A program made the translations under genes and the position numbers. DNA of 64,000 nt from Vibrio lentus (GTDB lineage Bacteria; Pseudomonadota; Gammaproteobacteria; Enterobacterales; Vibrionaceae), in assembly GCF_030409755.1 (NCBI RefSeq), contig NZ_JAUFQE010000001.1:372001-436000 (forward strand), in the 5' to 3' direction. A model generated the notes under the pieces. It worked only from the letters and a program-made list of their open reading frames with translations, was not told the origin of the DNA and searched no databases. This document shows positions 1 to 64,000 of this stretch, in pieces; the first letter of the stretch is position 1; each line of letters starts with the position of its first letter.

Positions 1-911
1 TTTGCACCAGTAGCAGGGGAGAAGCTGTCTACAACGCCTTCGAGTGGTTGTCCCGGGAACGCATCTAATTCAACTTCTACGGATTGACCTTTATGAATGC
101 CGCTTAGCTGTGTCTCTTTGAAGTTAGCTTCAATCCACACTTGGTTGTTTGGTACTAAACTCATCAATGGCGCGCCTGCTTGAATCAACAAGCCTTCACG
201 TACGCTGCGTTTGCCAATTACACCATCTGCTGGCGCGTACACTTTGGTGTAATCAAGGTTAAGTTGTGCTTGATCTCTTTGCGCTTGAGCTTCAGTTACC
301 GATGCGTTTGCTTGTTCTATCTCACTAGCAATAACGGTTAATTGATCGTTGGTCGCAACGAGGTTTGCTTTTGCTTCTTCGAGATCTGCTTGAGTGACTT
401 TTTGCTGTGCGGCCATGCTGTCGACTTCATCTTGAGACGCGTAGTTACGTTTTAGTAAGCTACGAGAACGTACCACTTGCTGAATAGCACGTTCGTATTC
501 AGCTTGTGCGGAATCGACACGGCTTTCTGCTTGGTTAATTTTGCTACGTTGTAACGTTTGTTGTGCCACTAGATTTTTTACGTCTGATTGCACCACGCTT
601 AAATGGGCATTGGCTTGAGCGAGTGCTGACTGGTAATCACGGTCATCGATTTGAACCAACAAATCACCTTCTTTAACCGATTGGTTATCACTCACATAAG
701 ACTTAACGATATAGCCACTTACTTTAGGACTAATATTGGTAATGTCGCCTTGTAGGTAGGCATTGTCGGTTGACTCGAAGTACTGGCCATAGCCATACCA
801 ATATCCAGCGCCAGCTAAGCCCAATGACAGCATGATCGCAGTAGCAATAAGCGGTGCTTTTTTACGTTTTTTTGTGCTTACTGGTTGCGAAGCGTTGTTG
901 TTCTCTGTCAT
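1..911 (-). CDS. HlyD/EmrA-family membrane fusion protein, partial
   Basis: Periplasmic adaptor of a tripartite drug-efflux or secretion pump, anchored in the inner membrane and linking a permease to an outer-membrane channel. The start at 911 gives a basic cytoplasmic N-terminus (KKRKK), one membrane segment at about residues 22-40, then a biotinyl-lipoyl-like half (GDITNISPKVSGYI), a long Gln/Ala-rich coiled-coil hairpin, and the second lipoyl half (LDYTKVYAPADGVIG). The C-terminus lies beyond the left edge. By family, the partner would be a DHA2-type (EmrB-like) MFS permease just outside the window; that is inference. It is divergent from the LysR gene at 1039, which probably controls it. 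Confidence 0.9.
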   Translation of the reverse strand, partial: MTENNNASQPVSTKKRKKAPLIATAIMLSLGLAGAGYWYGYGQYFESTDNAYLQGDITNISPKVSGYIVKSYVSDNQSVKEGDLLVQIDDRDYQSALAQANAHLSVVQSDVKNLVAQQTLQRSKINQAESRVDSAQAEYERAIQQVVRSRSLLKRNYASQDEVDSMAAQQKVTQADLEEAKANLVATNDQLTVIASEIEQANASVTEAQAQRDQAQLNLDYTKVYAPADGVIGKRSVREGLLIQAGAPLMSLVPNNQVWIEANFKETQLSGIHKGQSVEVELDAFPGQPLEGVVDSFSPATGA

Positions 912-1038
912 TTCTCTTTCTCTTTTTGCTCTTATTTAGATGTAACGAATTGTAAATGAATCTCATTGATTGATAAGATAGGAAAAAAGAGAAACACTGT
1001 TGCAAAAATCTAACTAATAGCGAGTTTGGGAGATAAGT

Positions 1039-1941
1039 ATGGACTTGAATGCTGTGACTGTTTTTACACAAGTGGTTGATTGTGGGAGTTTTACGCATGC
1101 CGCTGAGGCGCTCAACATGACTAAATCAACCGTCAGCCGAAAACTGGCAGAGTTAGAACAGCATTTAGGTGTGAGGTTGATCACTCGTTCGACACGAAGT
1201 TTAGTGTTAACGCCAGAGGGTGAGCGCTTTTATCAGTCGAGTATGCAGATGCAAGAGATCATGAACCAAGCTGAGTTAGAGGTTTCTGCCAATCAAGACT
1301 TGATCAGAGGCCCTCTCAATGTGGTTCTTCCTGTCGAGCTTGGGCATCAAGTGTTAGCGCAATACATTCACAGTTTCTTAAAAGAACACCCGAATGTGAC
1401 TTTGAATTTGGAATTGACCAATCGAGAAGTCGACATCATTGCGGAGGGTATTGATCTATACGCGCAAATTGGTGAATTGGTGGATTCGAGTCTGGTGTCT
1501 CGATATCTCACCACTTCAAAAAGAACGCTTGTGGCAAGCCCTGAATATCTGGAACAGTTTGGAGAAATCAAAACGCCCTCAGACTTAAAATCTCCATTTC
1601 GTCTGATTGAAGTGGTAAATAAAGCTGCTCGTTTACCTAAGTGGCATTTGCAGTTGGAGGGAGGTGAGTCGGTATTGATCGATTTACCTTATCAGTTGAG
1701 GGTAAATACGATTACTGCGTGTCTTACTGCTTGTGTGGATGGACTTGGGTTAGCGGTGTTACCAGAGTTTATTTGTAGAGAGCACTTTAAGACGGGTAGG
1801 TTAGTTCGCCTATTGCCAGAATATGAGATGCCGGAAGTTTCAGTAAGCTTGGTTTATGCCGACAGACAACTGATGCCCAAGCGCAAAAAGGTATTCATTG
1901 ATTATCTACTCACGGCATTTCAAAGCCGCAAGCATGAGTAG
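1039..1941 (+). CDS. LysR-family transcriptional regulator
   Basis: 300-residue LysR-type regulator of usual length. The winged helix-turn-helix lies at about residues 1-60 (FTHAAEALNMTKSTVSRKLAELE) with the typical LGVRLITRSTRSLVLT wing, followed by a periplasmic-binding-protein-like effector domain from about residue 90. A good ribosome binding site (GGGAG) precedes the ATG. It is transcribed away from the adaptor gene ending at 911, with 127 bases between the two starts, the classic arrangement for a LysR protein regulating its divergent neighbour. The effector cannot be read from sequence; the closest general type is the CrgA/AaeR-like group often paired with efflux genes, which is inference. 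Confidence 0.93.
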   Translation: MDLNAVTVFTQVVDCGSFTHAAEALNMTKSTVSRKLAELEQHLGVRLITRSTRSLVLTPEGERFYQSSMQMQEIMNQAELEVSANQDLIRGPLNVVLPVELGHQVLAQYIHSFLKEHPNVTLNLELTNREVDIIAEGIDLYAQIGELVDSSLVSRYLTTSKRTLVASPEYLEQFGEIKTPSDLKSPFRLIEVVNKAARLPKWHLQLEGGESVLIDLPYQLRVNTITACLTACVDGLGLAVLPEFICREHFKTGRLVRLLPEYEMPEVSVSLVYADRQLMPKRKKVFIDYLLTAFQSRKHE

Positions 1942-1977
1942 CTTTTTTCTAACCACTCTTAAGTCGCGACACAAGTA

Positions 1978-2017
1978 TTCAGTTCTTTAGTCCGAAATAG
2001 AAAGCCAAAGAACTGAA
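1978..2017. repeat. Inverted repeat between convergent genes
   Basis: Arms of 11 bases (TTCAGTTCTTT and AAAGAACTGAA) separated by 18 bases lie between the ends of the LysR gene and the convergent glycosidase-like gene. It could act as a bidirectional terminator, but there is no clear T-tract on either side. Confidence 0.45.
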
Positions 2018-2047
2018 GAACTCACTAGCGAAAAAATAAGAGTTCGA

Positions 2048-4390
2048 TCAATTGAGCTCTGGTTTCCACTCTACGACTTGTCCATTACTTAATACGGCTT
2101 TGATAGACGTTGCCGCAACATCGACACCGTTTGGGTGAAATGCTTGGTCAGAGAAATTCGCGATGATCTTACTGCCATCATCAAACAGGGTTTGTTGAAC
2201 CTTACCGCTATTGTCTAACCATATGAAATCGACTAATTGTTTATCCCATAGCTGCTCATGTATTGGCTCAAATCCATCTTGATAGTGCTTCAAAGCCTTA
2301 AGCCTTGGGCTTGAACTCGATAACGCTTCATCTCGTGTTAAGTGAACCATCGCTGGCGTATTGTAAAGCATGGCAGTCAAATCACGATTGGCTTTTGCAT
2401 TGGTGAATTTCAAGCTGTCTGAATGCCAGTGGTGGGTGTTAATCACTTCGTCGTGAAATACGGCTTGGTATAGCGGAATTCGGTATTGAGACGAAAACAG
2501 CAATGACTTGTAGGGTTCTTTGACCTTAGCGGACTTGAAGAAAAAGTCAGGTTTATGGTCTGGATACCAACGACCCAAGTAATAAGGTGATTGGTGGTCT
2601 TCTTTCATTTCTTTATCTGACCAACCAAAGCCGACCGTTTCTAAGCCGTGTGCAAACGCGATGCCTTTTGTCGTCAGGCTATTGCCATCTTCAGAACCAA
2701 GCACCAAATCTGGTTGCTCGCTTAACCACTGCATTCGGTTATTGAAGGCAGAAAGCATATCCGACTCACTGCTGTTATCGCTGTAGTCCTCACGCGCCAT
2801 CGCAGTCGCATCAACATCTAGGAACAGGCTATTGAAGTGACCAAAACGCATGATGTCTACAGCGCGCTGTTTTACGTAACCCAAATGGCAATTCGGATTC
2901 AAGTAAAAACCGTTTCCTCGAAATCCTTTTTTCAAACTGCCATCCGCCATTTCAATAGCACAACTTTGACGCATCGGCTTTGGTAATTGGGCGGTTAGCC
3001 AGTTGTCATTGAGCTTCGCAGGAATGGCTGTGTTGTAGGAGTCATAGGTTCCAACCAGATAACCAGATTGTTTAGCCAGTTCAACGGCATTCGGTTGATA
3101 GAAAGCTGGTATCCAGTTATCGAAGCCTAACCAAAGCTTGTTTAATCCTGCTTTGTTCAGATTGTTGACCATATCCGATGATAAGGCTTGCCCCCAAGTT
3201 TCAGGTGCATTGAGATAAGAGGAAGCATGCTTAATCAACCAGCTTTTCTTGCTCTGAGCTGCGGTATGTTGAGCTTTAATGGTGTTATCAGCCAGTGTTG
3301 GTGTTGCAACAGGATACAAGCTTTGTAATGACTGGCTAATAGAGTCCAACAGCAGCTGTTTGTGATACTGGCTAAACCAATTTTTGCTTTTAGACAGAGG
3401 GGATAACTCTCGCTTTGCTTCACCTGAAATGTTTAATTGAGAGCCCTCGAGATACCAGGCTTTTAATCCCCACCAATCGCTCACATCTTGGATGCTCAAT
3501 GGGTCTTTACCAAACAGATAAACGTGGCTCGCACCAATTAGCTTGCTCACGTCAGGGCTACGCTTTTGCTTTTCGACAAGTGATTCGGAGAGTCCATTTT
3601 TAATGCGCCAATCTCGGTATTGTTTAGCGCCATCTAACCAAGAGTCTCCAAGTGTTATCCGAACCGTAAAAGGCTGTGATTGATTCAACGTTGTAAATTG
3701 GTGCGAAGCGCTCATATCAATCTTGGTCTTCTCATCAGAGGACGTGTCCGATGGCACATCCGATGGCGCATCAGAAAAGAACAATTGGTTGTTTGTCGGG
3801 TTAATCAACTGATAACTGATGAATTGATCGTTCTGTTGTACCGTCCAAAATTGCATTTTTAAGTCTTGAGTGGTGTTACTTCCTGAATGGTTTTCGACTA
3901 AGTAATTGGCCCATTGCTTGTTGTTGGTCGGTACGCGAATCCCCTCACTAAAGGGCAGAAATAGAGTCTGAGTTTGTTGTTCTGCTAGGTCAAACCAAAC
4001 GAGTTCAATGGGGTGATTTCGCTTTACCTGTGTGTTTGAAGGTAAGGTGAATTGGACGAGAAGATTATCTTGCTTCAACTCAGCTTCAACATTGATTCCG
4101 CTCGGCATGAGTGTCCAAGATGCCTTGGTTTTTGAGTTTATGACTAGGTGAGTAACTTTTTGAGGTTGACGATCAACGGTCAAAGCAGTGCTATTCACGC
4201 TTAAGCCATTCCAATCTATCGCTAATGTTTTTGTTGAAATCGACACTATGTTGTTGGCGTTGTTGGTGGTGTGGCTATTGCTTATAAGGGCGATTTGATT
4301 ATCTTGTGCGTTTGCAGAGAGCGCACAAGTCGTGAATAGAGCCGCAATAGCAAAAGACGTAAAATTAAGTTGATGACGAACGTTGACCAT
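2048..4390 (-). CDS. Secreted glycoside hydrolase-like protein (GH101/GH129-related)
   Basis: 780-residue exported protein with a signal peptide at about residues 1-28 (cleavage near ANA|QD). The first ~270 residues look like a beta-sandwich; the rest resembles a TIM-barrel glycosidase, with acidic barrel-end segments such as LFLDVDAT and LGSEDGN and aromatic-rich loops. I assign it tentatively to the glycosidase family related to GH101/GH129 (Pfam Glyco_hydro_129); substrate unknown. A low-complexity Ser/Asp/Pro stretch near residues 207-218 comes from a short DNA repeat. It lies 119 bases downstream of the DUF2861-like gene on the same strand, so it may belong to the kinase operon or its regulon. 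The ribosome binding site is weak and the exact start is less certain. Confidence 0.7.
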   Translation of the reverse strand: MVNVRHQLNFTSFAIAALFTTCALSANAQDNQIALISNSHTTNNANNIVSISTKTLAIDWNGLSVNSTALTVDRQPQKVTHLVINSKTKASWTLMPSGINVEAELKQDNLLVQFTLPSNTQVKRNHPIELVWFDLAEQQTQTLFLPFSEGIRVPTNNKQWANYLVENHSGSNTTQDLKMQFWTVQQNDQFISYQLINPTNNQLFFSDAPSDVPSDTSSDEKTKIDMSASHQFTTLNQSQPFTVRITLGDSWLDGAKQYRDWRIKNGLSESLVEKQKRSPDVSKLIGASHVYLFGKDPLSIQDVSDWWGLKAWYLEGSQLNISGEAKRELSPLSKSKNWFSQYHKQLLLDSISQSLQSLYPVATPTLADNTIKAQHTAAQSKKSWLIKHASSYLNAPETWGQALSSDMVNNLNKAGLNKLWLGFDNWIPAFYQPNAVELAKQSGYLVGTYDSYNTAIPAKLNDNWLTAQLPKPMRQSCAIEMADGSLKKGFRGNGFYLNPNCHLGYVKQRAVDIMRFGHFNSLFLDVDATAMAREDYSDNSSESDMLSAFNNRMQWLSEQPDLVLGSEDGNSLTTKGIAFAHGLETVGFGWSDKEMKEDHQSPYYLGRWYPDHKPDFFFKSAKVKEPYKSLLFSSQYRIPLYQAVFHDEVINTHHWHSDSLKFTNAKANRDLTAMLYNTPAMVHLTRDEALSSSSPRLKALKHYQDGFEPIHEQLWDKQLVDFIWLDNSGKVQQTLFDDGSKIIANFSDQAFHPNGVDVAATSIKAVLSNGQVVEWKPELN

Positions 4391-4509
4391 ATCTAGATTC
4401 CGTAAAGGGTAAGTACGGTCATTACACCCAAGTCGCGTTGGTGTTTTGTCACCTATATGTCTCTATTCTTTCCCTTAGGCGTTTAATGCCATTGTATAGC
4501 GAGCTTAAC

Positions 4510-5328
4510 TTAGAAAGGCATCGCGACACGCTGGACATATTGGATTTCAATCGCACCTTGGTATTCAAACATTTCAACCGATGCACTCAAATGTTTGGCT
4601 TTAGTTGCCGAAGGGCTTTCTGTCGGAACTGTTGTTTCAAGTGACTTGATTGGTACCTTGAAACCTAACATGTCGTAGTTTTCATCAAACCATTGCCAAC
4701 TCACATTGGTGTCCGGGCAGTTGTCGATCACCTTGGGTGGCGTTACCACAATGCGCGGGTCGTTGAGTTTGCTTTCGAGTGTTAGCCATCGCTTGTTATC
4801 GTCTAAAGCAACAATAATAGGGTAGTTGTTCGAACCTATCGTTAACTGATAAACACCCGATTCCGGTTTGATGAACATCTCACTGGTTTCGATCTCTTGA
4901 TATTCGACATCTGAATTGAGTTGCCCGTCGATAACCACTTTCCCCTGAGGTGAAACCAAAGAGATACGCTGTGTTTGATCGTCTACTGCTTTATTCAACT
5001 GCTCCGCAGACACTTTAATCTGATAGCCTTGTGATGAAAGACCGTGGCGTTTGATAAAGCTGACTTGGATGTGATTGTTGGGTGCAGCGCTTTGTTCAAG
5101 AGTGGTTCCACATTGAGTTCGACTTAGTATTTCTTGTTTAACGGGCAGCCAAAGCTGACTATTAAGCTCTGCCTGATCAAGCGCGATTTGAAGTTCTTGC
5201 CATGCCACTTGCGGCTGATTATCGAGCAGCGATTGATAGGTGTGTTGCAATGGCGTGTTTGTAAACCAAGCCGCATTACACGCAAAGGGTAATGTGCAGA
5301 ACAGTGCTGTTAGAGAGCTTACTTTCAT
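4510..5328 (-). CDS. DUF2861-like periplasmic protein of the VxrAB/VbrKR operon
   Basis: 272-residue protein with a signal peptide (residues 1-19, cleavage near CNA|AW). No catalytic motif is evident; the middle (residues ~95-190) reads as beta-rich with conserved-looking Trp and Pro. It matches what I recall as the DUF2861 family found next to the Vxr kinase in vibrios. Its ATG overlaps the response regulator stop codon by 4 bases (ATGA), so it is translationally coupled and in the same operon. Context suggests an accessory envelope protein for the sensory system, possibly the counterpart of V. cholerae VxrC, D or E; which one cannot be settled here. Confidence 0.75.
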   Translation of the reverse strand: MKVSSLTALFCTLPFACNAAWFTNTPLQHTYQSLLDNQPQVAWQELQIALDQAELNSQLWLPVKQEILSRTQCGTTLEQSAAPNNHIQVSFIKRHGLSSQGYQIKVSAEQLNKAVDDQTQRISLVSPQGKVVIDGQLNSDVEYQEIETSEMFIKPESGVYQLTIGSNNYPIIVALDDNKRWLTLESKLNDPRIVVTPPKVIDNCPDTNVSWQWFDENYDMLGFKVPIKSLETTVPTESPSATKAKHLSASVEMFEYQGAIEIQYVQRVAMPF

Positions 5329-5975
5329 TGTGATTCCCCAGCCAAACGATAACCAACTCCACGATGCGTCTCTAGATTTAGCGTTGGTAGCTTTTGACGT
5401 AAACGCAGTATGTGGTTATCAACGGTTCTTGTGCTTGGGAATGCTTGATAACCCCAAATTTTATTGAGCAACTCATCTCGGTGAAACACACGACTTTGGT
5501 TCTGAATAAACAGTACCAAGAGCTGAAACTCTTTAGGTTTCAACGTGATTGGACTTTCATCCAGATAAGCGATCCGTTCCGACAAGTTGATTTGGATATT
5601 AGCGTAATTTAAGTGGCTAACACCTAACGGCCGAAGCTGCGTAATGACTCTAGCAAGCAATTCATCGTTCGAAAATGGCTTAGTCACGTAATCTTTGGCG
5701 CCTGCCATTAAACCTTCAACACGTTGTTGAACTTCAACTTTGGCGGTCAACACTATTACAGGTAGCGCTTTGAGTAGTAACCAATTCGGTAAGTGTCGCA
5801 AGCTATCGCCGTCTTCAAGTTGTCGGTCAAGCACCACGAGATCGGCACGTAACCACAGCTTACTGGCACTCTGAGCATCTTGCACCCAAAGGCATTGATA
5901 ACCATTGGACTCAAAGAAGCTGACGAGGCCTTGCCCAAGCAGTGGGTCGTCTTCAATCAGCAGTAGGGTGTTCAT
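5325..5975 (-). CDS. vxrB: OmpR-family response regulator (VxrB/VbrR/WigR-like)
   Basis: 216-residue response regulator. Receiver domain at residues 1-115 with the acidic pair E8-D9-D10, phosphoacceptor Asp50 (VVLDRQL), and Thr/Lys of LTAK and VTKPF; winged-helix DNA-binding domain at ~125-216 ending GVGYRLAGE. The start at 5975 (MNTLLLIEDD) is preferred over an in-frame upstream start at 6029 because the receiver fold begins there; it overlaps the kinase gene end by 23 bases. By family and operon order this matches VxrB of V. cholerae, reported to control type VI secretion, cell-wall homeostasis and biofilm, and VbrR of V. parahaemolyticus, reported to control a beta-lactamase. Equivalence is inferred from architecture. 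Confidence 0.88.
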   Translation of the reverse strand: MNTLLLIEDDPLLGQGLVSFFESNGYQCLWVQDAQSASKLWLRADLVVLDRQLEDGDSLRHLPNWLLLKALPVIVLTAKVEVQQRVEGLMAGAKDYVTKPFSNDELLARVITQLRPLGVSHLNYANIQINLSERIAYLDESPITLKPKEFQLLVLFIQNQSRVFHRDELLNKIWGYQAFPSTRTVDNHILRLRQKLPTLNLETHRGVGYRLAGESQ

Positions 5976-7362
5976 AAGCGATTTCCAAAATACATCGGGT
6001 TGGATTACGGAGAATGATGAGACGGCCATTCGCTTGCTTCATCAAGTGTTCGACAATAGTCAGGCCTATGCCCATATTATCTTGTTTGTGATTGCCGCAC
6101 GGTGTTGTTCTTGAAATAAGTCGTTGTATCAAAGAGGGGAAGTGACCCTCATCTTGTACCTCGATTCTCAGTTTATCTGCAAGGGAGACCTTAACTAAAA
6201 CCTTACCTTGTCCGTGCTGCTTGGCATTCTTGATCAAGTTATCTAAACAGATGGTTAGCCAGTAATAAGGCAGGTTAAGTTCAACATCTCTTGCTTCACA
6301 TTGATAAGCAATATTGTGCTTTTCGCAGACATGGTCGAGCCACTCTTCCAATGATGCATTTTGCTTCAACAAAGGTTCGGACTGATCCGAACTTAGATAC
6401 ACTTTGCTGTTTTCGGTGAGCTGAGAAAGCCTTTGATAGTCTGAGATTAAACGCCAAACTGCCCCTTGGGTCTCATCGGGAAAATCGTCGTAACGATTTC
6501 TGAACATCTCGACAGTTAGACCTAGGCTAGTAATTGGTGTGCGCAGTTCATGAGTAAGAAGCTGTAAAATGAACTGCCTCTCTTTTCGTTGTTTTGTTCT
6601 TAGGTATAAGACTCTGCCGAGTCCGGATAACAATGTAAACAGCAATGTAAAGATCAGAGTTTTCATGATCAGGTTGTCGTTGCTTGACTCGCTCAGGCAC
6701 AGGTTACTGTAACGAAAAGAACAGCTTTCACCTGACAAGGTCACTTCTTGTTGCTCGGCAATAGGCTTCCAAATCTCCGATGGAATCGCTTTCCAACCTT
6801 GTTCGCCACTCAACCAAAGCACATCACCTTGTTGCCAAGCGCGGTATCCATTGAGCAGTGCTTCTCTGCCTTGTGCGGTTAAGTTTTCTAGCTTGGAAAA
6901 TAACGGATGCAAAGGATTACTGATACTCAAAAACGGATGAATCTGCTCACTGTTTTCTGGGTAACGAGCTACGTAACGATCAGCGAAGCTACCACCTGCA
7001 GGGTGTCGTTTTGAGTGTGCCGCGAACCAGATTGAATCCAAAGGTTGTTGCTGACACACAGCGAGTTCGAATTCGATGGCATCGTTCAAAGAAGGGTTGG
7101 CACTTTCAATCGCTCGGCAGTGATCTTGTATCGAGGCTAGTGCGGCGATGTCTTCCCAACTGAATTTGTTGAAATCCGGGTAGCGGCTGCTTTCCTGAAG
7201 AAGTGCTTTCGGGTATTGGGTTAACTCTTTCTGAGAAACTGAGATAGGAGACGATTGCCAGCTCAATTGATACAGAGTTTGCCACTTGTCTTGCAAACTT
7301 TGGGCATTGGCTAGCGTAGGGAGCCAAAGGGTCAAACAAAGGGCTAATGTCAGCCTGCGCAT
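5953..7362 (-). CDS. vxrA: Envelope-stress sensor histidine kinase (VxrA/VbrK/WigK-like, DUF3404 sensor)
   Basis: 469-residue inner-membrane sensor kinase and first gene of the operon. It has a signal sequence (1-21), a helical, Trp-rich periplasmic sensor at ~22-230 (DUF3404 type, from memory), one membrane segment at ~232-253, an H-box with His271 (THELRTP), an N-box (LDNLIKNAKQHG) and a G2 box (NMGIGLTIVEHL). The sensor contains Cys residues at 82, 102, 213 and 221. The G1 box reads DEGHFP instead of the usual DxGxG, so the ATP lid is unusual although the other motifs are intact. In V. parahaemolyticus the relative VbrK is reported to sense beta-lactams; in V. cholerae VxrA/WigK responds to cell-wall damage. 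Confidence 0.88.
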   Translation of the reverse strand: MRRLTLALCLTLWLPTLANAQSLQDKWQTLYQLSWQSSPISVSQKELTQYPKALLQESSRYPDFNKFSWEDIAALASIQDHCRAIESANPSLNDAIEFELAVCQQQPLDSIWFAAHSKRHPAGGSFADRYVARYPENSEQIHPFLSISNPLHPLFSKLENLTAQGREALLNGYRAWQQGDVLWLSGEQGWKAIPSEIWKPIAEQQEVTLSGESCSFRYSNLCLSESSNDNLIMKTLIFTLLFTLLSGLGRVLYLRTKQRKERQFILQLLTHELRTPITSLGLTVEMFRNRYDDFPDETQGAVWRLISDYQRLSQLTENSKVYLSSDQSEPLLKQNASLEEWLDHVCEKHNIAYQCEARDVELNLPYYWLTICLDNLIKNAKQHGQGKVLVKVSLADKLRIEVQDEGHFPSLIQRLISRTTPCGNHKQDNMGIGLTIVEHLMKQANGRLIILRNPTRCILEIAYEHPTAD

Positions 7363-7802
7363 CCAGTCATTCTCGTTAAAAGTTGTTGGGGTGAGTCTAA
7401 ATTGTTTTGGTTAAGTTTTGTAACCTGAATGTCAACAAGTGCACTTTTGTTTAAAATTGTGATTAGCATGCCAATCAATCATCGTGAACTTGGTAAGTTC
7501 TGAAATCGGCACCATCAAATTGAACCTATCGACGAACCATACGCAACGAAAAGATAGATAAAGAAATTACGATATCAAACCCACATAAAAAACATATAAA
7601 ACACCCACAAGCCACATCTGAAATTTTTATTTAAGCAATTGAGTTGTATCGTTTTATTTAATTGTAATGACGTTTTTATTCGATTGTGATGTTAGTGATC
7701 TTATTGGTCGCTAAAGTGACCTCATCAAAACGCACCCACTATATATGTTGGCAAATATTAGGGGGGAGCAGTGACTCATTTTAATTGACGTAAAGGTTAC
7801 TC
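7363..7802. other. Divergent intergenic region, kinase operon and amidohydrolase
   Basis: 440 bases without a gene, AT-rich toward the amidohydrolase. It must hold the promoters of the minus-strand kinase operon and of the plus-strand amidohydrolase. A ribosome binding site (AAAGG) lies 6 bases before the ATG at 7803. TGTGAT-like half sites occur near 7460 and 7686 but neither has a good second arm, so I do not call a CRP site. Confidence 0.5.
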
Positions 7803-9128
7803 ATGAAAAAATTATTGGCATGCGCCATCTTGCTTGCAGTCCAAACTCCTAGCTTCGCTTCGGACATTCTTATTCAGGATGTGGACATCTTTGACGGCAC
7901 ATCAAAGCAACTACAGAAGAACATGGATGTGATCATTGAAGACAATATCATCAAACAAATTGGCGAAGACTTAGCAGCACTGCCAAACATGACGATTATT
8001 AATGGTGAAGGGAAAACCATGACTCCCGGACTCATCGACAACCATTGGCACTCAACGCTCGGACTCCCTTTAGGCCAACTTTTACGAGCACCAAACCAAT
8101 ACGTTGATGCGATTGCGGTAGATGAACTTGGAGACATGTTACTTCGTGGTGTCACAACGATTCGAGATGCGGCAGGGAATTCCGCTGGGTTGAAAATGGC
8201 CATCGACAATAAGTTCATACCGGGGCCTAGAATCTATCCATCACAGGCTCTGATTGGCCAATATTCAGGGCATATTGATTTCAGAAACCCGAACTTCTTA
8301 CCTAAAGAGTGGGGTGGTCCAGTAGACCCAATCGAACAGATGGGCATTGGTATTTTAGCGAACGGCACCGATGAAGTATTGGCAGCTGCACGTAACAACC
8401 TGTACCAAGGTGCCACACAAATCAAAATGGCCGTAACGGGTGGTGTTAGCTCTACCACAGATCCGCTATACGTGAACGAATACACGTTGGAAGAGATAGA
8501 AGCGGCAGTGAAAGTTGCCTCTGACTACGGTACTTATGTGATGGTTCATGCTCACTCTTCGGAAGGCATTCAAAGAGCCATCAAAGCGGGTGTAAAAACC
8601 ATCGAGCATGCGGCAATGGCCGATGAAGAGACATTCGCAATGATTGCCAACAGAGGGCTTTATACTTCGATCCAAGTGTTAGTGTTCAAACAGCTGCTCG
8701 ACACGATAGATAAAAACGACCCACGTTACCCTAAAGCTAAGCAAGGTTGGGATAATCTAGACAATATCTTTGACCATATTAAGAAATACAATGTTAAGAC
8801 GGGTTGGGGAACCGATTTGTTGGAAGGTTTAGATAACCGAGAGCAACAACTACAGGACTTGGCTTTACGTGAAAAGTGGTTCACACCAGCAGAGATCTTG
8901 ATTCAAGCGACGGGTACTAACAGCGAAATCCTACAACTGACTGGCAAACGCAACCCTTATGGCAAAGTGGGCGTAATTGAGGAAGGAGCAATGGCTGACG
9001 TACTTCTGTATTCGGCTAACCCATTGGATGATATAAACATCGTGGCTCAACCAAAAACGTACCTATCAACCATTATCAAAGATGGAGAGATAGTGAAAAT
9101 TGAAGGTGAAGTCGTTTCGTATTACTAA
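7803..9128 (+). CDS. Secreted metal-dependent amidohydrolase
   Basis: 441-residue exported member of the amidohydrolase superfamily, imidazolonepropionase/Xaa-Pro dipeptidase-like branch. Signal peptide at residues 1-19 (cleavage near SFA|SD). Visible metal-site elements in order: DNHWHS (first metal His pair, with N replacing the more usual G before HWH), the strand containing QIKMAVTGG (candidate carboxylated Lys), VHAHS, TIEHA and GWGTDLL (catalytic Asp). The final ~60 residues (GKVGVIEEGAMADVLLY) form the small beta domain shared by this superfamily. Substrate cannot be read from sequence; relatives cleave N-acyl amino acids, Xaa-Pro dipeptides or lactones. A clear terminator follows. It is divergent from the sensor kinase operon. 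Confidence 0.88.
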   Translation: MKKLLACAILLAVQTPSFASDILIQDVDIFDGTSKQLQKNMDVIIEDNIIKQIGEDLAALPNMTIINGEGKTMTPGLIDNHWHSTLGLPLGQLLRAPNQYVDAIAVDELGDMLLRGVTTIRDAAGNSAGLKMAIDNKFIPGPRIYPSQALIGQYSGHIDFRNPNFLPKEWGGPVDPIEQMGIGILANGTDEVLAAARNNLYQGATQIKMAVTGGVSSTTDPLYVNEYTLEEIEAAVKVASDYGTYVMVHAHSSEGIQRAIKAGVKTIEHAAMADEETFAMIANRGLYTSIQVLVFKQLLDTIDKNDPRYPKAKQGWDNLDNIFDHIKKYNVKTGWGTDLLEGLDNREQQLQDLALREKWFTPAEILIQATGTNSEILQLTGKRNPYGKVGVIEEGAMADVLLYSANPLDDINIVAQPKTYLSTIIKDGEIVKIEGEVVSYY

Positions 9129-9154
9129 GCCACTGAAAAATCGCACTTAAGGAT

Positions 9155-9192
9155 CAACCGGAACGTTTTAATACTTCCGGTTGTTTTGCTTT
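9155..9192 (+). terminator. Rho-independent terminator of the amidohydrolase gene
   Basis: Stem CAACCGGAA / TTCCGGTTG with an 11-base loop followed by a T-rich run. Confidence 0.8.
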
Positions 9193-9363
9193 TGTTTTCT
9201 TTTTGTTTCGTTGGTTCTGTTCGTTATAGAGCCCTGACTAAATTGGGATGAAATCAAAAAGTATCATTGGTTGCTTATATTTGAGTTAATATGATACTTA
9301 ATGTTGGGCGCGTTCCTGTGTGAGTAAATATACTTAACTCATACCTAATCAGAGGAACACATC

Positions 9364-9897
9364 ATGAAAGCATTCACTAAATCAGTATTGGTACTTAGTC
9401 TTTTAGCAGCAGGCTCCACACAAGCGTTTGAGCTCACCAGTAAGGATATTCAAGAAGGCCATCCAATGGCTAAAACATTTGAATACTCAAGCTGGGGCTG
9501 TGATGGGGGTAACCTATCTCCACAGTTGATGTGGAAAGATGCACCTGAAGGAACGAAAAGCTTCGCGATAACGGCTTATGATCCTGACGCACCGACTGAG
9601 AGTGGCTTCTGGCATTGGGTTGCGTTTGATATTCCAGCGTCGGTAAATGAATTGCCTCGTGGTGTCGATATCTCTAAGTTGGGTGGTAAAGAAGGGCGCA
9701 TCGATTACGGCACGGTTGGTTTTGGTGGTGCGTGCCCTCCAGAAAATGACGGTATGCACCGTTACCAATTTACTGTCTGGGCGTTGCCAGCAGACAAACT
9801 GAATCTTGATGAAAACACGCCGTCTGCCGTTGTTGGCTTTACGTTGAATAGCATGGCGCTAGACAAAGCAAAACTAACCGCGACTTATACTCGCTAA
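9364..9897 (+). CDS. Periplasmic YbhB/YbcL-type PEBP-family protein
   Basis: 177-residue member of the phosphatidylethanolamine-binding / Raf-kinase-inhibitor-like family. Signal peptide at 1-21 (cleavage near TQA|FE), then the family signature AYDPDAPTESGFWHWVAFDIP with the conserved Asp-Pro-Asp and His that line the anion pocket, and the second signature around GFGGACPPENDGMHRYQFTVWAL. The bacterial members have no firmly established function. An excellent ribosome binding site (AGAGGAA) precedes the ATG. The AraC regulator begins 37 bases downstream on the same strand, suggesting a two-gene unit. Confidence 0.92.
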   Translation: MKAFTKSVLVLSLLAAGSTQAFELTSKDIQEGHPMAKTFEYSSWGCDGGNLSPQLMWKDAPEGTKSFAITAYDPDAPTESGFWHWVAFDIPASVNELPRGVDISKLGGKEGRIDYGTVGFGGACPPENDGMHRYQFTVWALPADKLNLDENTPSAVVGFTLNSMALDKAKLTATYTR

Positions 9898-9934
9898 CGA
9901 TAATCACAGCTTTTTAGTATAGAAAGGGGGAAAG

Positions 9935-10717
9935 ATGAATCACCAATATCAAGTCACGACATTTCGTGCTGAGCAGCTACAAAAGTTGCGTAATGTGAGG
10001 ATTCTTTCCCCGAGTATTATTCAGATCATTACTGGTAGTAAGCGATTGTTTTGGAAAGAGTCGCCATTTGATCTTTCTCACTCTCAGCTCTTATTGTGTG
10101 AGGCGTCTGCTTCGCTGAGTTTCGAAAACTTACCCCATAAAGGCCGTTTTCTATCTCGTGTATTCAGTTTCCACTATCAGCCAACTCAAGCCATGCTTGA
10201 ACTGAGCGAGGAAAGGGCAAGCAGTGAATCATTACCAACTGTAGACGCTGATCGAGCATTGCAAGAATCACTGAATGCGCTGTTTTCATTTGATGTGCAG
10301 AGCATGAGCAAAGAGACACAACAGTTTTGGCTGCTGGGCTTGTATCAACAGTTGGCTGAAAAAGGCGCATTGCACCAGTTGTTTGTGAGCGCTAATGCCT
10401 CTTTTAGCCAGAAATTGAGTCATTATCTGTCACGTTCGCCAGATGAAAAACACCCACTTGAAGCGGTTGCAGAACATTTTGCAATGAGCCGCGCGACTCT
10501 GATTCGAAAACTAAAACACGAAGGGAAGCAGTACCGAGAAGTACTGGCTGAGGTACGTTTAAGCCATGCTTTATATTTGATGCAACATGGCCAACAGAAT
10601 GTCGCAATGTTGGCTCAGTCTTGTGGATACCAATCCGAAGGGCGTTTTAGTCAACGCTTTAAAGGTAAGTTCGGTCTAACGCCGAGTGATTACATTAAAA
10701 CAGTGACGACTAATTAA
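9935..10717 (+). CDS. AraC-family transcriptional regulator
   Basis: 260-residue regulator with the double helix-turn-helix of the AraC family at about residues 165-258 (HFAMSRATLIRKLKHEGKQY and the second helix CGYQSEGRFSQRFKGKFGLTPSDY). The N-terminal ~150 residues form a probable effector or dimerisation domain without a recognisable ligand motif. A strong GGGGG ribosome binding site precedes the ATG. It follows the PEBP-family gene closely and converges with the MFS transporter, whose stop lies 18 bases away. Target genes unknown; the neighbouring PEBP gene or MFS pump are candidates. Confidence 0.9.
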   Translation: MNHQYQVTTFRAEQLQKLRNVRILSPSIIQIITGSKRLFWKESPFDLSHSQLLLCEASASLSFENLPHKGRFLSRVFSFHYQPTQAMLELSEERASSESLPTVDADRALQESLNALFSFDVQSMSKETQQFWLLGLYQQLAEKGALHQLFVSANASFSQKLSHYLSRSPDEKHPLEAVAEHFAMSRATLIRKLKHEGKQYREVLAEVRLSHALYLMQHGQQNVAMLAQSCGYQSEGRFSQRFKGKFGLTPSDYIKTVTTN

Positions 10718-10735
10718 CGAACTTGGGAGGTCTTG

Positions 10736-11929
10736 TTACACATTGATCTTCTTGTCTCTTGCGGCCAGTGCCGCGAAAATCGTACAAGCAAACGCGACCG
10801 CAGCGATCAATAGAATGGGCACACTCCAAGAATCAGTCAAAGCATGAAGCTTACCGACCAAAGTTGGGCCAGTTGCCGCTAAGGCATAACCAATGCCCTG
10901 AGCCATACCAGACAGTGAAGCCGCTTGGCTGCTATTCGATGTTCTCAAACCCACAAAAGAAAGCGCAATAATAAAGGTCGAACAGTTTGCCAGTCCAAAT
11001 AATCCCACCCAGAATATCGCAAACTCAGGCAAATACAGTAGGCCAATCAATCCAATAAACACGCTCGAAGTACAAAGGGTAATGAGCCATTGTTGATTAT
11101 CGTTTTTACCTAAGAATGGCAGTAAAAGTAGGCCTGGAACCATGGTTGAAAACTGTAGAAACCCGTAGATGTAACCCGCATCGATTTCGCTATAGCCAAG
11201 ATCGTTCAAGATTTGTGGTAACCAGCCTGCCAAAGAGTAGAAGGTAAATGAGTTAAGCCCAAGAGCTAGCGTCACTTGCCACGCAACACTACTCTTAATC
11301 ATCTTTTTCATCGGTAGCGGTTTATCTTCTTGCTTCTTATTGGTGGCAGAAGAGGAACGTTTTCTGATTTTAGGTAACCAGATCATCAAAGCCAGTATTG
11401 GAAATACGAGGTTCATTAACAGTGCTAATTGCCAACCTGTAAGCGTAAATAAGGTTAGATCTGAAAATGGCACCATCAAACTTGAGCCTAACGTCGAACC
11501 AATACCCATCGTAAAGATATACAGAGACGTAACCGTAGCAATCCGTGTCGGAAAACTGATTTTAACCACAACAGGTAGAAGAACATTACCAATCGCGATG
11601 CCCATTCCGATCATCACCGTACCGATGTATAAGGTTGGAATAATTCCCAAAGAGCGCAGCGTGATACCTGTCGTGATCAAAACTAATGCTAACAGCAGGC
11701 TTGGCTCAAGGCCGATTCGTTGAGATATTTTGGTGACTAACGGCGAAAACAAGGCGAACGTGAGCAGCGGTAAAGCCGTTAAGAATCCAGCAGCAGAAGA
11801 GTTAAGGTTGAGCCCTTCCATAACCTGAGAAAGCACAGGGGCCAAGCTAGTAAAAGGCCCACGCAGGTTAAGTGAAAGGAATAGAATCCCTAACATGACG
11901 AAAATACTATTACGAAGTGAGGCGCTCAT
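10736..11929 (-). CDS. CynX/NimT-family MFS transporter
   Basis: 397-residue inner-membrane protein with about 12 hydrophobic segments, of the CynX/NimT branch of the major facilitator superfamily (N-terminal LNLRGPFTSLAPVL). Relatives move cyanate, 2-nitroimidazole or similar small anions or drugs; the substrate here is unknown. A basic cytoplasmic loop (KIRKRSSSATNKKQEDK) splits the two six-helix halves near residue 200. The gene lies 149 bases downstream of dsdC on the same strand and has its own upstream palindrome, so it is probably separately controlled. Confidence 0.88.
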   Translation of the reverse strand: MSASLRNSIFVMLGILFLSLNLRGPFTSLAPVLSQVMEGLNLNSSAAGFLTALPLLTFALFSPLVTKISQRIGLEPSLLLALVLITTGITLRSLGIIPTLYIGTVMIGMGIAIGNVLLPVVVKISFPTRIATVTSLYIFTMGIGSTLGSSLMVPFSDLTLFTLTGWQLALLMNLVFPILALMIWLPKIRKRSSSATNKKQEDKPLPMKKMIKSSVAWQVTLALGLNSFTFYSLAGWLPQILNDLGYSEIDAGYIYGFLQFSTMVPGLLLLPFLGKNDNQQWLITLCTSSVFIGLIGLLYLPEFAIFWVGLFGLANCSTFIIALSFVGLRTSNSSQAASLSGMAQGIGYALAATGPTLVGKLHALTDSWSVPILLIAAVAFACTIFAALAARDKKINV

Positions 11930-11993
11930 AGGTTGCTCTACTGTTTGCTTATGAGAAGAGAGGCTAGCCTACAGGGCATTGAGTTGCTGCACA

Positions 11994-12038
11994 ATTACCG
12001 TTGTTAAAAAGAGGTTAATTAGTCATATAAACGGTAAT
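11994..12038. promoter_or_regulatory. Interrupted palindrome upstream of the MFS gene
   Basis: Arms ATTACCGTT (11994-12002) and AACGGTAAT (12030-12038) are perfect 9-base inverted repeats separated by 27 bases, between dsdC and the MFS transporter. Either a pair of regulator half-sites or an RNA hairpin; the binding protein is unknown. Confidence 0.4.
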
Positions 12039-12078
12039 GACGCTGCTATTCCTCAACGTTCACTGACTTTATGACGAT

Positions 12079-13014
12079 TTACGTCACTTGTTTTAAGACC
12101 CAATCAATAAACAGCGCGACCTTGGGCGAGTGCTGCTCTGTCGGCGTAGCGAAATAATATTGTTGTTTGCACACAATGGGTTGTGCGTTAAAAGGCGCAA
12201 TAAGAGTGCTAGCCTCAATATATTGAGAAACCACGCTATGCCTACCCATGGCTACGCCCGCATGATTTATCGCAGCCAATACAGCCAGATCGGATCGGTC
12301 GAATTCGATATTGGATTCTGAACTCACCTCATCAAATTGGTTGGCATTCGCCCATACTGCCCACTCGCTGTGGCTTGAGTCATAATTCCACGCTTGGTTA
12401 TCGTGCAGTAAGGTCGCGTTAATTAAGTTATCAGGGTTGTTATGAAGCTCATGGTTATCTGCATACTCTTGGGAGCAAACGGGAGTAATACTTTCTTGCA
12501 TAAATGTTTGGCAGCAAAGCTTATCGGGCAATTGGTCATCGTAGTAGATGGCGACATCAATCCCGTGGCCTTGAAAGCTAATGTTTTCGTTGCCGGTGAG
12601 TAGTTTTAGTGTGATCGCGGGATAGCGCTGTTTAAATTCAGCAATACGAGGAACCAACCAACTCTGCGCGAAGGTCGGGCGTGAATAAATCGTCAGCGTG
12701 CCTGAAACCTCTTCATTCTTAACATCCAAAATCTCTTGGTTTAAGTCGTTCAAGGTTCGACTCAACGCGGCATAGATACGCTTGCCTTCGGCGGTGAGCA
12801 AGATCTTGCGGTGTGCACGTTCAAACAACTTAACATCCATCTCTTGCTCAAGCTTGTTGATACGGTGAGATATGGCGCTGGGTGTCATAGAGAGTTCCTG
12901 CGCCGCCAACGAAAATGAACCATGCCTTGCTGCTACTTCGAACGTGTGCAGTTTTGATAGCTGTTGACTGTTTAATCGCTGGCTTTTGGAGTACACATTG
13001 TCTTGGCTATACAT
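12079..13014 (-). CDS. dsdC: D-serine dehydratase transcriptional activator DsdC
   Basis: LysR-type activator, 311 residues, the same length I recall for E. coli DsdC. The helix-turn-helix is LAAQELSMTPSAISHRINKLE, and DsdC-like segments include HTFEVAARHGSF, LTIYSRPTFAQSWLVPR, TLLHDNQAWN and DRSDLAVLAAINHAGVAMGR. The start at 13014 is chosen because it restores the family length; an in-frame ATG at 13053 would add 13 residues with a poor ribosome binding site. It is divergent from dsdA, which it should activate in response to D-serine. Confidence 0.9.
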   Translation of the reverse strand: MYSQDNVYSKSQRLNSQQLSKLHTFEVAARHGSFSLAAQELSMTPSAISHRINKLEQEMDVKLFERAHRKILLTAEGKRIYAALSRTLNDLNQEILDVKNEEVSGTLTIYSRPTFAQSWLVPRIAEFKQRYPAITLKLLTGNENISFQGHGIDVAIYYDDQLPDKLCCQTFMQESITPVCSQEYADNHELHNNPDNLINATLLHDNQAWNYDSSHSEWAVWANANQFDEVSSESNIEFDRSDLAVLAAINHAGVAMGRHSVVSQYIEASTLIAPFNAQPIVCKQQYYFATPTEQHSPKVALFIDWVLKQVT

Positions 13015-13053
13015 ATTAGAAACACCATTGTTGGAATGAACAGACCACAACAT

Positions 13054-13291
13054 TATAAAACCATGCGTGAAGAATAGTTACTCATAGTGGCTTTCTTTTA
13101 CGTAAATAGTGAAGAATCGGAATAATAGGTGAATCTACATCATGTGAATGTGAGTTTTTGTCGTTTGAACAAACGCTCATATAGCGTTTAAATAGCAACT
13201 AAACCTTGTGATTAGATTTGAGCCGATTGGACTTTTGTTCAACTAATTACCTTTTTAAGCATCGATCGCTCCTTTATCAAAGAAGATAACC
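13054..13291. promoter_or_regulatory. dsdC-dsdA divergent promoter region
   Basis: About 240 bases between the divergent dsdC and dsdA starts, AT-rich, where DsdC is expected to bind. I cannot point to an unambiguous T-N11-A operator by eye. Confidence 0.45.
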
Positions 13292-14623
13292 ATGACTGAA
13301 TTGAATATCGTTGAACTGACCAATAAGTTTCCTTTGTTGGAGCAACTGACCGCTTTGCAAGAGGTGAGTTGGTTTAACCCAAACATCACGACGTTAGAAC
13401 AGGGTTTACCTTACGTGGGGTTAAGCGAAGAGGACATTCAAGATGCAAACCTGCGATTACAAAGGTTTGCCCCTTATTTAGCGCAGGCATTCCCTGAAAC
13501 ACAAGTGACCAATGGCATTATTGAGTCTGAGCTTATTGAAATTTCAGCGATGAAATCAGTATTAGAAGATCATTATCAGTCGTCGATAAAAGGTCGCTTG
13601 ATGATGAAAAAAGACAGTCACTTGCCAATCTCGGGTTCAATTAAAGCACGTGGTGGTATCTACGAAGTGTTAACACACGCCGAGAAGTTAGCGTTTGAAG
13701 CTGGGTTACTGTGTGAGAGCGATGATTACAGCAAACTGCTAGAACCAGTGTTTCGTGATTTCTTCAAACAGTACAGCATTGCCGTAGGCTCAACGGGTAA
13801 CTTAGGTATGTCGATTGGCATCATGAGCGCCAAGTTAGGCTTTACAGTGTCGGTTCACATGTCTGCTGATGCGAGAGAGTGGAAGAAAAACAAGCTGCGT
13901 GAGCATGGCGTCAATGTGGTTGAGTACGAGCAAGATTATGGTGTTGCGGTAGAGCAAGGCCGTAAAGAAGCGGAGCAAGACCCGCGTTGTTTCTTCATTG
14001 ATGATGAAAACTCACAAACCCTGTTCCTTGGATATTCTGTGGCGGGGCAAAGACTAAAACAACAGTTTGAACAGCAACAGATTCTGGTTGATGAAGACCA
14101 TCCGCTGTTCGTTTATTTGCCTTGTGGTGTAGGTGGTGGCCCCGGTGGTGTGGCATTTGGCTTAAAGATGGCTTTTGGTGACCATGTACACTGCATCTTT
14201 GCAGAACCCACACATTCGCCTTGTATGTTGTTGGGAGTCCATACCGGTTTGCATGACGAAATCTCAGTGCAAGATCTGGGTATTGATAACCTAACTGCCG
14301 CAGACGGACTTGCAGTAGGCCGAGCTTCAGGTTTTGTTGGAAGAGCAATGGAGCGTTTACTCGACGGCTATTACACGTTAACCGACGAACGCATGTATCT
14401 ATTGCTAAGTGAACTGAATCGAGCGGAGGGAATTCAATTGGAGCCTTCTGCACTGGCGGGTATGCCGGGAGCTGTGCATGTTGAACACAACAGTGAGTAT
14501 TTGGCGAGGTTAGGTATTAATGACTCTACGTTAGCCAACGCGACGCATCTTGTGTGGGCGACAGGCGGCGGCATGGTGCCAGAGCAAGAAATGGCTGCGT
14601 ATTTAGCTAAGTCTTCGGTGTAA
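13292..14623 (+). CDS. dsdA: D-serine ammonia-lyase (D-serine dehydratase)
   Basis: PLP enzyme converting D-serine to pyruvate and ammonia in the cytoplasm, for detoxification and catabolism. 443 residues, normal length. The PLP-binding lysine is Lys118 in SGSIKARGG, matching the position known for E. coli DsdA; the asparagine loop ([11 protein letters not shown]) and the glycine-rich phosphate loop ([10 protein letters not shown]) are present. Residues near the C-terminus ([11 protein letters not shown]) complete the family signature. Divergent from dsdC. No dedicated D-serine permease (DsdX) is visible; the nearby MFS protein is of a different type. Confidence 0.96.
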
Positions 14624-14784
14624 ATCAGGTAGAAAGTCGGACGCTGGTTGATGATTTATGAGTTTAAACGAAGCAATAAGTTGCGCAGATCGTTACTTAA
14701 AACACATATTTTATAAATTTGACTTCATAGATGTTCTAACTATCAGTTAGGTTGAGTGGCATTCAACTTGATAGGGATAGAGCG

Positions 14785-15558
14785 ATGCAAGCACAACAGC
14801 CAAATACACCAGAAAAACTCTTACAGCGCCTAGATGCCATTGGGGAATCTTTGAAAGCTTCTGGTAGGGCGCATGCCTTATTGGGGCTCGGTTCTGTTGG
14901 CATTGAAACGGAGAGATTGGATCAGTACTCAGATGTGGATTTCTTCGCAATAGTACAAACGGGGCACAAGCAGTACTTCTTAGACAGCTTGCATTGGTTA
15001 TCTGACATTCTTCCAATCGACTATGCCGTGAGAAATACTGTCGATGGCTACAAAGTCTTGTACGCTGATGGAATATTTTGCGAGTTTGCCGTGTTTGAAC
15101 CACACGAATTAGCGCATATTCCGTTTGCTGAAGGTCGCATTGTTTGGCAAGAAGCCGACTTTGATACTCAGTGTTGTGTTCCACCAGCAAAAGGTGCGGC
15201 TGAAGCGAATTCTCAAGAGTGGATCATCGGCGAGGCGTTAACCAATCTTTATGTGGGCATGAGCCGATATAATCGAGGTGAGAAGCTTTCTGGTTCTCGC
15301 TTTGTTCAATCCTACGCGCTTGATCGTCTGATCGATCTTGTCGATCAAACTGAAACGTCTGAGCCAGAATTCGTCGATGAATTTATGTCGGACAGAAGGT
15401 TAGAGGCGCGTTTCCCTCAATTTGCTAAGTTATTGCCAACGTTCACACAAGGCTATGACAGAACGGCTGAATCGGCACTCGCGCAATTGGCGTTTTTGAA
15501 TACGCACTTTTCAGTCAATCAAGCCATGTTCGCTAGAATTACGACTCTGTGTAAATAA
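14785..15558 (+). CDS. Nucleotidyltransferase-fold protein
   Basis: Protein of 257 residues with the minimal nucleotidyltransferase core near the N-terminus: a GS motif (LLGLGSVG) followed by SDVDFF, the acidic pair that would bind Mg-NTP. The remainder is mainly helical with no second domain I recognise. The family includes antibiotic-modifying (lincosamide/aminoglycoside) nucleotidyltransferases, but no specific activity can be claimed. The start at 14785 is chosen because AGGGA lies 7 bases upstream; an in-frame TTG at 14752 would add 11 residues and lacks a good site. Monocistronic, upstream of the trpS2 attenuator. Confidence 0.8.
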   Translation: MQAQQPNTPEKLLQRLDAIGESLKASGRAHALLGLGSVGIETERLDQYSDVDFFAIVQTGHKQYFLDSLHWLSDILPIDYAVRNTVDGYKVLYADGIFCEFAVFEPHELAHIPFAEGRIVWQEADFDTQCCVPPAKGAAEANSQEWIIGEALTNLYVGMSRYNRGEKLSGSRFVQSYALDRLIDLVDQTETSEPEFVDEFMSDRRLEARFPQFAKLLPTFTQGYDRTAESALAQLAFLNTHFSVNQAMFARITTLCK

Positions 15559-15632
15559 CGTTTTTTTGGCTGTAGTAAGACAATGTGTAAATAATGGTTG
15601 TGACTCACGGCCATTATTGATACGTTTTTAGG

Positions 15633-15686
15633 ATGAAATTTACTTCCGCTTCAACTTCAATTTTCTTTTGGTGGTGCTCTATCTAG
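15633..15686 (+). CDS. Putative trpS2 leader peptide with tandem Trp codons
   Basis: A 17-codon ORF reading MKFTSASTSIFFWWCSI and ending in TAG. Trp is the rarest residue and is encoded by adjacent TGG TGG at 15669-15674, three codons plus one before the stop, exactly where stalling would matter. It precedes mutually exclusive hairpins and a terminator just before a tryptophanyl-tRNA synthetase gene. The weak point is the ribosome binding site: AGG directly abuts the ATG with no normal spacing. No other in-frame start exists after the TGA at 15618. The role as a tryptophan-sensing leader peptide is inference from this architecture. Confidence 0.72.
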   Translation: MKFTSASTSIFFWWCSI

Positions 15687-15780
15687 AGCAGCACGGAATA
15701 CTCACATTCTTTAGCTGCTGGAAGGTAGTTAAGAATGTCACCAAGAATGTCGTCTCTTTTTATCTCCAGTAGCCTTTTTT
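15675..15780 (+). promoter_or_regulatory. Probable tryptophan transcription attenuator
   Basis: Alternative RNA structures readable by eye. 1:2 hairpin, TGCTCT (15675-15680) with AGAGCA (15685-15690), overlapping the end of the leader ORF. 2:3 antiterminator, AGCAGC (15687-15692) with GCTGCT (15714-15719). 3:4 terminator, GCTGCTGGA (15714-15722) with TCCAGTAGC (15765-15773), nine pairs including one G-U, followed by C and six T (15775-15780). Segments 2 and 3 are shared, so the structures exclude one another as in classical amino-acid attenuators: stalling at the Trp codons would free segment 2 for 2:3 pairing and permit readthrough into trpS2. Confidence 0.72.
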
Positions 15781-15791
15781 ACTTGGAGATA
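15761..15791 (+). promoter_or_regulatory. Hairpin sequestering the trpS2 ribosome binding site
   Basis: TATCTCCA (15761-15768) pairs perfectly with TGGAGATA (15784-15791), burying the GGAG Shine-Dalgarno sequence (15785-15788) that serves the ATG at 15795. The left arm overlaps the right arm of the terminator (15765-15773), so terminator formation and ribosome-site occlusion compete. Confidence 0.6.
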
Positions 15792-15794
15792 ACT

Positions 15795-16817
15795 ATGAAA
15801 ACCACTCTAGATACCAAAAAACCTGAAATTATTTTAACGGGTGACCGCGCGACAGGACCACTGCATCTTGGTCATTATGTCGGGTCATTACAGCAACGCG
15901 TGTCTCTTCAGAACCATCACGACCAAACAATACTGGTCGCTGACATGCAGGGCCTTACCGACAATGCTCATAACCCAGCAAAGGTTTCGTCCAACATTCT
16001 TAATGTCGTCGCTGACTATCTTGCGGTAGGTATCGATCCGACAAAGACAACCATTTGTCTCCAATCACAGCTGCCAGCATTGGCTGAGCTCACTATGTTC
16101 TACAGCAACCTTGTTTCTATTGCTCGCTTGGAACGCAATCCCACTGTTAAAAGCGAAATTCAGAATAAGGAATTTGGCCGTTCAATCCCGGCTGGCTTTC
16201 TGACTTACCCCATCTCACAAGCGGCTGATATCACGGCGTTTAACGCAACCTTGATTCCTGTTGGCGATGATCAATTGCCAATGCTAGAACAGACCAACGA
16301 GATCGTGAGAAAAGTAAACTCACTCGCGGGCAAGCCCATCTTAAATGAGTGTAAACCGCTGCTTAGCAATGCTTCACGACTTCCGAGTACTGACGGAAAA
16401 AGTAAGATGTCTAAATCAATGGGCAACGCTATTAACCTTGGCGCGACAGAAAAAGAGATTCGTGCAGCAGTCAAATCTATGTATACCGACCCAAATCATC
16501 TACGAATCGAAGATCCGGGCCAAGTAGAAGCGAACATCGTGTTTACTTATCTTGATGCTTTTCACACTGACGCTGACTATGTCAATGAACTAAAAGATCA
16601 CTACCGCAGAGGCGGGTTAGGTGATGGTCAAACTAAGAAGGTGTTGGAAGAATGCCTACAGGATATGATTCGACCGATTAGAAAGCGCCGAACTGAACTG
16701 TTAGAAGACAAGGCTCAGCTCATTGATATCTTACGTAAAGGCACGCAGGTATCGAGAGAAAGAACAGCAAATGTATTATTTGATGTAAAGGGCGTGTTTG
16801 GGCTGAATATACTCTGA
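15795..16817 (+). CDS. trpS: Tryptophan--tRNA ligase, auxiliary type (TrpRS II-like)
   Basis: Class I aminoacyl-tRNA synthetase that charges tRNA-Trp. 340 residues from the start at 15795 (GGAGA 5 bases upstream); an in-frame ATG at 15735 would add 20 residues and has GGAAGG upstream, so a longer product is possible. HIGH-type signature HLGH (TGPLHLGHYVGSL) and KMSKS (SKMSKSMGN) are both present. The opening GDRATGPLHLGHYVGSL resembles the Gram-positive-like form rather than the E. coli form (SGELTIGNYMGAL), so this is probably a second, acquired TrpRS alongside a housekeeping copy elsewhere. Such auxiliary enzymes often give indolmycin resistance. Preceded by a probable Trp attenuator. Confidence 0.93.
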   Translation: MKTTLDTKKPEIILTGDRATGPLHLGHYVGSLQQRVSLQNHHDQTILVADMQGLTDNAHNPAKVSSNILNVVADYLAVGIDPTKTTICLQSQLPALAELTMFYSNLVSIARLERNPTVKSEIQNKEFGRSIPAGFLTYPISQAADITAFNATLIPVGDDQLPMLEQTNEIVRKVNSLAGKPILNECKPLLSNASRLPSTDGKSKMSKSMGNAINLGATEKEIRAAVKSMYTDPNHLRIEDPGQVEANIVFTYLDAFHTDADYVNELKDHYRRGGLGDGQTKKVLEECLQDMIRPIRKRRTELLEDKAQLIDILRKGTQVSRERTANVLFDVKGVFGLNIL

Positions 16818-17039
16818 TTGTAAGGCTATTTATGGCACACAAATGCTGGTGCCTAACATTCAATTTATCAATGATTTAAGTGTGGGTTATATGTAAATAA
16901 AGTCAATTACGTTGAATGGGAATAATGATTAATTTATAACATCGCTTTTGTAACGGCACTTGTTACGCGCTTGCTGATTTTTTCATGCTTTTATGGCTGG
17001 GCGAGTGAACGAGGCCTTTTCTTCAAATGATGGAATTAA

Positions 17040-17396
17040 ATGAAAACCAAATTATTACTCCCAATCTTACTTCTAGCCTCGGGCTGTTCTGACGTGGTCA
17101 ATGACGAGTACGCAACTTACCAATTGGCTCAACAAGATCGTTTGTTTGATAGAGGTTGGTTGCCCGACATATTGCCTAGCTCAACATCGCAGATTGAAGT
17201 GAATAACGACTTAGACATCAACACCTCTGAAGGGAGTTTTCGTATATACGAGCCTCAGTTATCCGAGTTCATCGCTAAGCTGACACAAACCCCGTCAAAG
17301 GGTGAGTATCTCTTTACCGACAACGATAATACTTGGACGTTTAAGGTAACGGACGATAGCTTGGTCACTTACACGCTCAACAAAACCAAACACTAA
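17040..17396 (+). CDS. Small lipoprotein of unknown function
   Basis: 118-residue protein with a lipoprotein signal peptide: MKTKLLLPILLLASGC, lipobox LASGC with the lipidated Cys at 16. The mature part is acidic to neutral and ends in beta-like segments (YLFTDNDNTWTFKVTDDSLVTYTL). I do not recognise a family. It stands alone, 222 bases after trpS2 and 393 bases before the M4 protease. The residue after Cys is Ser, so an outer-membrane location is likely. Confidence 0.8.
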   Translation: MKTKLLLPILLLASGCSDVVNDEYATYQLAQQDRLFDRGWLPDILPSSTSQIEVNNDLDINTSEGSFRIYEPQLSEFIAKLTQTPSKGEYLFTDNDNTWTFKVTDDSLVTYTLNKTKH

Positions 17397-17789
17397 GTCC
17401 TAAACACCGGCAACACACCCTCATCACTATTTTACTCGATACCATCTTGTGTGACTGCGGGAGTTGAATCTTGTGAGGGTGAGTTGGTGCTGTTAATTAA
17501 CAATCGATATCGATACTGAATCTCGTAACGATTTGAAGCATGAAATTTGTGCGTATCATCGAAAATCAGATACCCCTCCATATTCTAGGTCTATTTGTTG
17601 AGTTGTTGGTAAGTATAAGAAATTATTGATTTTTGGCTACCATTCTCATTTTTAATTGTACTAGGAACTATGTTCTGAATCGATATCACATATGCAATTG
17701 GGTGTATTTACTTATATGGAGTTTCTATCGTTAAGATGCGCGCTCATCCAGTGGGTGAATTTATAAAAACATAATTATAAAGGTGACGT
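17397..17789. other. Intergenic region upstream of the M4 protease
   Basis: 393 bases without a gene. It contains a TTATTGAT half-site (17623-17630) resembling one arm of the LuxR/HapR quorum-sensing box, which would fit a secreted protease, but the second arm is poor. The protease ATG has a proper AAAGGTGA ribosome binding site. Otherwise nothing stands out. Confidence 0.4.
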
Positions 17790-19838
17790 ATGCGTGGTGC
17801 ACATTTACTAATGCTATTTCCGATAGCGTTTACTTCTCAAGCTGCCAATGTTGTCGACTACTCGCAAGTCGATTTATCTACAGTACTCAATCAAACAACA
17901 CAGGGTTTTACCGCTGTAAGCCAACCACTTGCTTACCAAGATGCAAGTCGTGTGGATACTGGTACAACAACACTCCTACGTAAGAAACAACTCCACTATG
18001 GGATTCCGGTTTACGGTCAATCGGTAGTGGTTGATCTTTCCCAGAAGGGCATTGCTAAAGCAGTAGATGGACAAGTGTTAACGGATATCGAAGCTGATAT
18101 CGGCTCAACATTGCCAATGATCAACGCTCAGCAAGCACTCGCTATTGCTAAATCACAATATCAAGGTGTAGCGGCAGCGACCATTCACAGTCCAAATACT
18201 GAACTTGGAATTTGGCTTGATGAACAGCAACAAGCCCGCCTTATTTATAAGATTGACTTCCTACAAACGAAAGGTATGGCGCCGTCACGACCGATTACAC
18301 TCGTTGACGCGAAATCTGGCGAGTTGCTCGACCAGTGGGAAGGAATTGCATTCATTGAAGCAGAAGGGCCTGGAGGAAACCAGAAAAGTGGCCGTTATTA
18401 CTTTGGATCGAATACGCAGTTTGGCGGATTCCAAGTCAACTCGTATTGCCAGATGGACAGCCAAGACGTAATAACGCTTAACATGAACAACCAGCAGAGT
18501 TCAGGTCAAGTACATCAATTTAGTTGTAACGATAATGGTGGGAGCAACGTTAATAATTATCGTGCCGTCAACGGTGCGTATGCGCCAATGAACGATGCAC
18601 ATTACTTTGGTCAACGTGTGTTCGACATGTACCAAGATTGGTTGAACACACGTCCTATTCAGCAAAAGCTTACTATGCGTGTTCACTATGGCTCGAACTA
18701 TGGAAACGCATTTTGGGATGGTCGCCAAATGACGTTTGGTGATGGCAACCAATCCATGTATCCATTAGCGACGTGGGACGTGATTGCTCATGAGGTGAGT
18801 CACGGCTTTACTGAGCAAAACTCGGGTCTTGAATATCGTGGCATGTCGGGCGGAATGAACGAATCTTTCTCGGATGTGGCAGCAGCAGCGTTAAGTGAAT
18901 ATGTGCACGGTAGTTTCAATTGGAAGATGGGTGAACATGTAATGAAGCATAGCGATGCAATGCGTTATTTCATCAAACCGAGCCAAGATGGTATGTCTAT
19001 CGGTCACATCAACCAGTATTACAATGGCATTGATGTTCACCATAGTTCAGGGATCTTTAATAAAGCCTTCTACCACCTAGCAACAAGCAACCGTTGGGAC
19101 ATCAAAAAAGCGTTTAAGGCTTACGCAACCGCGAACCAACTTTACTGGACGCCAAACTCGGATTTCCAACAAGGTGCCAACGGGGTGTGCAAAGCCGCTG
19201 AAAAGCTAGGTTATGAGACCTCTGCAGTGAAATCTGCATTTAACGAAGTGGGCATTGATGTACAAAATTGTGGTTCTGGTCAGCCAAACCCGAATCCTAA
19301 TCCACCAACACCAACACCAACACCAACTCCTGGCGTCGTGGATCTAGAGATAAACATGCCGACACCTATTCAGGCAGAAGGTGATGATCAGCAACAGTTT
19401 GTGCTTAAGAACGCACCGGCCGATGAAGTTTGGGTTCAAACTTACAATGGATACGGTGATGTAGACATGTACGTTGCTGTCGGTCGACCAGCATCAGTAA
19501 ATGATTACGATTGCGCCTCTACCAATCAAGGTAATCGTGAATATTGTGGTCTAAATGGCGTACAGGGTGCTGATATATATGTGATGGCTTCTGGCTCTAA
19601 AGGCTCGATGGATGCGTATGTTGCGGTCAGTGCTGACTTAGAAGCACCTAAACCTGAGCCACAACCAGAACCACAAGGTTTGTGCGATAATATTCAAGAG
19701 TGGAACCCAAGCTACTATTATCCAGCAGGTACGGCAGTTCAATACTATGGCAACAGATTCTCTGCGTCTGCGGATAACTGGGGAGCAGACCCGTTCAATA
19801 ACTATTGGTACTGGGTATTTGAAGGTTCTTGTTACTAG
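17790..19838 (+). CDS. Secreted M4 (thermolysin/vibriolysin-like) metalloprotease with PPC and chitin-binding domains
   Basis: 682-residue zinc endopeptidase precursor. Signal peptide at ~1-18; FTP/PepSY propeptide to ~190; M4 catalytic domain ~195-490 with zinc ligands His334 and His338 (HEVSH) and Glu358 (GGMNESFSD), the 20-residue spacing of thermolysin; the C-terminal M4 catalytic His lies around GIDVHHSSGIFNKAFY. A Pro/Thr/Asn linker encoded by a short DNA repeat follows (~495-512), then a pre-peptidase C-terminal (PPC) domain, and a final Trp/Tyr-rich carbohydrate-binding module of the CBM5/12 chitin-binding type. Expected route is Sec then type II secretion. Similar vibriolysins act in nutrition and virulence. 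Confidence 0.95.
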   Translation: MRGAHLLMLFPIAFTSQAANVVDYSQVDLSTVLNQTTQGFTAVSQPLAYQDASRVDTGTTTLLRKKQLHYGIPVYGQSVVVDLSQKGIAKAVDGQVLTDIEADIGSTLPMINAQQALAIAKSQYQGVAAATIHSPNTELGIWLDEQQQARLIYKIDFLQTKGMAPSRPITLVDAKSGELLDQWEGIAFIEAEGPGGNQKSGRYYFGSNTQFGGFQVNSYCQMDSQDVITLNMNNQQSSGQVHQFSCNDNGGSNVNNYRAVNGAYAPMNDAHYFGQRVFDMYQDWLNTRPIQQKLTMRVHYGSNYGNAFWDGRQMTFGDGNQSMYPLATWDVIAHEVSHGFTEQNSGLEYRGMSGGMNESFSDVAAAALSEYVHGSFNWKMGEHVMKHSDAMRYFIKPSQDGMSIGHINQYYNGIDVHHSSGIFNKAFYHLATSNRWDIKKAFKAYATANQLYWTPNSDFQQGANGVCKAAEKLGYETSAVKSAFNEVGIDVQNCGSGQPNPNPNPPTPTPTPTPGVVDLEINMPTPIQAEGDDQQQFVLKNAPADEVWVQTYNGYGDVDMYVAVGRPASVNDYDCASTNQGNREYCGLNGVQGADIYVMASGSKGSMDAYVAVSADLEAPKPEPQPEPQGLCDNIQEWNPSYYYPAGTAVQYYGNRFSASADNWGADPFNNYWYWVFEGSCY

Positions 19839-19881
19839 TTAAAACGACTTAAAGCTGTTCAAGTTAGCTAGAATCGACGAG

Positions 19882-19910
19882 AAGGGAGCGCAATCTGTGC
19901 TCCCTTTATT
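19882..19910 (+). terminator. Terminator of the M4 protease gene
   Basis: Stem AAGGGAGC / GCTCCCTT with a short loop, followed by TTTATT. Confidence 0.75.
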
Positions 19911-19976
19911 CGTTCAAAGTGAGAAGTGAAGATGCATGCTGATCTTGTGTTAGCACGTCCAACATTAGAGTATGTG

Positions 19977-20007
19977 GCTTAGCCTTAGCCTTAGCCTTAG
20001 CCTTATT
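19977..20007. repeat. CCTTAG hexanucleotide repeat
   Basis: About five tandem copies of a 6-base unit (CCTTAG) upstream of the VOC gene. A simple-sequence repeat in non-coding DNA; length may vary between strains. Confidence 0.8.
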
Positions 20008-20047
20008 CAGCATTTAGCATGCAATATCTAGTAACGACGAAACAAGG

Positions 20048-20434
20048 ATGATTAAATTGGAAATCAGTCATTTAGATCACTTGGTGTTAACCGTTAAAGA
20101 CTTAACCGTGACGGTGGATTTTTATCAGCGCGTGTTAGGCATGAAACCCATCCAATTTGGAGAAGGTCGCTTAGCGTTATCGTTTGGCAGCCAAAAGATA
20201 AATCTTCATCAACGAGGTAATGAGTTCGAACCAAAAGCGCAGCACGTGCAAGCGGGTAGTGCTGACCTTTGTTTTATCACCAATACACCAATGGCAAAGG
20301 CGATAGAACATATTGAAGCTCAAGGAGTCACTATAGAAGAAGGGCCAGTACAACGAACAGGTGCGACGGGGAAAATTGTCTCCGTTTATGTTCGAGACCC
20401 TGATGGCAATCTGATTGAGATTTCGAATTACTAG
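20048..20434 (+). CDS. VOC-family (glyoxalase/bleomycin-resistance fold) protein
   Basis: 128-residue single-domain vicinal-oxygen-chelate protein: LDHLVLTVKDL at the start carries the first metal-ligand His, and VYVRDPDGNLIEISNY at the end carries the terminal Glu ligand. Related single-domain proteins include YaeR/fosfomycin- and glyoxalase-like enzymes; the substrate is not evident. The ATG at 20048 has AAGG immediately next to it, too close; a TTG at 20057 would place the site 9 bases away and gives MEISHLDHLV, so the true start may be there. Monocistronic. Confidence 0.88.
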   Translation: MIKLEISHLDHLVLTVKDLTVTVDFYQRVLGMKPIQFGEGRLALSFGSQKINLHQRGNEFEPKAQHVQAGSADLCFITNTPMAKAIEHIEAQGVTIEEGPVQRTGATGKIVSVYVRDPDGNLIEISNY

Positions 20435-20566
20435 GTTTCAGAGTCAAACTTCATTTTTGGTTTGTTTACGAGTAGATAACTTCATACTCAAAGCCGCTTG
20501 AGCTAGATGTAGCAAGACAAATAAATTACAATTGAACAATGTTTTATTAATTCGAGCCTTATCGTC

Positions 20567-21025
20567 ATGGTGCGAAACCTAGTCACATTCATCGTTAGTC
20601 TGTTTTTCTTAACCGCTTGCTCCACAACGAGTAATGAACAAATCGATGAAAAGACATTGAGCAACGAAGACACTCTGTCTAACACTATCGAAGAAGAGAC
20701 GAATCTAAACGTCATTGCTGAGTCTACTGATGAGACAAATGCTGATTTAGTTAAAGAATCCAATATAAACGGCAAGACACAAACTGAACCAGTTGAAGCT
20801 TCTCAAGCTAATGCTACTCAAGGAAGTGCATCTCAAGTACATGTTTCTAAAGTAACGGCTAAACAAGTGACTGAAGATAAAGTCGAGACCGACAATGAGA
20901 AAGGGCTTGGAAGTTACCTATTACTTAACAATGAGCCGACTAAGAAAGTCATTAAATCGTTAGAGGGTGTGACAGATACATTAAATATTCTGACCTTTGG
21001 AATCTTTGCCACTGGCCACGGTTGA
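20567..21025 (+). CDS. Ser/Thr/Glu-rich lipoprotein of unknown function
   Basis: 152-residue putative lipoprotein: hydrophobic N-terminus FIVSLFFLTACSTTS with lipobox LTAC (Cys18). The next ~95 residues are low-complexity, acidic and rich in Ser, Thr, Glu and Gln (probably a disordered tether); a short hydrophobic C-terminus (LNILTFGIFATGHG) follows. No family recognised. The ribosome binding site is poor. A strong terminator follows. Confidence 0.7.
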   Translation: MVRNLVTFIVSLFFLTACSTTSNEQIDEKTLSNEDTLSNTIEEETNLNVIAESTDETNADLVKESNINGKTQTEPVEASQANATQGSASQVHVSKVTAKQVTEDKVETDNEKGLGSYLLLNNEPTKKVIKSLEGVTDTLNILTFGIFATGHG

Positions 21026-21385
21026 GCGAAGAACGAAGAACATCGAATCAGTCAATAAGGCGGGCCAAACGGTTCGCCTTTTTTATATCAGAAACTTACT
21101 GTTAGCTCTGGTCGTAGCTCTGGTTATAGCGTGTCGTTTGCTTGTCTGTCGGCTTGAGTCAAGAGACAGTCAGCAAAGTAGGTATTTGTTTATTCTGGAA
21201 TGGACACGCCGTATTTACCGTAGTTGACTTGTTATATGCATCAAGGGTTTTAATACTCTCCCCAAAGTAAGCCGTGAAATCTAATCTTACAAAGACAATG
21301 TCTGATATTCACTTGTGAGCATAGTAGTATGTTTGCGGTTAAATCCGTTATTTAGGTTTTGTTATCAATATTCTAGGGAAGAGAT
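21026..21385. other. Intergenic region upstream of the delta carbonic anhydrase
   Basis: 360 bases. It opens with a terminator (21057-21084) and ends with a GGAAGAG ribosome binding site before 21386. A short duplication (AGCTCTGGT twice near 21104-21124) is the only other structure seen; a weak open frame here has no coding character. Confidence 0.45.
21057..21084 (+). terminator. Terminator after the lipoprotein gene
   Basis: Stem AAGGCG / CGCCTT with an inner loop and a T6 run. Confidence 0.8.
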
Positions 21386-22246
21386 ATGAAGAATAAGAGT
21401 GCATTTTTAAGCGTCGCGATGGTTATGTTAGCTGCTCAAGCGAACGCATCTGAGGGGAGCCATGAGTCTGTAGCAGACAGTGTTATCGCTGAGCAAAGAG
21501 CGAATCTATCTGAAAATACTCAAGGAAAAGGTTTTGGCCCACAAGCTCCTCGTGACTTGGGTTCACTTGAGGGTACTAATGCTCGCCTGTTTTCGGATGC
21601 GCCAGATTCAACAGCCATGAACTTATGTAATATTCACTTCCATAAGAACGCAGAGCATAAAGGTGGCGAGTTTACTCAATACGCTGGTAACGGTGATGGA
21701 AAAGGTTTCCAGAGTGGCTTTAAATACACAGGCAAGCTAAGTTCTGCTGAGCTGAAACCATTTGAGGGAAAGGTTTGTCCGAGCGATCATGGTTCTTTGT
21801 ATTCGGGCGACACCATCGAGGTGCATTACGTGTATTCAACCGCACAAGTCGAACCGGGTGAAACGCTTGGCGCTTGCTTCAACGATGCGATTACCAATCC
21901 GCAATTGCGTGTAGAAACCCAAGTTTACGTATTAGTGAATGACGACCAAGCACTCGATTTTGAAGCACTGGCTAAGCACTCTAAAGTCAACGGTTTGCAC
22001 CAAGCTCCAAACATTCCACAAGATACCGGTTCAGCGATTCAATACGCAGGTTCTACAACGGGCCCAGGTTACAATGAACAAGGTTCGCCATTCCAAGTGA
22101 CTTGGAGTGTGCGTCCACAAGTGGCGAAAGTGAATATCGCGACGGTTGGTAACTGGTGTGAAGGAAACGATTTTAACGAAGACCATGCACACGGTGTGAG
22201 AAATATAGTCGTAAACCCTGAACTGTTGTCACCAATAGCTAACTAG
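21386..22246 (+). CDS. Secreted delta-class carbonic anhydrase
   Basis: 286-residue exported protein; signal peptide at 1-21 (cleavage near ANA|SE). The zinc-site region NLCNIHFHKNAEHKGGEF carries a Cys and a His-x-His pair typical of delta carbonic anhydrases, with a later EVHYVYS strand offering the third His. Cysteines at CNIH, VCPSD, ACFND and NWCEG suggest disulfides. The family, first known from marine diatoms, reversibly hydrates CO2. The expected place is the periplasm or outside the cell. Its own terminator follows; a decayed piece of a related gene lies about 1 kb downstream (23226-23311). Confidence 0.8.
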   Translation: MKNKSAFLSVAMVMLAAQANASEGSHESVADSVIAEQRANLSENTQGKGFGPQAPRDLGSLEGTNARLFSDAPDSTAMNLCNIHFHKNAEHKGGEFTQYAGNGDGKGFQSGFKYTGKLSSAELKPFEGKVCPSDHGSLYSGDTIEVHYVYSTAQVEPGETLGACFNDAITNPQLRVETQVYVLVNDDQALDFEALAKHSKVNGLHQAPNIPQDTGSAIQYAGSTTGPGYNEQGSPFQVTWSVRPQVAKVNIATVGNWCEGNDFNEDHAHGVRNIVVNPELLSPIAN

Positions 22247-22299
22247 ATTTATATGGCGGTAGACACTAGGCTGAATTGCTTTAAGTCTTAAATGAATAC

Positions 22300-22328
22300 A
22301 AAGGTGAACCATAGAGTTCGCCTTTTTT
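22300..22328 (+). terminator. Terminator of the carbonic anhydrase gene
   Basis: AAAGGTGAAC pairs with GTTCGCCTTT (one G-U pair), followed by T6. Confidence 0.75.
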
Positions 22329-22521
22329 ATGTCTTAACGAAAAACACGTTGGGTTTAGCTTTTAGCTTTGTGGGTCATGCTTAGCGGGCAAATTACGTGT
22401 GACACTTGTTCAAAACATGAATCGTTTGAATCGCCCTTGTTAAAAAGCGTTCTTTACTCGAATCAAGGCTCCATGATACGTTCGAAACTAATTATGTTGA
22501 ATGATATTTGAGGGTAGGCGG

Positions 22522-23148
22522 ATGTCACTAGAAGGGGCTGTTACATTCTTTATTGCCATGTTTATATTTGGTATTACTCCGGGGCCTGGCGTATTCGCTA
22601 TTTTGGCTCGCGGTATGGTTCACGGATGGCGTAAATGCATCACTCTTTCGTTAGGCATGATATGCAGTGACCTTATTTATCTTGTTTTAGCCTGTTTTGG
22701 CCTAGCGACGATTGCTGATAATTGGTCTTTTGCGTTTGAGGTGATTCGCTACGTTGGTGCGGCTTATTTGATTTACTTGGGCTACAAGATGTTTAAGAGT
22801 CTGCCTGAAGTGCAAGGTTCAGCGGAGCTCGCTGCCAAACAAAGTCAGAAATCGGCACTCGCGAGTTTCGCACAAGGCTTTTTGATCTCCGCATCAAATC
22901 CTAAAGTAATTCTGTTTTATATTTCGTTCTTACCGACTTTCGTTGATCTGACGGTTTTACGTTCACAAGATATCATCTTGGTGTCCGTTTTAGCATCTGT
23001 TGCGCTGATGTCTGGTTTAATGTTGATTGCTTTGGGCGCGGGCAGAATGTCTGCGTTACTTAAAACGCCACGCGCACATAGAAGATTAAACCAAAGTGCT
23101 GGTGGAATAATGATTGCAGCTGGATCTTATCTCGCGATAAACAGATAA
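22522..23148 (+). CDS. LysE/RhtB-family amino acid exporter
   Basis: 208-residue inner-membrane protein with about six hydrophobic segments and the family signature FGITPGPGVFAILARGM near the N-terminus. Members export lysine, homoserine, threonine and similar amino acids; substrate not predictable. The start at 22522 is preferred because GAGGG lies about 10 bases upstream and the protein then begins at the first membrane segment; an ATG at 22501 would add seven residues with no ribosome binding site. Strong terminator downstream. Confidence 0.9.
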   Translation: MSLEGAVTFFIAMFIFGITPGPGVFAILARGMVHGWRKCITLSLGMICSDLIYLVLACFGLATIADNWSFAFEVIRYVGAAYLIYLGYKMFKSLPEVQGSAELAAKQSQKSALASFAQGFLISASNPKVILFYISFLPTFVDLTVLRSQDIILVSVLASVALMSGLMLIALGAGRMSALLKTPRAHRRLNQSAGGIMIAAGSYLAINR

Positions 23149-23165
23149 ACACGGATTAACTTAAC

Positions 23166-23195
23166 AAAAAAGCGAACCAATAGGTTCGCTTTTTT
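23166..23195 (+). terminator. Terminator of the LysE-family gene
   Basis: AAAAAAGCGAACC / GGTTCGCTTTTTT with a 4-base loop; could work in both directions. Confidence 0.9.
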
Positions 23196-23225
23196 GTTAT
23201 TGCATCAACTAGAGGCGAGAATATT

Positions 23226-23311
23226 AAGTACTCACAAGTGAACGGGTTTACATCAAGCTTCCAACATTTCACAAGGTACTGGTTCTGCGGGTTAATACGC
23301 GAAACCTACTC
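23226..23311 (+). pseudogene. Decayed fragment of a delta carbonic anhydrase gene
   Basis: This non-coding stretch aligns along its length with 21973-22056 of the intact carbonic anhydrase gene. With one frameshift it reads KYSQVNG / LHQASNISQGTGSAG, a stop, then YAKPT, against KHSKVNG / LHQAPNIPQDTGSAI, then QYAGST, in the intact protein. The frameshift and in-frame stop mean it is dead. The rest of the copy is no longer recognisable. It implies an old tandem duplication with the LysE gene now between the copies. Confidence 0.75.
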
Positions 23312-23597
23312 TTTATTTTCTATCCTCTATTTTCTACTCGCTATTCACCTATACCTCTTAAGCAGGGATGTTATTTGTTAATCAGATTTCCAAGTGCTCG
23401 TTTCGCGTTGAATGCACTCACATGTTAAATAAGTGTGATTAACATATGTTTTTCGTATGATTAAGCTAAAGTTATCGGAATTTTTACAGATAAAGGGCTA
23501 GTGGGGAGCTCTAACACGAGATAAAACGTGCGAGCTTTGGTTTCGCTTTTTGAAACCTTTAGAGAACTTTTAACAACCTTGCGTCGAGACAACCTAA
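23312..23597. other. Intergenic region upstream of the chemoreceptor
   Basis: Below the carbonic anhydrase relic, a T-rich tract (23312-23345) and promoter-like AT-rich DNA up to the ATG at 23598. A GTGTGATTAACATATG stretch near 23431 resembles a poor CRP site. An imperfect inverted repeat (ACGTGCGAGC and nearby) is weak. No gene seen. Confidence 0.35.
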
Positions 23598-25157
23598 ATG
23601 AAGAAAACAATCCTATTTGCCGTTTTTATTATGTTTGGCATTGCAGTCGCTGCGAGTATGGCGTCAACCTATTTCATTTCAAGCGAAAAAATTGATGAGA
23701 TAATATTAAACAAATCTCAAGTTCAAGCTGAATTTTTGGCTGGAAACGCTGGGTATATCTTAGAGAATTCGGATAATCCAGTTCAAGACTTACAAAAGCT
23801 GGTGGGTGAGCTGAAACAGCGATCTGATGTCACTTATGCCATTGTTATTGATAGTAACGTAAGCGCTGTTGCACACAGCGACAAAAATAAACTGAATAAA
23901 GTTTATGAAGATAGCTATACCGTTAAAGGTGCAACCCAAGGCGTCCAACAGTATTCAAAATGGTACGCTGATGTTCAACAAGTATGGGTGTTTGACATTA
24001 TGGCACCTATCTATGTCAACGGTCAGTTGTACGGTACCTTTGATATCGGTATTCCGATCACGGAAGTGAGCCAAGCAACGAATGGTATTATTAGCTACCA
24101 GCTCGCTTCAATGGTTTTCATTTTTGTTGTCTGCCTCATTGTTCTATCGCTTCTTCTTAGCAAACTGATGCAACCTCTCTTGGTATTGAAAAACACATTA
24201 CACGATATTTCTGAAGGTGATGGCGATCTATCAGTACGTCTGCCGATCAAAGGGAATGACGAAGTTGCTCAAATCTCATCGGCTTTCAATGTGTTCGTTG
24301 GCAAGGTACACGAGATCATTACACAAACAGTGAATACAGGTGTTGAATTAAACAGCACCGCAATTGGTCTTCGTGAACAGTCACAACAAGCCTTGCAAAG
24401 AGGGCAAGAGCAGAACCAACAAACCATGTTGGTCGTGACGTCTATGAATGAAATGATTTCTACGGTTAATGAAATTGCGTCTAGCGCGGCAGGTGCAGCA
24501 AGTGCCGCAAACATGGCCGCGAGTGAAACTCAAGAAGGTCACAAGACGATCGAGAAGACCACAACTTCGATTGCCAACCTTGAAGCTGAGATGAATAGTG
24601 CTTCTAACATCATCGTGAGCCTTGCTGATAATACTCAGTCGATTGGCACTATTCTTGACGTTATTCGAGGTATCTCTGAGCAAACAAACTTGCTTGCACT
24701 TAATGCTGCAATCGAAGCTGCGCGTGCTGGTGAAGCGGGCCGAGGCTTTGCTGTCGTTGCTGATGAAGTTCGTAATCTTGCGACAAAAACAGCACAGTCG
24801 ACCGATGAAATTGACACCATGATTAATCAACTTCAAACCGAAGCTAAGAACGCAGTCAGCTCGATGAGTAACAGTAAAAGCTTAATTGAAGAGGGTACGT
24901 CCGAAACGGAAATGGCTCGCCAAGCTTTAGAAAAAATTTCTACACAAGTATTGGCTATTCTTGATATTAACACTCAAGTCGCGACGGCAACTGAGCAGCA
25001 ATCAGCGGTAGCGAATGAGATAAACATGAACATGGATACGGTTAATAGTTCAGTCAAAAATGGCTTGAACGCAAGTGAGAAGTTAGAGCAATCAAGTCAG
25101 AAATTGGCTGAGTTATCACAAGTTCTCGACCGTTACGTTGGTTCATTTAAAATCTAG
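23598..25157 (+). CDS. Methyl-accepting chemotaxis protein with periplasmic sensor
   Basis: 519-residue chemoreceptor. First membrane segment ~5-23, periplasmic sensor ~30-172 (Cache-like, with [18 protein letters not shown] and the repeated strand [24 protein letters not shown]), second membrane segment ~178-199, HAMP ~200-255, then the long helical signalling domain. The highly conserved hairpin tip [19 protein letters not shown] is intact, as expected for contact with CheA and CheW. No C-terminal CheR-docking pentapeptide. Ligand unknown. Monocistronic, with a terminator downstream. Confidence 0.95.
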
Positions 25158-25517
25158 ATTTCCCAACATGCATCTTTAAGATGTATGTCGAGTCTCCAGT
25201 TATTCAATCGCGCTTATGTTATATATGAGCGCTTTTTTTTGCGACATGCCAATGCAGATACACCAATAGCGCAAGACAGAAATGAAGAATGTAACCGCGT
25301 CGCTATATCGTGACAATTTAGCTTATTCAAAACAACGTGAATAAATAAGACAGTAACATGAAGCTACTTACCTTTACCTCACATGCGCAAGTTCAAAAAA
25401 TCGACTAAATAGCAGCTCTGATACGACACATAAGGTGTTCCGCATCTCATCGCGATGTATAGTTATTGATAGTTTATTCAGTAATTGTATCTATAGCTGT
25501 CATTTGATGTGGGTGTT
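25158..25517. other. Intergenic region upstream of the pilin-like gene
   Basis: 360 bases: the chemoreceptor terminator, then about 270 bases of unremarkable DNA with the promoter of the pilin-like gene. Nothing else supported. Confidence 0.4.
25210..25240 (+). terminator. Terminator of the chemoreceptor gene
   Basis: GCGCTTAT / ATGAGCGC stem (one G-U pair) followed by eight T. Confidence 0.85.
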
Positions 25518-26081
25518 ATGAAGAAAAACGGATTTACTTTAATGGAATTAATCATTGTCATCGTGATACTTGGAGTCTTGGCCGTTACAGCAGCTCCGAG
25601 GTTTCTTAATATCCAAGAGTCAGCGAGAGAAGCGGTACTTGAAGGTGTTGCGGGTGCAATGGAAGGGGTCATCACTCAGGTAACCTCAAAGGCAATTATT
25701 GTTGGACTTAACCCTAGTGCGGAAAACCCAGATGACCAAAGTAACTATGTGATCGATTTCGGTATCGGTAGAGTTGAAGTTGACTGGGGAACACTTTGCC
25801 CTGAAAGTGAAGGTGAATCAGGAGATGCGTTAAATATGCTCCACTTCCTAACTTTGTCAGATGATGACAGTATAATCTCTGAATTAGGCAACAGACACAC
25901 GGTAGTGGGATTTACTCAGCCATTCAGTCAAGCTGACCTTGACAGAAATAACATAACTGATGATGCCTTACCCTCGGGTTGTTATGTTCTTTACGATTCT
26001 TTTGGTGGCAGGACAAGTGGAGACACATGTCCAGTAGATGGTTGTGAGTGTACAGTTCGTGTTATGAACGATGAGTGTTAA
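25518..26081 (+). CDS. Type IV pilin-like (prepilin-peptidase substrate) protein
   Basis: 187-residue protein with a canonical prepilin leader: MKKNG|FTLMELIIVIVILG, cleavage after Gly5, mature Phe1 and Glu5, and a 20-residue hydrophobic helix. The C-terminal half is acidic and Cys-rich (CPVDGCECTVRVMNDEC), suggesting disulfides like those of the MSHA-type minor or major pilin family. The start at 25518 is chosen because it gives the normal short leader; a GTG at 25509 would add three residues. No other pilus gene is near, so it is an orphan that would depend on assembly machinery encoded elsewhere. Strong terminator after it. Confidence 0.9.
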   Translation: MKKNGFTLMELIIVIVILGVLAVTAAPRFLNIQESAREAVLEGVAGAMEGVITQVTSKAIIVGLNPSAENPDDQSNYVIDFGIGRVEVDWGTLCPESEGESGDALNMLHFLTLSDDDSIISELGNRHTVVGFTQPFSQADLDRNNITDDALPSGCYVLYDSFGGRTSGDTCPVDGCECTVRVMNDEC

Positions 26082-26114
26082 ACCAAGCACACATCTGGTT
26101 TATAGAAATTCAAT

Positions 26115-26157
26115 AAAAAAGCGCGTTATTGCCGGGTAGCAATAACGCGCTTTTTTG
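26115..26157. terminator. Bidirectional terminator between pilin and MATE genes
   Basis: AAAAAAGCGCGTTATTGC / GCAATAACGCGCTTTTTT, 18-base arms with a 6-base loop, T-tracts on both strands; serves both convergent genes. Confidence 0.95.
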
Positions 26158-26177
26158 TATTAGCTTGATGATTTGTC

Positions 26178-27560
26178 TTAGTTTGCCAATGGAGCACTTA
26201 CTGGTGGCAAGTCACGCTTCTTAATCACGTATCGCAAGCGAATTAACATCAGCGTTGCTGAAACGCTCAAGCCCGTTAGAATACCTATCCAAAAGCCTTC
26301 TTCACCCATTGCAGGAACAATGTGGTCTGTTAAGCCCAACACCATACCAAGTGGTAATGCTAAGCCCCAGTATGAAGCGATGGCTAAGATCATTGGGATC
26401 TTAGTATCTTTATAGCCACGTAATGCACCGTTAGCAGACGTTTGTAATGCATCGCTGAACTGGTACATAGCCGTAAAGGTCAACAATACTGCTGCCGTTG
26501 CACTTATCGCAGGGTCGGTCGTGTAAAGTCTAATGATCCACTCAGGGAACAGCAGGAACATCGCAACTGAAAGTAATGAAATCAACGCGGCAACCAAAAT
26601 GCCGACTTTGCTGCGTTCAATTGCGCCTAGTTCGTCTTTCTCACCTAATGCATGTCCAACACGAATCGTAATGCCAAATGAGATACTCATTGGAATCACG
26701 TAAGTTAGGCTCGATATATTCAGTGCAATTTGTGCTGCTGCCACGTTCTCTGCACCAATACGGCCGATCATAAGAGCGATAACCGCAAAGATACTGCCAC
26801 ATACCGCGATGTTCATTCCGATAGGTAAACCTAATCTTAGAAGGTGAAGCATCTCTTTTGCTTTTGGCTTCGCATCTGAAAAGTTGATGATGGTCTTGTA
26901 GTGGTGATGGCCTTTAATGTAGGAATACAGCATTCCCGACATCAACCAATACACCAAGCTTGTCGCCCAACCACAACCGACAGCGCCCATTTCAGGGAAG
27001 CCGAACTTACCGTAGATAAGCACGTAGTTGACTGGAATATTAATCAGCAAACCAATTACCGAAATGATCATTGGTACTTTGGTGTTGTTCATTCCTTCAC
27101 AGAAGCCGTTCAAGGTGTAGAACAGGGCAATACCCGGTACACCAAAGGCGAGGGCAAACGCATAGTCACTGCCAATTGGAATTATCTCAGCGGCTACGCC
27201 AATCCATTCTAAGATCGGTTTCGCACTCACCAAGTAAGCGATAAGCAGTACGCTAGCAATTAATGCCAACCAAACCATCTGGAAGAATTCAACAGAAATA
27301 CTCTGAAAGTCGCGAGCGCCACGGTGGTAAGCGACAACAGGCGTTAACGCCATAATCACACCACGTAGCAACAGCAACACAGGAATCCAAAGGCTGGTGC
27401 CAAGTGCGATAGCGGCGAGGTCGGCTGGGCTTACTTGGCCAGCCATTGTCGTATCGACAAATCCCATCGCTTGGGTAGCTATTTGAGTCAAAATGATTGG
27501 AATCGAAAGATGCATAAGCGCACCCGATTCACGAGTAAAAGGACGAAATTTCGTTAGCAT
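26178..27560 (-). CDS. MATE-family multidrug/cation antiporter (NorM-like)
   Basis: 460-residue inner-membrane protein with 12 hydrophobic segments and NorM-type signatures: MGFVDTTMAGQVSPADLAA near helix 1-2, LINIPVNYVLIYGKFGFPEMGAVGCGWAT in the first half, and FQFSD/RGYKDTKIP near the second-half repeat. NorM of V. cholerae is a Na+- or H+-coupled exporter of drugs and dyes; this is a paralogue-level match, and the substrates are unknown. Monocistronic, minus strand, sharing the terminator with the pilin gene. Confidence 0.92.
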   Translation of the reverse strand: MLTKFRPFTRESGALMHLSIPIILTQIATQAMGFVDTTMAGQVSPADLAAIALGTSLWIPVLLLLRGVIMALTPVVAYHRGARDFQSISVEFFQMVWLALIASVLLIAYLVSAKPILEWIGVAAEIIPIGSDYAFALAFGVPGIALFYTLNGFCEGMNNTKVPMIISVIGLLINIPVNYVLIYGKFGFPEMGAVGCGWATSLVYWLMSGMLYSYIKGHHHYKTIINFSDAKPKAKEMLHLLRLGLPIGMNIAVCGSIFAVIALMIGRIGAENVAAAQIALNISSLTYVIPMSISFGITIRVGHALGEKDELGAIERSKVGILVAALISLLSVAMFLLFPEWIIRLYTTDPAISATAAVLLTFTAMYQFSDALQTSANGALRGYKDTKIPMILAIASYWGLALPLGMVLGLTDHIVPAMGEEGFWIGILTGLSVSATLMLIRLRYVIKKRDLPPVSAPLAN

Positions 27561-27958
27561 GGAAGTTCACAACACCAATATAAATACACGAATGATGGCA
27601 GGATGGCCGGTGTGTATTTTAGGATGTGCCCCGTTGGGCGGGCGACAATATAAACACCTTACCGTATAGGGTCAAGCTTTGGATTTATAGGGGTTAATTT
27701 GCTCAGGAGGAATGCCAGATTTGCATGGTTTAGATACTGTTTCTATGTACAAAACTCAATGATTTTAATCTGATTCATACTAGATAGAAAGTTTCTATAT
27801 TTATTTGTTGAATTTCAATGCGCGTATCATAAGCCACTGTTATGTATGAGCTAAATTTAGTACAATTGGTGGCATAAGAAACTAGATAGAAAAATTCTAT
27901 ATTTAAATGCAGAATTTTTCTGTCTAAGAACTGTTAAGTGTAATATAGGAGTTTTGAG
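27561..27958. other. AT-rich divergent intergenic region
   Basis: 398 bases between the MATE gene and the plus-strand orphan gene. The first ~100 bases are mixed; from ~27720 it is very AT-rich and carries the palindrome family annotated separately. The AGGAG ribosome binding site of the next gene is at 27947-27951. Confidence 0.5.
27731..27926. promoter_or_regulatory. Cluster of repeated palindromes, operator-like
   Basis: Related palindromes: copy A TAGATAGAAAGTTTCTATAT (27781-27800), copy B TAGATAGAAAAATTCTATAT (27883-27902), copy C in reverse orientation GCAGAATTTTTCTGTCTA (27909-27926), and a diverged copy TAGATACTGTTTCTATGT (27731-27748). Each of A and B is itself a near-perfect dyad (AGAAA-TTTCT core), and B with C forms a large inverted repeat with a 6-base gap. 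This is what a cluster of repressor or activator sites for the downstream gene would look like; B:C could also form an RNA hairpin just before the start. Confidence 0.6.
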
Positions 27959-28717
27959 TTGGAAAAATTTGTAGCAGTTATTGGTGGTGTGATTGGGATT
28001 TTGGCTTCAATTTATGGAGCTGTTTTATATATTGATAGTGAAGTTAATGAAGTTGTAGAGAAAAGACTAAAACCTTACGAGCAGTTTGCTATCGCCAATT
28101 CTATTTCTGGTGAAAAAGCGATTGAATCTTATGATTTTGTTTTGGAGCGACTACACAAAGGGAATGTAGACGAGCTAATGTTAGTTTCTATTGTTGAATC
28201 TTATTTGGCTGAAATCGCTGACCACGATTATCCACATAAATATCTACATAAAGTAAATGGGATTTTAAAGTTGGTTGGGGATGAGGTTCCGTTAACAGCT
28301 TCGATGAGTAATAGTCTAGGTTGGGTTTATCTAAGTACAGACCAACTTAAAAAGGCAAATTACTACTTTCTAAGGTCTATGTCTCTTTACCGACAAGATG
28401 AAATTAAAGAGTCAGCGTCTTCATATTACGGTTTGTTTCTATCGCATTTAGCTAGTAACGAGCTAGAAAAGGCAATTGGATTTCACGATAAATCATGGGA
28501 GCTTGACTATGTGGCTTATAATCCAGATACCGTTTTGTCCACCCCTTTTGGTGAAGCAGATTGGCATAAAGTGTTATTTGAGGTATATCCAAATTTAGAG
28601 AAAAATTATCGTGAGTTTGTGAAATATACGGTCAGCGTTTATGACCTAAAAGTAGAAGAGCGTATAAAAGTTAAAGAGGTTAATATTGATATACTAAATG
28701 CCTCTATGACAGAGTAA
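27959..28717 (+). CDS. Membrane-anchored, TPR-like protein of unknown function
   Basis: 252-residue protein starting at TTG with a good AGGAG site 7 bases upstream. One N-terminal membrane segment at ~5-27 (VAVIGGVIGILASIYGAVLYI), then a helical domain; segments such as NSLGWVYLSTDQLKKANYYFLRSMSLY and SSYYGLFLSHLASNELEKAIGF look like paired tetratricopeptide helices. No enzymatic motif. The gene is noticeably more AT-rich than its neighbours and has a TTG start, both consistent with recent acquisition. Its upstream region carries an unusual palindrome cluster, suggesting tight regulation by an unidentified factor. Confidence 0.75.
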   Translation: MEKFVAVIGGVIGILASIYGAVLYIDSEVNEVVEKRLKPYEQFAIANSISGEKAIESYDFVLERLHKGNVDELMLVSIVESYLAEIADHDYPHKYLHKVNGILKLVGDEVPLTASMSNSLGWVYLSTDQLKKANYYFLRSMSLYRQDEIKESASSYYGLFLSHLASNELEKAIGFHDKSWELDYVAYNPDTVLSTPFGEADWHKVLFEVYPNLEKNYREFVKYTVSVYDLKVEERIKVKEVNIDILNASMTE

Positions 28718-28739
28718 AACACACTTAACAAACGACTAT

Positions 28740-28765
28740 GGCGCCAAAATCAACTTGGCGCTTTC
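28740..28765 (+). terminator. Terminator of the TPR-like gene
   Basis: GGCGCCAA / TTGGCGC stem followed by TTTCTGCTTTG. Confidence 0.65.
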
Positions 28766-28800
28766 TGCTTTGTTCATACAATCACTTCTTTGTTTTGAAC

Positions 28801-28908
28801 TTACTGCCACAAAGCCAACAGAAACACAAATAACCCAATCCCGAGCGTGACTTTTAGAAGCAGGCCAAGAGGGGCTCCACCTTTTGGCGCTTTATTACAA
28901 CATCCCAT
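28801..28908 (-). CDS. 35-residue membrane protein
   Basis: Small gene coding MGCCNKAPKGG followed by a single hydrophobic helix (LGLLLKVTLGIGLFVFLLALW). The site GAGGAAA lies 7 bases before the ATG on the minus strand, and the frame is clean to a TAA. Adjacent Cys3-Cys4 could bind metal, be lipidated or form disulfides. It lies downstream of gcvP beyond that gene's terminator, so it has its own promoter. I do not recognise a family; a short membrane peptide acting on a larger membrane complex is only a guess. Confidence 0.7.
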   Translation of the reverse strand: MGCCNKAPKGGAPLGLLLKVTLGIGLFVFLLALWQ

Positions 28909-29002
28909 AATCGTTTCCTCATTCATCGTTGGATTCATTTCACCTTAAACCTTTCCCTTACGGTAAGGTCAATGCATTTGTTGACCTTGAATTTCAGAAA
29001 AC

Positions 29003-29033
29003 AAAAAGGCGAACCGTTTGGTTCGCCTTTTGT
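29003..29033 (-). terminator. Terminator of the glyA-gcvH-gcvP operon
   Basis: AAAAAGGCGAACC / GGTTCGCCTTTT with a 4-base loop; T-tract on the minus strand after gcvP. Confidence 0.9.
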
Positions 29034-29062
29034 TATGTTTCGCTACTAAGCGCCGCTACGAA

Positions 29063-31942
29063 TTAATCTTCGTAGCTATCGATGCTTGGGCAAGAACAGA
29101 TTAGGTTACGGTCGCCGTATACGTTGTCTACACGGTTAACAGTAGGCCAGTACTTCGAGTTCTTGGTTGCTTTCGATGGGAAGCAAGCCAGTTCGCGAGA
29201 GTAAGGACGATTCCATTCTGCGCCTGAAAGGTCAACTTGTGTGTGTGGTGCGTTCACTAGAGGGTTGTTGTCTAGTGGCCATTCACCGGCTTTCACTGCT
29301 GCCATTTCGTGACGGATTGCGATCATCGCTTCACAGAAACGGTCTAGCTCTTCTAAATCTTCTGATTCAGTTGGCTCTACCATTAGTGTGCCAGCTACTG
29401 GGAAAGACATCGTAGGCGCGTGGAAACCGAAGTCCATTAGACGCTTAGCAATATCTTCTTCGCTGATGCCTGTGTCTTCTTTAAGTGGACGAATATCGAT
29501 AATACATTCGTGCGCTACGCGGCCGTTAGTGCCACGGTAAAGAACAGGGTAGTGAGGACGTAGTTTTTCCATCACGTAGTTCGCGTTCAGAATCGCTACT
29601 TTCGTTGCGTCTGTTAGGCCAGGTTCGCCCATCATTGCGATGTAAGCCCAAGAGATAGGTAAGATTGAAGCACTACCTAAATCTGCCGCTGATACCGCGT
29701 AGTCAGAACCTTGTACACCGTTTTCGATGTGACCTGGTAGGAAAGGTGCTAGGTGCGATTTAACGCCGATAGGACCCATACCCGGACCGCCACCACCGTG
29801 TGGGATACAGAATGTTTTGTGTAGGTTCAAGTGAGATACGTCTGAACCGATGAAGCCAGGTGAAGTTAGACCTACTTGAGCGTTCATGTTCGCGCCGTCT
29901 AGGTAAACCTGACCGCCCGCTGCGTGTACTTGTTCACACACTTCTTTCACTTGCTCTTCGTATACGCCGTGCGTAGAAGGGTAAGTGATCATGATGCTTG
30001 ATAGGTTTTCTTTGTGCTTCTCGATTTTCGCTGCTAGGTCTGTCATGTCGATGTTGCCATCTTCATCACACTTAACAACCACTACCTTCATTGAAACCAT
30101 TGATGCTGTTGCAGGGTTAGTACCGTGCGCAGAGCTTGGAATCAGACAAACGTTACGGTGACCTTCACCGCGGCTTGCGTGGTAACGTTGAATCGCGATT
30201 AGACCTGCGTACTCACCAGATGCACCAGAGTTGGGCTGTAGTGAGAAATCGTCGTAACCAGTGATTTCACAAAGCTTCTCTTTAAGATCTTTTGCTAGCG
30301 CTGTGTAACCTGCTGCTTGATCAAGAGGTGCGAATGGGTGAATTGAACCAAACTCAGGCCATGTTACTGGAATCATCTCAGCAGCAGCGTTCAGCTTCAT
30401 CGTACAGCTGCCCAGTGGGATCATGCCGTGCGTTAGTGAGAAGTCTTTGTTCTCAAGCTGTTTTAGGTAACGCATCATTTGCGTTTCGCTGTGGTGCGTA
30501 TTGAATACTGGGTGAGTTAGGAACTCTGATTCACGACGGCAGTTTTCTGGAATTGCTGCAAACTCGTTTGAAGCAATGTCAGAAGATAGTGCTTGAACGT
30601 CTTCTTTCACGTCGAAGATTGCAAACAGTGAGTTCACGTCGTCGATCGTTGTTGTTTCATCTAAGCTGATACCGATCTTACCCTTAAGAAGGCGAAGGTT
30701 GATGTCTGCTGCTTGCGCTTTCGCGTACAGTGCATCTGTCTTCTCTTCAGAGTTAATCGTGATGGTATCAAAGAAGCTATTGTTCGTTAGCTCGTAACCC
30801 GATTTAGTCAGGCCAGCCGCTAGGATAGCTGTCATGTGGTGTGTACGACGAGCAATAGTACGTAGACCTTCTGCACCGTGGTAAACCGCGTAGAAAGACG
30901 CCATGTTTGCTAGAAGTGCTTGAGCTGTACAGATGTTCGATGTCGCTTTCTCGCGGCGGATGTGTTGCTCACGAGTTTGCATTGCCATACGTAGCGCTTG
31001 GTTACCGTGAGTATCGATAGATACACCGATTACACGACCTGGCATTGTACGCTTATGCTTTTCACGAGTACCCATGAATGCAGCGTGTGGACCGCCGTAA
31101 CCCATAGGAACGCCGAAACGTTGCGCTGAACCGATGACTACGTCCGCGCCCATTTCGCCCGCAGGCTTAAGTAAAGCAGAGGCAAGTAGGTCAGTAGCAA
31201 CTGTAACCAGTGTTTTGTTAGCTTGAGCTTTAGCAATGATGTCAGTTAGGTCACGAACTTCACCCGTTGTACTAGGATATTGAAGAAGCGCACCAAATAC
31301 GTCTTGCTCTGGAAGTGTTTCAAGAGCACCAACCATTACTTCAAAACCGATGTACTCAGCACGAGTTTTAACAACTTCTAGTGTTTGAGGGTGAACATCG
31401 TCAGCAACGAAGAATACTTTGCTCTTGCTTTTACCAGCACGCTTACACAGTGTCATCGCTTCGCCAGCCGCTGTAGCTTCATCAAGAAGGGATGCGTTCG
31501 CGATTTCCATACCGGTTAGGTCCATTACCATTTGTTGGTAATTGAGTAGAGCTTCAAGGCGACCTTGAGAAATCTCTGGTTGGTATGGTGTGTAAGCTGT
31601 GTACCAGCCTGGGTTCTCTAAAACGTTACGTAGAATAACGTTTGGAGTGAATGTGTTGTAGTAGCCTTGGCCAATGAAAGTACGTTTCACTTGGTTTAGG
31701 TTAGCGATCTCTTTAAGAGAGGTCAGCATGTCCATTTCGCTCAGTGGCGCAGCAAGTGTCATTGGTTTTTCAAGACGGATTTGTGCAGGAACTGTTTCGT
31801 CGATCAGTGCGTCTAGGCTAGTCGCGTTGATCGCTTCAAGCATTTTCTGCTGGTCTGCTTTATTTGGGCCGTTATGACGAGCAACAAACTCGTTTTGAGT
31901 ACCCAAGTCTTTTAGTAATTGGCTTTGAAGTAATTCAGTCAT
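29063..31942 (-). CDS. gcvP: Glycine dehydrogenase (decarboxylating), P-protein
   Basis: 959-residue PLP enzyme of the glycine cleavage system. It decarboxylates glycine and passes the aminomethyl group to lipoyl-GcvH. Both homologous halves are present in one chain, as in enteric bacteria. The PLP lysine lies in [19 protein letters not shown] in the C-terminal half; [13 protein letters not shown] and the N-terminal [18 protein letters not shown] are family signatures. Third gene of the minus-strand glyA-gcvH-gcvP operon, 88 bases after gcvH with a hairpin between them. GcvT is encoded divergently across the locus; dihydrolipoyl dehydrogenase is elsewhere. Confidence 0.98.
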
Positions 31943-31989
31943 GATATGTTCTACTTTCTCTTTGGAGCCGTGAGCTAGCCCCTAAAATT

Positions 31990-32011
31990 AAGCTGCTCCA
32001 AAGAGCAGCTT
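31990..32011 (-). other. Intra-operon hairpin between gcvH and gcvP
   Basis: AAGCTGCTC / GAGCAGCTT, perfect 9-base stem with a 4-base loop. The minus-strand product lacks a strong U-tract, so it is more likely an mRNA-stability or partial-termination element setting the gcvH:gcvP ratio than a full terminator. Confidence 0.6.
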
Positions 32012-32030
32012 TATCGTAATGAGGAACCTA

Positions 32031-32411
32031 TTAGTCTTCTTCGATAGAGCTTAGGTATTCTTCCGCATCTTTAAGGTTGTTTAGTTCAGATGCATCAGAC
32101 ATCTTCACTTTAACAATCCAACCACCTTCATAAGATTCTTCGTTAATTAACTCAGGGCTATCTTCTAATTCTTCGTTGATTTCTACGATTTCGCCAGAGA
32201 TTGGTGCGTAGATATCAGAAGCTGCTTTCACTGATTCAACTAGAGAGAAGCTTTCGCCAGCTTCGATTTCGTCTCCAGTGTCAGGCAGGTCAACAAACAC
32301 AACGTCACCTAGCATCTCTTGAGCGTGCTCAGAAATACCGATAGTTACAGTACCGTCACCGTTGTCTTTTACCCACTCGTGGCTGTCTGCAAACTTTAGT
32401 GTATTGTCCAT
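32031..32411 (-). CDS. gcvH: Glycine cleavage system H protein
   Basis: 126-residue lipoyl carrier that shuttles the aminomethyl group from GcvP to GcvT and is reoxidised by dihydrolipoyl dehydrogenase. The lipoylated residue is Lys62 in [11 protein letters not shown]. Normal length, acidic. Good GGAGA ribosome binding site. Second gene of the operon, 51 bases after glyA. Confidence 0.98.
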
Positions 32412-32462
32412 TGCTTATTCTCCAAAAATTTATGAGGTTTTAATTTAAATCTTAAAAACGGT

Positions 32463-33755
32463 TTAACGATAAAGAGGGAAGCGCTTGCAAAGCTCTTTAA
32501 CTTGCTTGCGAACACGTTGCTCAACTTCAGCGTTGCCTTCAGGGCTTTCAACTAAGCCATCAAGTACATCGCCGATCCATTCACCGATAAGTTTGAATTC
32601 TTCAGTGCCAAAACCACGACTGGTTCCAGCTGGCGTACCTAAACGAATACCCGAAGTAATCATAGGCTTCTCTGTGTCGAATGGTATGCCATTTTTGTTA
32701 CATGTGATCCCTGCACGCTCTAATGCTTCTTCAGTTACGTTACCTTTCAAGCCCTTAGGACGAAGGTCAACCAACATTAGGTGCGTGTCTGTTCCGCCAG
32801 TCACAATGTCACAACCGCGAGTTTGCAACACTTCAGCAAGAACTTTTGCGTTGTCGATCACTGAATCAATATAAGTATTAAATTCTGGGCCAAGTGCTTC
32901 GCCAAACGCCACTGCTTTAGCCGCGATAACGTGCATTAGTGGGCCGCCTTGAAGGCCTGGGAACACTGCAGAGTTGATTTTTTTGTTGATGTCTTCGTGG
33001 TTCGTAAGAATCATACCGCCGCGTGGGCCACGAAGTGTTTTGTGCGTTGTTGTTGTAACAACGTGCGCGTGTGGTAGTGGGCTAGGGTGAGCACCTGTCG
33101 CGATAAGACCCGCGATGTGTGCCATATCGACCATTAGGATAGCGCCAACTTCGTCAGCGATTTCACGGAACTTAGCGAAATCAATAACGCGTGGGATAGC
33201 ACTACCACCAGCAATAATCATTTTAGGTTGGCTTTCGATTGCTAAAGCGCGAACCGCTTCGTAATCGATTTCAAGAGTGTCGCGGTCTACGCCATATTGA
33301 ACAGCGTTGAACCACTTACCAGACATTGCAGGGCGCGCACCGTGTGTAAGGTGGCCACCAGCGTCAAGGGACATACCTAGGATAGTGTCGCCAGGTTGAA
33401 GTAGGGCAAGTTTAACTGCGCCGTTTGCTTGAGCGCCAGAGTGAGGCTGTACGTTTACGTATTCACATTTGAACAGCTGTTTAGCACGTTCAATCGCGAT
33501 AGCTTCAACGGTATCTACGTGCTCACAACCACCGTAGTAGCGACGGCCTGGGTAGCCTTCTGCGTATTTGTTGGTTAGGCAGGTGCCTTGAGCTTGCATT
33601 ACTGCTTTAGAAACGATGTTCTCAGAAGCAATAAGTTCGATTTGTTCGTTTTGACGAGTGTTCTCTGCTTGGATTCCAGCAAATACTGCGTCGTCAGTAC
33701 CAGATAAGTTCGTAGTGAAAAAACTGTCTAAGCTATGGTTTTGGTAAGCGTTCAT
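32463..33755 (-). CDS. glyA: Serine hydroxymethyltransferase
   Basis: 430-residue PLP enzyme interconverting serine plus THF and glycine plus 5,10-methylene-THF. The PLP lysine is in [14 protein letters not shown]; the N-terminal [11 protein letters not shown] and [10 protein letters not shown] are family signatures. First gene of the glycine cleavage operon, so it probably works in the serine-to-glycine-to-one-carbon direction together with GcvHP. Vibrios usually have a second, housekeeping glyA elsewhere; I infer this is the glycine-catabolic copy. Divergent from the XRE-cupin regulator. Confidence 0.97.
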
Positions 33756-34195
33756 TGTCGAGACCTTTCATTAAGCTAATGGTGATTGTTTTTATAGTCC
33801 ATTAGGTCTTACGTTGATTTCTGCATCGGTATCGTTTGCGCTATATAGGTATAGATAAACGTGAATTGCGTTATAAATATACTCTTACAGCGTCTAAGCG
33901 ATCGTTGTAGGGTCAATGCAGCACGAATTGTTTCCCAAAAGTTCGGGTAAAAAACAGCTCTTACAAATGTTAAATCTATCATTTGCTGCAAGCTGAAGTA
34001 GCATCTCTTCATCTAACAAGTCGATAACATAGCTCCGATAAAATCAATTTTCAACAAAAATTTCCAATAGGAAACAACTTTTCTTGTTTTGCTACGGGGA
34101 GCACGCTTTATTTCTCTGTGTGCTCTTTAATCAACAAAGCGCTTCATGCAACAATGAAATTAATAGACAGGAAGCAAGAAATTAATGAGGGACCT
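33756..34195. promoter_or_regulatory. Divergent control region, glyA operon and XRE-cupin regulator
   Basis: 440 bases. A CTAATGG/CCATTAG hairpin (33773-33807) lies in the glyA leader, and a GAGCAC/GTGCTC hairpin (34099-34125) in the regulator leader. I looked for the glycine riboswitch core on both strands and did not see it, so control is probably by the divergent regulator. Confidence 0.5.
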
Positions 34196-34819
34196 ATGTC
34201 AGAAGACATTTATGATGAGTACCCATCTTTAACGTTGGCGAAGGAAACGTTAGACCAGAATATTGAACCACTTAGGCTTGGCCAGCGCATTAAAGATATC
34301 CGCGGCAAACTTGGGATTACGCTAGAAGAAGCAAGTCAAAGAACAGGTTTAGCGCGTTCTACGCTCAGCAAAATTGAGAACGAACAAATCTCGCCAACCT
34401 TTCAGGCTATGCAAAAACTGGCGATGGGCTTGCAAATTGACATGCCTCAACTCTTTGAACCACCAAGGAAAAAAGTTGCAACGGGACGTCGTGACTTAAC
34501 CAAAGCGGGGCAAGGGAAGCCACACCCAACACCGACTTACGAACATGAGTTGCTTGCCACAGAGCTTTCTAATAAGAAGATGATGCCGTTTAAGAGCCGC
34601 GTGCGAGCACGTACTTTTGAAGAGTATAATGATTGGGTTCGCCACGACGGGGAAGAGTTCTTAATGATCATATCTGGCGATGTGATGTTCTACTCAGAAT
34701 TTTACGAACCCGTACCGATGAGTGAAGGTGATAGCATGTATTACGATGCCAATATGGGCCATATGCTTATCTCGACCAGTGCAGACGACGCGCTCATTTT
34801 GTGGGTGACTGCAAAATAA
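34196..34819 (+). CDS. XRE-family regulator with cupin sensor domain (glycine cleavage locus)
   Basis: 207-residue regulator: XRE helix-turn-helix at ~residues 34-88 (LGITLEEASQRTGLARSTLSKIENE), then a C-terminal cupin fold (~115-207, including EEFLMIISGDVMFY and EGDSMYYDANMGHMLI) that probably binds a small ligand. The start at 34196 has GAGGGA 6 bases upstream; a GTG at 34118 in the same frame would add 26 residues and is unlikely. It sits between the divergent glyA operon and gcvT, so glycine- or serine-dependent control of these genes is the natural inference. Confidence 0.93.
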   Translation: MSEDIYDEYPSLTLAKETLDQNIEPLRLGQRIKDIRGKLGITLEEASQRTGLARSTLSKIENEQISPTFQAMQKLAMGLQIDMPQLFEPPRKKVATGRRDLTKAGQGKPHPTPTYEHELLATELSNKKMMPFKSRVRARTFEEYNDWVRHDGEEFLMIISGDVMFYSEFYEPVPMSEGDSMYYDANMGHMLISTSADDALILWVTAK

Positions 34820-34848
34820 ATTAACAATCTTAGAATTTCTTATAGTGG

Positions 34849-34864
34849 ATGCAAACGTTTGCTT
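34849..34864. promoter_or_regulatory. PurR-like operator in the gcv locus
   Basis: ATGCAAACGTTTGCTT, a near-perfect dyad matching the enteric PurR consensus (ACGCAAACGTTTGCGT) in the whole central core. It lies just after the regulator stop and before its terminator, about 460 bases upstream of gcvT, an unusual distance for direct gcvT control. Confidence 0.55.
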
Positions 34865-34887
34865 TTATTTCGAACGTTAGGCATTAG

Positions 34888-34927
34888 ACGCGATATTGGT
34901 GTGATAATCATCAATATCGCGTTTTTG
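34888..34927 (+). terminator. Terminator of the XRE-cupin regulator gene
   Basis: ACGCGATATTG / CAATATCGCGT stem followed by T4-5. Confidence 0.9.
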
Positions 34928-35311
34928 TATGTATCGAATAATTGTTTTTAAATTGTTAAATGTCACATTTTGAGCTGTTTGACTATTGTTAAGGGTGTAA
35001 AACTGACGCAGGCTTGTTTATTATAGTGAACACGGTTTACTCATGTTGATTGAAGTTTACTGAAGTGAATTCTTAGAAAGTGACTTGTAGAGCTTTTGTA
35101 CAGCTAACCTGATTTATCAAGCTAACGATATAAGCCTATATAAAAGACATCACTTTTTACTATCTACTGTTTCTAAGGTTAAGACGCCAAGGTTACTGAC
35201 GCGAATACGCTGAAGTGACTAATGATGCAACTTACGTTAGAAGCGACTCTAAATAGAGATATAAGCGGCAGACTCGATTTGGAAAGCCTGCAACGCTTCA
35301 TGGAGAAGAAA

Positions 35312-36445
35312 ATGACTCAAGAACACGCTAATCAAGACCTACTAACAACACCACTGCATGCACTTCACGTTGAAGAGGGTGCAAAAATGGTTCCTTTCGC
35401 TGGCTACGATATGCCAGTTCAGTACCCACTAGGTGTAAAGAAAGAGCACTTACACACTCGTGATGCTGCCGGTCTTTTTGATGTTTCTCACATGGGGCAA
35501 CTTCGTCTTCATGGCGCGAACGCAGCTGCTGTCTTAGAATCTTTGGTTCCTGTAGATATTATTGACCTTCCTTCTGGTAAGCAGCGCTATGCGTTCTTTA
35601 CTAATGAGCAGGGCGGCATTATGGATGATCTGATGGTTGCTAACCTAGGCGATCACCTGTTTGTTGTTGTGAACGCAGCATGCAAGACACAAGATATCGA
35701 CCATCTAACTGCGCACCTTCCTGCTGACGTAGAAATGGAAGTGATTGATGATCGCGCTCTATTAGCACTTCAAGGCCCTAAAGCGTCTGAAGTTTTAGCT
35801 CGTTTCCAACCAAGTGTTGCAGACATGCTGTTCATGGACGTCCAAAAAGTTGATATCGACGGCGTTGAATGCATCGTAAGCCGCAGTGGTTACACGGGTG
35901 AAGATGGCTATGAGATTTCAGTACCGAACGATCACGCAGAAGCGCTAGCGCGTAAGCTAACTGCAGAAGCTGAAGTAGAGTGGATTGGCCTTGGCGCTCG
36001 TGACTCACTTCGTCTTGAGTGTGGTCTATGTCTATACGGTCATGACCTAGATACAACAACTACTCCAGTAGAAGCAAGCCTTCTATGGGGTATTCAAAAA
36101 GTGCGTCGTACTGACGGTGAACGTGCAGGCGGCTTCCCTGGCGCTGATATCATCCTTGAGCAAATCGCAACGAAAGATGTTCAACGCAAACGTGTTGGTC
36201 TAGTAGGTCAAACTAAAGCGCCAGTACGTGAAGGCGCAGAGCTGTTTGATGCTGAAGACAACAAGATTGGCGTTGTAACAAGTGGTACTGCTGGCCCTAA
36301 CGCTGGTAAGCCTGTTTCTATGGCGTACGTTCGTACAGACCTAGCAGCAATTGGTACTGAAGTATTCGCTGACGTTCGTGGCAAGAAGCTACCAATGACA
36401 GTAGAAAAAATGCCTTTCGTGCCTCAACGTTACTACCGTGGCTAA
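35312..36445 (+). CDS. gcvT: Glycine cleavage system aminomethyltransferase (T protein)
   Basis: 377-residue enzyme transferring the methylene unit from aminomethyl-lipoyl-GcvH to THF, releasing ammonia. Signatures include MVPFAGYDMPVQYP, GLFDVSHMGQ, ARDSLRLECGLCLYGHDLD and the C-terminal CAT-like barrel. The start at 35312 (GGAG 6 bases upstream, MTQEH) gives normal length; an in-frame ATG at 35222 would add 30 residues absent from the family. Unlike the usual gcvTHP order, gcvT here is separated from and divergent to gcvHP. Confidence 0.97.
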   Translation: MTQEHANQDLLTTPLHALHVEEGAKMVPFAGYDMPVQYPLGVKKEHLHTRDAAGLFDVSHMGQLRLHGANAAAVLESLVPVDIIDLPSGKQRYAFFTNEQGGIMDDLMVANLGDHLFVVVNAACKTQDIDHLTAHLPADVEMEVIDDRALLALQGPKASEVLARFQPSVADMLFMDVQKVDIDGVECIVSRSGYTGEDGYEISVPNDHAEALARKLTAEAEVEWIGLGARDSLRLECGLCLYGHDLDTTTTPVEASLLWGIQKVRRTDGERAGGFPGADIILEQIATKDVQRKRVGLVGQTKAPVREGAELFDAEDNKIGVVTSGTAGPNAGKPVSMAYVRTDLAAIGTEVFADVRGKKLPMTVEKMPFVPQRYYRG

Positions 36446-36476
36446 TCTCTTTTAAGAGAAACCATTAAGCTAAATG

Positions 36477-36528
36477 AAAGCCTATTGTTTACCTCTTTAT
36501 AATAAGATGTTTGACGGTAGGCTTTTTT
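36477..36528 (+). terminator. Terminator of gcvT
   Basis: AAAGCCTA pairs with TAGGCTTT across a 33-base loop region, followed by T6. Confidence 0.7.
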
Positions 36529-36708
36529 GTATTTAGTAACGTACATAACTTTGAGTATTGGTAAAGATAGGTCGTCTGGAATTTCGTTTATAAAATGAGA
36601 GATGTGGCTATATCGTTACAAATACTTACTATACTCAGGGTTATGCCGTGTTATGGTGGCCACATATCATTTTTATAAAGAAGTCGTAGTGGTTACAAGG
36701 AGTTAACT

Positions 36709-37785
36709 ATGAATGTGAACTATACAGTGAGTCCGGTTCGTAAAGCCGTTTTAGTGCTATTAGCACCGTTGATTTATACATCTAGTGTATTGGCGACGGA
36801 AAACACGGCCGAGAGTGCTCCTGATGTGGGTGTCACACCTTATATCGTGAATGGTAGTAACGCTTCTGTGACTGAATTTCCTTCAATGGCGAGCTTGTTC
36901 ATTGATCGTATTGATTATGATGGTGTTTACTCTACAGGCCCTTACTGTGGCGCGACCATTTTAAACCCGACTCATATTCTGACGGCAGCACACTGTATTT
37001 ACGGCAATGAAGAAGGGCAGCTATTTACTACTGTAGTCCCTCAAATTGAAGATACGTCTCAATTCCCTAACGGTAACATTCAAAAAGCGCGAGTTTCAGA
37101 AGTTTATTATCGCAGTGACTATTCAAATGCGTTGAGTGATCTACTCCGTAACGATGTTGCCATTCTTAAACTAGAAAGCGCACTGAATATCGATTCAATT
37201 AATGATGTTGTTAAGCGTCCGTCAAATGCTAACTATCGAATTGGTGTAAATGATTTTGTTGCCGTTGGTCATGGCGATACAAAATCTGATTTTGATGCCA
37301 CAACGATATTACAGAAAGCACCACTAAACTACGTGGAAAATAACACGTGTGCTTCAGCCTTTACTGATGGTTCTGCGTTAACTGATAATCAAATCTGTTT
37401 TATTGGTGACTACAGTGTATTCACTAGGTTATATGGTGGTACATGCCAGGGTGACTCAGGTGGCCCTGTGTATTGGAAGGATGGTGGTGAGTACCGACAA
37501 GTTGGTATTACCAGTTTTGGACCTGAAACTTGTGGTGGCGGTAGTATAACTTCGGGCGTGACTGTGACATCAGTATTCACTGAAATATTAGACTATGAAG
37601 CTTGGATAGACAGTGTTATTGCTGGTACTGAAACCGCCCAGTTTGTTTCTACTGATGCTAAGCGAACAGCTTATGTGAATGCACGTACATCATCTGGCTC
37701 TGGTAGCAGTGGTGGTAGTGTTTCATTTGGTTTATTAGGTATGCTGATGTTGTTCGCGGGTCTTAGAAAAGCCGTGTTACGTTAG
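36709..37785 (+). CDS. Trypsin-like serine protease with GlyGly-CTERM sorting signal
   Basis: 358-residue S1 protease. Signal peptide ~1-29, mature enzyme starting near YIVNGSNASVTEFPSM (IVNG activation site), catalytic His in LTAAHCI, Asp in NDVAILKL, Ser in GDSGGP; six or more Cys for disulfides. The C-terminus has a Ser/Gly linker then SFGLLGMLMLFAGLRK ending in basic residues, the GlyGly-CTERM signal processed by rhombosortase and carried by type II secretion, as in V. cholerae VesA/B/C. Expected to be cell-surface or secreted. Good AAGGAG site; strong terminator after. Confidence 0.95.
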   Translation: MNVNYTVSPVRKAVLVLLAPLIYTSSVLATENTAESAPDVGVTPYIVNGSNASVTEFPSMASLFIDRIDYDGVYSTGPYCGATILNPTHILTAAHCIYGNEEGQLFTTVVPQIEDTSQFPNGNIQKARVSEVYYRSDYSNALSDLLRNDVAILKLESALNIDSINDVVKRPSNANYRIGVNDFVAVGHGDTKSDFDATTILQKAPLNYVENNTCASAFTDGSALTDNQICFIGDYSVFTRLYGGTCQGDSGGPVYWKDGGEYRQVGITSFGPETCGGGSITSGVTVTSVFTEILDYEAWIDSVIAGTETAQFVSTDAKRTAYVNARTSSGSGSSGGSVSFGLLGMLMLFAGLRKAVLR

Positions 37786-37803
37786 AACTGCAATGTTTTG
37801 AAC

Positions 37804-37842
37804 AAGTCGACGCTTTATCTAACGATAGCGTCGACTTTTTTA
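37804..37842 (+). terminator. Terminator of the trypsin-like protease gene
   Basis: AAGTCGACGCT / AGCGTCGACTT stem followed by T6. Confidence 0.9.
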
Positions 37843-37876
37843 TTTCTGCAGGTTTATCTGTTTAGTGATTTACCCG

Positions 37877-37908
37877 CTTAGTTACTTAGTTACTTAGTTA
37901 CTTAGTTC
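37877..37908. repeat. CTTAGTTA tandem repeat across a stop codon
   Basis: Four copies of an 8-base unit, overlapping the 3' end of the small minus-strand gene that stops at 37894. All three frames of the repeat contain stops, so copy-number change would not lengthen the protein much. Confidence 0.8.
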
Positions 37909-38274
37909 TACAACCGCTTTTCGGCTGTACCTTTCTAGAATCTCATCCATCTCTTTTATCGCATCATTGATGCTTTTGATGCCACCTTGCGCGACACTTT
38001 TTTCGCTTGGGTTCAATGCAGAAAAAGCCCGTTTCAATTCCTTGTCTTCCAACATGTTTCCGTGCAACAACACTTCTTTGTAAGTGAGTAGCCTTTGCTG
38101 TACCGCGACAATTTGATTGCGGGTATCCTCTGATTCTAAAGCGCGCTTTATGCAAGGAAATGCCAAAGTATAACGATTCGCAATTTCCAATTTGACGTCT
38201 TTGTTATTCGCAATTTGCAATTTTTCTAATTTCCCAACACTTGAGTAATCAAGTTTACTAGCCTGCACGTTCAC
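37894..38274 (-). CDS. Small helical protein of unknown function
   Basis: 126-residue, charged, helix-rich protein starting at GTG with a weak ribosome binding site. A short internal repeat (KLQIANNKD / KLEIANRYT) is visible at DNA level as well. The C-terminal half (GGIKSINDAIKEMDEILERY) looks like a coiled coil. No family recognised; possibly a phage- or plasmid-type accessory protein. Divergent from a small XRE regulator at 38422 with 147 bases between. Confidence 0.6.
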   Translation of the reverse strand: MNVQASKLDYSSVGKLEKLQIANNKDVKLEIANRYTLAFPCIKRALESEDTRNQIVAVQQRLLTYKEVLLHGNMLEDKELKRAFSALNPSEKSVAQGGIKSINDAIKEMDEILERYSRKAVVELSN

Positions 38275-38421
38275 GACCGATCAAAGTGCGAAAGTTTATG
38301 AAACGTAACGTTTTTTAATAATCGCATAATATGCCTTTGATGGCGTATGTAAACCGTTACGAGTCAATATGGTCTGCTTCTTGCTGAAATTAGGTCATAA
38401 CTGTCTATTGAGGATAAGCTT

Positions 38422-38733
38422 ATGTCACAAGAACCCATAATCATGGCGCTGATTGATCGCAGGAAGCTCGCTAATTTGTCGCAAGAAAAATTGGCCTCAA
38501 GTGCGGGAATGAGTTTAAAAACTTATCAACGTATTGAACGTGGTGAAGCTGACATCAAAATGTCCCAGTATCGTTCTATTACTAGAACCTTAAAAGTGAC
38601 GGATTTGGATGTCGTGCTTGATATTGTTGGCGCATCGCAAGCCACGGCGGAAGATGTTGCAGCGGTCAGTCGTTTACTGACCAGCGAAGAGAGAATGTTG
38701 TTGATCAAACTGATTTTATCGGTCAAAAAATAG
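38422..38733 (+). CDS. Small XRE-family helix-turn-helix regulator
   Basis: 103-residue protein with an XRE helix-turn-helix at ~residues 14-65 (LSQEKLASSAGMSLKTYQRIERGE) and a short helical tail. Good GAGGA site. It is divergent from the small helical protein gene, a common arrangement for a repressor and its target or a toxin-antitoxin-like pair, though the partner has no toxin signature. Confidence 0.88.
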   Translation: MSQEPIIMALIDRRKLANLSQEKLASSAGMSLKTYQRIERGEADIKMSQYRSITRTLKVTDLDVVLDIVGASQATAEDVAAVSRLLTSEERMLLIKLILSVKK

Positions 38734-38833
38734 CCGTAGCGTTCTGGTCTAATCGGTATCGTCTTTTATCTAAATAAATAGAGTTAGAGCGGTTGTTGCA
38801 TGGGTGACGTGTTCACTGGGTGACATGAAACAA

Positions 38834-39244
38834 TTATTCTACTCTTCCACGCAGTTGTTTAGTGGTACTTCTTTGCTTCTTACCTTCTAAACGTCTTTTT
38901 TGAGAGCCACGCGTCGGCTTAGTTGCTCGTCTTACTTTTTGAACCTTTGTTGCTTCCAAGATCAGTTCTTTCAAACGCACCAAAGCATCATCTCGGTTTT
39001 GTTCTTGAGTTCTATACTGCTGCGCCTTAATGATAATCACGCCATCTTTAGTGATGCGGCTATCTTTGTGCGCTAGGAGTTTTTCTTTATAGAAATCAGG
39101 TAGGGTGGAGTGCTTGATGTCAAAGCGTAAATGTATCGCGCTCGATACTTTATTGACGTTTTGGCCGCCGGCTCCTTGTGCTCTGATCGCAGTTAACTGG
39201 AGTTCCCAGTCTTGAATCGAAACAGAGTTAGATATTTGTAACAT
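38834..39244 (-). CDS. arfB: Alternative ribosome-rescue factor ArfB (YaeJ)
   Basis: 136-residue peptidyl-tRNA hydrolase that rescues ribosomes stalled without a stop codon. The catalytic GGQ is at residues 26-28 (RAQGAGGQNVNK), followed by the release-factor-like fold and a long basic C-terminal tail (KKQRSTTKQLRGRVE) that enters the empty mRNA channel. The start at 39244 is chosen for family length and a GGAAG site; an ATG at 39277 would add 11 residues. Divergent from the HAD phosphatase. Confidence 0.95.
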   Translation of the reverse strand: MLQISNSVSIQDWELQLTAIRAQGAGGQNVNKVSSAIHLRFDIKHSTLPDFYKEKLLAHKDSRITKDGVIIIKAQQYRTQEQNRDDALVRLKELILEATKVQKVRRATKPTRGSQKRRLEGKKQRSTTKQLRGRVE

Positions 39245-39331
39245 AAACTTCCATTTTGAACGGTAATATGGGGTCATGATACTGAATATTGGTTATGGTA
39301 TCAGTAACTTTCTTAAAGAGTGATAGTAGTG

Positions 39332-39937
39332 ATGACAATAGATTTAACGACGTATGAAGGATTAATCTTTGATATGGACGGTACGTTGATCGATACAATG
39401 CCAGCACATGTAAAAGCATGGCAGCAAACGGCTGAAGAGTTCGGTTTTCATTTCGAGGCATCTTGGCTGCACAGCTTAGGTGGTATGCCGAGTTATAAGA
39501 TAGCGGGTGAAGTGAACAGTAAATACGGTTTGTCACTCGACCCGCAAGCGGTATCAACCTTTAAGATGGCGTCGTTTGCGGCGATTGAAGACAAAGGCGA
39601 TATTATCCCTTGTACGTATTCTCTTCTAATCGAACATCTAGGTAATAAGAAAATAGCGGTAGGAACAGGCAGTCAGCGTAAAAGCGCAGAACAGCTATTA
39701 GATAAAACGGATATCTTGAACAAGCTGGATATCTTAGTGACAGCAACAGATGTGAAGAATCATAAGCCAAATCCTGATACCTTTCTGGACGCGTGCTTTG
39801 GCATGGGGTTACAACCTAAGCAATGTGTTGTGTTTGAAGATACCAATCTTGGTAAGCAGGCAGCTCATGCGGCGAACATGGACTGTATTCTGGTGGTCGA
39901 AGGGAATAAGTTAGAGTTCTATCCAGCACCAAGCTGA
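39332..39937 (+). CDS. yqaB: HAD-superfamily sugar-phosphate phosphatase, YqaB-like
   Basis: 201-residue HAD phosphatase, closest by eye to E. coli YqaB (fructose-1-phosphatase). Motif I FDMDGTLIDT, cap domain after it (LGGMPSYKIAGEV), motif II VGTGS, Lys in KNHKPNPDTF, motif IV FEDTNLGKQAA. Several in-frame GTG starts precede the ATG at 39332; I use the ATG because the fold begins there. Cytoplasmic, Mg-dependent by family. Confidence 0.88.
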   Translation: MTIDLTTYEGLIFDMDGTLIDTMPAHVKAWQQTAEEFGFHFEASWLHSLGGMPSYKIAGEVNSKYGLSLDPQAVSTFKMASFAAIEDKGDIIPCTYSLLIEHLGNKKIAVGTGSQRKSAEQLLDKTDILNKLDILVTATDVKNHKPNPDTFLDACFGMGLQPKQCVVFEDTNLGKQAAHAANMDCILVVEGNKLEFYPAPS

Positions 39938-40028
39938 TTGTTAAATGGTGATGTTACTGAATGATAAGGCTGCTAAGTCAATGGCTCTCGGTCTGATTAA
40001 CAGCCTAGCGGGACGATGTACACTCTTG

Positions 40029-41933
40029 CTAGGCGATTTCACTCATTTCTTTGTCTAGAAATAAACAGACTTGGTTTCGACCTGCCGCTTTGGCCTCATA
40101 TAACGCCAAATCGGCGCACTTGTAGTTAAGCGCAGGATCGCTAGTGATGTTGGTGATCCCGCCACTCACGGTCACTACGTTGTCGAGATCAAGACTTACA
40201 GCAACTCTCAACCTGTTAAGGACGTATTCAGCTTCTTCTGTTGAGGTGTGAGGCAGAATGACACCAAACTCTTCACCACCAATACGAGCAACAAAATCGG
40301 TTTCACGACATTCGCGTTGGAGCACTTTAGCGACCGTTTGAATGACTCGATCACCGTAATCATGCCCAAATCGATCATTAATGCGTTTGAAGTAGTCAAT
40401 ATCCAAAATAGCTAAACACGACTGCTCGCGAGTAGGATAACGATTAACACGAGAGCATTCATCGCGCAGCTCAAGATCGAACTTGCGACGGTTCCAACAG
40501 CCTGCTAACGAATCTTTTTCACTTAGGTTTCTCAGTTTATTCTCGAGCTCTTTGTGTTTACTGATATCGACAAATGACGCGACATAAAACTGAATTACAT
40601 CTTTAGAATCTTTAATCGTTTGGATTCGCAGTATTTCAGTGATCAGAGAACCGTCTTTACGGCGATTTACCACTTCGCCTTCCCATACTCCGGTCTTAGT
40701 AATAATGCTCCACATCTTTATGTAGAATTCTTGATTGTAGCGACCAGAGGCAAACATAGAAGGTTGGTGACCTTTTACATCTTCCAAGCTGTAACCACTT
40801 ACGCGGGTAAATTCTTGGTTTACTTTGATTATTCGGTTGTTTCTATCAGTGATGACTAAGGCCGACATACCATTCATTGCTGCTTTAGCCAGTTGGCTAT
40901 CAATGCTGTTCTTCTTGTGGTTTCTATTCCAAAGCACAAACCCAGCAGAAATCATTGATATCAGTATCGTCAAGGTAATGATCTGTACGATGATAGCGTG
41001 GCGTTCTTGTTGATACTGGTTATTAAACTGATGGTTTTTAACGTGAAGAACCATATAAATAGGGCCTTCAAACTGATCTATCTTAGGGCTGATATCTGAG
41101 TGGAAATACCAGTTTTCACCATCAAAATAGCTAGAGGACGTGTTGTCTTTAATTGCTTCCCATAATTCTGGATAGCGCTTTGCGTAAGTGATCTCAGCAC
41201 GAGACTCAAGAACATGACCAAATGATTCTTCTGGGTCGGGCCCCATGATGACATGGCCGGTTTTATTCAGGAGTATCGGAACAGCAGAAGATGTTCCGAT
41301 TTGATAATGCAGGCGATCATAAATTTCGAGCATATTGAGATTAGCAATAAAGTAACCAATGATGCGATCTTTTGATGTTACAGGCGTCATGATACGAAGC
41401 GCCGGAACTAACGGATGGACTATTTCCCCGTATTCGACTTCTAGATCGATACCATTTGAACTGACTTGTCCAATTTCTAGTTTTTGAAGAGTGTCAAAGT
41501 AACTGCGTGCTGATTTGTTTTGTAGTTCCTTGTCTGCAACAACTGTGGCTTGATCGTCTTTGTAGTTGACGCGGAACACTTCATTCCCTTGAATATCGAG
41601 ATAACGAAGTTGTGAGTAATATTTTTGCCCACGAGCAAGCATCACCCACAAGTCTTGCAGCGCTTCTTTGTGAATCGTTGAGGGTTCTTCAATGGCACGA
41701 AGAAGGGTTTGTGAATTTGCTATAGAGGGAACGGAGTTAGATATCTGCTCTACGATGACAGAAAGCTCGTGGAAGCTGTATTCAATTTGGTTTTGACTTG
41801 ATTGCTTGATATTTAGCGTGTGCTGAGCGTCTATCCGATCAAATTCAGAATTAATATAGAGGGCAGGGACTAGTCCTAGGGCAAAAATGGTACATAGAAA
41901 TTGGCTGACTAGTTTTTTTATACTCGTATTCAT
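40029..41933 (-). CDS. Membrane diguanylate cyclase with periplasmic sensor, PAS and GGDEF
   Basis: 634-residue protein that should make cyclic di-GMP. First membrane segment ~10-28, large periplasmic sensor (Cache-like, ~30-310), second membrane segment ~315-335, PAS domain ~350-465 (LVITDRNNRIIKVNQEFTRVSGY), and a GGDEF domain with the active signature GGEEF (RIGGEEFGVILP) near 560. No clear RxxD inhibitory site at the expected place. The start at 41933 (ATG) has AAGGA upstream; a GTG one codon earlier is also in frame. Confidence 0.93.
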   Translation of the reverse strand: MNTSIKKLVSQFLCTIFALGLVPALYINSEFDRIDAQHTLNIKQSSQNQIEYSFHELSVIVEQISNSVPSIANSQTLLRAIEEPSTIHKEALQDLWVMLARGQKYYSQLRYLDIQGNEVFRVNYKDDQATVVADKELQNKSARSYFDTLQKLEIGQVSSNGIDLEVEYGEIVHPLVPALRIMTPVTSKDRIIGYFIANLNMLEIYDRLHYQIGTSSAVPILLNKTGHVIMGPDPEESFGHVLESRAEITYAKRYPELWEAIKDNTSSSYFDGENWYFHSDISPKIDQFEGPIYMVLHVKNHQFNNQYQQERHAIIVQIITLTILISMISAGFVLWNRNHKKNSIDSQLAKAAMNGMSALVITDRNNRIIKVNQEFTRVSGYSLEDVKGHQPSMFASGRYNQEFYIKMWSIITKTGVWEGEVVNRRKDGSLITEILRIQTIKDSKDVIQFYVASFVDISKHKELENKLRNLSEKDSLAGCWNRRKFDLELRDECSRVNRYPTREQSCLAILDIDYFKRINDRFGHDYGDRVIQTVAKVLQRECRETDFVARIGGEEFGVILPHTSTEEAEYVLNRLRVAVSLDLDNVVTVSGGITNITSDPALNYKCADLALYEAKAAGRNQVCLFLDKEMSEIA

Positions 41934-42156
41934 CACTGTCCTTAAAGAATCAGCGCAATACTATATATTTTATGGGGTTTTTAATGTGATCTTGACCCAG
42001 AACTTAGAACAAGCTTTGCATATAACTATGGTTTTAGTGCAACTTTTTGCAATTAAGCTTGCTAATCGAGCAACCATTCCGTTCAGAAATGACGGCTCGA
42101 AGTAGCATACTGTTCAAGTATATCGGTTAGATCGAAAATCAATTCGCCATCATTAT

Positions 42157-43905
42157 TTAGCTAAGGCCAACGATATTTCCTTTTTCATCAATATCTAACG
42201 ACATGAACGCCGGTTTATCCGGTAAGCCCGGCATGGTCATTACATTGCCACACAAAGCGTAGATGAACCCCGCACCGGCACAAAGCTTCAGTTCTCTAAC
42301 TGGTACATCAAACTGGGTAGGAGCGCCTTTAACTTGTGCTTCAGTCGAAATAGATAGCGGTGTCTTTGCCAAACATACCGACAGTCTGCTGTATCCATGT
42401 TGGTTGAATTCAGCGAGTTGTTGCTTGGCTAAAGGTGATAGTGAAATACTTGCTGCGCCGTAACCGACCTCGGCGACTGCCATCAACTTTTCTTCTAAGC
42501 TCTGCTCAGATTCATAAAGTGCTTTAAAGTCGCTCTCGTTTTCACACGCATTGACCACTGCTTGAGCTAATAACGTCGCACCTTCTCCGCCTTTACCAAA
42601 AGCTTCGCTGATTTCAACGGTCACATTAGGGTCAAAGTCGGTGATTAGCTGTTTTAGTGTGTTTAACTCTTGAATCGAGTCTTGTGGGAATTGGTTGATG
42701 GCGACAACGGCAGGCACTTGGTATTGCTTAACATTGTTGATGTGCCATTTCAGATTCTCAAAGCCAGCGATAAGGGCTTCTTGGTCATCATTGAAGATTG
42801 ATTCTGGTAATGCGGTGCCTGGTCTTAAATCGTATAAGCCTGAGTTGGCTTTTAGACCGCGTAATGTAGCGACTATAACAGCGCAATCAGGTTTTTTATT
42901 CGATGCTTTAACTTTGATGTTACACGCTTTTTCAAAACCCATGTCGGAGCCAAAACCGCCTTCAGTCACTACAAAATCACTCAGTTTGAGAGCAATCTTA
43001 TCGGCAATAATTGAAGAGTTACCATGTGCAATGTTTGCGAACGGGCCTGCGTGAATCAGCGTTGGCACACCCTCAAGTGTTTGCATTAATGTTGGTTCAA
43101 TTGAATCTTTCATTGTTACGGTCATTGCGCCTGCAACGTTGAAGTCATCTGCGGTTAATGGCATGCCTTGGTGGTTATAAGCGAGTACCACACGACCAAT
43201 ACGTTTTCTTAAATCTTGCAGGTCGTCAGCCAGCGCAAGAATGGCCATTAGCTCTGAAGCGGCCGAGATATCAAAGCCATCTTCGCGCTCAAAGCCGTTG
43301 ATTGTTTTGTCTGCCTCGTTCTTACCTACCGTGATCATGCGCAATGCGCGATCATTATGGTCAAGCACGCGTCGCCAAACGATTCTGCTTGGGTCTATAT
43401 CTAATGCTTTTAAGCCAGAGCGCGCTTCAAAGGCTTCTAACCCTTCACGTTGCTCATGATATAAACGAGCATCAATCGCAGCAGAGGCGAGGTTATGAGC
43501 CGCTGTCACTGCATGAATATCACCTGTTAAGTGGAGATTTAACTGCTCCATTGGCGCCACTTGAGAGTAACCACCGCCAGCAGCACCGCCTTTGACACCA
43601 AATACTGGGCCCATAGAAGGCTGACGAATACACGCCATCGCAGATTGGTTTATTTGGGCGAGACCTTGTGCAAGGCCAATTGTAGTGACCGTTTTTCCTT
43701 CACCGAGTGGCGTAGGTGTAATAGCAGTTACAACGATCAATTTGCCGTCTTGTTGGTCAGAGAGGCGTTCAAGTGACGTAAGAGAAACCTTAGACTTGTA
43801 AAGCCCAAGGGGTTGATGTTCTTCATGATTCAGGCCAGCTTGCTTGGCAATCTCACTGATGTTTTTAAGGGGAGTTGAGCGACAAATATCAATATCAGAT
43901 AGCAT
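42157..43905 (-). CDS. fhs: Formate--tetrahydrofolate ligase
   Basis: 582-residue ATP-dependent enzyme making 10-formyl-THF from formate and THF. P-loop-like ATP site [13 protein letters not shown] and the signature [20 protein letters not shown] are present; normal family length. Good AAGGAG site. A PurR-like operator lies about 35 bases upstream of the start, so purine-responsive repression is likely. It complements the glycine cleavage genes in supplying one-carbon units. Confidence 0.97.
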
Positions 43906-43937
43906 ATTTGCTCCTTATATCAGAACCGAAAGGTGTT

Positions 43938-43953
43938 ACGTAAACGTTTGCGT
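43938..43953. promoter_or_regulatory. PurR-like operator upstream of fhs
   Basis: ACGTAAACGTTTGCGT differs from the enteric PurR consensus at one position. It lies 33 bases upstream of the fhs start, in the expected promoter position for repression. Confidence 0.75.
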
Positions 43954-44110
43954 GGCGATAGTACTGTATAAATTTGCCAAGTAAAGGCAAACCACACGAA
44001 TTATGTGCTGGAAGATAACAGATCTAAACAGTCATTGCGCGAGATCAAATCTTAATCTGGCAAAAAATTAGATTTGATTAGGTGTTGCGCCATTCACATA
44101 ACTCACCAAT

Positions 44111-44140
44111 AGAAAAAGGGCTGCATATAGCAGCCCTCTT
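44111..44140 (-). terminator. Terminator of gsk
   Basis: AGGGCTGC / GCAGCCCT stem with a run of T on the minus strand. Confidence 0.85.
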
Positions 44141-44199
44141 AGGAATTGGTCATCTTAGAATGCTTCACTAACCCGTTGGAATCAGTGCCTCAATCTAGA

Positions 44200-45504
44200 T
44201 TAACGATCCCAGTATGTTTCTTCTAAGCTATCTTCGCGTTCCGGTAGGGCACGAGAAAGGCGAGGTGAGTGTTGAGTCAATACCTCGTAGCTTACACGGT
44301 TTGCGTACTTACAAATTTGAGACAGTGACGAGTAAGTTAGACAAGCGTGCTCGTGTTTCTCTGAGTTTGGTACATTTACGTAGTGGTAGCTGTTTGCTGC
44401 CATATCGTGTAGCAGTGCAGAAAGTGCACCGTCGCCTGCGCCATTGGTGTTCTTAATCTCAAGTGGGCCACCTAGATAAGGGCCAATGTGAGAATATACT
44501 TTTACTGGGTCTACACAATCTTGCTTACGCATAGCACGGCTGAATTCGTATTTATTGAACTCAGGGATGTTACCCGGTAACAATGGCAGTGTGGTTTCGC
44601 GTTTCGCTGGTTCGTCCGTGTAACCTGCCATGTACAAGCCAACAGGGCCCGCAGTACATAAAACAAGGTCAACCCACTCAAGCGCTTTATTCGCTGCAAG
44701 TAATGGATCTTTTTCGCCCGTTAATGCTTCACCTTCGTCTTCGTTCATCGCGACGATGGTAACGTTCTCTTTCAGGTATTCTTGCCACCATTCAGCATTA
44801 CCTTCGATCACGTATTTAGTACCAAGCGTCAGTACAACAGGCACATTGTGTGCTTTCGCATATTCAATCGCTTTTTGTACGGCTTTTGGCATTGGATCTT
44901 CAGGCTTACCGCGCATTAGGTATGAAGATACAACTAATGCAGAGGCTTTTTCGAAAATTTGCTCAGGAATACTTTCAGGAAGCAGTTGATTCATGTGTCC
45001 TTCGTTGATCGCAAACGTACGTTCGCCATCTTCGGTAATTAGCGTGTAACAACGACCAATTGGACCATCAACTGTTTGTAGGTGGTTTAAGTTCATGCGA
45101 GAAGAGGTACGGCAAAGGTAGCGGTAACCAAACGAACCCACTTCGATTTTCTTAGACATAACGCCAAGCAGAACTGATTTACTGTCTGCAAGAACAGAGT
45201 AGTTGTGTAGCGTGTTACCAATGGTATCGCCAGGGTATTGATGCGTAATCAAACCACGTTCAACTAGCTCTTCGTAAAGGGCATCGGCTTTACTTTCTTC
45301 CAATACAAGCGAGTGACCTTTACTCAGCTCATATTTTTCTAGGAACTCGTTGTCAACACGGGCTTCGATATCAACAATCGTTTGACCTATACCGACAACT
45401 GTTGCGCGGTGTAGCTTAGGTGTTTGTTGAATTTGGTTGACCAACGGATCACGGGCGTGAGTTGGAAAGTAGTGCTTAGATTTACGCTGTCCAGGAAATT
45501 TCAT
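44200..45504 (-). CDS. gsk: Inosine-guanosine kinase
   Basis: 434-residue PfkB-family nucleoside kinase, the same length as E. coli Gsk; phosphorylates guanosine and inosine in purine salvage. The catalytic-base region NGAGDGALSALLHD is near the C-terminus; N-terminal MKFPGQRKSKHYFP is typical of the family. Ribosome binding site is not obvious. Monocistronic, facing the creA gene's end. Confidence 0.95.
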   Translation of the reverse strand: MKFPGQRKSKHYFPTHARDPLVNQIQQTPKLHRATVVGIGQTIVDIEARVDNEFLEKYELSKGHSLVLEESKADALYEELVERGLITHQYPGDTIGNTLHNYSVLADSKSVLLGVMSKKIEVGSFGYRYLCRTSSRMNLNHLQTVDGPIGRCYTLITEDGERTFAINEGHMNQLLPESIPEQIFEKASALVVSSYLMRGKPEDPMPKAVQKAIEYAKAHNVPVVLTLGTKYVIEGNAEWWQEYLKENVTIVAMNEDEGEALTGEKDPLLAANKALEWVDLVLCTAGPVGLYMAGYTDEPAKRETTLPLLPGNIPEFNKYEFSRAMRKQDCVDPVKVYSHIGPYLGGPLEIKNTNGAGDGALSALLHDMAANSYHYVNVPNSEKHEHACLTYSSLSQICKYANRVSYEVLTQHSPRLSRALPEREDSLEETYWDR

Positions 45505-45580
45505 ATGACAAATACAGTGAAAAAATTTTGCCGCATGATATCACATTTTGTTTCTGTTTCTTTCATTTTTATTACATTTT

Positions 45581-45613
45581 GAATCACCTGCACAATGTCT
45601 GTACAGGTGATTC
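45581..45613 (-). terminator. Probable terminator of creA
   Basis: GAATCACCTG / CAGGTGATTC, 10-base arms with a 13-base loop directly after creA on the minus strand; T-tract is weak. Confidence 0.55.
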
Positions 45614-45620
45614 AAGCTCG

Positions 45621-46097
45621 TTATTCCGTAGGGACTAACGTAGCAGGATCAACGTAAGCCTTTGTACCCCATAGAGGAACAGTGGAAAGGCTGTGTTTGA
45701 AGCTACCCTCTGTTTCTTTTGTGGTGTAAGACAAGTAGAGCAATGATTGATTCTCTGCGTCGTAGATGCGGCGAACTTTCATTGTTTTGAAAAAGATACT
45801 TTTCGATTGCTTGAATACCACTTCGCCGGATTTGCTCTTGTCTATTTGAGCAATCATTTCTGGTGTGATTTCACCTGTTTGACGACAAGAGATAGAGCTA
45901 TCACTTGGATCTGACAGGCTAAGGTTTGCTTCGATGGATGCGATATGACAAGTCACACCTGCGATCTTGTCGTCATCTAGAGAAGACATCTTGATATCTT
46001 TCATGGTGAAGAAACCGAGAGATACGTCGCCAACTTCATTGTCTGAGCAGCCAGCCAACAATGTCATGATACCAACTGCTATTAAGGCTTTTTTCAT
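45621..46097 (-). CDS. creA: CreA-family lipoprotein/periplasmic protein
   Basis: 158-residue protein of the CreA family (function unknown, despite association with catabolite regulation in E. coli). Signal peptide with a lipobox (LLAGC, Cys16), then the family core VGDVSLGFFTMKDI..IAGVTCHIAS, SCRQTGEI and FKHSLSTVPLWG. Good AAGGA site. Divergent from a small lipoprotein gene. Confidence 0.92.
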   Translation of the reverse strand: MKKALIAVGIMTLLAGCSDNEVGDVSLGFFTMKDIKMSSLDDDKIAGVTCHIASIEANLSLSDPSDSSISCRQTGEITPEMIAQIDKSKSGEVVFKQSKSIFFKTMKVRRIYDAENQSLLYLSYTTKETEGSFKHSLSTVPLWGTKAYVDPATLVPTE

Positions 46098-46211
46098 AAG
46101 AAGTCCTTTTTATTTATATAGTTCTGTTTACTATAGGAATATTGAAAGCGTGAATACGAGTGTAGAGCTTTTCACCGAGTTCTTAAAGGATGTTGTTGGA
46201 GAATGAAAAAT

Positions 46212-46328
46212 ATGAAGCATTTAAAGTACTTGTTGGCCTTGGTCATGCTCTGTATGCTCTCTGCTTGTAGCTCGGCACCTCAGTCGACCATATGTCTTCC
46301 AAATAACTGTGATATTTGGGGATACTAA
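46212..46328 (+). CDS. 38-residue lipoprotein
   Basis: Small gene encoding MKHLKYLLALVMLCMLSAC followed by SSAPQSTICLPNNCDIWGY. Lipobox LSAC with Cys19; the 19-residue mature peptide has two more Cys spaced for a disulfide. The start at 46212 puts GGAG 10 bases upstream; the ATG at 46203 is also in frame but too close to that site. The stop is 17 bases before the next gene's start. No family recognised. Confidence 0.6.
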   Translation: MKHLKYLLALVMLCMLSACSSAPQSTICLPNNCDIWGY

Positions 46329-46345
46329 ACGTAGGTACTAATAGA

Positions 46346-46840
46346 ATGAATAACGAAATACCTGAAAATGCACACAAGAAAAACCAATGGCTATTCAGCC
46401 AACTCGACATTGCGTACCCCGCAAAAGAGAGCCTTCTCGGTCGAGACCTCTATAAAAGCAAACTTCCCCAAAAAACATATCAACTTCTTCCTCAAGATCA
46501 AACTCCTACCCAATTAGATGAATTACACAAAGTCGACTTTCATAAGCTGACGGTTCTATTCTCGCTTAACCAAGCTAGCGCGTATCAAGATGAAACGGAA
46601 AGAGCGCATATTTTGGAGTTCTTAAGCCAAATAATGCTATCGGAAGAACATGAACTATTTGTAGGTACCAAGAACGGTGATGTGGTAGCGAGTGCGATTG
46701 TTACAGCGACTGATGATTCACTGCTGATCTCAGATGTTGTAAACCAGCATGACCAAGACTGTATTGGGTTTGCTAAACAGTTACTCGAATTTTGGGCACA
46801 AGATCAAGGTTCTAGCCATAAAGTATGGTTGGAAAGCTAA
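46346..46840 (+). CDS. Conserved-type hypothetical protein, possibly GNAT-like
   Basis: 164-residue protein of unknown function. The segment ELFVGTKNGDVVASAIVTATDDSLLISDVV resembles the central strands of a GNAT acyltransferase, but no acetyl-CoA loop is clear. The ATG at 46346 is preferred over 46316, which would overlap the lipoprotein gene. It forms a probable unit with the small lipoprotein upstream and ends 60 bases before the HD-GYP gene. Confidence 0.65.
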   Translation: MNNEIPENAHKKNQWLFSQLDIAYPAKESLLGRDLYKSKLPQKTYQLLPQDQTPTQLDELHKVDFHKLTVLFSLNQASAYQDETERAHILEFLSQIMLSEEHELFVGTKNGDVVASAIVTATDDSLLISDVVNQHDQDCIGFAKQLLEFWAQDQGSSHKVWLES

Positions 46841-46900
46841 AGAACCTTTGATAAAGCGTTAATCTGAGTACAATACACCGTCTTTTAAACAGGGTCCGGT

Positions 46901-48697
46901 ATGTACAAGCTATTGATATCAATCGCTGTATTGTGTGTTAGCGCTTTTTCTACAGCTACTTACGCTAACAACTGGGATATCAAGCACATCCTAGTTATCC
47001 ACTCCTATGGACCTTCCTATCAATGGACCGCCGATTTCCAAAAGGGAATCGATAACGCGTTCAATCAATCTCAAGTCGAAGTTAAACTTTCAATTGAGTA
47101 TCTAGATACCAAGCGTATCAACAGTCCGGAATATTACGACTCGCTTGTCGATTACTTTAAAGCTAAGTATTCAGGTTATCACTTGGATGGTGTCATTGTT
47201 ACCGATGATAACGCAGCAAATTTTCTTGAATCCATCAGCTCATTAATTGACCGAAATACACCTGTTGTTGCGGTTGGCATTAATGATACCAGTACCGACA
47301 TGTACGCGATTACTGACAGAGCAACCGTGCTTCACGAGAATGATCATATCGACATTAACATCGAGTTGATTTCCCAGTTAAGGCCAAACCTTAAGAACCT
47401 GTACTTTGTCAATGATTACAGTGTCACTTCTGAGTTGATTCGTAAAGAAGTACAAAAGGTGATGGTTGGTTTCCCCGATATCAATTTGGTTGAAATTCGA
47501 AATCAGACCCTTGAAGAGACGAGACAGTACTTAAAAACTATCTCAGTTGATGATGCAGTTCTGCTCAGCCACTACAACACGGAACTCGCACAAGGCGTTT
47601 ATCACTCTTATCAAGAGATCGCTGAAACCTTGTCAGTATCAAGCGCGGCTCCTGTGTTCGCACTATGGCAGTTCAATATCTTAGGTGACGTGTTGGGCGG
47701 TTATGTTAATCACTCACAAAGTATGGGCGAAGAAGCCGTTGATGCGTTAGACAAGTACGTATCGCTTGGTTTCTCTTCACCGTTGGTACCGGGTGACAAC
47801 ATACGTTTCGTATTCAATTATCCGGCGATGAAAAAGTTCGGCATCGGTGAGAGTGCGTTACCTGAAGAATCTGTTGTCATCAATGAACCTTCTTCTTTTA
47901 TTCGTAAGAACTTCCAACTGCTGATGGGCTTGACCATGGTGATTGCGGGCTTAAGCCTGATTATCTTGATGCAGTTTATTACGTTGCGTCAAAAGAAAGA
48001 GCTGGCAAAGAAGAACAAGCGGATTCTCGCTCTGCAGAAGCAAACACTGAACGTTCAGAAAGACATGATTCATGTGTTAGGCGAAGCCATTGAAACGCGA
48101 TCTGGCGAAACGGGTAATCACGTAAAGCGTGTTGCTAAGTTATCAGCACTTTTGGCGAAACATCGAGGTTTAAGCCACCGTGAAGTAGAAATGCTTGAAA
48201 TCATCAGTCCGATGCACGATGTAGGTAAAATCTCAGTGCCAGAATCGATTCTCGACAAGCCAGGTAAACTAACGGATGAAGAATGGGAAGTGATGAAGTT
48301 GCACACCACGGCAGGCTACAATTTGCTGATCAGTGGAGCGGGTGACATCACTAACTTAGCTGCGATTATCGCCAATGAGCATCACGAGCGATGGGATGGT
48401 GAAGGATACCCAAATGGTAAGGCTGCTGATGAAATCCATTTGTTTGCACGCATTACTGCCGTAGCCGATGTTTTCGACGCATTGTTGAGCGCACGTTGCT
48501 ATAAAGAGCCGTGGCCGTTAGAAATGGTTGTAGACCTATTTGAACGAGAGTGCGGTCGACAGTTTGATCCTGAGCTTGCCAAGCTATTGCTGGACCATTT
48601 ACCAGAGTTTGTTGCGATCAGAGACGCTTACCCAGATAGTTCCAATTCAGAATCGGCTGCTTTAGCTGCTACTACTCAACAAGCCAACTGTGCGTGA
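46901..48697 (+). CDS. Membrane HD-GYP protein with periplasmic ABC-substrate-binding-like sensor
   Basis: 598-residue probable cyclic di-GMP phosphodiesterase. Signal peptide 1-22, periplasmic domain ~27-325 of the ABC-sugar-binding-like type (KHILVIHSYGPSYQWT is the family hallmark), one membrane segment ~335-357, a short coiled coil, then an HD-GYP domain with MHDVGKISVPESIL (HD) and HHERWDGEGYPNG (GYP). All expected metal-ligand His and Asp are present, so activity is plausible. Ligand unknown. A terminator follows. Confidence 0.94.
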   Translation: MYKLLISIAVLCVSAFSTATYANNWDIKHILVIHSYGPSYQWTADFQKGIDNAFNQSQVEVKLSIEYLDTKRINSPEYYDSLVDYFKAKYSGYHLDGVIVTDDNAANFLESISSLIDRNTPVVAVGINDTSTDMYAITDRATVLHENDHIDINIELISQLRPNLKNLYFVNDYSVTSELIRKEVQKVMVGFPDINLVEIRNQTLEETRQYLKTISVDDAVLLSHYNTELAQGVYHSYQEIAETLSVSSAAPVFALWQFNILGDVLGGYVNHSQSMGEEAVDALDKYVSLGFSSPLVPGDNIRFVFNYPAMKKFGIGESALPEESVVINEPSSFIRKNFQLLMGLTMVIAGLSLIILMQFITLRQKKELAKKNKRILALQKQTLNVQKDMIHVLGEAIETRSGETGNHVKRVAKLSALLAKHRGLSHREVEMLEIISPMHDVGKISVPESILDKPGKLTDEEWEVMKLHTTAGYNLLISGAGDITNLAAIIANEHHERWDGEGYPNGKAADEIHLFARITAVADVFDALLSARCYKEPWPLEMVVDLFERECGRQFDPELAKLLLDHLPEFVAIRDAYPDSSNSESAALAATTQQANCA

Positions 48698-48997
48698 TTT
48701 TAGCTCATCATAGGGTGAGCTAAACCATTTCTCCCGCCATTCTTTCTACGCGACGTATTCTACCTGTTTATATTTGTGCTTGAGACTAATTATCATTTAT
48801 AAAATATCGGACTGAAAACACTGTTCATATATCTCTAAGTTAGATGAAAATGCTTAAGCATATTGAATCATAAGGTGATCAGCTGCATATTTTGCAAAGA
48901 AAAATAACTAAGTTTAGGTAAAGTGTTAGCTTAATCATGCCGAGCCTGAAGATAACCTTATAGGATAAAGCTTGGATTCAAAGCGAGTGAAATTTCT
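48698..48997. other. Intergenic region between HD-GYP and YieH-like genes
   Basis: 300 bases: a terminator at the start, then AT-rich DNA carrying the promoter of the HAD gene. No small gene or structure otherwise seen. Confidence 0.4.
48699..48730 (+). terminator. Terminator of the HD-GYP gene
   Basis: TTTAGCTCA / TGAGCTAAA stem with an 8-base loop; T-tract weak. Confidence 0.55.
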
Positions 48998-49726
48998 ATG
49001 CGGTTGGAACAAACTAAGTGTGTAATTTTTGATTGTGACGGAACGTTAATCGATAGCGAAAGACTGTGCTGCCAAGCTCTAGTGAACGTATTCTCGAGTT
49101 TCGGCGCTGATTTAAACGTGAACGACTGTTACGCCCATTTTCAAGGTGGGAAGTTGGCCGATATATTGATGGATACACAAGAACGCCTTGGACTGTCGAT
49201 ATCCGTTGATACGCTTGAACCACTTTACCGCTCAGAGCTTGAAGCACTTTTCCAGCGTCATTTGAAACCTATGGATGGCGCTATTGAGCTGATTGAATTT
49301 CTAAAACGACAAGACATCGAATTTTGTATCGCTTCAAACGCCCCGAAATCGAGAGTCGAATCATCATTAGCGATGACGGGTATGCTTGATGACTTTAAAG
49401 GCAAAGTGTTTTCGGCATTTGATGCTAACAGTTGGAAACCTGAGCCTGATTTGATCATGTATACCGCAATGAATATGGGCTTTTTACCAAACGAATGTAT
49501 TTATGTTGACGACACGGTGAAAGGTATTGAAGCTGGGGTTCGAGCGGGTATTCAATCTTTTAGACTGAGACCAACGATTGAAGATTCACTGAATGATGAT
49601 CCAGAAGCCGACATAGCAGAGCTAGCGGCTCAGGATATTTACAGTTTAGAAGAAATTTCAGTTTGGATTAATGGCAAGCATTGCTCAATGAATGGTATAC
49701 CGAACTCTGGAGTTTTGGTGGGGTAG
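48998..49726 (+). CDS. HAD-superfamily phosphatase, YieH-like
   Basis: 242-residue HAD hydrolase resembling E. coli YieH (6-phosphogluconate phosphatase). Motif I FDCDGTLIDSE, cap with FQGGKLADI, motif II IASNAPKSR, SAFDANSWKPEPDL (Lys), motif IV VDDTVKGIEAG. The C-terminal ~30 residues are longer than the core needs. Its last 59 bases overlap the end of the convergent zinc-ribbon gene. Confidence 0.88.
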   Translation: MRLEQTKCVIFDCDGTLIDSERLCCQALVNVFSSFGADLNVNDCYAHFQGGKLADILMDTQERLGLSISVDTLEPLYRSELEALFQRHLKPMDGAIELIEFLKRQDIEFCIASNAPKSRVESSLAMTGMLDDFKGKVFSAFDANSWKPEPDLIMYTAMNMGFLPNECIYVDDTVKGIEAGVRAGIQSFRLRPTIEDSLNDDPEADIAELAAQDIYSLEEISVWINGKHCSMNGIPNSGVLVG

Positions 49727-49883
49727 TGCCTATTTGAAGGCTGACTATTTTGCTAAATTGTTTGGTATGGAAACCGCAAGATGCGCACGTAAACTTTTCT
49801 CCGCTTTCTGAGAGCAGATATTCGTCGTGTTGGCATAGAGGGCATGTGATGTCTTCGTTGTTTGGTGCTTCTGTATTATTCAT
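49668..49883 (-). CDS. Small zinc-ribbon protein
   Basis: 71-residue protein with two CxxC pairs (ITCPLCQHDEYLL and FTCASCGFHTKQF) forming a likely zinc ribbon. The ATG has AGGTGA 8 bases upstream. It converges with and overlaps the YieH-like gene by 59 bases at the C-terminal ends; both appear real. Function unknown; such small ribbons often bind nucleic acid or protein. Confidence 0.72.
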   Translation of the reverse strand: MNNTEAPNNEDITCPLCQHDEYLLSESGEKFTCASCGFHTKQFSKIVSLQIGTTPPKLQSSVYHSLSNACH

Positions 49884-50052
49884 TATGTCACCTGCAGCAA
49901 GAGGGTAAGCGAAAATAAGACCCGTTTAATTAGATTACTCCTAAGCTCGATTATTAGACAGTTTTGCCCCTTCATAATCTCTCCTTTGCGACTTGCTTCA
50001 TGGTAATGATAATCTCATCTTTAAAGACCGTGTGTTTCCTATGGTTATTGGT

Positions 50053-50132
50053 GGGAGTTGTTATTAATGCAAGTTGTTATCAATGCAAGTTGTTATCAAT
50101 GGAAGTTGGCATTAATGGAAGTTGCTATTAAC
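50053..50132. repeat. Tandem 16-base repeat array, five copies
   Basis: Five head-to-tail units of consensus GCAAGTTGTTATCAAT; units 2 and 3 are identical and the outer ones drift. Located upstream of the zinc-ribbon gene, possibly in its leader or promoter. Confidence 0.9.
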
Positions 50133-50142
50133 GATCGTCAAT

Positions 50143-50168
50143 AAAAAAAGGACTCAGTGCGAGTCCTT
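50143..50168 (-). terminator. Terminator of the chemoreceptor at 50301-51725
   Basis: AAGGACTC / GAGTCCTT stem with a run of seven T on the minus strand. Confidence 0.9.
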
Positions 50169-50214
50169 CTTAGTTTGTTTTCTCTTCACGTTAACTGGAA
50201 GCCACTTTAGCGTT

Positions 50215-50289
50215 GGCTTTGAACGTTATGACTTTGAACGTGATGGCTTTGAACGTTATGACTTTGAACGTTATGACTTTGAACATTAT
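50215..50289. repeat. Tandem 15-base repeat array, five copies
   Basis: Five units of consensus GACTTTGAACGTTAT (alternating GAC/GGC at the start) plus a degenerate sixth at 50200-50214. It is in the 3' untranslated part of the chemoreceptor transcript, before its terminator. The 15-base period gives an open plus-strand frame, which I do not regard as a gene. Confidence 0.92.
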
Positions 50290-50300
50290 AGCGTCGAGCC

Positions 50301-51725
50301 TTAAGTGCGGTATCTTGCCAAAGTTTGAGACAAAGATACGGAGGCTTCAGTTAGCTTAGATACACCATTTGAAGAGTTTTGGGCCACATCTTTAATCACA
50401 TCTGATTGGCTGCGGATATCGTTAAGCTCTGCCGCGATGGTATTCGCTACATTACTTTGCTCATCTGCAGAAGTGGCTATCTGAATGCTCATGTCCATCA
50501 AGGTATTCGCGGAAGCCGCGATAGAATTCACGTCATCACCGATATTTGAAATCAGTTGGCTGCTGGTTTGAGCCTGATCAACCGTTTGTTCAGTGATTTT
50601 AGCGATGTTCTGGCTTTCTTGTTGCAGGCGCTCAATCATCGCTTGAATCTCAACGGTAGCCGACTGTGTTCTGCTTGCCAGCGTTCGTACTTCATCCGCA
50701 ACAACCGCAAAACCACGGCCTTGCTCACCCGCACGAGCTGCTTCAATCGCCGCGTTTAGTGCAAGTAGGTTAGTTTGCTCAGAGATTGCGTTGATCGTCG
50801 TGATCACTTCATTAATTTGGCTGGTGTTGACATTTAAGCTGGTCACCGAAGATGAGGTTTGCTCAATCAGAGAAGAAAGTGTGCTGATCTCTGAGATGGC
50901 TTGTTGAACCTTCGAGTGGCTATCGTTGATTTGCTGCGCATCTTGTTCTGTTTGTTCAGTTGAACGTGCAGAGATATTCGATACTTCGTTAGCTGATGCC
51001 GTCATCTGGTCCATTGCAGTTGCCACAGAGTCCAAAGACGCGTTTTGGCTCATGATTTGTGTTTCGCTTCGCTTCATCTCTGTTTCGAAAGAAGCCGACG
51101 TTTCACTGAGTGTCGCGGCACTGTGGTTTACGTTGTTCACTAGTTCACTTAGCGTGTCCATTGAACGGTCAAGTGCACATCCAATAGTACCAAATTCATC
51201 ACGGCCCGGGTGGAAGCCAAGACGTGAGGTTAAGTCACCGTCACCAATCTTTTGAGTCGTTGAGTAAAGCACCCATAATGCACCACCTAGGAAGGTCGCA
51301 ACCCAGTAACAGAAAAGACCAAAAGGCGCACACCATAAAAGACTGAGTAATAAAGTGTACAGTGCTTGCTGCTTTTGGTTTTGTGTCTCGTTATTTGAAA
51401 CGGTTAGAGAGTAGTAGTTACCATCTTGTGCAAGAGCCGTTGCGGTAACCGCGCCACTGTTAGAAATGATGGTTTCTTGAGGACGAGTTTGTTGGCTAAC
51501 AGAACGAACAGAGGCAGGGGAATCTGACGCTGATAAAATGCCTTTGAGTTGATACTCAACCTGGTGTTTTGCACTCGCGTCAATTTGTTCCATTTTGTTG
51601 ACGTAGTTGAGTCCAGCCAGGCTTGCCACAGCGGCAAAAAAGATTAAGAAAATAACCCAAAACTTGTCGTTGATAGACATTTTGATAAACAGCTTGTCGA
51701 TCGTTCGAAATTGTACTTCTTTCAT
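50301..51725 (-). CDS. Methyl-accepting chemotaxis protein, short periplasmic loop
   Basis: 474-residue chemoreceptor. First membrane segment ~22-41, small periplasmic part ~42-118, a hydrophobic second segment ~120-152, HAMP ~153-200, then the helical signalling domain with the conserved tip [19 protein letters not shown]. No large sensor domain, so it may respond through the membrane segment or a partner. Its GGAG ribosome binding site lies inside a strong hairpin (51732-51756). The gene ends with a repeat-containing 3' region and terminator. Downstream of tyrP on the same strand. Confidence 0.94.
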
Positions 51726-51731
51726 AAAAAC

Positions 51732-51756
51732 TCCACGGTAAATCCTTTACCGTGGA
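51732..51756 (-). promoter_or_regulatory. Hairpin enclosing the chemoreceptor ribosome binding site
   Basis: On the minus strand TCCACGGTAAA pairs perfectly with TTTACCGTGGA (11 pairs, 3-base loop), followed by GTTTTTATG. The Shine-Dalgarno GGAG is mostly in the second arm, 6 bases before the ATG at 51725. It can be read as a terminator of tyrP or as a translational switch for the chemoreceptor. Confidence 0.7.
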
Positions 51757-51873
51757 CTCTAAATAACCGACCTCAATAAAAATGTGATACCAATCGACTA
51801 ATTGTGAAAATTAATGATACCAACATATCGTTTATGAGATCTCAATCAAGTATTTATACTGCGTATAGGTTTA

Positions 51874-53097
51874 TTAGCCTAATGAAGGTAGTAACCCTAC
51901 TGAAATAAGGATTTGAATTGCAATGATAAACACGCCAACGCTACCCGCTAAAAACAACGCTTTGCTTCCGCCTAATACTTGGTAAGTCTCTTGAGTATTT
52001 TGTCCATTAACGGCGAAATCAGTGTAACGAACTTTGTAAACCATCACTGTTGGTAACAGGATTGCAAGCACTGCTAGCGCAATTGCTGCGTAACCCAGAG
52101 CCATGATAAAGCCTTGTGGGTAGAACAAAGCAAAGCCGAGTGGCGGAACGAAAGTGATCAATGCTGTTTTGACACGCTTAGCGCTGCCTAGCTTATTGCT
52201 TAATGAATCGCCCATGAATTCGAATAGGCCCAAGCTCACGCCAATAAATGAGGTTAACAGTGCAAGATCGGCAAATACACCAACGATCACGCTAAGGTTA
52301 GATTGATGAACGGTCTGTGACAGTGAGACTAACAGTGCGCCCAAGTTGGTGTCTGACAATAGCTGTTCTTGGCTAATTACACCTAAAGTCACGCTCTGCC
52401 AGAAAACATAGATGACCAAAGGCAGTGCAGAACCAATAATCATGACCTTACGTAAAGAGCGAACATCGCCATCAAGGTATCGAACAATCGAAGGGATGCT
52501 GCCGTGAAAGCCAAAAGAGGTGAACACAACCGGAATCGCCGCAACAATCAGGCCTTGCTGCAAAGGCATGCTCATTAGGTACTGAGAAGTAATGTTAGGT
52601 GCTAGAAAGCTAAGTACTAAAACCATCGCGATTAGCTTTAAGCCAAACAAAACGCGGTTAACTTTATCAACACTGTGTGTACCAATCGTCACAACACCGG
52701 CAACTAACAGAGTAAATAGAAGGGTTGTGATTTGGCCGTTGAGTTCAATGCCTGCAATATCCGAAATACGTTGGTTGAATTGAGCACCACCGCCAGCAAT
52801 GTAGGCTGCACATAAAGCGTAAAACAGAAACATAACGGCGAAGCTCGCAATCCACTTTCCTTTGTTCCCTAAAATTGTGTGAGCTAAAGTGTGTAGGGTT
52901 GCGTCCGATTCTGCGAATTGATGAAGCTCTACCATTAATAAAGCGGTAAAGGCCATTAATGCCCAAAGACACAGCATTAAGAAAAGCGAAGTTGAGAAGC
53001 CAATACCTGCAGAAGCAAGTGGAAGAGCGAGCATGCCAGCACCAATAGTGGTGCCTGCAATGATCAAAGTACTACCAAAAACCTTTGATTTATTCAT
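51874..53097 (-). CDS. tyrP: Aromatic amino acid (tyrosine-type) transporter
   Basis: 407-residue inner-membrane permease of the TyrP/Mtr/TnaB family with 11 hydrophobic segments. Signature start FGSTLIIAGTTIGAGMLALPL, middle FTSFGFHGSIPSIVRYLDGD. Tyrosine as substrate is inferred from similarity and from a strong TyrR box pair in its promoter (53223-53259). About 150 bases separate it from the downstream chemoreceptor. Confidence 0.93.
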   Translation of the reverse strand: MNKSKVFGSTLIIAGTTIGAGMLALPLASAGIGFSTSLFLMLCLWALMAFTALLMVELHQFAESDATLHTLAHTILGNKGKWIASFAVMFLFYALCAAYIAGGGAQFNQRISDIAGIELNGQITTLLFTLLVAGVVTIGTHSVDKVNRVLFGLKLIAMVLVLSFLAPNITSQYLMSMPLQQGLIVAAIPVVFTSFGFHGSIPSIVRYLDGDVRSLRKVMIIGSALPLVIYVFWQSVTLGVISQEQLLSDTNLGALLVSLSQTVHQSNLSVIVGVFADLALLTSFIGVSLGLFEFMGDSLSNKLGSAKRVKTALITFVPPLGFALFYPQGFIMALGYAAIALAVLAILLPTVMVYKVRYTDFAVNGQNTQETYQVLGGSKALFLAGSVGVFIIAIQILISVGLLPSLG

Positions 53098-53222
53098 TGT
53101 ATATAATTCTTTACGTTAGAGTGTATTTTCATTGTAATTCTTCTAGATTAAGCGCATAAACCCAAAGAATATCTCGATTTTCAAGTATTCTGATTGAGTT
53201 TAATTCCAAATGCAATCTCTAA

Positions 53223-53259
53223 TGTAATTAAAAATATCCACTGTAAATTAATATTTACA
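53223..53259 (-). promoter_or_regulatory. Tandem TyrR boxes of tyrP
   Basis: A perfect TyrR box TGTAAA-N6-TTTACA at 53242-53259 and, one base away toward the gene, a weaker one TGTAAT-N6-TATCCA at 53223-53240. This strong-plus-weak, one-base-apart layout is the one known at E. coli tyrP, where TyrR represses with tyrosine and activates with phenylalanine. Confidence 0.8.
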
Positions 53260-53289
53260 ATAATGAGTAACAGGGCATCAGAAATGTCT

Positions 53290-53305
53290 AAGCAAACGTT
53301 TGACC
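53290..53305. promoter_or_regulatory. PurR-like palindrome upstream of tyrP
   Basis: AAGCAAACGTTTGACC keeps the PurR core (GCAAACGTTTG) but lies about 200 bases upstream of tyrP, and a purine link with tyrosine uptake is not obvious. Possibly a site for another LacI-family protein. Confidence 0.4.
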
Positions 53306-53543
53306 ATGATCAGCTTCAAAATTTGTAGAGTAATTTGTTGTACTTGGTGTAAGGTAGCAGTACATATGTCGTTCGCGTATACCCCTTTAACGTAAATAAG
53401 CGTTAATGATCGCGAGTAGCTTCAAGCTATAAATATGGAATGGGTAGAGTAGAGTGCGTTCATCAAAGTGACATAATATAAGTCCAAGATGGTGTACTAG
53501 TTAACAGGACATTATGTCCACATCAAGGAATAGAGGGGGCACT

Positions 53544-53672
53544 ATGAGTGACCAATCTTATAATGACGAAAGTCTTGAGTTGTTAGATGCTATGGAAATT
53601 GGCATTGATTTATCTGACTATGAACAAACAGTTAAACAATTAGCAGAAGAGCTTTTTAAGTCTTCGAACTAA
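53544..53672 (+). CDS. 42-residue acidic protein
   Basis: Small gene encoding MSDQSYNDESLELLDAME followed by IGIDLSDYEQTVKQLAEELFKSSN; strongly acidic and probably helical. A very good AGAGGGGG site precedes the ATG and the frame is closed by TAA. No family recognised; the composition would suit a small protein-binding adaptor or anti-factor, which is speculation. It stands alone between tyrP and acpH. Confidence 0.7.
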   Translation: MSDQSYNDESLELLDAMEIGIDLSDYEQTVKQLAEELFKSSN

Positions 53673-53894
53673 GCTTTTAAATTTTTAACTTGAGCTTTTT
53701 AAGCAAAAGTACTTAAACGAAAGCTTCTTTAGCTAAAAGTTTTTGTAGTTCAACGTTCTCAAATTAGACAATTCTTAAACTGAGCAAATCTCATTCGCTC
53801 ACACGTCATATCAAAACTATCCTCATTAAAGTTCGCGAAGATAAACGAGTACGTTTACCATGTTACTTAGTTCTCGATACTTTAATGAGGTTCA

Positions 53895-54506
53895 ATGAAC
53901 TTTCTCGCACACCTACACATCGCCCAACACTGCAACAGTAACTTAGCCGGTAATCTGTTAGGTGACTTCGTTAAGGGTGACCCTAATAAACACTATTCAG
54001 ATTCGCTTTCTAACGGGATAAGACTTCATCGATTCGTCGATAGCTATACTGACCGTCATGATGTTTCTCGCTCTGCAAAATCTCTGTTTTCAGATCAAAC
54101 AAAGCGCTTTGCTCCTATCGCACTCGATGTCTTCTGGGATCACTGCTTAGCTAATCATTGGGGCCAGTTCTCGACACAATCGTTAGAGCACTTTTGTTCA
54201 GACAGTCATCAGCAGATTTTCGAACATCAAGAGTCACACTGGCCTGAAAACTTCATTACTATTCATCAAAAGATGGCAGAACAGCGGTGGTTGGAAAGCT
54301 ATCAAGACATGTATTCCATTGAGTTGGTATTACAGCGAATGGCTTTAAGAAGGCCTAAGCTAGGCATGCTCAAAAACTGTTACGACGACCTCGAACGCCA
54401 CTATGATAAGTTGCAGTGTCACTTTAATGAGCTTTATCCAAGCGTTTTAGAAGAAGCAAACCAGTTTAGTGCGCTTCAATTGACGAAAAATCAAAAGGAA
54501 AGGTAA
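53895..54506 (+). CDS. acpH: Acyl carrier protein phosphodiesterase
   Basis: 203-residue AcpH, which removes 4'-phosphopantetheine from holo-ACP. N-terminal signature MNFLAHLHIAQ, GDFVKG, IRLHRFVDSYTD, DVFWDHCLA with the metal-ligand His/Asp of the HD-like fold. Normal length. GAGG ribosome binding site close to the ATG. Followed by rhlE. Confidence 0.95.
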   Translation: MNFLAHLHIAQHCNSNLAGNLLGDFVKGDPNKHYSDSLSNGIRLHRFVDSYTDRHDVSRSAKSLFSDQTKRFAPIALDVFWDHCLANHWGQFSTQSLEHFCSDSHQQIFEHQESHWPENFITIHQKMAEQRWLESYQDMYSIELVLQRMALRRPKLGMLKNCYDDLERHYDKLQCHFNELYPSVLEEANQFSALQLTKNQKER

Positions 54507-54563
54507 ACAGCGTAATGCAGGTTTGCTACAATCCGCGCCTATTTAATCTTTGAGCATCATACT

Positions 54564-55835
54564 ATGTCTGAACCTACTAAATATTTTAACCAACTTGGAT
54601 TGTCTGACCAACTGCTTACAACACTCACCGAGCTTAACTTTACGGCTCCAACCAGTGTTCAAGAGCAAGCGATTCCATTGGTGCTAGAAGGCAAAGATGT
54701 ATTGGCTGGTGCGCAAACGGGTACAGGTAAAACCGCAGCTTTTGGTTTGCCGATTATTCAAAGATTAATCGAGACTAAAGATAACGTTATCCCAAACCCT
54801 AAGTTAGTCCGCGCCCTTGTATTAGTGCCAACGCGTGAATTAGCACAACAAGTATTTGATAACGTAACCAGTTACGCGAAAGGTACCGACATTAAAGTGG
54901 TTGTCGCTTACGGCGGCGTTAGCATGAAGGTGCAAACGGATAACCTACGTGGCGGCGCAGATATCTTAGTGGCAACACCTGGTCGTCTTATCGACCACAT
55001 GTTCACAAAGAACATCATACTGAGCCACACTGAAGTGTTGGTGCTTGATGAAGCGGATCGCATGTTGGACATGGGTTTCATGCCTGACATCAAACGCATT
55101 CTTTCACGCATGAATGAAGTACGTCAGACTCTGTTCTTCTCTGCGACGTTCGATAATAAAATAAAAGCGCTTGCACATCGTATGATGCAGTCGCCAAGTG
55201 AAATTCAAGTTACGCCAAAAAACAGCACCGCGGACACGGTGACTCAGATGGTTTATCCCGTTGATAAATCACGCAAGAGTGAACTGCTGGCTTACTTGAT
55301 CGGTTCAAAGAACTGGCAACAAGTGTTGGTCTTCACTAAAACTAAACAGGGCACTGATGCACTAGTTAAAGAGCTTAAGCTAGACGGCATTAAAGCGGCG
55401 TCAATCAATGGTGATAAGAGCCAAGGTGCGCGCCAAAAAGCATTGGACGATTTTAAATCAGGCAAGGTTCGCGCGTTGATTGCGACTGACGTTGCAGCTC
55501 GTGGTATCGATATTCAACAGCTGGAACAAGTTGTGAACTATGATATGCCATTCAAAGCAGAAGATTACGTTCACCGTATTGGACGTACAGGCCGCGCAGG
55601 CAACAGCGGTTTAGCCATTTCTTTGATGAGTCAGGATGAAGCTTACCTACTGGGTGACATTGAACGATTGCTAGATACGCGTTTGCCTCGAGAGTGGTTA
55701 GAGGGTTTTGAACCAAGCCTTGAAAAAGATGTAGCCCCCGACCGTGGTGGTCGCAGTAAGAGTCGTTCATCGGAGAAACGTAAGATGAAAGCTAAGCTTA
55801 AAATCCATCAAAACCGTGGTAAAGCACGTCGCTAA
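54564..55835 (+). CDS. rhlE: DEAD-box RNA helicase, RhlE-like
   Basis: 423-residue helicase. Q motif near FTAPTSVQ, Walker A AQTGTGKT (50-57), PTRELAQ, DEAD (162-165), SAT (193-195), ARGIDI and HRIGRTGRAG; a basic C-terminal tail (GGRSKSRSSEKRKMKAKLK) for RNA binding. Closest to the RhlE/SrmB group that assists ribosome assembly and RNA turnover; the exact subgroup is uncertain. Strong terminator after it. Confidence 0.93.
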   Translation: MSEPTKYFNQLGLSDQLLTTLTELNFTAPTSVQEQAIPLVLEGKDVLAGAQTGTGKTAAFGLPIIQRLIETKDNVIPNPKLVRALVLVPTRELAQQVFDNVTSYAKGTDIKVVVAYGGVSMKVQTDNLRGGADILVATPGRLIDHMFTKNIILSHTEVLVLDEADRMLDMGFMPDIKRILSRMNEVRQTLFFSATFDNKIKALAHRMMQSPSEIQVTPKNSTADTVTQMVYPVDKSRKSELLAYLIGSKNWQQVLVFTKTKQGTDALVKELKLDGIKAASINGDKSQGARQKALDDFKSGKVRALIATDVAARGIDIQQLEQVVNYDMPFKAEDYVHRIGRTGRAGNSGLAISLMSQDEAYLLGDIERLLDTRLPREWLEGFEPSLEKDVAPDRGGRSKSRSSEKRKMKAKLKIHQNRGKARR

Positions 55836-55875
55836 TAAGCGGACGTAAAGAACTCGATTAAAGATCTATACATAT

Positions 55876-55917
55876 AAAAACGCGCCGTTACAGTTGGTTC
55901 TGTAACGGCGCGTTTTT
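55876..55917. terminator. Bidirectional terminator between rhlE and the TetR gene
   Basis: AAAAACGCGCCGTTACAG / CTGTAACGGCGCGTTTTT, 18-base arms with a 6-base loop and T-tracts on both strands. Confidence 0.95.
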
Positions 55918-55963
55918 GTATTTAGTCAATTAATTTACGATCAGGGCAGACAAAAGCATTCGA

Positions 55964-56713
55964 TTAATGGTGTTCTTGATTGCACTTCCACACGCAAGGG
56001 ACTTCATAAATTAGCTCTTCAATCGAGCTTGGATTCAAGATCCATTCTTCACTGATATTGAACATACTGATCATTTGCTTGTTGAACAATTGCCAGTGTT
56101 TTAACAATGCTTCTTCAGGCGTCGATTGCATGTCACCTTCGTTCCACGTGCTTTCCATGAAAGGGGTTAGGCATACCGCTCCGTGCGCATACATGATCAT
56201 TTGCCATTTTATTTCATAAATGTTGATCAAGTTATCTGGATTCGCATCATTATATTCTTCTGCCAACATATGGATTTGTCTTTCGACATTACCAACATTG
56301 TCGATAAAGTAATCGACCAAGTTGTCTTTTTGGCGAACAGAGTCAGTGATAAGTTGCATCGGTTTACGTGAGTGAATCATGTTGCTAAAGAGACGCATAC
56401 TAAATAAATAGATAGTAATGTTTGGCGCAATGCCTTTTGGTAACTCTTCCACTATCTTAGCAATGTAAGACTGAAAATACTCATGTAAACAGTCACTTAT
56501 AGCATGCCAGATTTTTTCTTTGCTACCAAAGTGATGGCGAATAAGGCTATGCGAGACGCTTGCTTTTTCACTGATGTTTCGTAGCGAAACGCTATCATAA
56601 CCATGCTCACAGAACATATCCGCAGCAACACTCATGATCAAAAATCGAGTCTCTTCGGCGTCTTTTGCGCTTCTTCTACCTTGTTTCTTTTCTGTCATCT
56701 TCTTTTCACACAT
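55964..56713 (-). CDS. TetR-family transcriptional regulator
   Basis: 249-residue regulator with an N-terminal TetR helix-turn-helix (~18-65: FCEHGYDSVSLRNISEKASVSHSLIRHHFGSKEKIW) and a long helical ligand domain. Divergent from the RND pump operon starting at 56855, so it is probably its local repressor. The 141-base gap carries AT-rich palindromic DNA with GTGGAAAGTAAAG/CTTTAATATT stretches and repeated TACTGCxCACCTGT near 56759 and 56808, candidate operator arms. A shorter start at 56698 is possible. Confidence 0.9.
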   Translation of the reverse strand: MCEKKMTEKKQGRRSAKDAEETRFLIMSVAADMFCEHGYDSVSLRNISEKASVSHSLIRHHFGSKEKIWHAISDCLHEYFQSYIAKIVEELPKGIAPNITIYLFSMRLFSNMIHSRKPMQLITDSVRQKDNLVDYFIDNVGNVERQIHMLAEEYNDANPDNLINIYEIKWQMIMYAHGAVCLTPFMESTWNEGDMQSTPEEALLKHWQLFNKQMISMFNISEEWILNPSSIEELIYEVPCVWKCNQEHH

Positions 56714-56758
56714 TTACCTGATTACCACATTCTACACTGTTTTCCTTAAAATAAAAAA

Positions 56759-56822
56759 TACTGCACAGGTGGAAAGTAAAGCTTGAGAATTCTTTAATAT
56801 TAAATATACTGCCCACCTGTGT
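56759..56822. promoter_or_regulatory. Repeated CACAGGTG/CACCTGTG motifs in the TetR-RND promoter region
   Basis: TACTGCACAGGTGG (56759-56772) and TACTGCCCACCTGTG (56808-56822) share a TACTGC lead and CAGGTG/CACCTG arms in opposite sense between the divergent starts. They are candidate operator arms for the TetR protein. Confidence 0.5.
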
Positions 56823-56854
56823 AATAAATCATAATAATTAAATGGAGATGCATC

Positions 56855-57943
56855 ATGCAGTCCAATTTGTCTATTCAAGCCAAGACGGGTAAGCAGATAG
56901 GAGTGGCGTTTGCTGCACTATTACTCGCAAGCTCTTTGACCGGATGTAACAAGGTTCAGTCAGAAGAAACGGTTCAAGTTGTTAAGCCAGTAAAGCTGTT
57001 TGAGATCCCTCAGCAGACGGATATCGAGCTTGATAGCTTTATCGCAAAAGTGGATGCGACCGACCGTGCCGCGCTTTCTTTCCAAGTGGGCGGAGATATT
57101 GAAACGTTCTCTGTTCGTATGGGACAAGAGGTGAAGAAAGGCCAAGTACTCGCTGTGCTAGATGCAACGGACTACCGTATCGCGGTTGATGCAGCACAAG
57201 CAAAATTTGATCTGGCGAACAGCCAATACAAGCAAGCGTCTGAGCTGTATTCGAAGAAGCTTGTAAGCACGGATTACTACGACCAAGCCGTAAACACCTT
57301 TACTGCCGCTGAAGTTGAGTTGGACCAAGCACAAACAAACCTTGGTTACACCACATTAGTTGCTCCATTCGATGGCGTGGTATCGATGGTGTTTGGTAAG
57401 CAATATCAGTTAATCGCTGAAAAGCAGCCGGTTCTTAATATTTTAAATCACAGCGAGATGGATGTGACTTTCTCCATTCCTGTGTCAAAGCTTGAAGACC
57501 GTTCCATTCAAGACCTGACCAACTCAAACATGTGGGTTGTGATGGATAGCCACCGCGGCATTCGTATCCCAACACGTTTTAAAGAGATCTCAACGCAACC
57601 AGACGAAGACACCAACAGCTACCAAGCGGTTGTGTCTATCGAGAAACCTGAAGGTATTAATTTGCTTTCTGGTATGACGGCACAAGTTGAAGTTCAGAAA
57701 AACAGATCGGACTACGGTATTGGCATTGTTGATTCAGCTTGGTTAAGCAAAGAAGCAGACCAGGGTGAACTATGGCGCTACAACCCAGAGTCTCAATTGA
57801 TTTCTAAAGTACAAGTCACCCTTGATGGGCAAGGCAAGGTTATTGAAGGCTTGTCTTCTGGCGACCTGATCGTAGAAGCGGGTGTCGATGTGTTATCTGA
57901 TGGGCAACAAGTAAAAGCTTGGTTACGTGAGGGCGGTATTTAA
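56855..57943 (+). CDS. RND efflux periplasmic adaptor (first of two)
   Basis: 362-residue membrane fusion protein, probably a lipoprotein: lipobox LTGC (Cys31). Lipoyl half GGDIETFSVRMGQEVKKGQVLAVLDATDYR, alpha hairpin ~100-145, return TLVAPFDGVVSM, beta-barrel and membrane-proximal domains after. Good GGAG site. The stop overlaps the start of the second adaptor by one base (TAATG). Works with the permease at 58995 and an outer-membrane channel encoded elsewhere. Confidence 0.93.
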   Translation: MQSNLSIQAKTGKQIGVAFAALLLASSLTGCNKVQSEETVQVVKPVKLFEIPQQTDIELDSFIAKVDATDRAALSFQVGGDIETFSVRMGQEVKKGQVLAVLDATDYRIAVDAAQAKFDLANSQYKQASELYSKKLVSTDYYDQAVNTFTAAEVELDQAQTNLGYTTLVAPFDGVVSMVFGKQYQLIAEKQPVLNILNHSEMDVTFSIPVSKLEDRSIQDLTNSNMWVVMDSHRGIRIPTRFKEISTQPDEDTNSYQAVVSIEKPEGINLLSGMTAQVEVQKNRSDYGIGIVDSAWLSKEADQGELWRYNPESQLISKVQVTLDGQGKVIEGLSSGDLIVEAGVDVLSDGQQVKAWLREGGI

Positions 57944-58998
57944 TGAACCTTTCCAAATTATCAGTTGTGGTTGTCTCTGCGTTATTGCTTCAAGCTTGTA
58001 ACAATGAAACCGACCACCGTGAGCAGCCTTCACTTTTGGTTTCAACCTTTGAAGTAGATGCGCCAATGACTGACCAATTCAGAAGTTTTAACGGACAGGT
58101 GATGCCTGCGGAACTTACACCATTGGCATTTAAGCTTGCTGGTGAGATTCAACAAGTATTGGTTGAAGCTGGTGACAACGTAGAAAAAGGCCAGCTACTG
58201 GCGACCTTAGACAACGCAACATACCTTCAAGATCTGACAGACGCTAAATCACAATTCAAATTAGCGAGTAAGCAACTGGCGCGTGGTTCTGAAATGTTTG
58301 ATAGCAAGATGTTGTCGCAATCAGAACACGATCAGCTGACTGCTAATTACAAACTGGCATCGGCTAATTTGGCTGCGGCAGAACGTAAGCTGAGTTACAC
58401 AGATCTTTTAGCACCATTTTCTGGCACGGTTTCAACCGTCGATAAGCAATGTTTCGAAAACACGACACCGGGTGAAACGTTACTCAGCGTGTACCAGAAC
58501 GACAAGGTGTATGTGCGAATTCAAGTATCAGATTCGATCTTAGCGTCTATCAGCCCAGACATGCGTTCGAACAGCTATCGACCTGACGCAACCTTTGGCG
58601 GCCACTCTGGAAAATACCCTCTGACTTACCTAGAGCACACCAGTGAACTGCACCCGCAATCTCGCACTTACGAGTTTTGGATGCAAATGCTGCAACCAGA
58701 AAACGAAATTCTGCCGGGTACGAGCGTTACGGTAAATGTGGATATGGCGAAAGCCGGCTTGAGTGATGTTCAAGGCTATCAGTTACCGATGACGACCCTA
58801 CAAGCGGGCGCTGAAGCGAACCAATTTTACGTGTGGAAAATGGAAGACGGCCAAGCATTCAAAAGCGAAGTGGAAGTCGACAAGATCAGCGGCCAAGGCG
58901 CACTTATTGCTCATGGCGTTGAACAAGGTGAGCTACTTGTAAATTCAAATCTAAGAAAACTCCGTGACGGAATCAAATTGTCAGGAAAAGCAGAATGA
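57943..58998 (+). CDS. RND efflux periplasmic adaptor (second of two)
   Basis: 351-residue second membrane fusion protein, also a probable lipoprotein (LLQACNNE, Cys19). Lipoyl half LAGEIQQVLVEAGDNVEKGQLLATLD, hairpin, then LSYTDLLAPFSGTVSTV. It differs clearly from its neighbour, so the pair is not a recent duplication; the two may form a mixed hexamer, as reported for RND systems with two adaptors such as VexIJK of V. cholerae. Stop overlaps the permease start by four bases (ATGA). Confidence 0.93.
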   Translation: MNLSKLSVVVVSALLLQACNNETDHREQPSLLVSTFEVDAPMTDQFRSFNGQVMPAELTPLAFKLAGEIQQVLVEAGDNVEKGQLLATLDNATYLQDLTDAKSQFKLASKQLARGSEMFDSKMLSQSEHDQLTANYKLASANLAAAERKLSYTDLLAPFSGTVSTVDKQCFENTTPGETLLSVYQNDKVYVRIQVSDSILASISPDMRSNSYRPDATFGGHSGKYPLTYLEHTSELHPQSRTYEFWMQMLQPENEILPGTSVTVNVDMAKAGLSDVQGYQLPMTTLQAGAEANQFYVWKMEDGQAFKSEVEVDKISGQGALIAHGVEQGELLVNSNLRKLRDGIKLSGKAE

Positions 58999-61900
58999 AC
59001 ATCGCAGAATATTCAATAAAGAACAAAGTAATCAGCTGGCTGTTTCTAGTCATTTTGGCCATTGGCGGTGTGACGTCTTTTGGTAATCTATCCCGTTTAG
59101 AAGACCCAGCTTTTACCATTAAAGATGCAATGATTATTTCAACTTACCCTGGCGCTACGTCAATGGAAGTTGAGGAAGAACTGACTTACCCCCTTGAGAA
59201 AGAGATAAGACAGCTCCCTTATATCGACAAGATCACTTCGACCTCGTCGAATGGTATGTCTCAAATTATGGTCAGCATGAAGATGGACTACGGCCCAGAC
59301 GAGCTACCACAAATCTGGGATGAAATGCGCCGTAAGATCAACGATCTACAGCCAACACTGCCAAGTGGTGTAAATTCCGTTCAGATCATTGATGATTTTG
59401 GTGACGTATTCGGTGTGATGATCATGCTGACCGGTGATGGTTACGATTACGTTGAGCTGAAACAGTACGCAGATTACCTAACGCGTGAAATCGAACTGGT
59501 CGACGGTGTCGGCAAAGTAAGCAGTGCAGGTGATCAACAAGAACAACTGTTTGTTGAGATGTCACTTGAGCGTTTAGCGGCGCTGAACCTAGATATGTCG
59601 ATGGTAACGTCACTGTTAGCACAACAAAACAGTGTGGTATCGGCAGGCGAGGTAATGTTGAATGGCCAAAGCCTAACGATCAAACCTAACGGTACGCTGA
59701 GCACAGTTGAAGAGCTAGAAAACCTAATCATTCATGGTCGTGACACTGGCAACCTGATTCGTTTGAAAGATGTCGCTGAGGTCACTCGCGGTATCCAAGA
59801 AAAGCCTGGCAATGTATTAACTTACAACGGCAAGCCAGCAATTAACCTAGGTATTGCGTTCTCTTCAGGCGTAAACGTCGTCGAAATTGGTAACGCGTTA
59901 GATGCCGAACTGGATCGTTTAGAAAGCATTAAGCCTGCCGGTGTAGAGCTGAACTACTTCTACAACCAAGCGCAAGAAGTGGACAAATCAGTGGCTGACT
60001 TCCTAATCAGCCTAGTAGAAGCAGTTGCTATTGTTATCATCGTACTGCTTTTTGCGATGGGCTTACGCAGTGGTTTGATTATTGGATTAGTGCTTCTACT
60101 GACCGTATTCGGTACGTTCATTCTTATGGACTACAACGATGTTGAGCTGCACCGTATCTCACTGGGTGCACTTATCATCGCGCTCGGTATGCTGGTGGAC
60201 AACGCGATTGTTGTCGTTGAAGGTATTCTAGTTGGCTTGAAGAAAGGTAAGACCAAGCTTCAAGCAGCAAAAGACATCGTGACACAAACGCAATGGCCAC
60301 TATTGGGTGCGACCATTATTGCTATTACCGCTTTTGCACCTATCGGTTTGTCGAAAGATGCAACGGGCGAGTTCATGGGCTCATTGTTCTGGGTGTTGTG
60401 TTTCTCATTATTCTTGAGTTGGGTTACGGCGCTAACGCTGACGCCATTCCTTGCTGAAATGCTGCTTAAAGAAGAAGATAAAGTTGATGAGAACGAAGAC
60501 CCATACAAAGGTATTCTGTTCGTTGTATTCGGTGCGTCTCTGAAATTTGCATTGCGTTTTAGATGGTTAACTGTAGTCAGCATGATCGTATTGCTCGCCG
60601 TGTCTGTCGTTGGTTTTGGTAAGGTGAAGCAACAGTTCTTCCCGCCATCAAATACTCCGATGTTTTACGTAGACATGTGGATGCCAGAAGGTACGGATGT
60701 ACGTGAAACGATCAAGCAGACTGAAAAGGTTGAGAGCTACATTCGTCAAGAAGACGACGTAGAGTTTGTAACCACAACGGTTGGGCAGGGCATGCAACGT
60801 TTCGCGCTGACATACCAACCAGAGAAAAGCTACGAAGCGTACAGCCAGTTACAAGTAAGAACCACTGACCGTGATACCATGTTTAAGGTTCTAGCCGAGT
60901 TGGACAAAGACTTAGCGAACGAATTTGAGCAACCAACGTTCCAGTTCAAACTGATTGAATTTGGTCCGTCACCAGCTTCGAAGATAGAAGCTCGCATTAT
61001 CGGTGCTGACCCTCAAGTATTGCGTAGTATTGCAGTTGAAGTCGAAGACGTCTTACTTGCCGATCCAGGCTCACGAAATGTTCGTCACGACTGGCGTGAA
61101 CGCACTAAAGAGTTAGTGCCACTGTTTAACGAATCAAAGGCACGTCGCCTTGGCATATCAAAAACTGATTTGTCTGAGACGTTACAAATGGCGTTCGGCG
61201 GTTACAACATCGGCTTACTGCGTGATGGTACTCATATGTTACCTATCGTTGCGCGTTTACCTGAAGAAGAGCGTTTTGACTTTGAATCACTGAACAATGT
61301 GAAAATTTGGAGCCCATCGCTACAAACTTACATTCCAGTTGAGCAAGTGATTGATGGTGTCGAGCATCAATGGTCTGAACCACTGATTCAACGTCGCGAT
61401 AGAAAGCGTACGTTAACCGTGCTGGCTGACCACGATGTATTGGGTGATGAAACGCCAGCGAGCTTGTTTGCTCGTGTTAAACCAAAGATAGAAGCATTGG
61501 ATCTACCAGAAGGCTACAGCATCAGTTGGGGCGGCGAATACGAAAGCTCTAAAGATGCACAAGAATCTCTATTTGGTTCACTGCCAATGGGTTACTTGCT
61601 GATGTTTATCATCACTATGCTTCTGTTTAACTCGCTTCGTAAGCCACTTGTGATTTGGTTTACGGTACCACTCTCTATCATTGGTGTTTCGATTGGTCTG
61701 CTAGGGACTAATATGCCATTCAGCTTCACGGCGTTCTTAGGCTTGCTAAGTCTAAGCGGCATGATTTTGAAAAAACGGTATTGTGTTGCTTGACCAAATA
61801 AACACTGAGCTTTCAACAGGTAAAGACCCATACTTAGCGGTTGTCGACAGTGCGATTAGTCGTGTACGACCGGTGTCTATGGCAGCTTTGACGACTATCT

Positions 61901-62055
61901 TAGGCATGATTCCTTTGGTATTCGATGCATTTTTTGGCTCGATGGCGATTACCATCATGGCAGGCTTAGGCTTTGCTACAGTACTAACGCTAATAGTAGT
62001 ACCAGTGATGTTCGCTATTCTATATAGAATCAAACCGTCCACTGCGGGTTATTAG
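58995..62055 (+). pseudogene. RND efflux permease, interrupted by a +1 frameshift
   Basis: Hydrophobe/amphiphile-efflux-type RND permease. The first frame (58995-61793) reads 932 residues: N-terminal membrane helix, first periplasmic domain, helices 2-6 with the proton-relay region GALIIALGMLVDNAIVVVE, second periplasmic domain and helices up to GLLSLSGMILKK, then a spurious RYCVA and stop. The remaining ~90 residues continue in another frame (to 62055: LLDQINTE..VPVMFAILYRIKP). Deleting one A from the run of six A at 61770-61775 restores GMILKNGIVLLDQ and a 1019-residue protein of normal length. True mutation, phase-variable tract and sequencing error are all possible. Confidence 0.88.
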
Positions 62056-62085
62056 GGAATGATATAAAACAGATTCTTTTAAGCC

Positions 62086-62114
62086 AGCCCAGTCAATTTT
62101 GACTGGGCTTTTTT
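62086..62114 (+). terminator. Terminator of the RND operon
   Basis: AGCCCAGTCAA / TTGACTGGGCT stem followed by T6. Confidence 0.92.
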
Positions 62115-62221
62115 ATGGGTGTGATTTGGTCTACAAGGTTGGCGCTACAAGAAAGCCGCTTACTATGAACCACTAACCGCTAACCAAAGGTCAGCGGCTT
62201 CAGGAAGAATAGGGGACAGTT

Positions 62222-63013
62222 CTAGATTGCGAGGCGGAGATCTAATTCAATCGGCTTTGGCATCGCCAAGTGATAGCCTTGATACATATCGAAGCCTAAG
62301 CTTTGCATTGCTGCGAGCTGTTGCTGGGTTTCGATACCTTCGATTACGGTCTTAGCACCAATTTGATTAGCAAGATCGAGAACCAACTCCATTTCGCTCG
62401 TGTCGCCTTGTTCAAAATTTAACATAACAGAGCGATCTATCTTGATGATATGCGGGTTGATATGACGAACGCGCTGTTCTGTTGACGCTTGAGTACCAAA
62501 ATCATCAACAGCAATTTGAAAACCATTTTCAGCTAGAGATTGGGCTGCATCTTTCAAACGCTCTTCACTTTCGGCATTCAGTTCCACTAATTCCATCACG
62601 ATTTGTTCACATGAAAGGTTGAGTTCATGAAGGCGTTTAGCCAACAGGCTGTCACTGACTTTTTCTGCAGCAAACAATTCACCAACGTTTGGAAGAACAT
62701 TCAAAAACAAGTGTAAATGGCGGATATTCGATTGTGCGAAGTTACGGATATGGATAGCGCGACTCAGCCTTTCTACATTGATCTTGTCAGTGCACAAGGT
62801 ATCGTCGGAATGGAAGAAGTGGTCAGGACGAACAACATCCCCTTTGCTATTCGAAATACGAACCAAAGCCTCAACGCCTATCTGAGTCATTGAACTGTCA
62901 AATATAGGTTGATAGACACTTCTAAGTGTTAAGTCTTGATATTTCGCAATAAACTGCATATCGGCATCCACAGATATACAGCTAATAAATTCACTTCTGT
63001 CTGATAAAATCAT
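62222..63013 (-). CDS. EAL-domain cyclic di-GMP phosphodiesterase
   Basis: 263-residue stand-alone EAL protein, no membrane segment. Motifs in order: EALVRI (EAL), MELVELN, VDDFG, IIKIDRS, IEGIET, YQGYHLAMP; the acidic metal ligands, the Lys and the final Gln are kept, so it is probably active. The loop-6 DDFGT is intact. Monocistronic on the minus strand. A GCCGCT/AGCGGC inverted repeat (62153-62202) after it may be its terminator. Confidence 0.92.
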   Translation of the reverse strand: MILSDRSEFISCISVDADMQFIAKYQDLTLRSVYQPIFDSSMTQIGVEALVRISNSKGDVVRPDHFFHSDDTLCTDKINVERLSRAIHIRNFAQSNIRHLHLFLNVLPNVGELFAAEKVSDSLLAKRLHELNLSCEQIVMELVELNAESEERLKDAAQSLAENGFQIAVDDFGTQASTEQRVRHINPHIIKIDRSVMLNFEQGDTSEMELVLDLANQIGAKTVIEGIETQQQLAAMQSLGFDMYQGYHLAMPKPIELDLRLAI

Positions 63014-63532
63014 AGTCGCTAATAAAGGTGTTTATTTAATGACGAAATATACGTCATGGCTGTCACAATATTGACAGGTGTAAGTAAATTGTCAATTAAT
63101 AAAAATTCATTTGTAGGGTCAATATTTAAATAAATATAATTAACGAAAAATCAGCATGATAAATGACATTGACCATTAAATTTACTTATCATTCACTGTG
63201 TTTGATAGTTGCTGTGAATTTAATGGCTAAGTAACGTCTCTCATATTAACCCAGCCAATATAAGGCTAGAATGCTGATACACCAGAGAAAAGTAGGGTTA
63301 AAGGCTTAGATTGTGGGGGAATGTCAAAGTTACAAAATGGAGAGGGTAAGCGAGTTACATAGAAATGATATCTATCTCTCAAAATCGAGACGGCGAGTAG
63401 AACAACTATTAATAATTAAAACAGAAGGTTCGAATAATTAATGAACAGGGAATGAGTTATCTTTTATAAAATATTGGGATGAAGGTCTAACAATTTACTT
63501 TCAATATTGAATGAAAAAGTTGACCCGTATTA
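63014..63532. other. Intergenic region near the right edge
   Basis: 519 AT-rich bases between the EAL gene start and the end of the edge gene. TGTCA-N6-TGACA (63060-63075) and TTGACA..TGTCAA (63073-63094) form overlapping inverted repeats about 60 bases upstream of the EAL start, candidate operator sites. No coding signal seen. Confidence 0.45.
63060..63094. promoter_or_regulatory. Overlapping TGTCA/TGACA inverted repeats upstream of the EAL gene
   Basis: TGTCA-CAATAT-TGACA and TTGACA-N13-TGTCAA share the middle arm, about 50-80 bases upstream of the EAL start. Could be an operator; the protein is unknown. Confidence 0.4.
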
Positions 63533-64000
63533 TCACTGCCATTGAAGTACCGCATAAAGTTGCAGGTATTTACGAACCAATTGTTGATTTCCTGACCGTT
63601 TGAGTGGGTGCCCGAATTTAATAAAGCAAGGGCTGATTCTGAAGTTATTATTTAAATCGGAAGCGAATTGAGAATCACTCTCTCTTAGAGTGATGCCTTG
63701 CTGGCTGTATTCCGTCATCGCGTCTGGGAGTTCTCCCATCCACCAATGTAACAACTCACTACTGTTTTTACTTCGGCTTATCCAATGGTCGGAAACAATG
63801 ATCAATACGTCATTTGGCTGAATGGCAAATCCATACTCTTGCTGCCAGTTATGAATGTCTAGCATCAACTTTTTACGACAGGTTTTTCCTGCGCTCACCA
63901 TATGATGGCTGATCATCCAAACGGTACCGATTTCAGAAGAGATTCGGAAGTGTCGAGGGTTTTCACCAGAAGAGAGCATTTCGAGTGGGCTGATGTTGCT
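63533..64000 (-). CDS. Unidentified protein, partial (runs off the right edge)
   Basis: Minus-strand frame open to the right edge; at least 155 residues visible up to the stop at 63533. Contains a Trp-rich stretch (DHWISRSKNSSELLHWWMGELP) and a basic C-terminus. The first ATG in view is at 63979 but the frame continues upstream, so the true start is probably outside. No family recognised. Confidence 0.6.
   Translation of the reverse strand, partial: SNISPLEMLSSGENPRHFRISSEIGTVWMISHHMVSAGKTCRKKLMLDIHNWQQEYGFAIQPNDVLIIVSDHWISRSKNSSELLHWWMGELPDAMTEYSQQGITLRESDSQFASDLNNNFRISPCFIKFGHPLKRSGNQQLVRKYLQLYAVLQWQ

Follow-up and report, generated by a model that had tools for sequence, protein, structure and literature searches.

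The leader of trpS2, the gene for a second tryptophanyl-tRNA synthetase (TrpRS) in Vibrio lentus, is almost certainly a Trp-codon attenuator. It probably acts mainly on the translation of trpS2, through a leaderless sensor ORF, a helix (P5) that would cover the Shine-Dalgarno (SD) sequence of trpS2 in the OFF state, and a competing helix (P4) that would form in the ON state. Most likely, the spare TrpRS is made only when charged tryptophan tRNA is scarce.

The window analysed here is a stretch of 64,000 nucleotides (positions 372,001 to 436,000 of the forward strand of contig NZ_JAUFQE010000001.1). The structured stretch lies between the leader ORF and trpS2. The features are listed below, with the helices given as the pairings of segments 1, 2, 3, 3', 4, and 5.

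15598..15603, forward strand: -35 element TTGTGA, 17 nt before the -10 element (from the sequence and the alignment on the leader ATG)
15618..15626, forward strand: extended -10 element, TG-A-TACGTT, with the end of the hexamer at -7 from the A of the leader ATG
15633..15686, forward strand: leader ORF MKFTSASTSIFFWWCSI*, 17 codons, predicted to be leaderless (from the sequence)
15669..15674, forward strand: tandem Trp codons TGG TGG (from the sequence; kept in relatives)
15667..15698, forward strand: P1 (1:2), 15667-15680 with 15685-15698; its loop holds the beginning of the stop codon
15687..15719, forward strand: P2 (2:3), 15687-15692 with 15714-15719 plus 15695-15699 with 15706-15710
15704..15738, forward strand: P3 (3:3'), a hairpin with a GGAA loop, 15704-15719 with 15724-15738
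15714..15773, forward strand: P4 (3:4), 15714-15722 with 15765-15773; uses one P3 arm and part of the loop
15760..15792, forward strand: P5 (4:5), 15760-15771 with 15780-15792; covers the SD sequence of trpS2
15775..15780, forward strand: six T after P4, not conserved
15785..15789, forward strand: SD sequence GGAGA of trpS2 (from the sequence)
15795..16817, forward strand: trpS2, second tryptophanyl-tRNA synthetase, 340 aa (PDB matches, TIGR00233)

The initial annotation had described a 17-codon ORF with tandem TGG codons before trpS2, and all of this was read in the sequence (15633-15686 and 15669-15674), the codons being ATG AAA TTT ... TTT TGG TGG TGC TCT ATC TAG. The predicted fold of 15633-15800 had a free energy of -46.7 kcal/mol, compared with -32.9 kcal/mol (sd 3.8) for dinucleotide shuffles (z -3.6), and 0 of 200 shuffles folded as well. 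The trpS2 product matched TIGR00233 with 227 bits (cut-off 177), contained the HLGH and KMSKS signature motifs, and was of the TrpRS-II type. Its best PDB matches were 1yi8 (357.6 bits) and 2a4m (356.9 bits; labelled TrpRS II), both of which we take to be from Deinococcus. A canonical-type trpS, 29% identical to trpS2, was present on another contig of the same genome, and TGGTGG was absent from the 320 nt upstream of it. For the second TrpRS of S. griseus, indolmycin resistance is reported in a passage of PMC6804068. At 15735-15794 of the window, the GGAAGG of 3:3' is followed by an in-frame upstream ATG, from which TrpS2 would be 20 residues longer; a comparable upstream start was missing in most of 41 relative loci.

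Subsequently, the distribution of the gene and the leader was examined. In an evenly taken sample of 295 genomes of the order, trpS2 (criterion, E ≤ 1e-110) was found in 46 genomes, and within the window's own genus in 7 of 21, so its presence was counted as patchy. The initial annotation had made its reading depend on the conservation of the Trp codons in relatives, and the tandem-TGG leader was indeed kept at 44 of the 46 trpS2 loci. At one of the two exceptions (L107), from a small genome (1.7 Mb, 79% complete), the leader was gone; at the other (L108), the ORF seen by eye resembled the leader and had one Trp codon only (..IGWRAYFKRR). Upstream of trpS2 in L107, TCTCC and an SD-like stretch were kept with no leader ORF, a natural loss. 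Among named genomes, the best 80 of 124 trpS2-like loci were examined and 40 carried a Trp-Trp leader of the same kind, namely 37 of L001-L038, two from Paraburkholderia, and one from a MAG labelled Chloroflexi. L009, the contig of which begins 219 nt upstream of the match, was the sole member of L001-L038 without the leader; by eye, its positions 1-219 seem unrelated, perhaps an insertion. No leader of the same kind was found in Cupriavidus (L039-L042) or at more distant loci among these best 80 of 124. The 40 loci left out were thus L009, L039-L042, L044, L045, L047-L054, and L056-L080; L056 had the two Trp codons within a 55-residue GTG ORF.

The comparisons below were based on 82 loci chosen for TGGTGG in a short ORF, 34 of which remained below 90% identity. 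From the 45 order-sample loci besides the window, L102, L107, L108, and L118 stood outside this set; L118 had the two Trp codons in a longer ORF, and the genome of L102 has a leader (L179). Leader starts were re-set by hand in L001, L043, L046, L106, and L125. The 82 loci encoded 68 distinct leader peptides of 12-20 residues, which were variable apart from the two Trp residues and, at the P1-paired positions behind them, R, C, or H and S. The stop codon began 12, 15, or 18 nt past the start of the first Trp codon.

The leader was also found in beta-proteobacteria and on plasmid records. Matches to trpS2 were obtained in 88 plasmid records; in the nine stretches that were read, the leader was present in seven (Escherichia, Klebsiella, Salmonella, Variovorax, Burkholderia, Proteus, and Salinivibrio) and absent from those of Acinetobacter and Rhizobium. 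In the E. coli plasmid record L130, the leader-trpS stretch lies between IS26 and IS1 transposase genes (203-907 and 4767-4990), flanks that hint at a trace of how the stretch may have moved. When 369 genomes from the class were searched with a sequence pattern, there were two matches, both within coding sequence by eye; these negatives say little because the pattern misses the window's own leader, which has TGC after the Trp codons.

Next, the region upstream of the leader ORF was aligned with the leader ATG as the anchor. The extended -10 element was seen in the 53 dereplicated sequences, and a hexamer TAnnnT ended exactly at -7 in 39 of them (500 shuffles, mean 1.9, maximum 7) and at -8 to -10 in a further nine. 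At positions -35, -34, and -33 from the ATG, T, T, and G were found in 45, 40, and 38 of the 53 sequences, respectively. In sigma-70 promoters, transcription starts about 7 nt after the -10 hexamer. The fixed distance of the hexamer from the leader ATG therefore predicts a transcription start at the A of the ATG or no more than about three bases away, and it is highly likely, as judged from the promoter position, that the leader ORF is leaderless with its ATG as the transcription start. Consistently, an SD-like 4-mer preceded the leader start at only 2 of the 82 loci, even with a wider motif set than for trpS2, and an SD-like motif preceded the trpS2 start at 78 of the 82, a count that is biased because the starts had been picked partly for such a motif. 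The initial annotation had named the poor ribosome binding site of the leader as its main doubt; the predicted leaderless start would answer it.

Two further observations were made around the promoter. In the window, an inverted repeat (AATAATGG...CCATTATT, 15590-15618) lies between the upstream gene and the leader and overlaps the -35 element; its pattern is terminator-like and by eye was not evident in relatives. In the S. enterica record that contains the leader (L133), positions 1-129 of the minus strand, opposite to the leader, matched Rfam isrQ (E 3.7e-30). This element starts at the first codon of the trpS2 leader ORF and runs antisense to the leader promoter. isrQ is a Salmonella sRNA candidate, with 0 and 0 reads in its row of a table in PMC2515195.

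P1, P3, and P5 appeared in the predicted fold of 15633-15800; P2 was read from the sequence. Across the loci, the loop of the P3 hairpin was small and often GGAA. Segment 2 is contested by P1 and P2, and segment 3 by P2, P3, and P4. P4 and P5 overlapped by 5-16 nt in segment 4 at all 82 loci, and P5 over the SD sequence thus excludes P4 at 82 of 82, as expected of a translational attenuator. As expected of a ribosome-mediated attenuator, the locus combines a conserved Trp-codon ORF with mutually exclusive helices, the first of which overlaps the Trp codons.

Covariation was assessed by a partner-swap test, in which duplex energies of cognate and swapped partners were compared for 21 representatives below 80% identity. 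Of 20000 permutations, 0, 15, 0, 0, and 7 were as good as the cognate arrangement for P1, P2, P3, P4, and P5, respectively; these counts are indications and not probabilities, since the representatives are still related. Compared with 60 shuffled sets, the cognate-over-swapped excess gave z values of 6.1, 3.3, 12.6, 10.3, and 3.1 for P1-P5, and the ten other segment pairings gave -1.7 to 0.9. Only this excess was used because the raw energies of the decoys 1:3 and 1:5 also beat the shuffles (z 2.8 and 3.1). P5 had the weakest support of the five, its excess of 1.38 being no greater than that of the best of the 60 shuffles, which it equalled. Pairing of the 3' segment with 4 or 5 as a missing link was unsupported in the same test (z 0.2 for both). 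Furthermore, in anchored tests with a fixed register, 0 of 20000 permutations were as good for P1 and P3 (34 sequences) and for P4 (28 of 34 usable), and 1, 0, and 2 of 20000 were as good for the outer pairs of P5 over 4, 5, and 6 positions (28 of 34 usable); these sets, too, contain relatives, and the counts are again indications. Left to itself, RNAalifold selected four basal P1 pairs and five P4 pairs; the P4 pairs had changes on both sides in 10, 0, 4, 13, and 1 of the 34 sequences, and the outermost pair was broken in nine.

These tests support the five predicted helices, 2:3 and 4:5 least strongly. The pairings 1:2, 2:3, and 3:4 of the initial annotation are present in the sequence and all three co-vary in relatives; the 3:3' hairpin and the SD-covering 4:5 helix, both kept in relatives, had been missed, as had the promoter at 15598-15603/15618-15626. 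Support from the comparison of loci thus extends to the ORF with its Trp codons, to where the promoter lies, and to five helices that exclude one another.

A covariance model was built from 34 leaders and run on the 295 genomes. At E ≤ 1e-6 it gave 44 matches, all directly upstream of trpS2, many of them by construction since these loci had been used in building the model. Of these, 43 preceded the trpS2 genes of the order sample and one (in genome G190) preceded a trpS2 with a broken frame. At this last locus (L174), the leader is intact and the trpS2 frame stops about 180 codons in, which may be decay or an assembly error. A further 35 matches were weaker than 1e-6, one of which (G281, 1.3e-4) also preceded trpS2. 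Nine weak matches were read (L169-L173 and L175-L178); seven looked like chance, and L169 and L170 were set apart. These two, from two genomes of one genus (family f9; E about 5e-5), have an ORF with two Trp codons (..GWWRT), and the gene after it resembles a membrane transporter; this may be a Trp attenuator that controls a transporter, or chance. Within the 295-genome sample, the leader element is tied to trpS2. In the window and the 11 relatives scanned, no Rfam family reached its gathering score on the strand of the leader and the models of trp operon attenuators gave no match; sub-threshold matches were to mir-2, mt-tmRNA, and mir-15, taken as chance, and two weak ones lay away from the leader. 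Taken together, the 44 of 46 leaders, the co-variation of the pairings, and the position tied to trpS2 give good support to the earlier reading of a Trp-codon attenuator on a second TrpRS.

From these elements we infer the following order of events, with P4 as the ON state and shortage of charged tryptophan tRNA as the inducing condition. Ribosomes would load on a leaderless mRNA that starts at the leader ATG. With ample charged tryptophan tRNA, the ribosome would complete the peptide, and segment 2 would be covered or, after release, held in P1; the local hairpin P3 would then form, and segment 4, finding 3 taken, would close on the SD sequence of trpS2 (P5, OFF). With scarce charged tRNA, the ribosome would stall at the Trp codons and cover segment 1, so that 2 would pair with the emerging 3 (P2). 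P3 would thereby be delayed, and segment 4 could pair with the loop and arm of 3 that are left open (P4, ON) before the SD sequence is made. Sequestration of the SD sequence is likely to be the main OFF device. P4 should be the ON state because P5 hides the SD sequence and P4 excludes P5, and this assignment is favoured, with somewhat more reserve than the scheme as a whole. Starvation would lead to P4 since the loop and the 3' arm are open to 4 in the 2:3 state, as opposed to the loop only in the 3:3' state.

The scheme was then compared with folding calculations. At equilibrium, the mean unpaired probability of the SD core was 0.18 with a stalled ribosome, 0.16 with the ribosome at the stop codon, and 0.14 with no ribosome. 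The SD sequence stayed paired in most loci whatever the ribosome position; in 9 of the 82 loci the stalled value exceeded the stop value by 0.05, and in 5 it was lower. The clearest fit was L026 (0.69 stalled, 0.08 at the stop), and few loci behaved in this way. The free-energy gap of ON over OFF was nearly equal in the two states (2.61 kcal/mol stalled and 2.79 kcal/mol at the stop). With a stall, it was lower than at the stop in 11, higher in 8, and equal in 2 of the 21 representatives, and lower in 47 and higher in 25 of the 82 loci; compared with no ribosome, it was lower in 31 and higher in 42 of the 82. The switch is thus not recovered by equilibrium folding; the ON step is proposed on kinetic grounds, and the switch, if real, would be kinetic.

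When folding was followed stage by stage as segment 3 emerges, the stall gave at least two more 2:3 pairs than no ribosome in 19 of the 21 representatives. The gain over the ribosome at the stop was seen in 21 of 21, and follows in part from the set-up of the calculation, which masks segment 2 in that state. With segment 4 out and 5 not, P4 was fuller at the stop than in the stalled state (11.3 vs 9.0 pairs), and had at least five pairs in 19 of 21 representatives at the stop vs 15 of 21 stalled. In these calculations, the step from the stall to 2:3 appears to be supported and the P4 step does not, and the excess of P4 in the stop state speaks against the model in its simplest form.

The initial annotation had taken 3:4 as a terminator with six T. 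The T-run is present in the window (15775-15780); as a general output the terminator was not supported, given a tail in 6 of 21 representatives and the conservation of an SD-covering helix that excludes 3:4. Specifically, at least five U in the eight positions after P4 were found in 6 of 21 representatives and 35 of 82 loci, the latter including the majority of the Vibrio loci and several from Photobacterium and of the Alteromonas type. The tail had fewer than five of eight in the Moritella loci and in genomes taken for Aeromonas and enterobacteria. After P3, at least five U of eight occurred in 3 of 21 representatives and 29 of 82 loci (e.g. L002), and the window has one. A T-run after 3:4 as a conserved terminator was rejected as a general feature, and a U-tract terminator is not a family feature after either P4 (6/21) or P3 (3/21). 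Classical transcription attenuation, with 3:4 and the T-run as an intrinsic terminator and 2:3 as the antiterminator, would explain why P4 in the window runs straight into six T and why 35 of 82 loci have such a tail. It is nevertheless decidedly unlikely: the tail is found in only 6 of 21 representatives, P4 would have to form across a gap against the local hairpin P3, and 3:4 would be OFF though it frees the SD sequence by excluding P5, a helix that co-varies. The mutual exclusion of 2:3 and 3:3', both co-varying, would also suit a hybrid in which 3:3' is a terminator in some lineages, 2:3 its antiterminator, and 4:5 a second, translational gate. U-rich tails after P3 in 29 of 82 loci such as L002, and a GC-rich inner stem followed by TTGTTTTC, seen by eye in loci such as L110, are in line with it; with at least five U of eight in only 3 of 21 representatives, and one in the window, we consider the hybrid unlikely.

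Two other explanations concern what is sensed. TnaC senses free tryptophan through an arrest peptide. A short Trp-containing leader peptide at a Trp-related locus might act in the same way instead of by codon sensing, but the 82 loci have 68 distinct peptides that vary save for the two Trp residues and the R/C/H-S where P1 pairs. This variability apart from the Trp residues and the P1-constrained ones points to the codons, and an arrest peptide is extremely improbable. The high degree of structure of the leader, and the fact that its translation is a prediction, would also agree with a conserved fold that answers another signal (a protein, a metabolite, or a small RNA) with the ORF incidental. 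However, the ORF with its start, the two Trp codons, and a stop codon 12-18 nt past the first of them survive wide divergence, no Rfam family reached its gathering score on the strand of the leader, and isrQ lies on the opposite strand, which makes this explanation very improbable. The Trp-codon attenuator acting mainly on translation is the reading that we favour.

Published Salmonella data bear on this reading. In a passage of PMC2805695, trpS2 (STM4508) is up 2-fold in biofilm, together with trpD, trpC, trpB, and trpA (5-, 11-, 8-, and 7-fold, respectively), and according to a passage of PMC12506092, trpS2 is down in a tolC mutant together with mtr and trpABCDE. These mRNA levels fit Trp-dependent control, without locating where the control acts. 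The tolerance of trpS to transposon insertions in Salmonella, for which TrpS2 is the suggested cause in a passage of PMC3487940, fits a working spare enzyme. If the scheme is true, a spare synthetase in Gram-negative bacteria is under translational codon-sensing control, a working leader without a ribosome binding site is explained, and the parallel expression of trpS2 and trp genes reported for Salmonella gains an explanation. The 82 loci (34 below 90% identity) would then be a natural set for the study of helix signalling from a ribosome to a distant start. Plasmid records of Escherichia, Klebsiella, Burkholderia, and Variovorax contain the gene together with its leader, which suggests a way for a spare TrpRS to be transferred along with the element that controls it.

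Enterobacterial trpL has tandem Trp codons and alternative 1:2, 2:3, and 3:4 pairings, controls biosynthesis, and ends in a true terminator. The trpS2 leader resembles it in the tandem codons and the three alternatives, and differs in its target and in the terminator. In the ermC and cat leaders, the SD sequence of the next gene is hidden in a helix, which is rearranged when a ribosome stalls on the leader; the predicted SD-hiding helix is similar here, whereas the signal in ermC and cat is an antibiotic-arrested ribosome and not a starved codon. The E. coli pheST attenuator, with Phe codons and a transcription terminator, is likewise a case of synthetase operon attenuation in gamma-proteobacteria, from which the trpS2 leader differs in both of these traits.

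In its passages on synthetases, PMC1262725 names pheST in gamma-proteobacteria as an attenuated case. Streptomyces trpS genes carry attenuators as well, according to passages on S. avermitilis trpS2 (PMC1262725, which calls its attenuators classical) and on S. lividans trpL2-trpS (PMC8079986). They share with the present leader a leader peptide with one or more Trp codons upstream of a TrpRS gene, and PMC8079986 describes trpL2 as leaderless and reports two hairpins, no stretch enriched in uridine having been found. In contrast to the loci studied here, Streptomyces belongs to another phylum, the trpL2 peptide has a single W (MMTRTCTQLWRAA), and no SD-sequestering scheme was encountered in the passages of PMC1262725 and PMC8079986 on these attenuators. 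The RNA of Sinorhizobium trpL (rnTrpL) also starts at the ATG of its small ORF, as stated in a passage of PMC7298713; it differs in lying upstream of trpE(G), in acting by transcription attenuation, and in belonging to alpha-proteobacteria. With Streptomyces trpS and pheST in print, the synthetase in place of a biosynthetic operon, which the initial annotation had pointed out, is not new in itself. The open-access literature searched gave no description of a translational, leaderless, five-helix trpS leader from gamma- or beta-proteobacteria. It is conceivable, as a tentative proposal, that the leaders form an undescribed and widely shared class of translational Trp attenuators in these two groups, with a leaderless sensor, a five-helix relay to the SD sequence, and an inducible spare-TrpRS cassette that answers TrpRS inhibition or Trp starvation. 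The synthetase as an attenuator target, with one leaderless case in Streptomyces, is known already; the proposed translational, leaderless five-helix version would be the new part.
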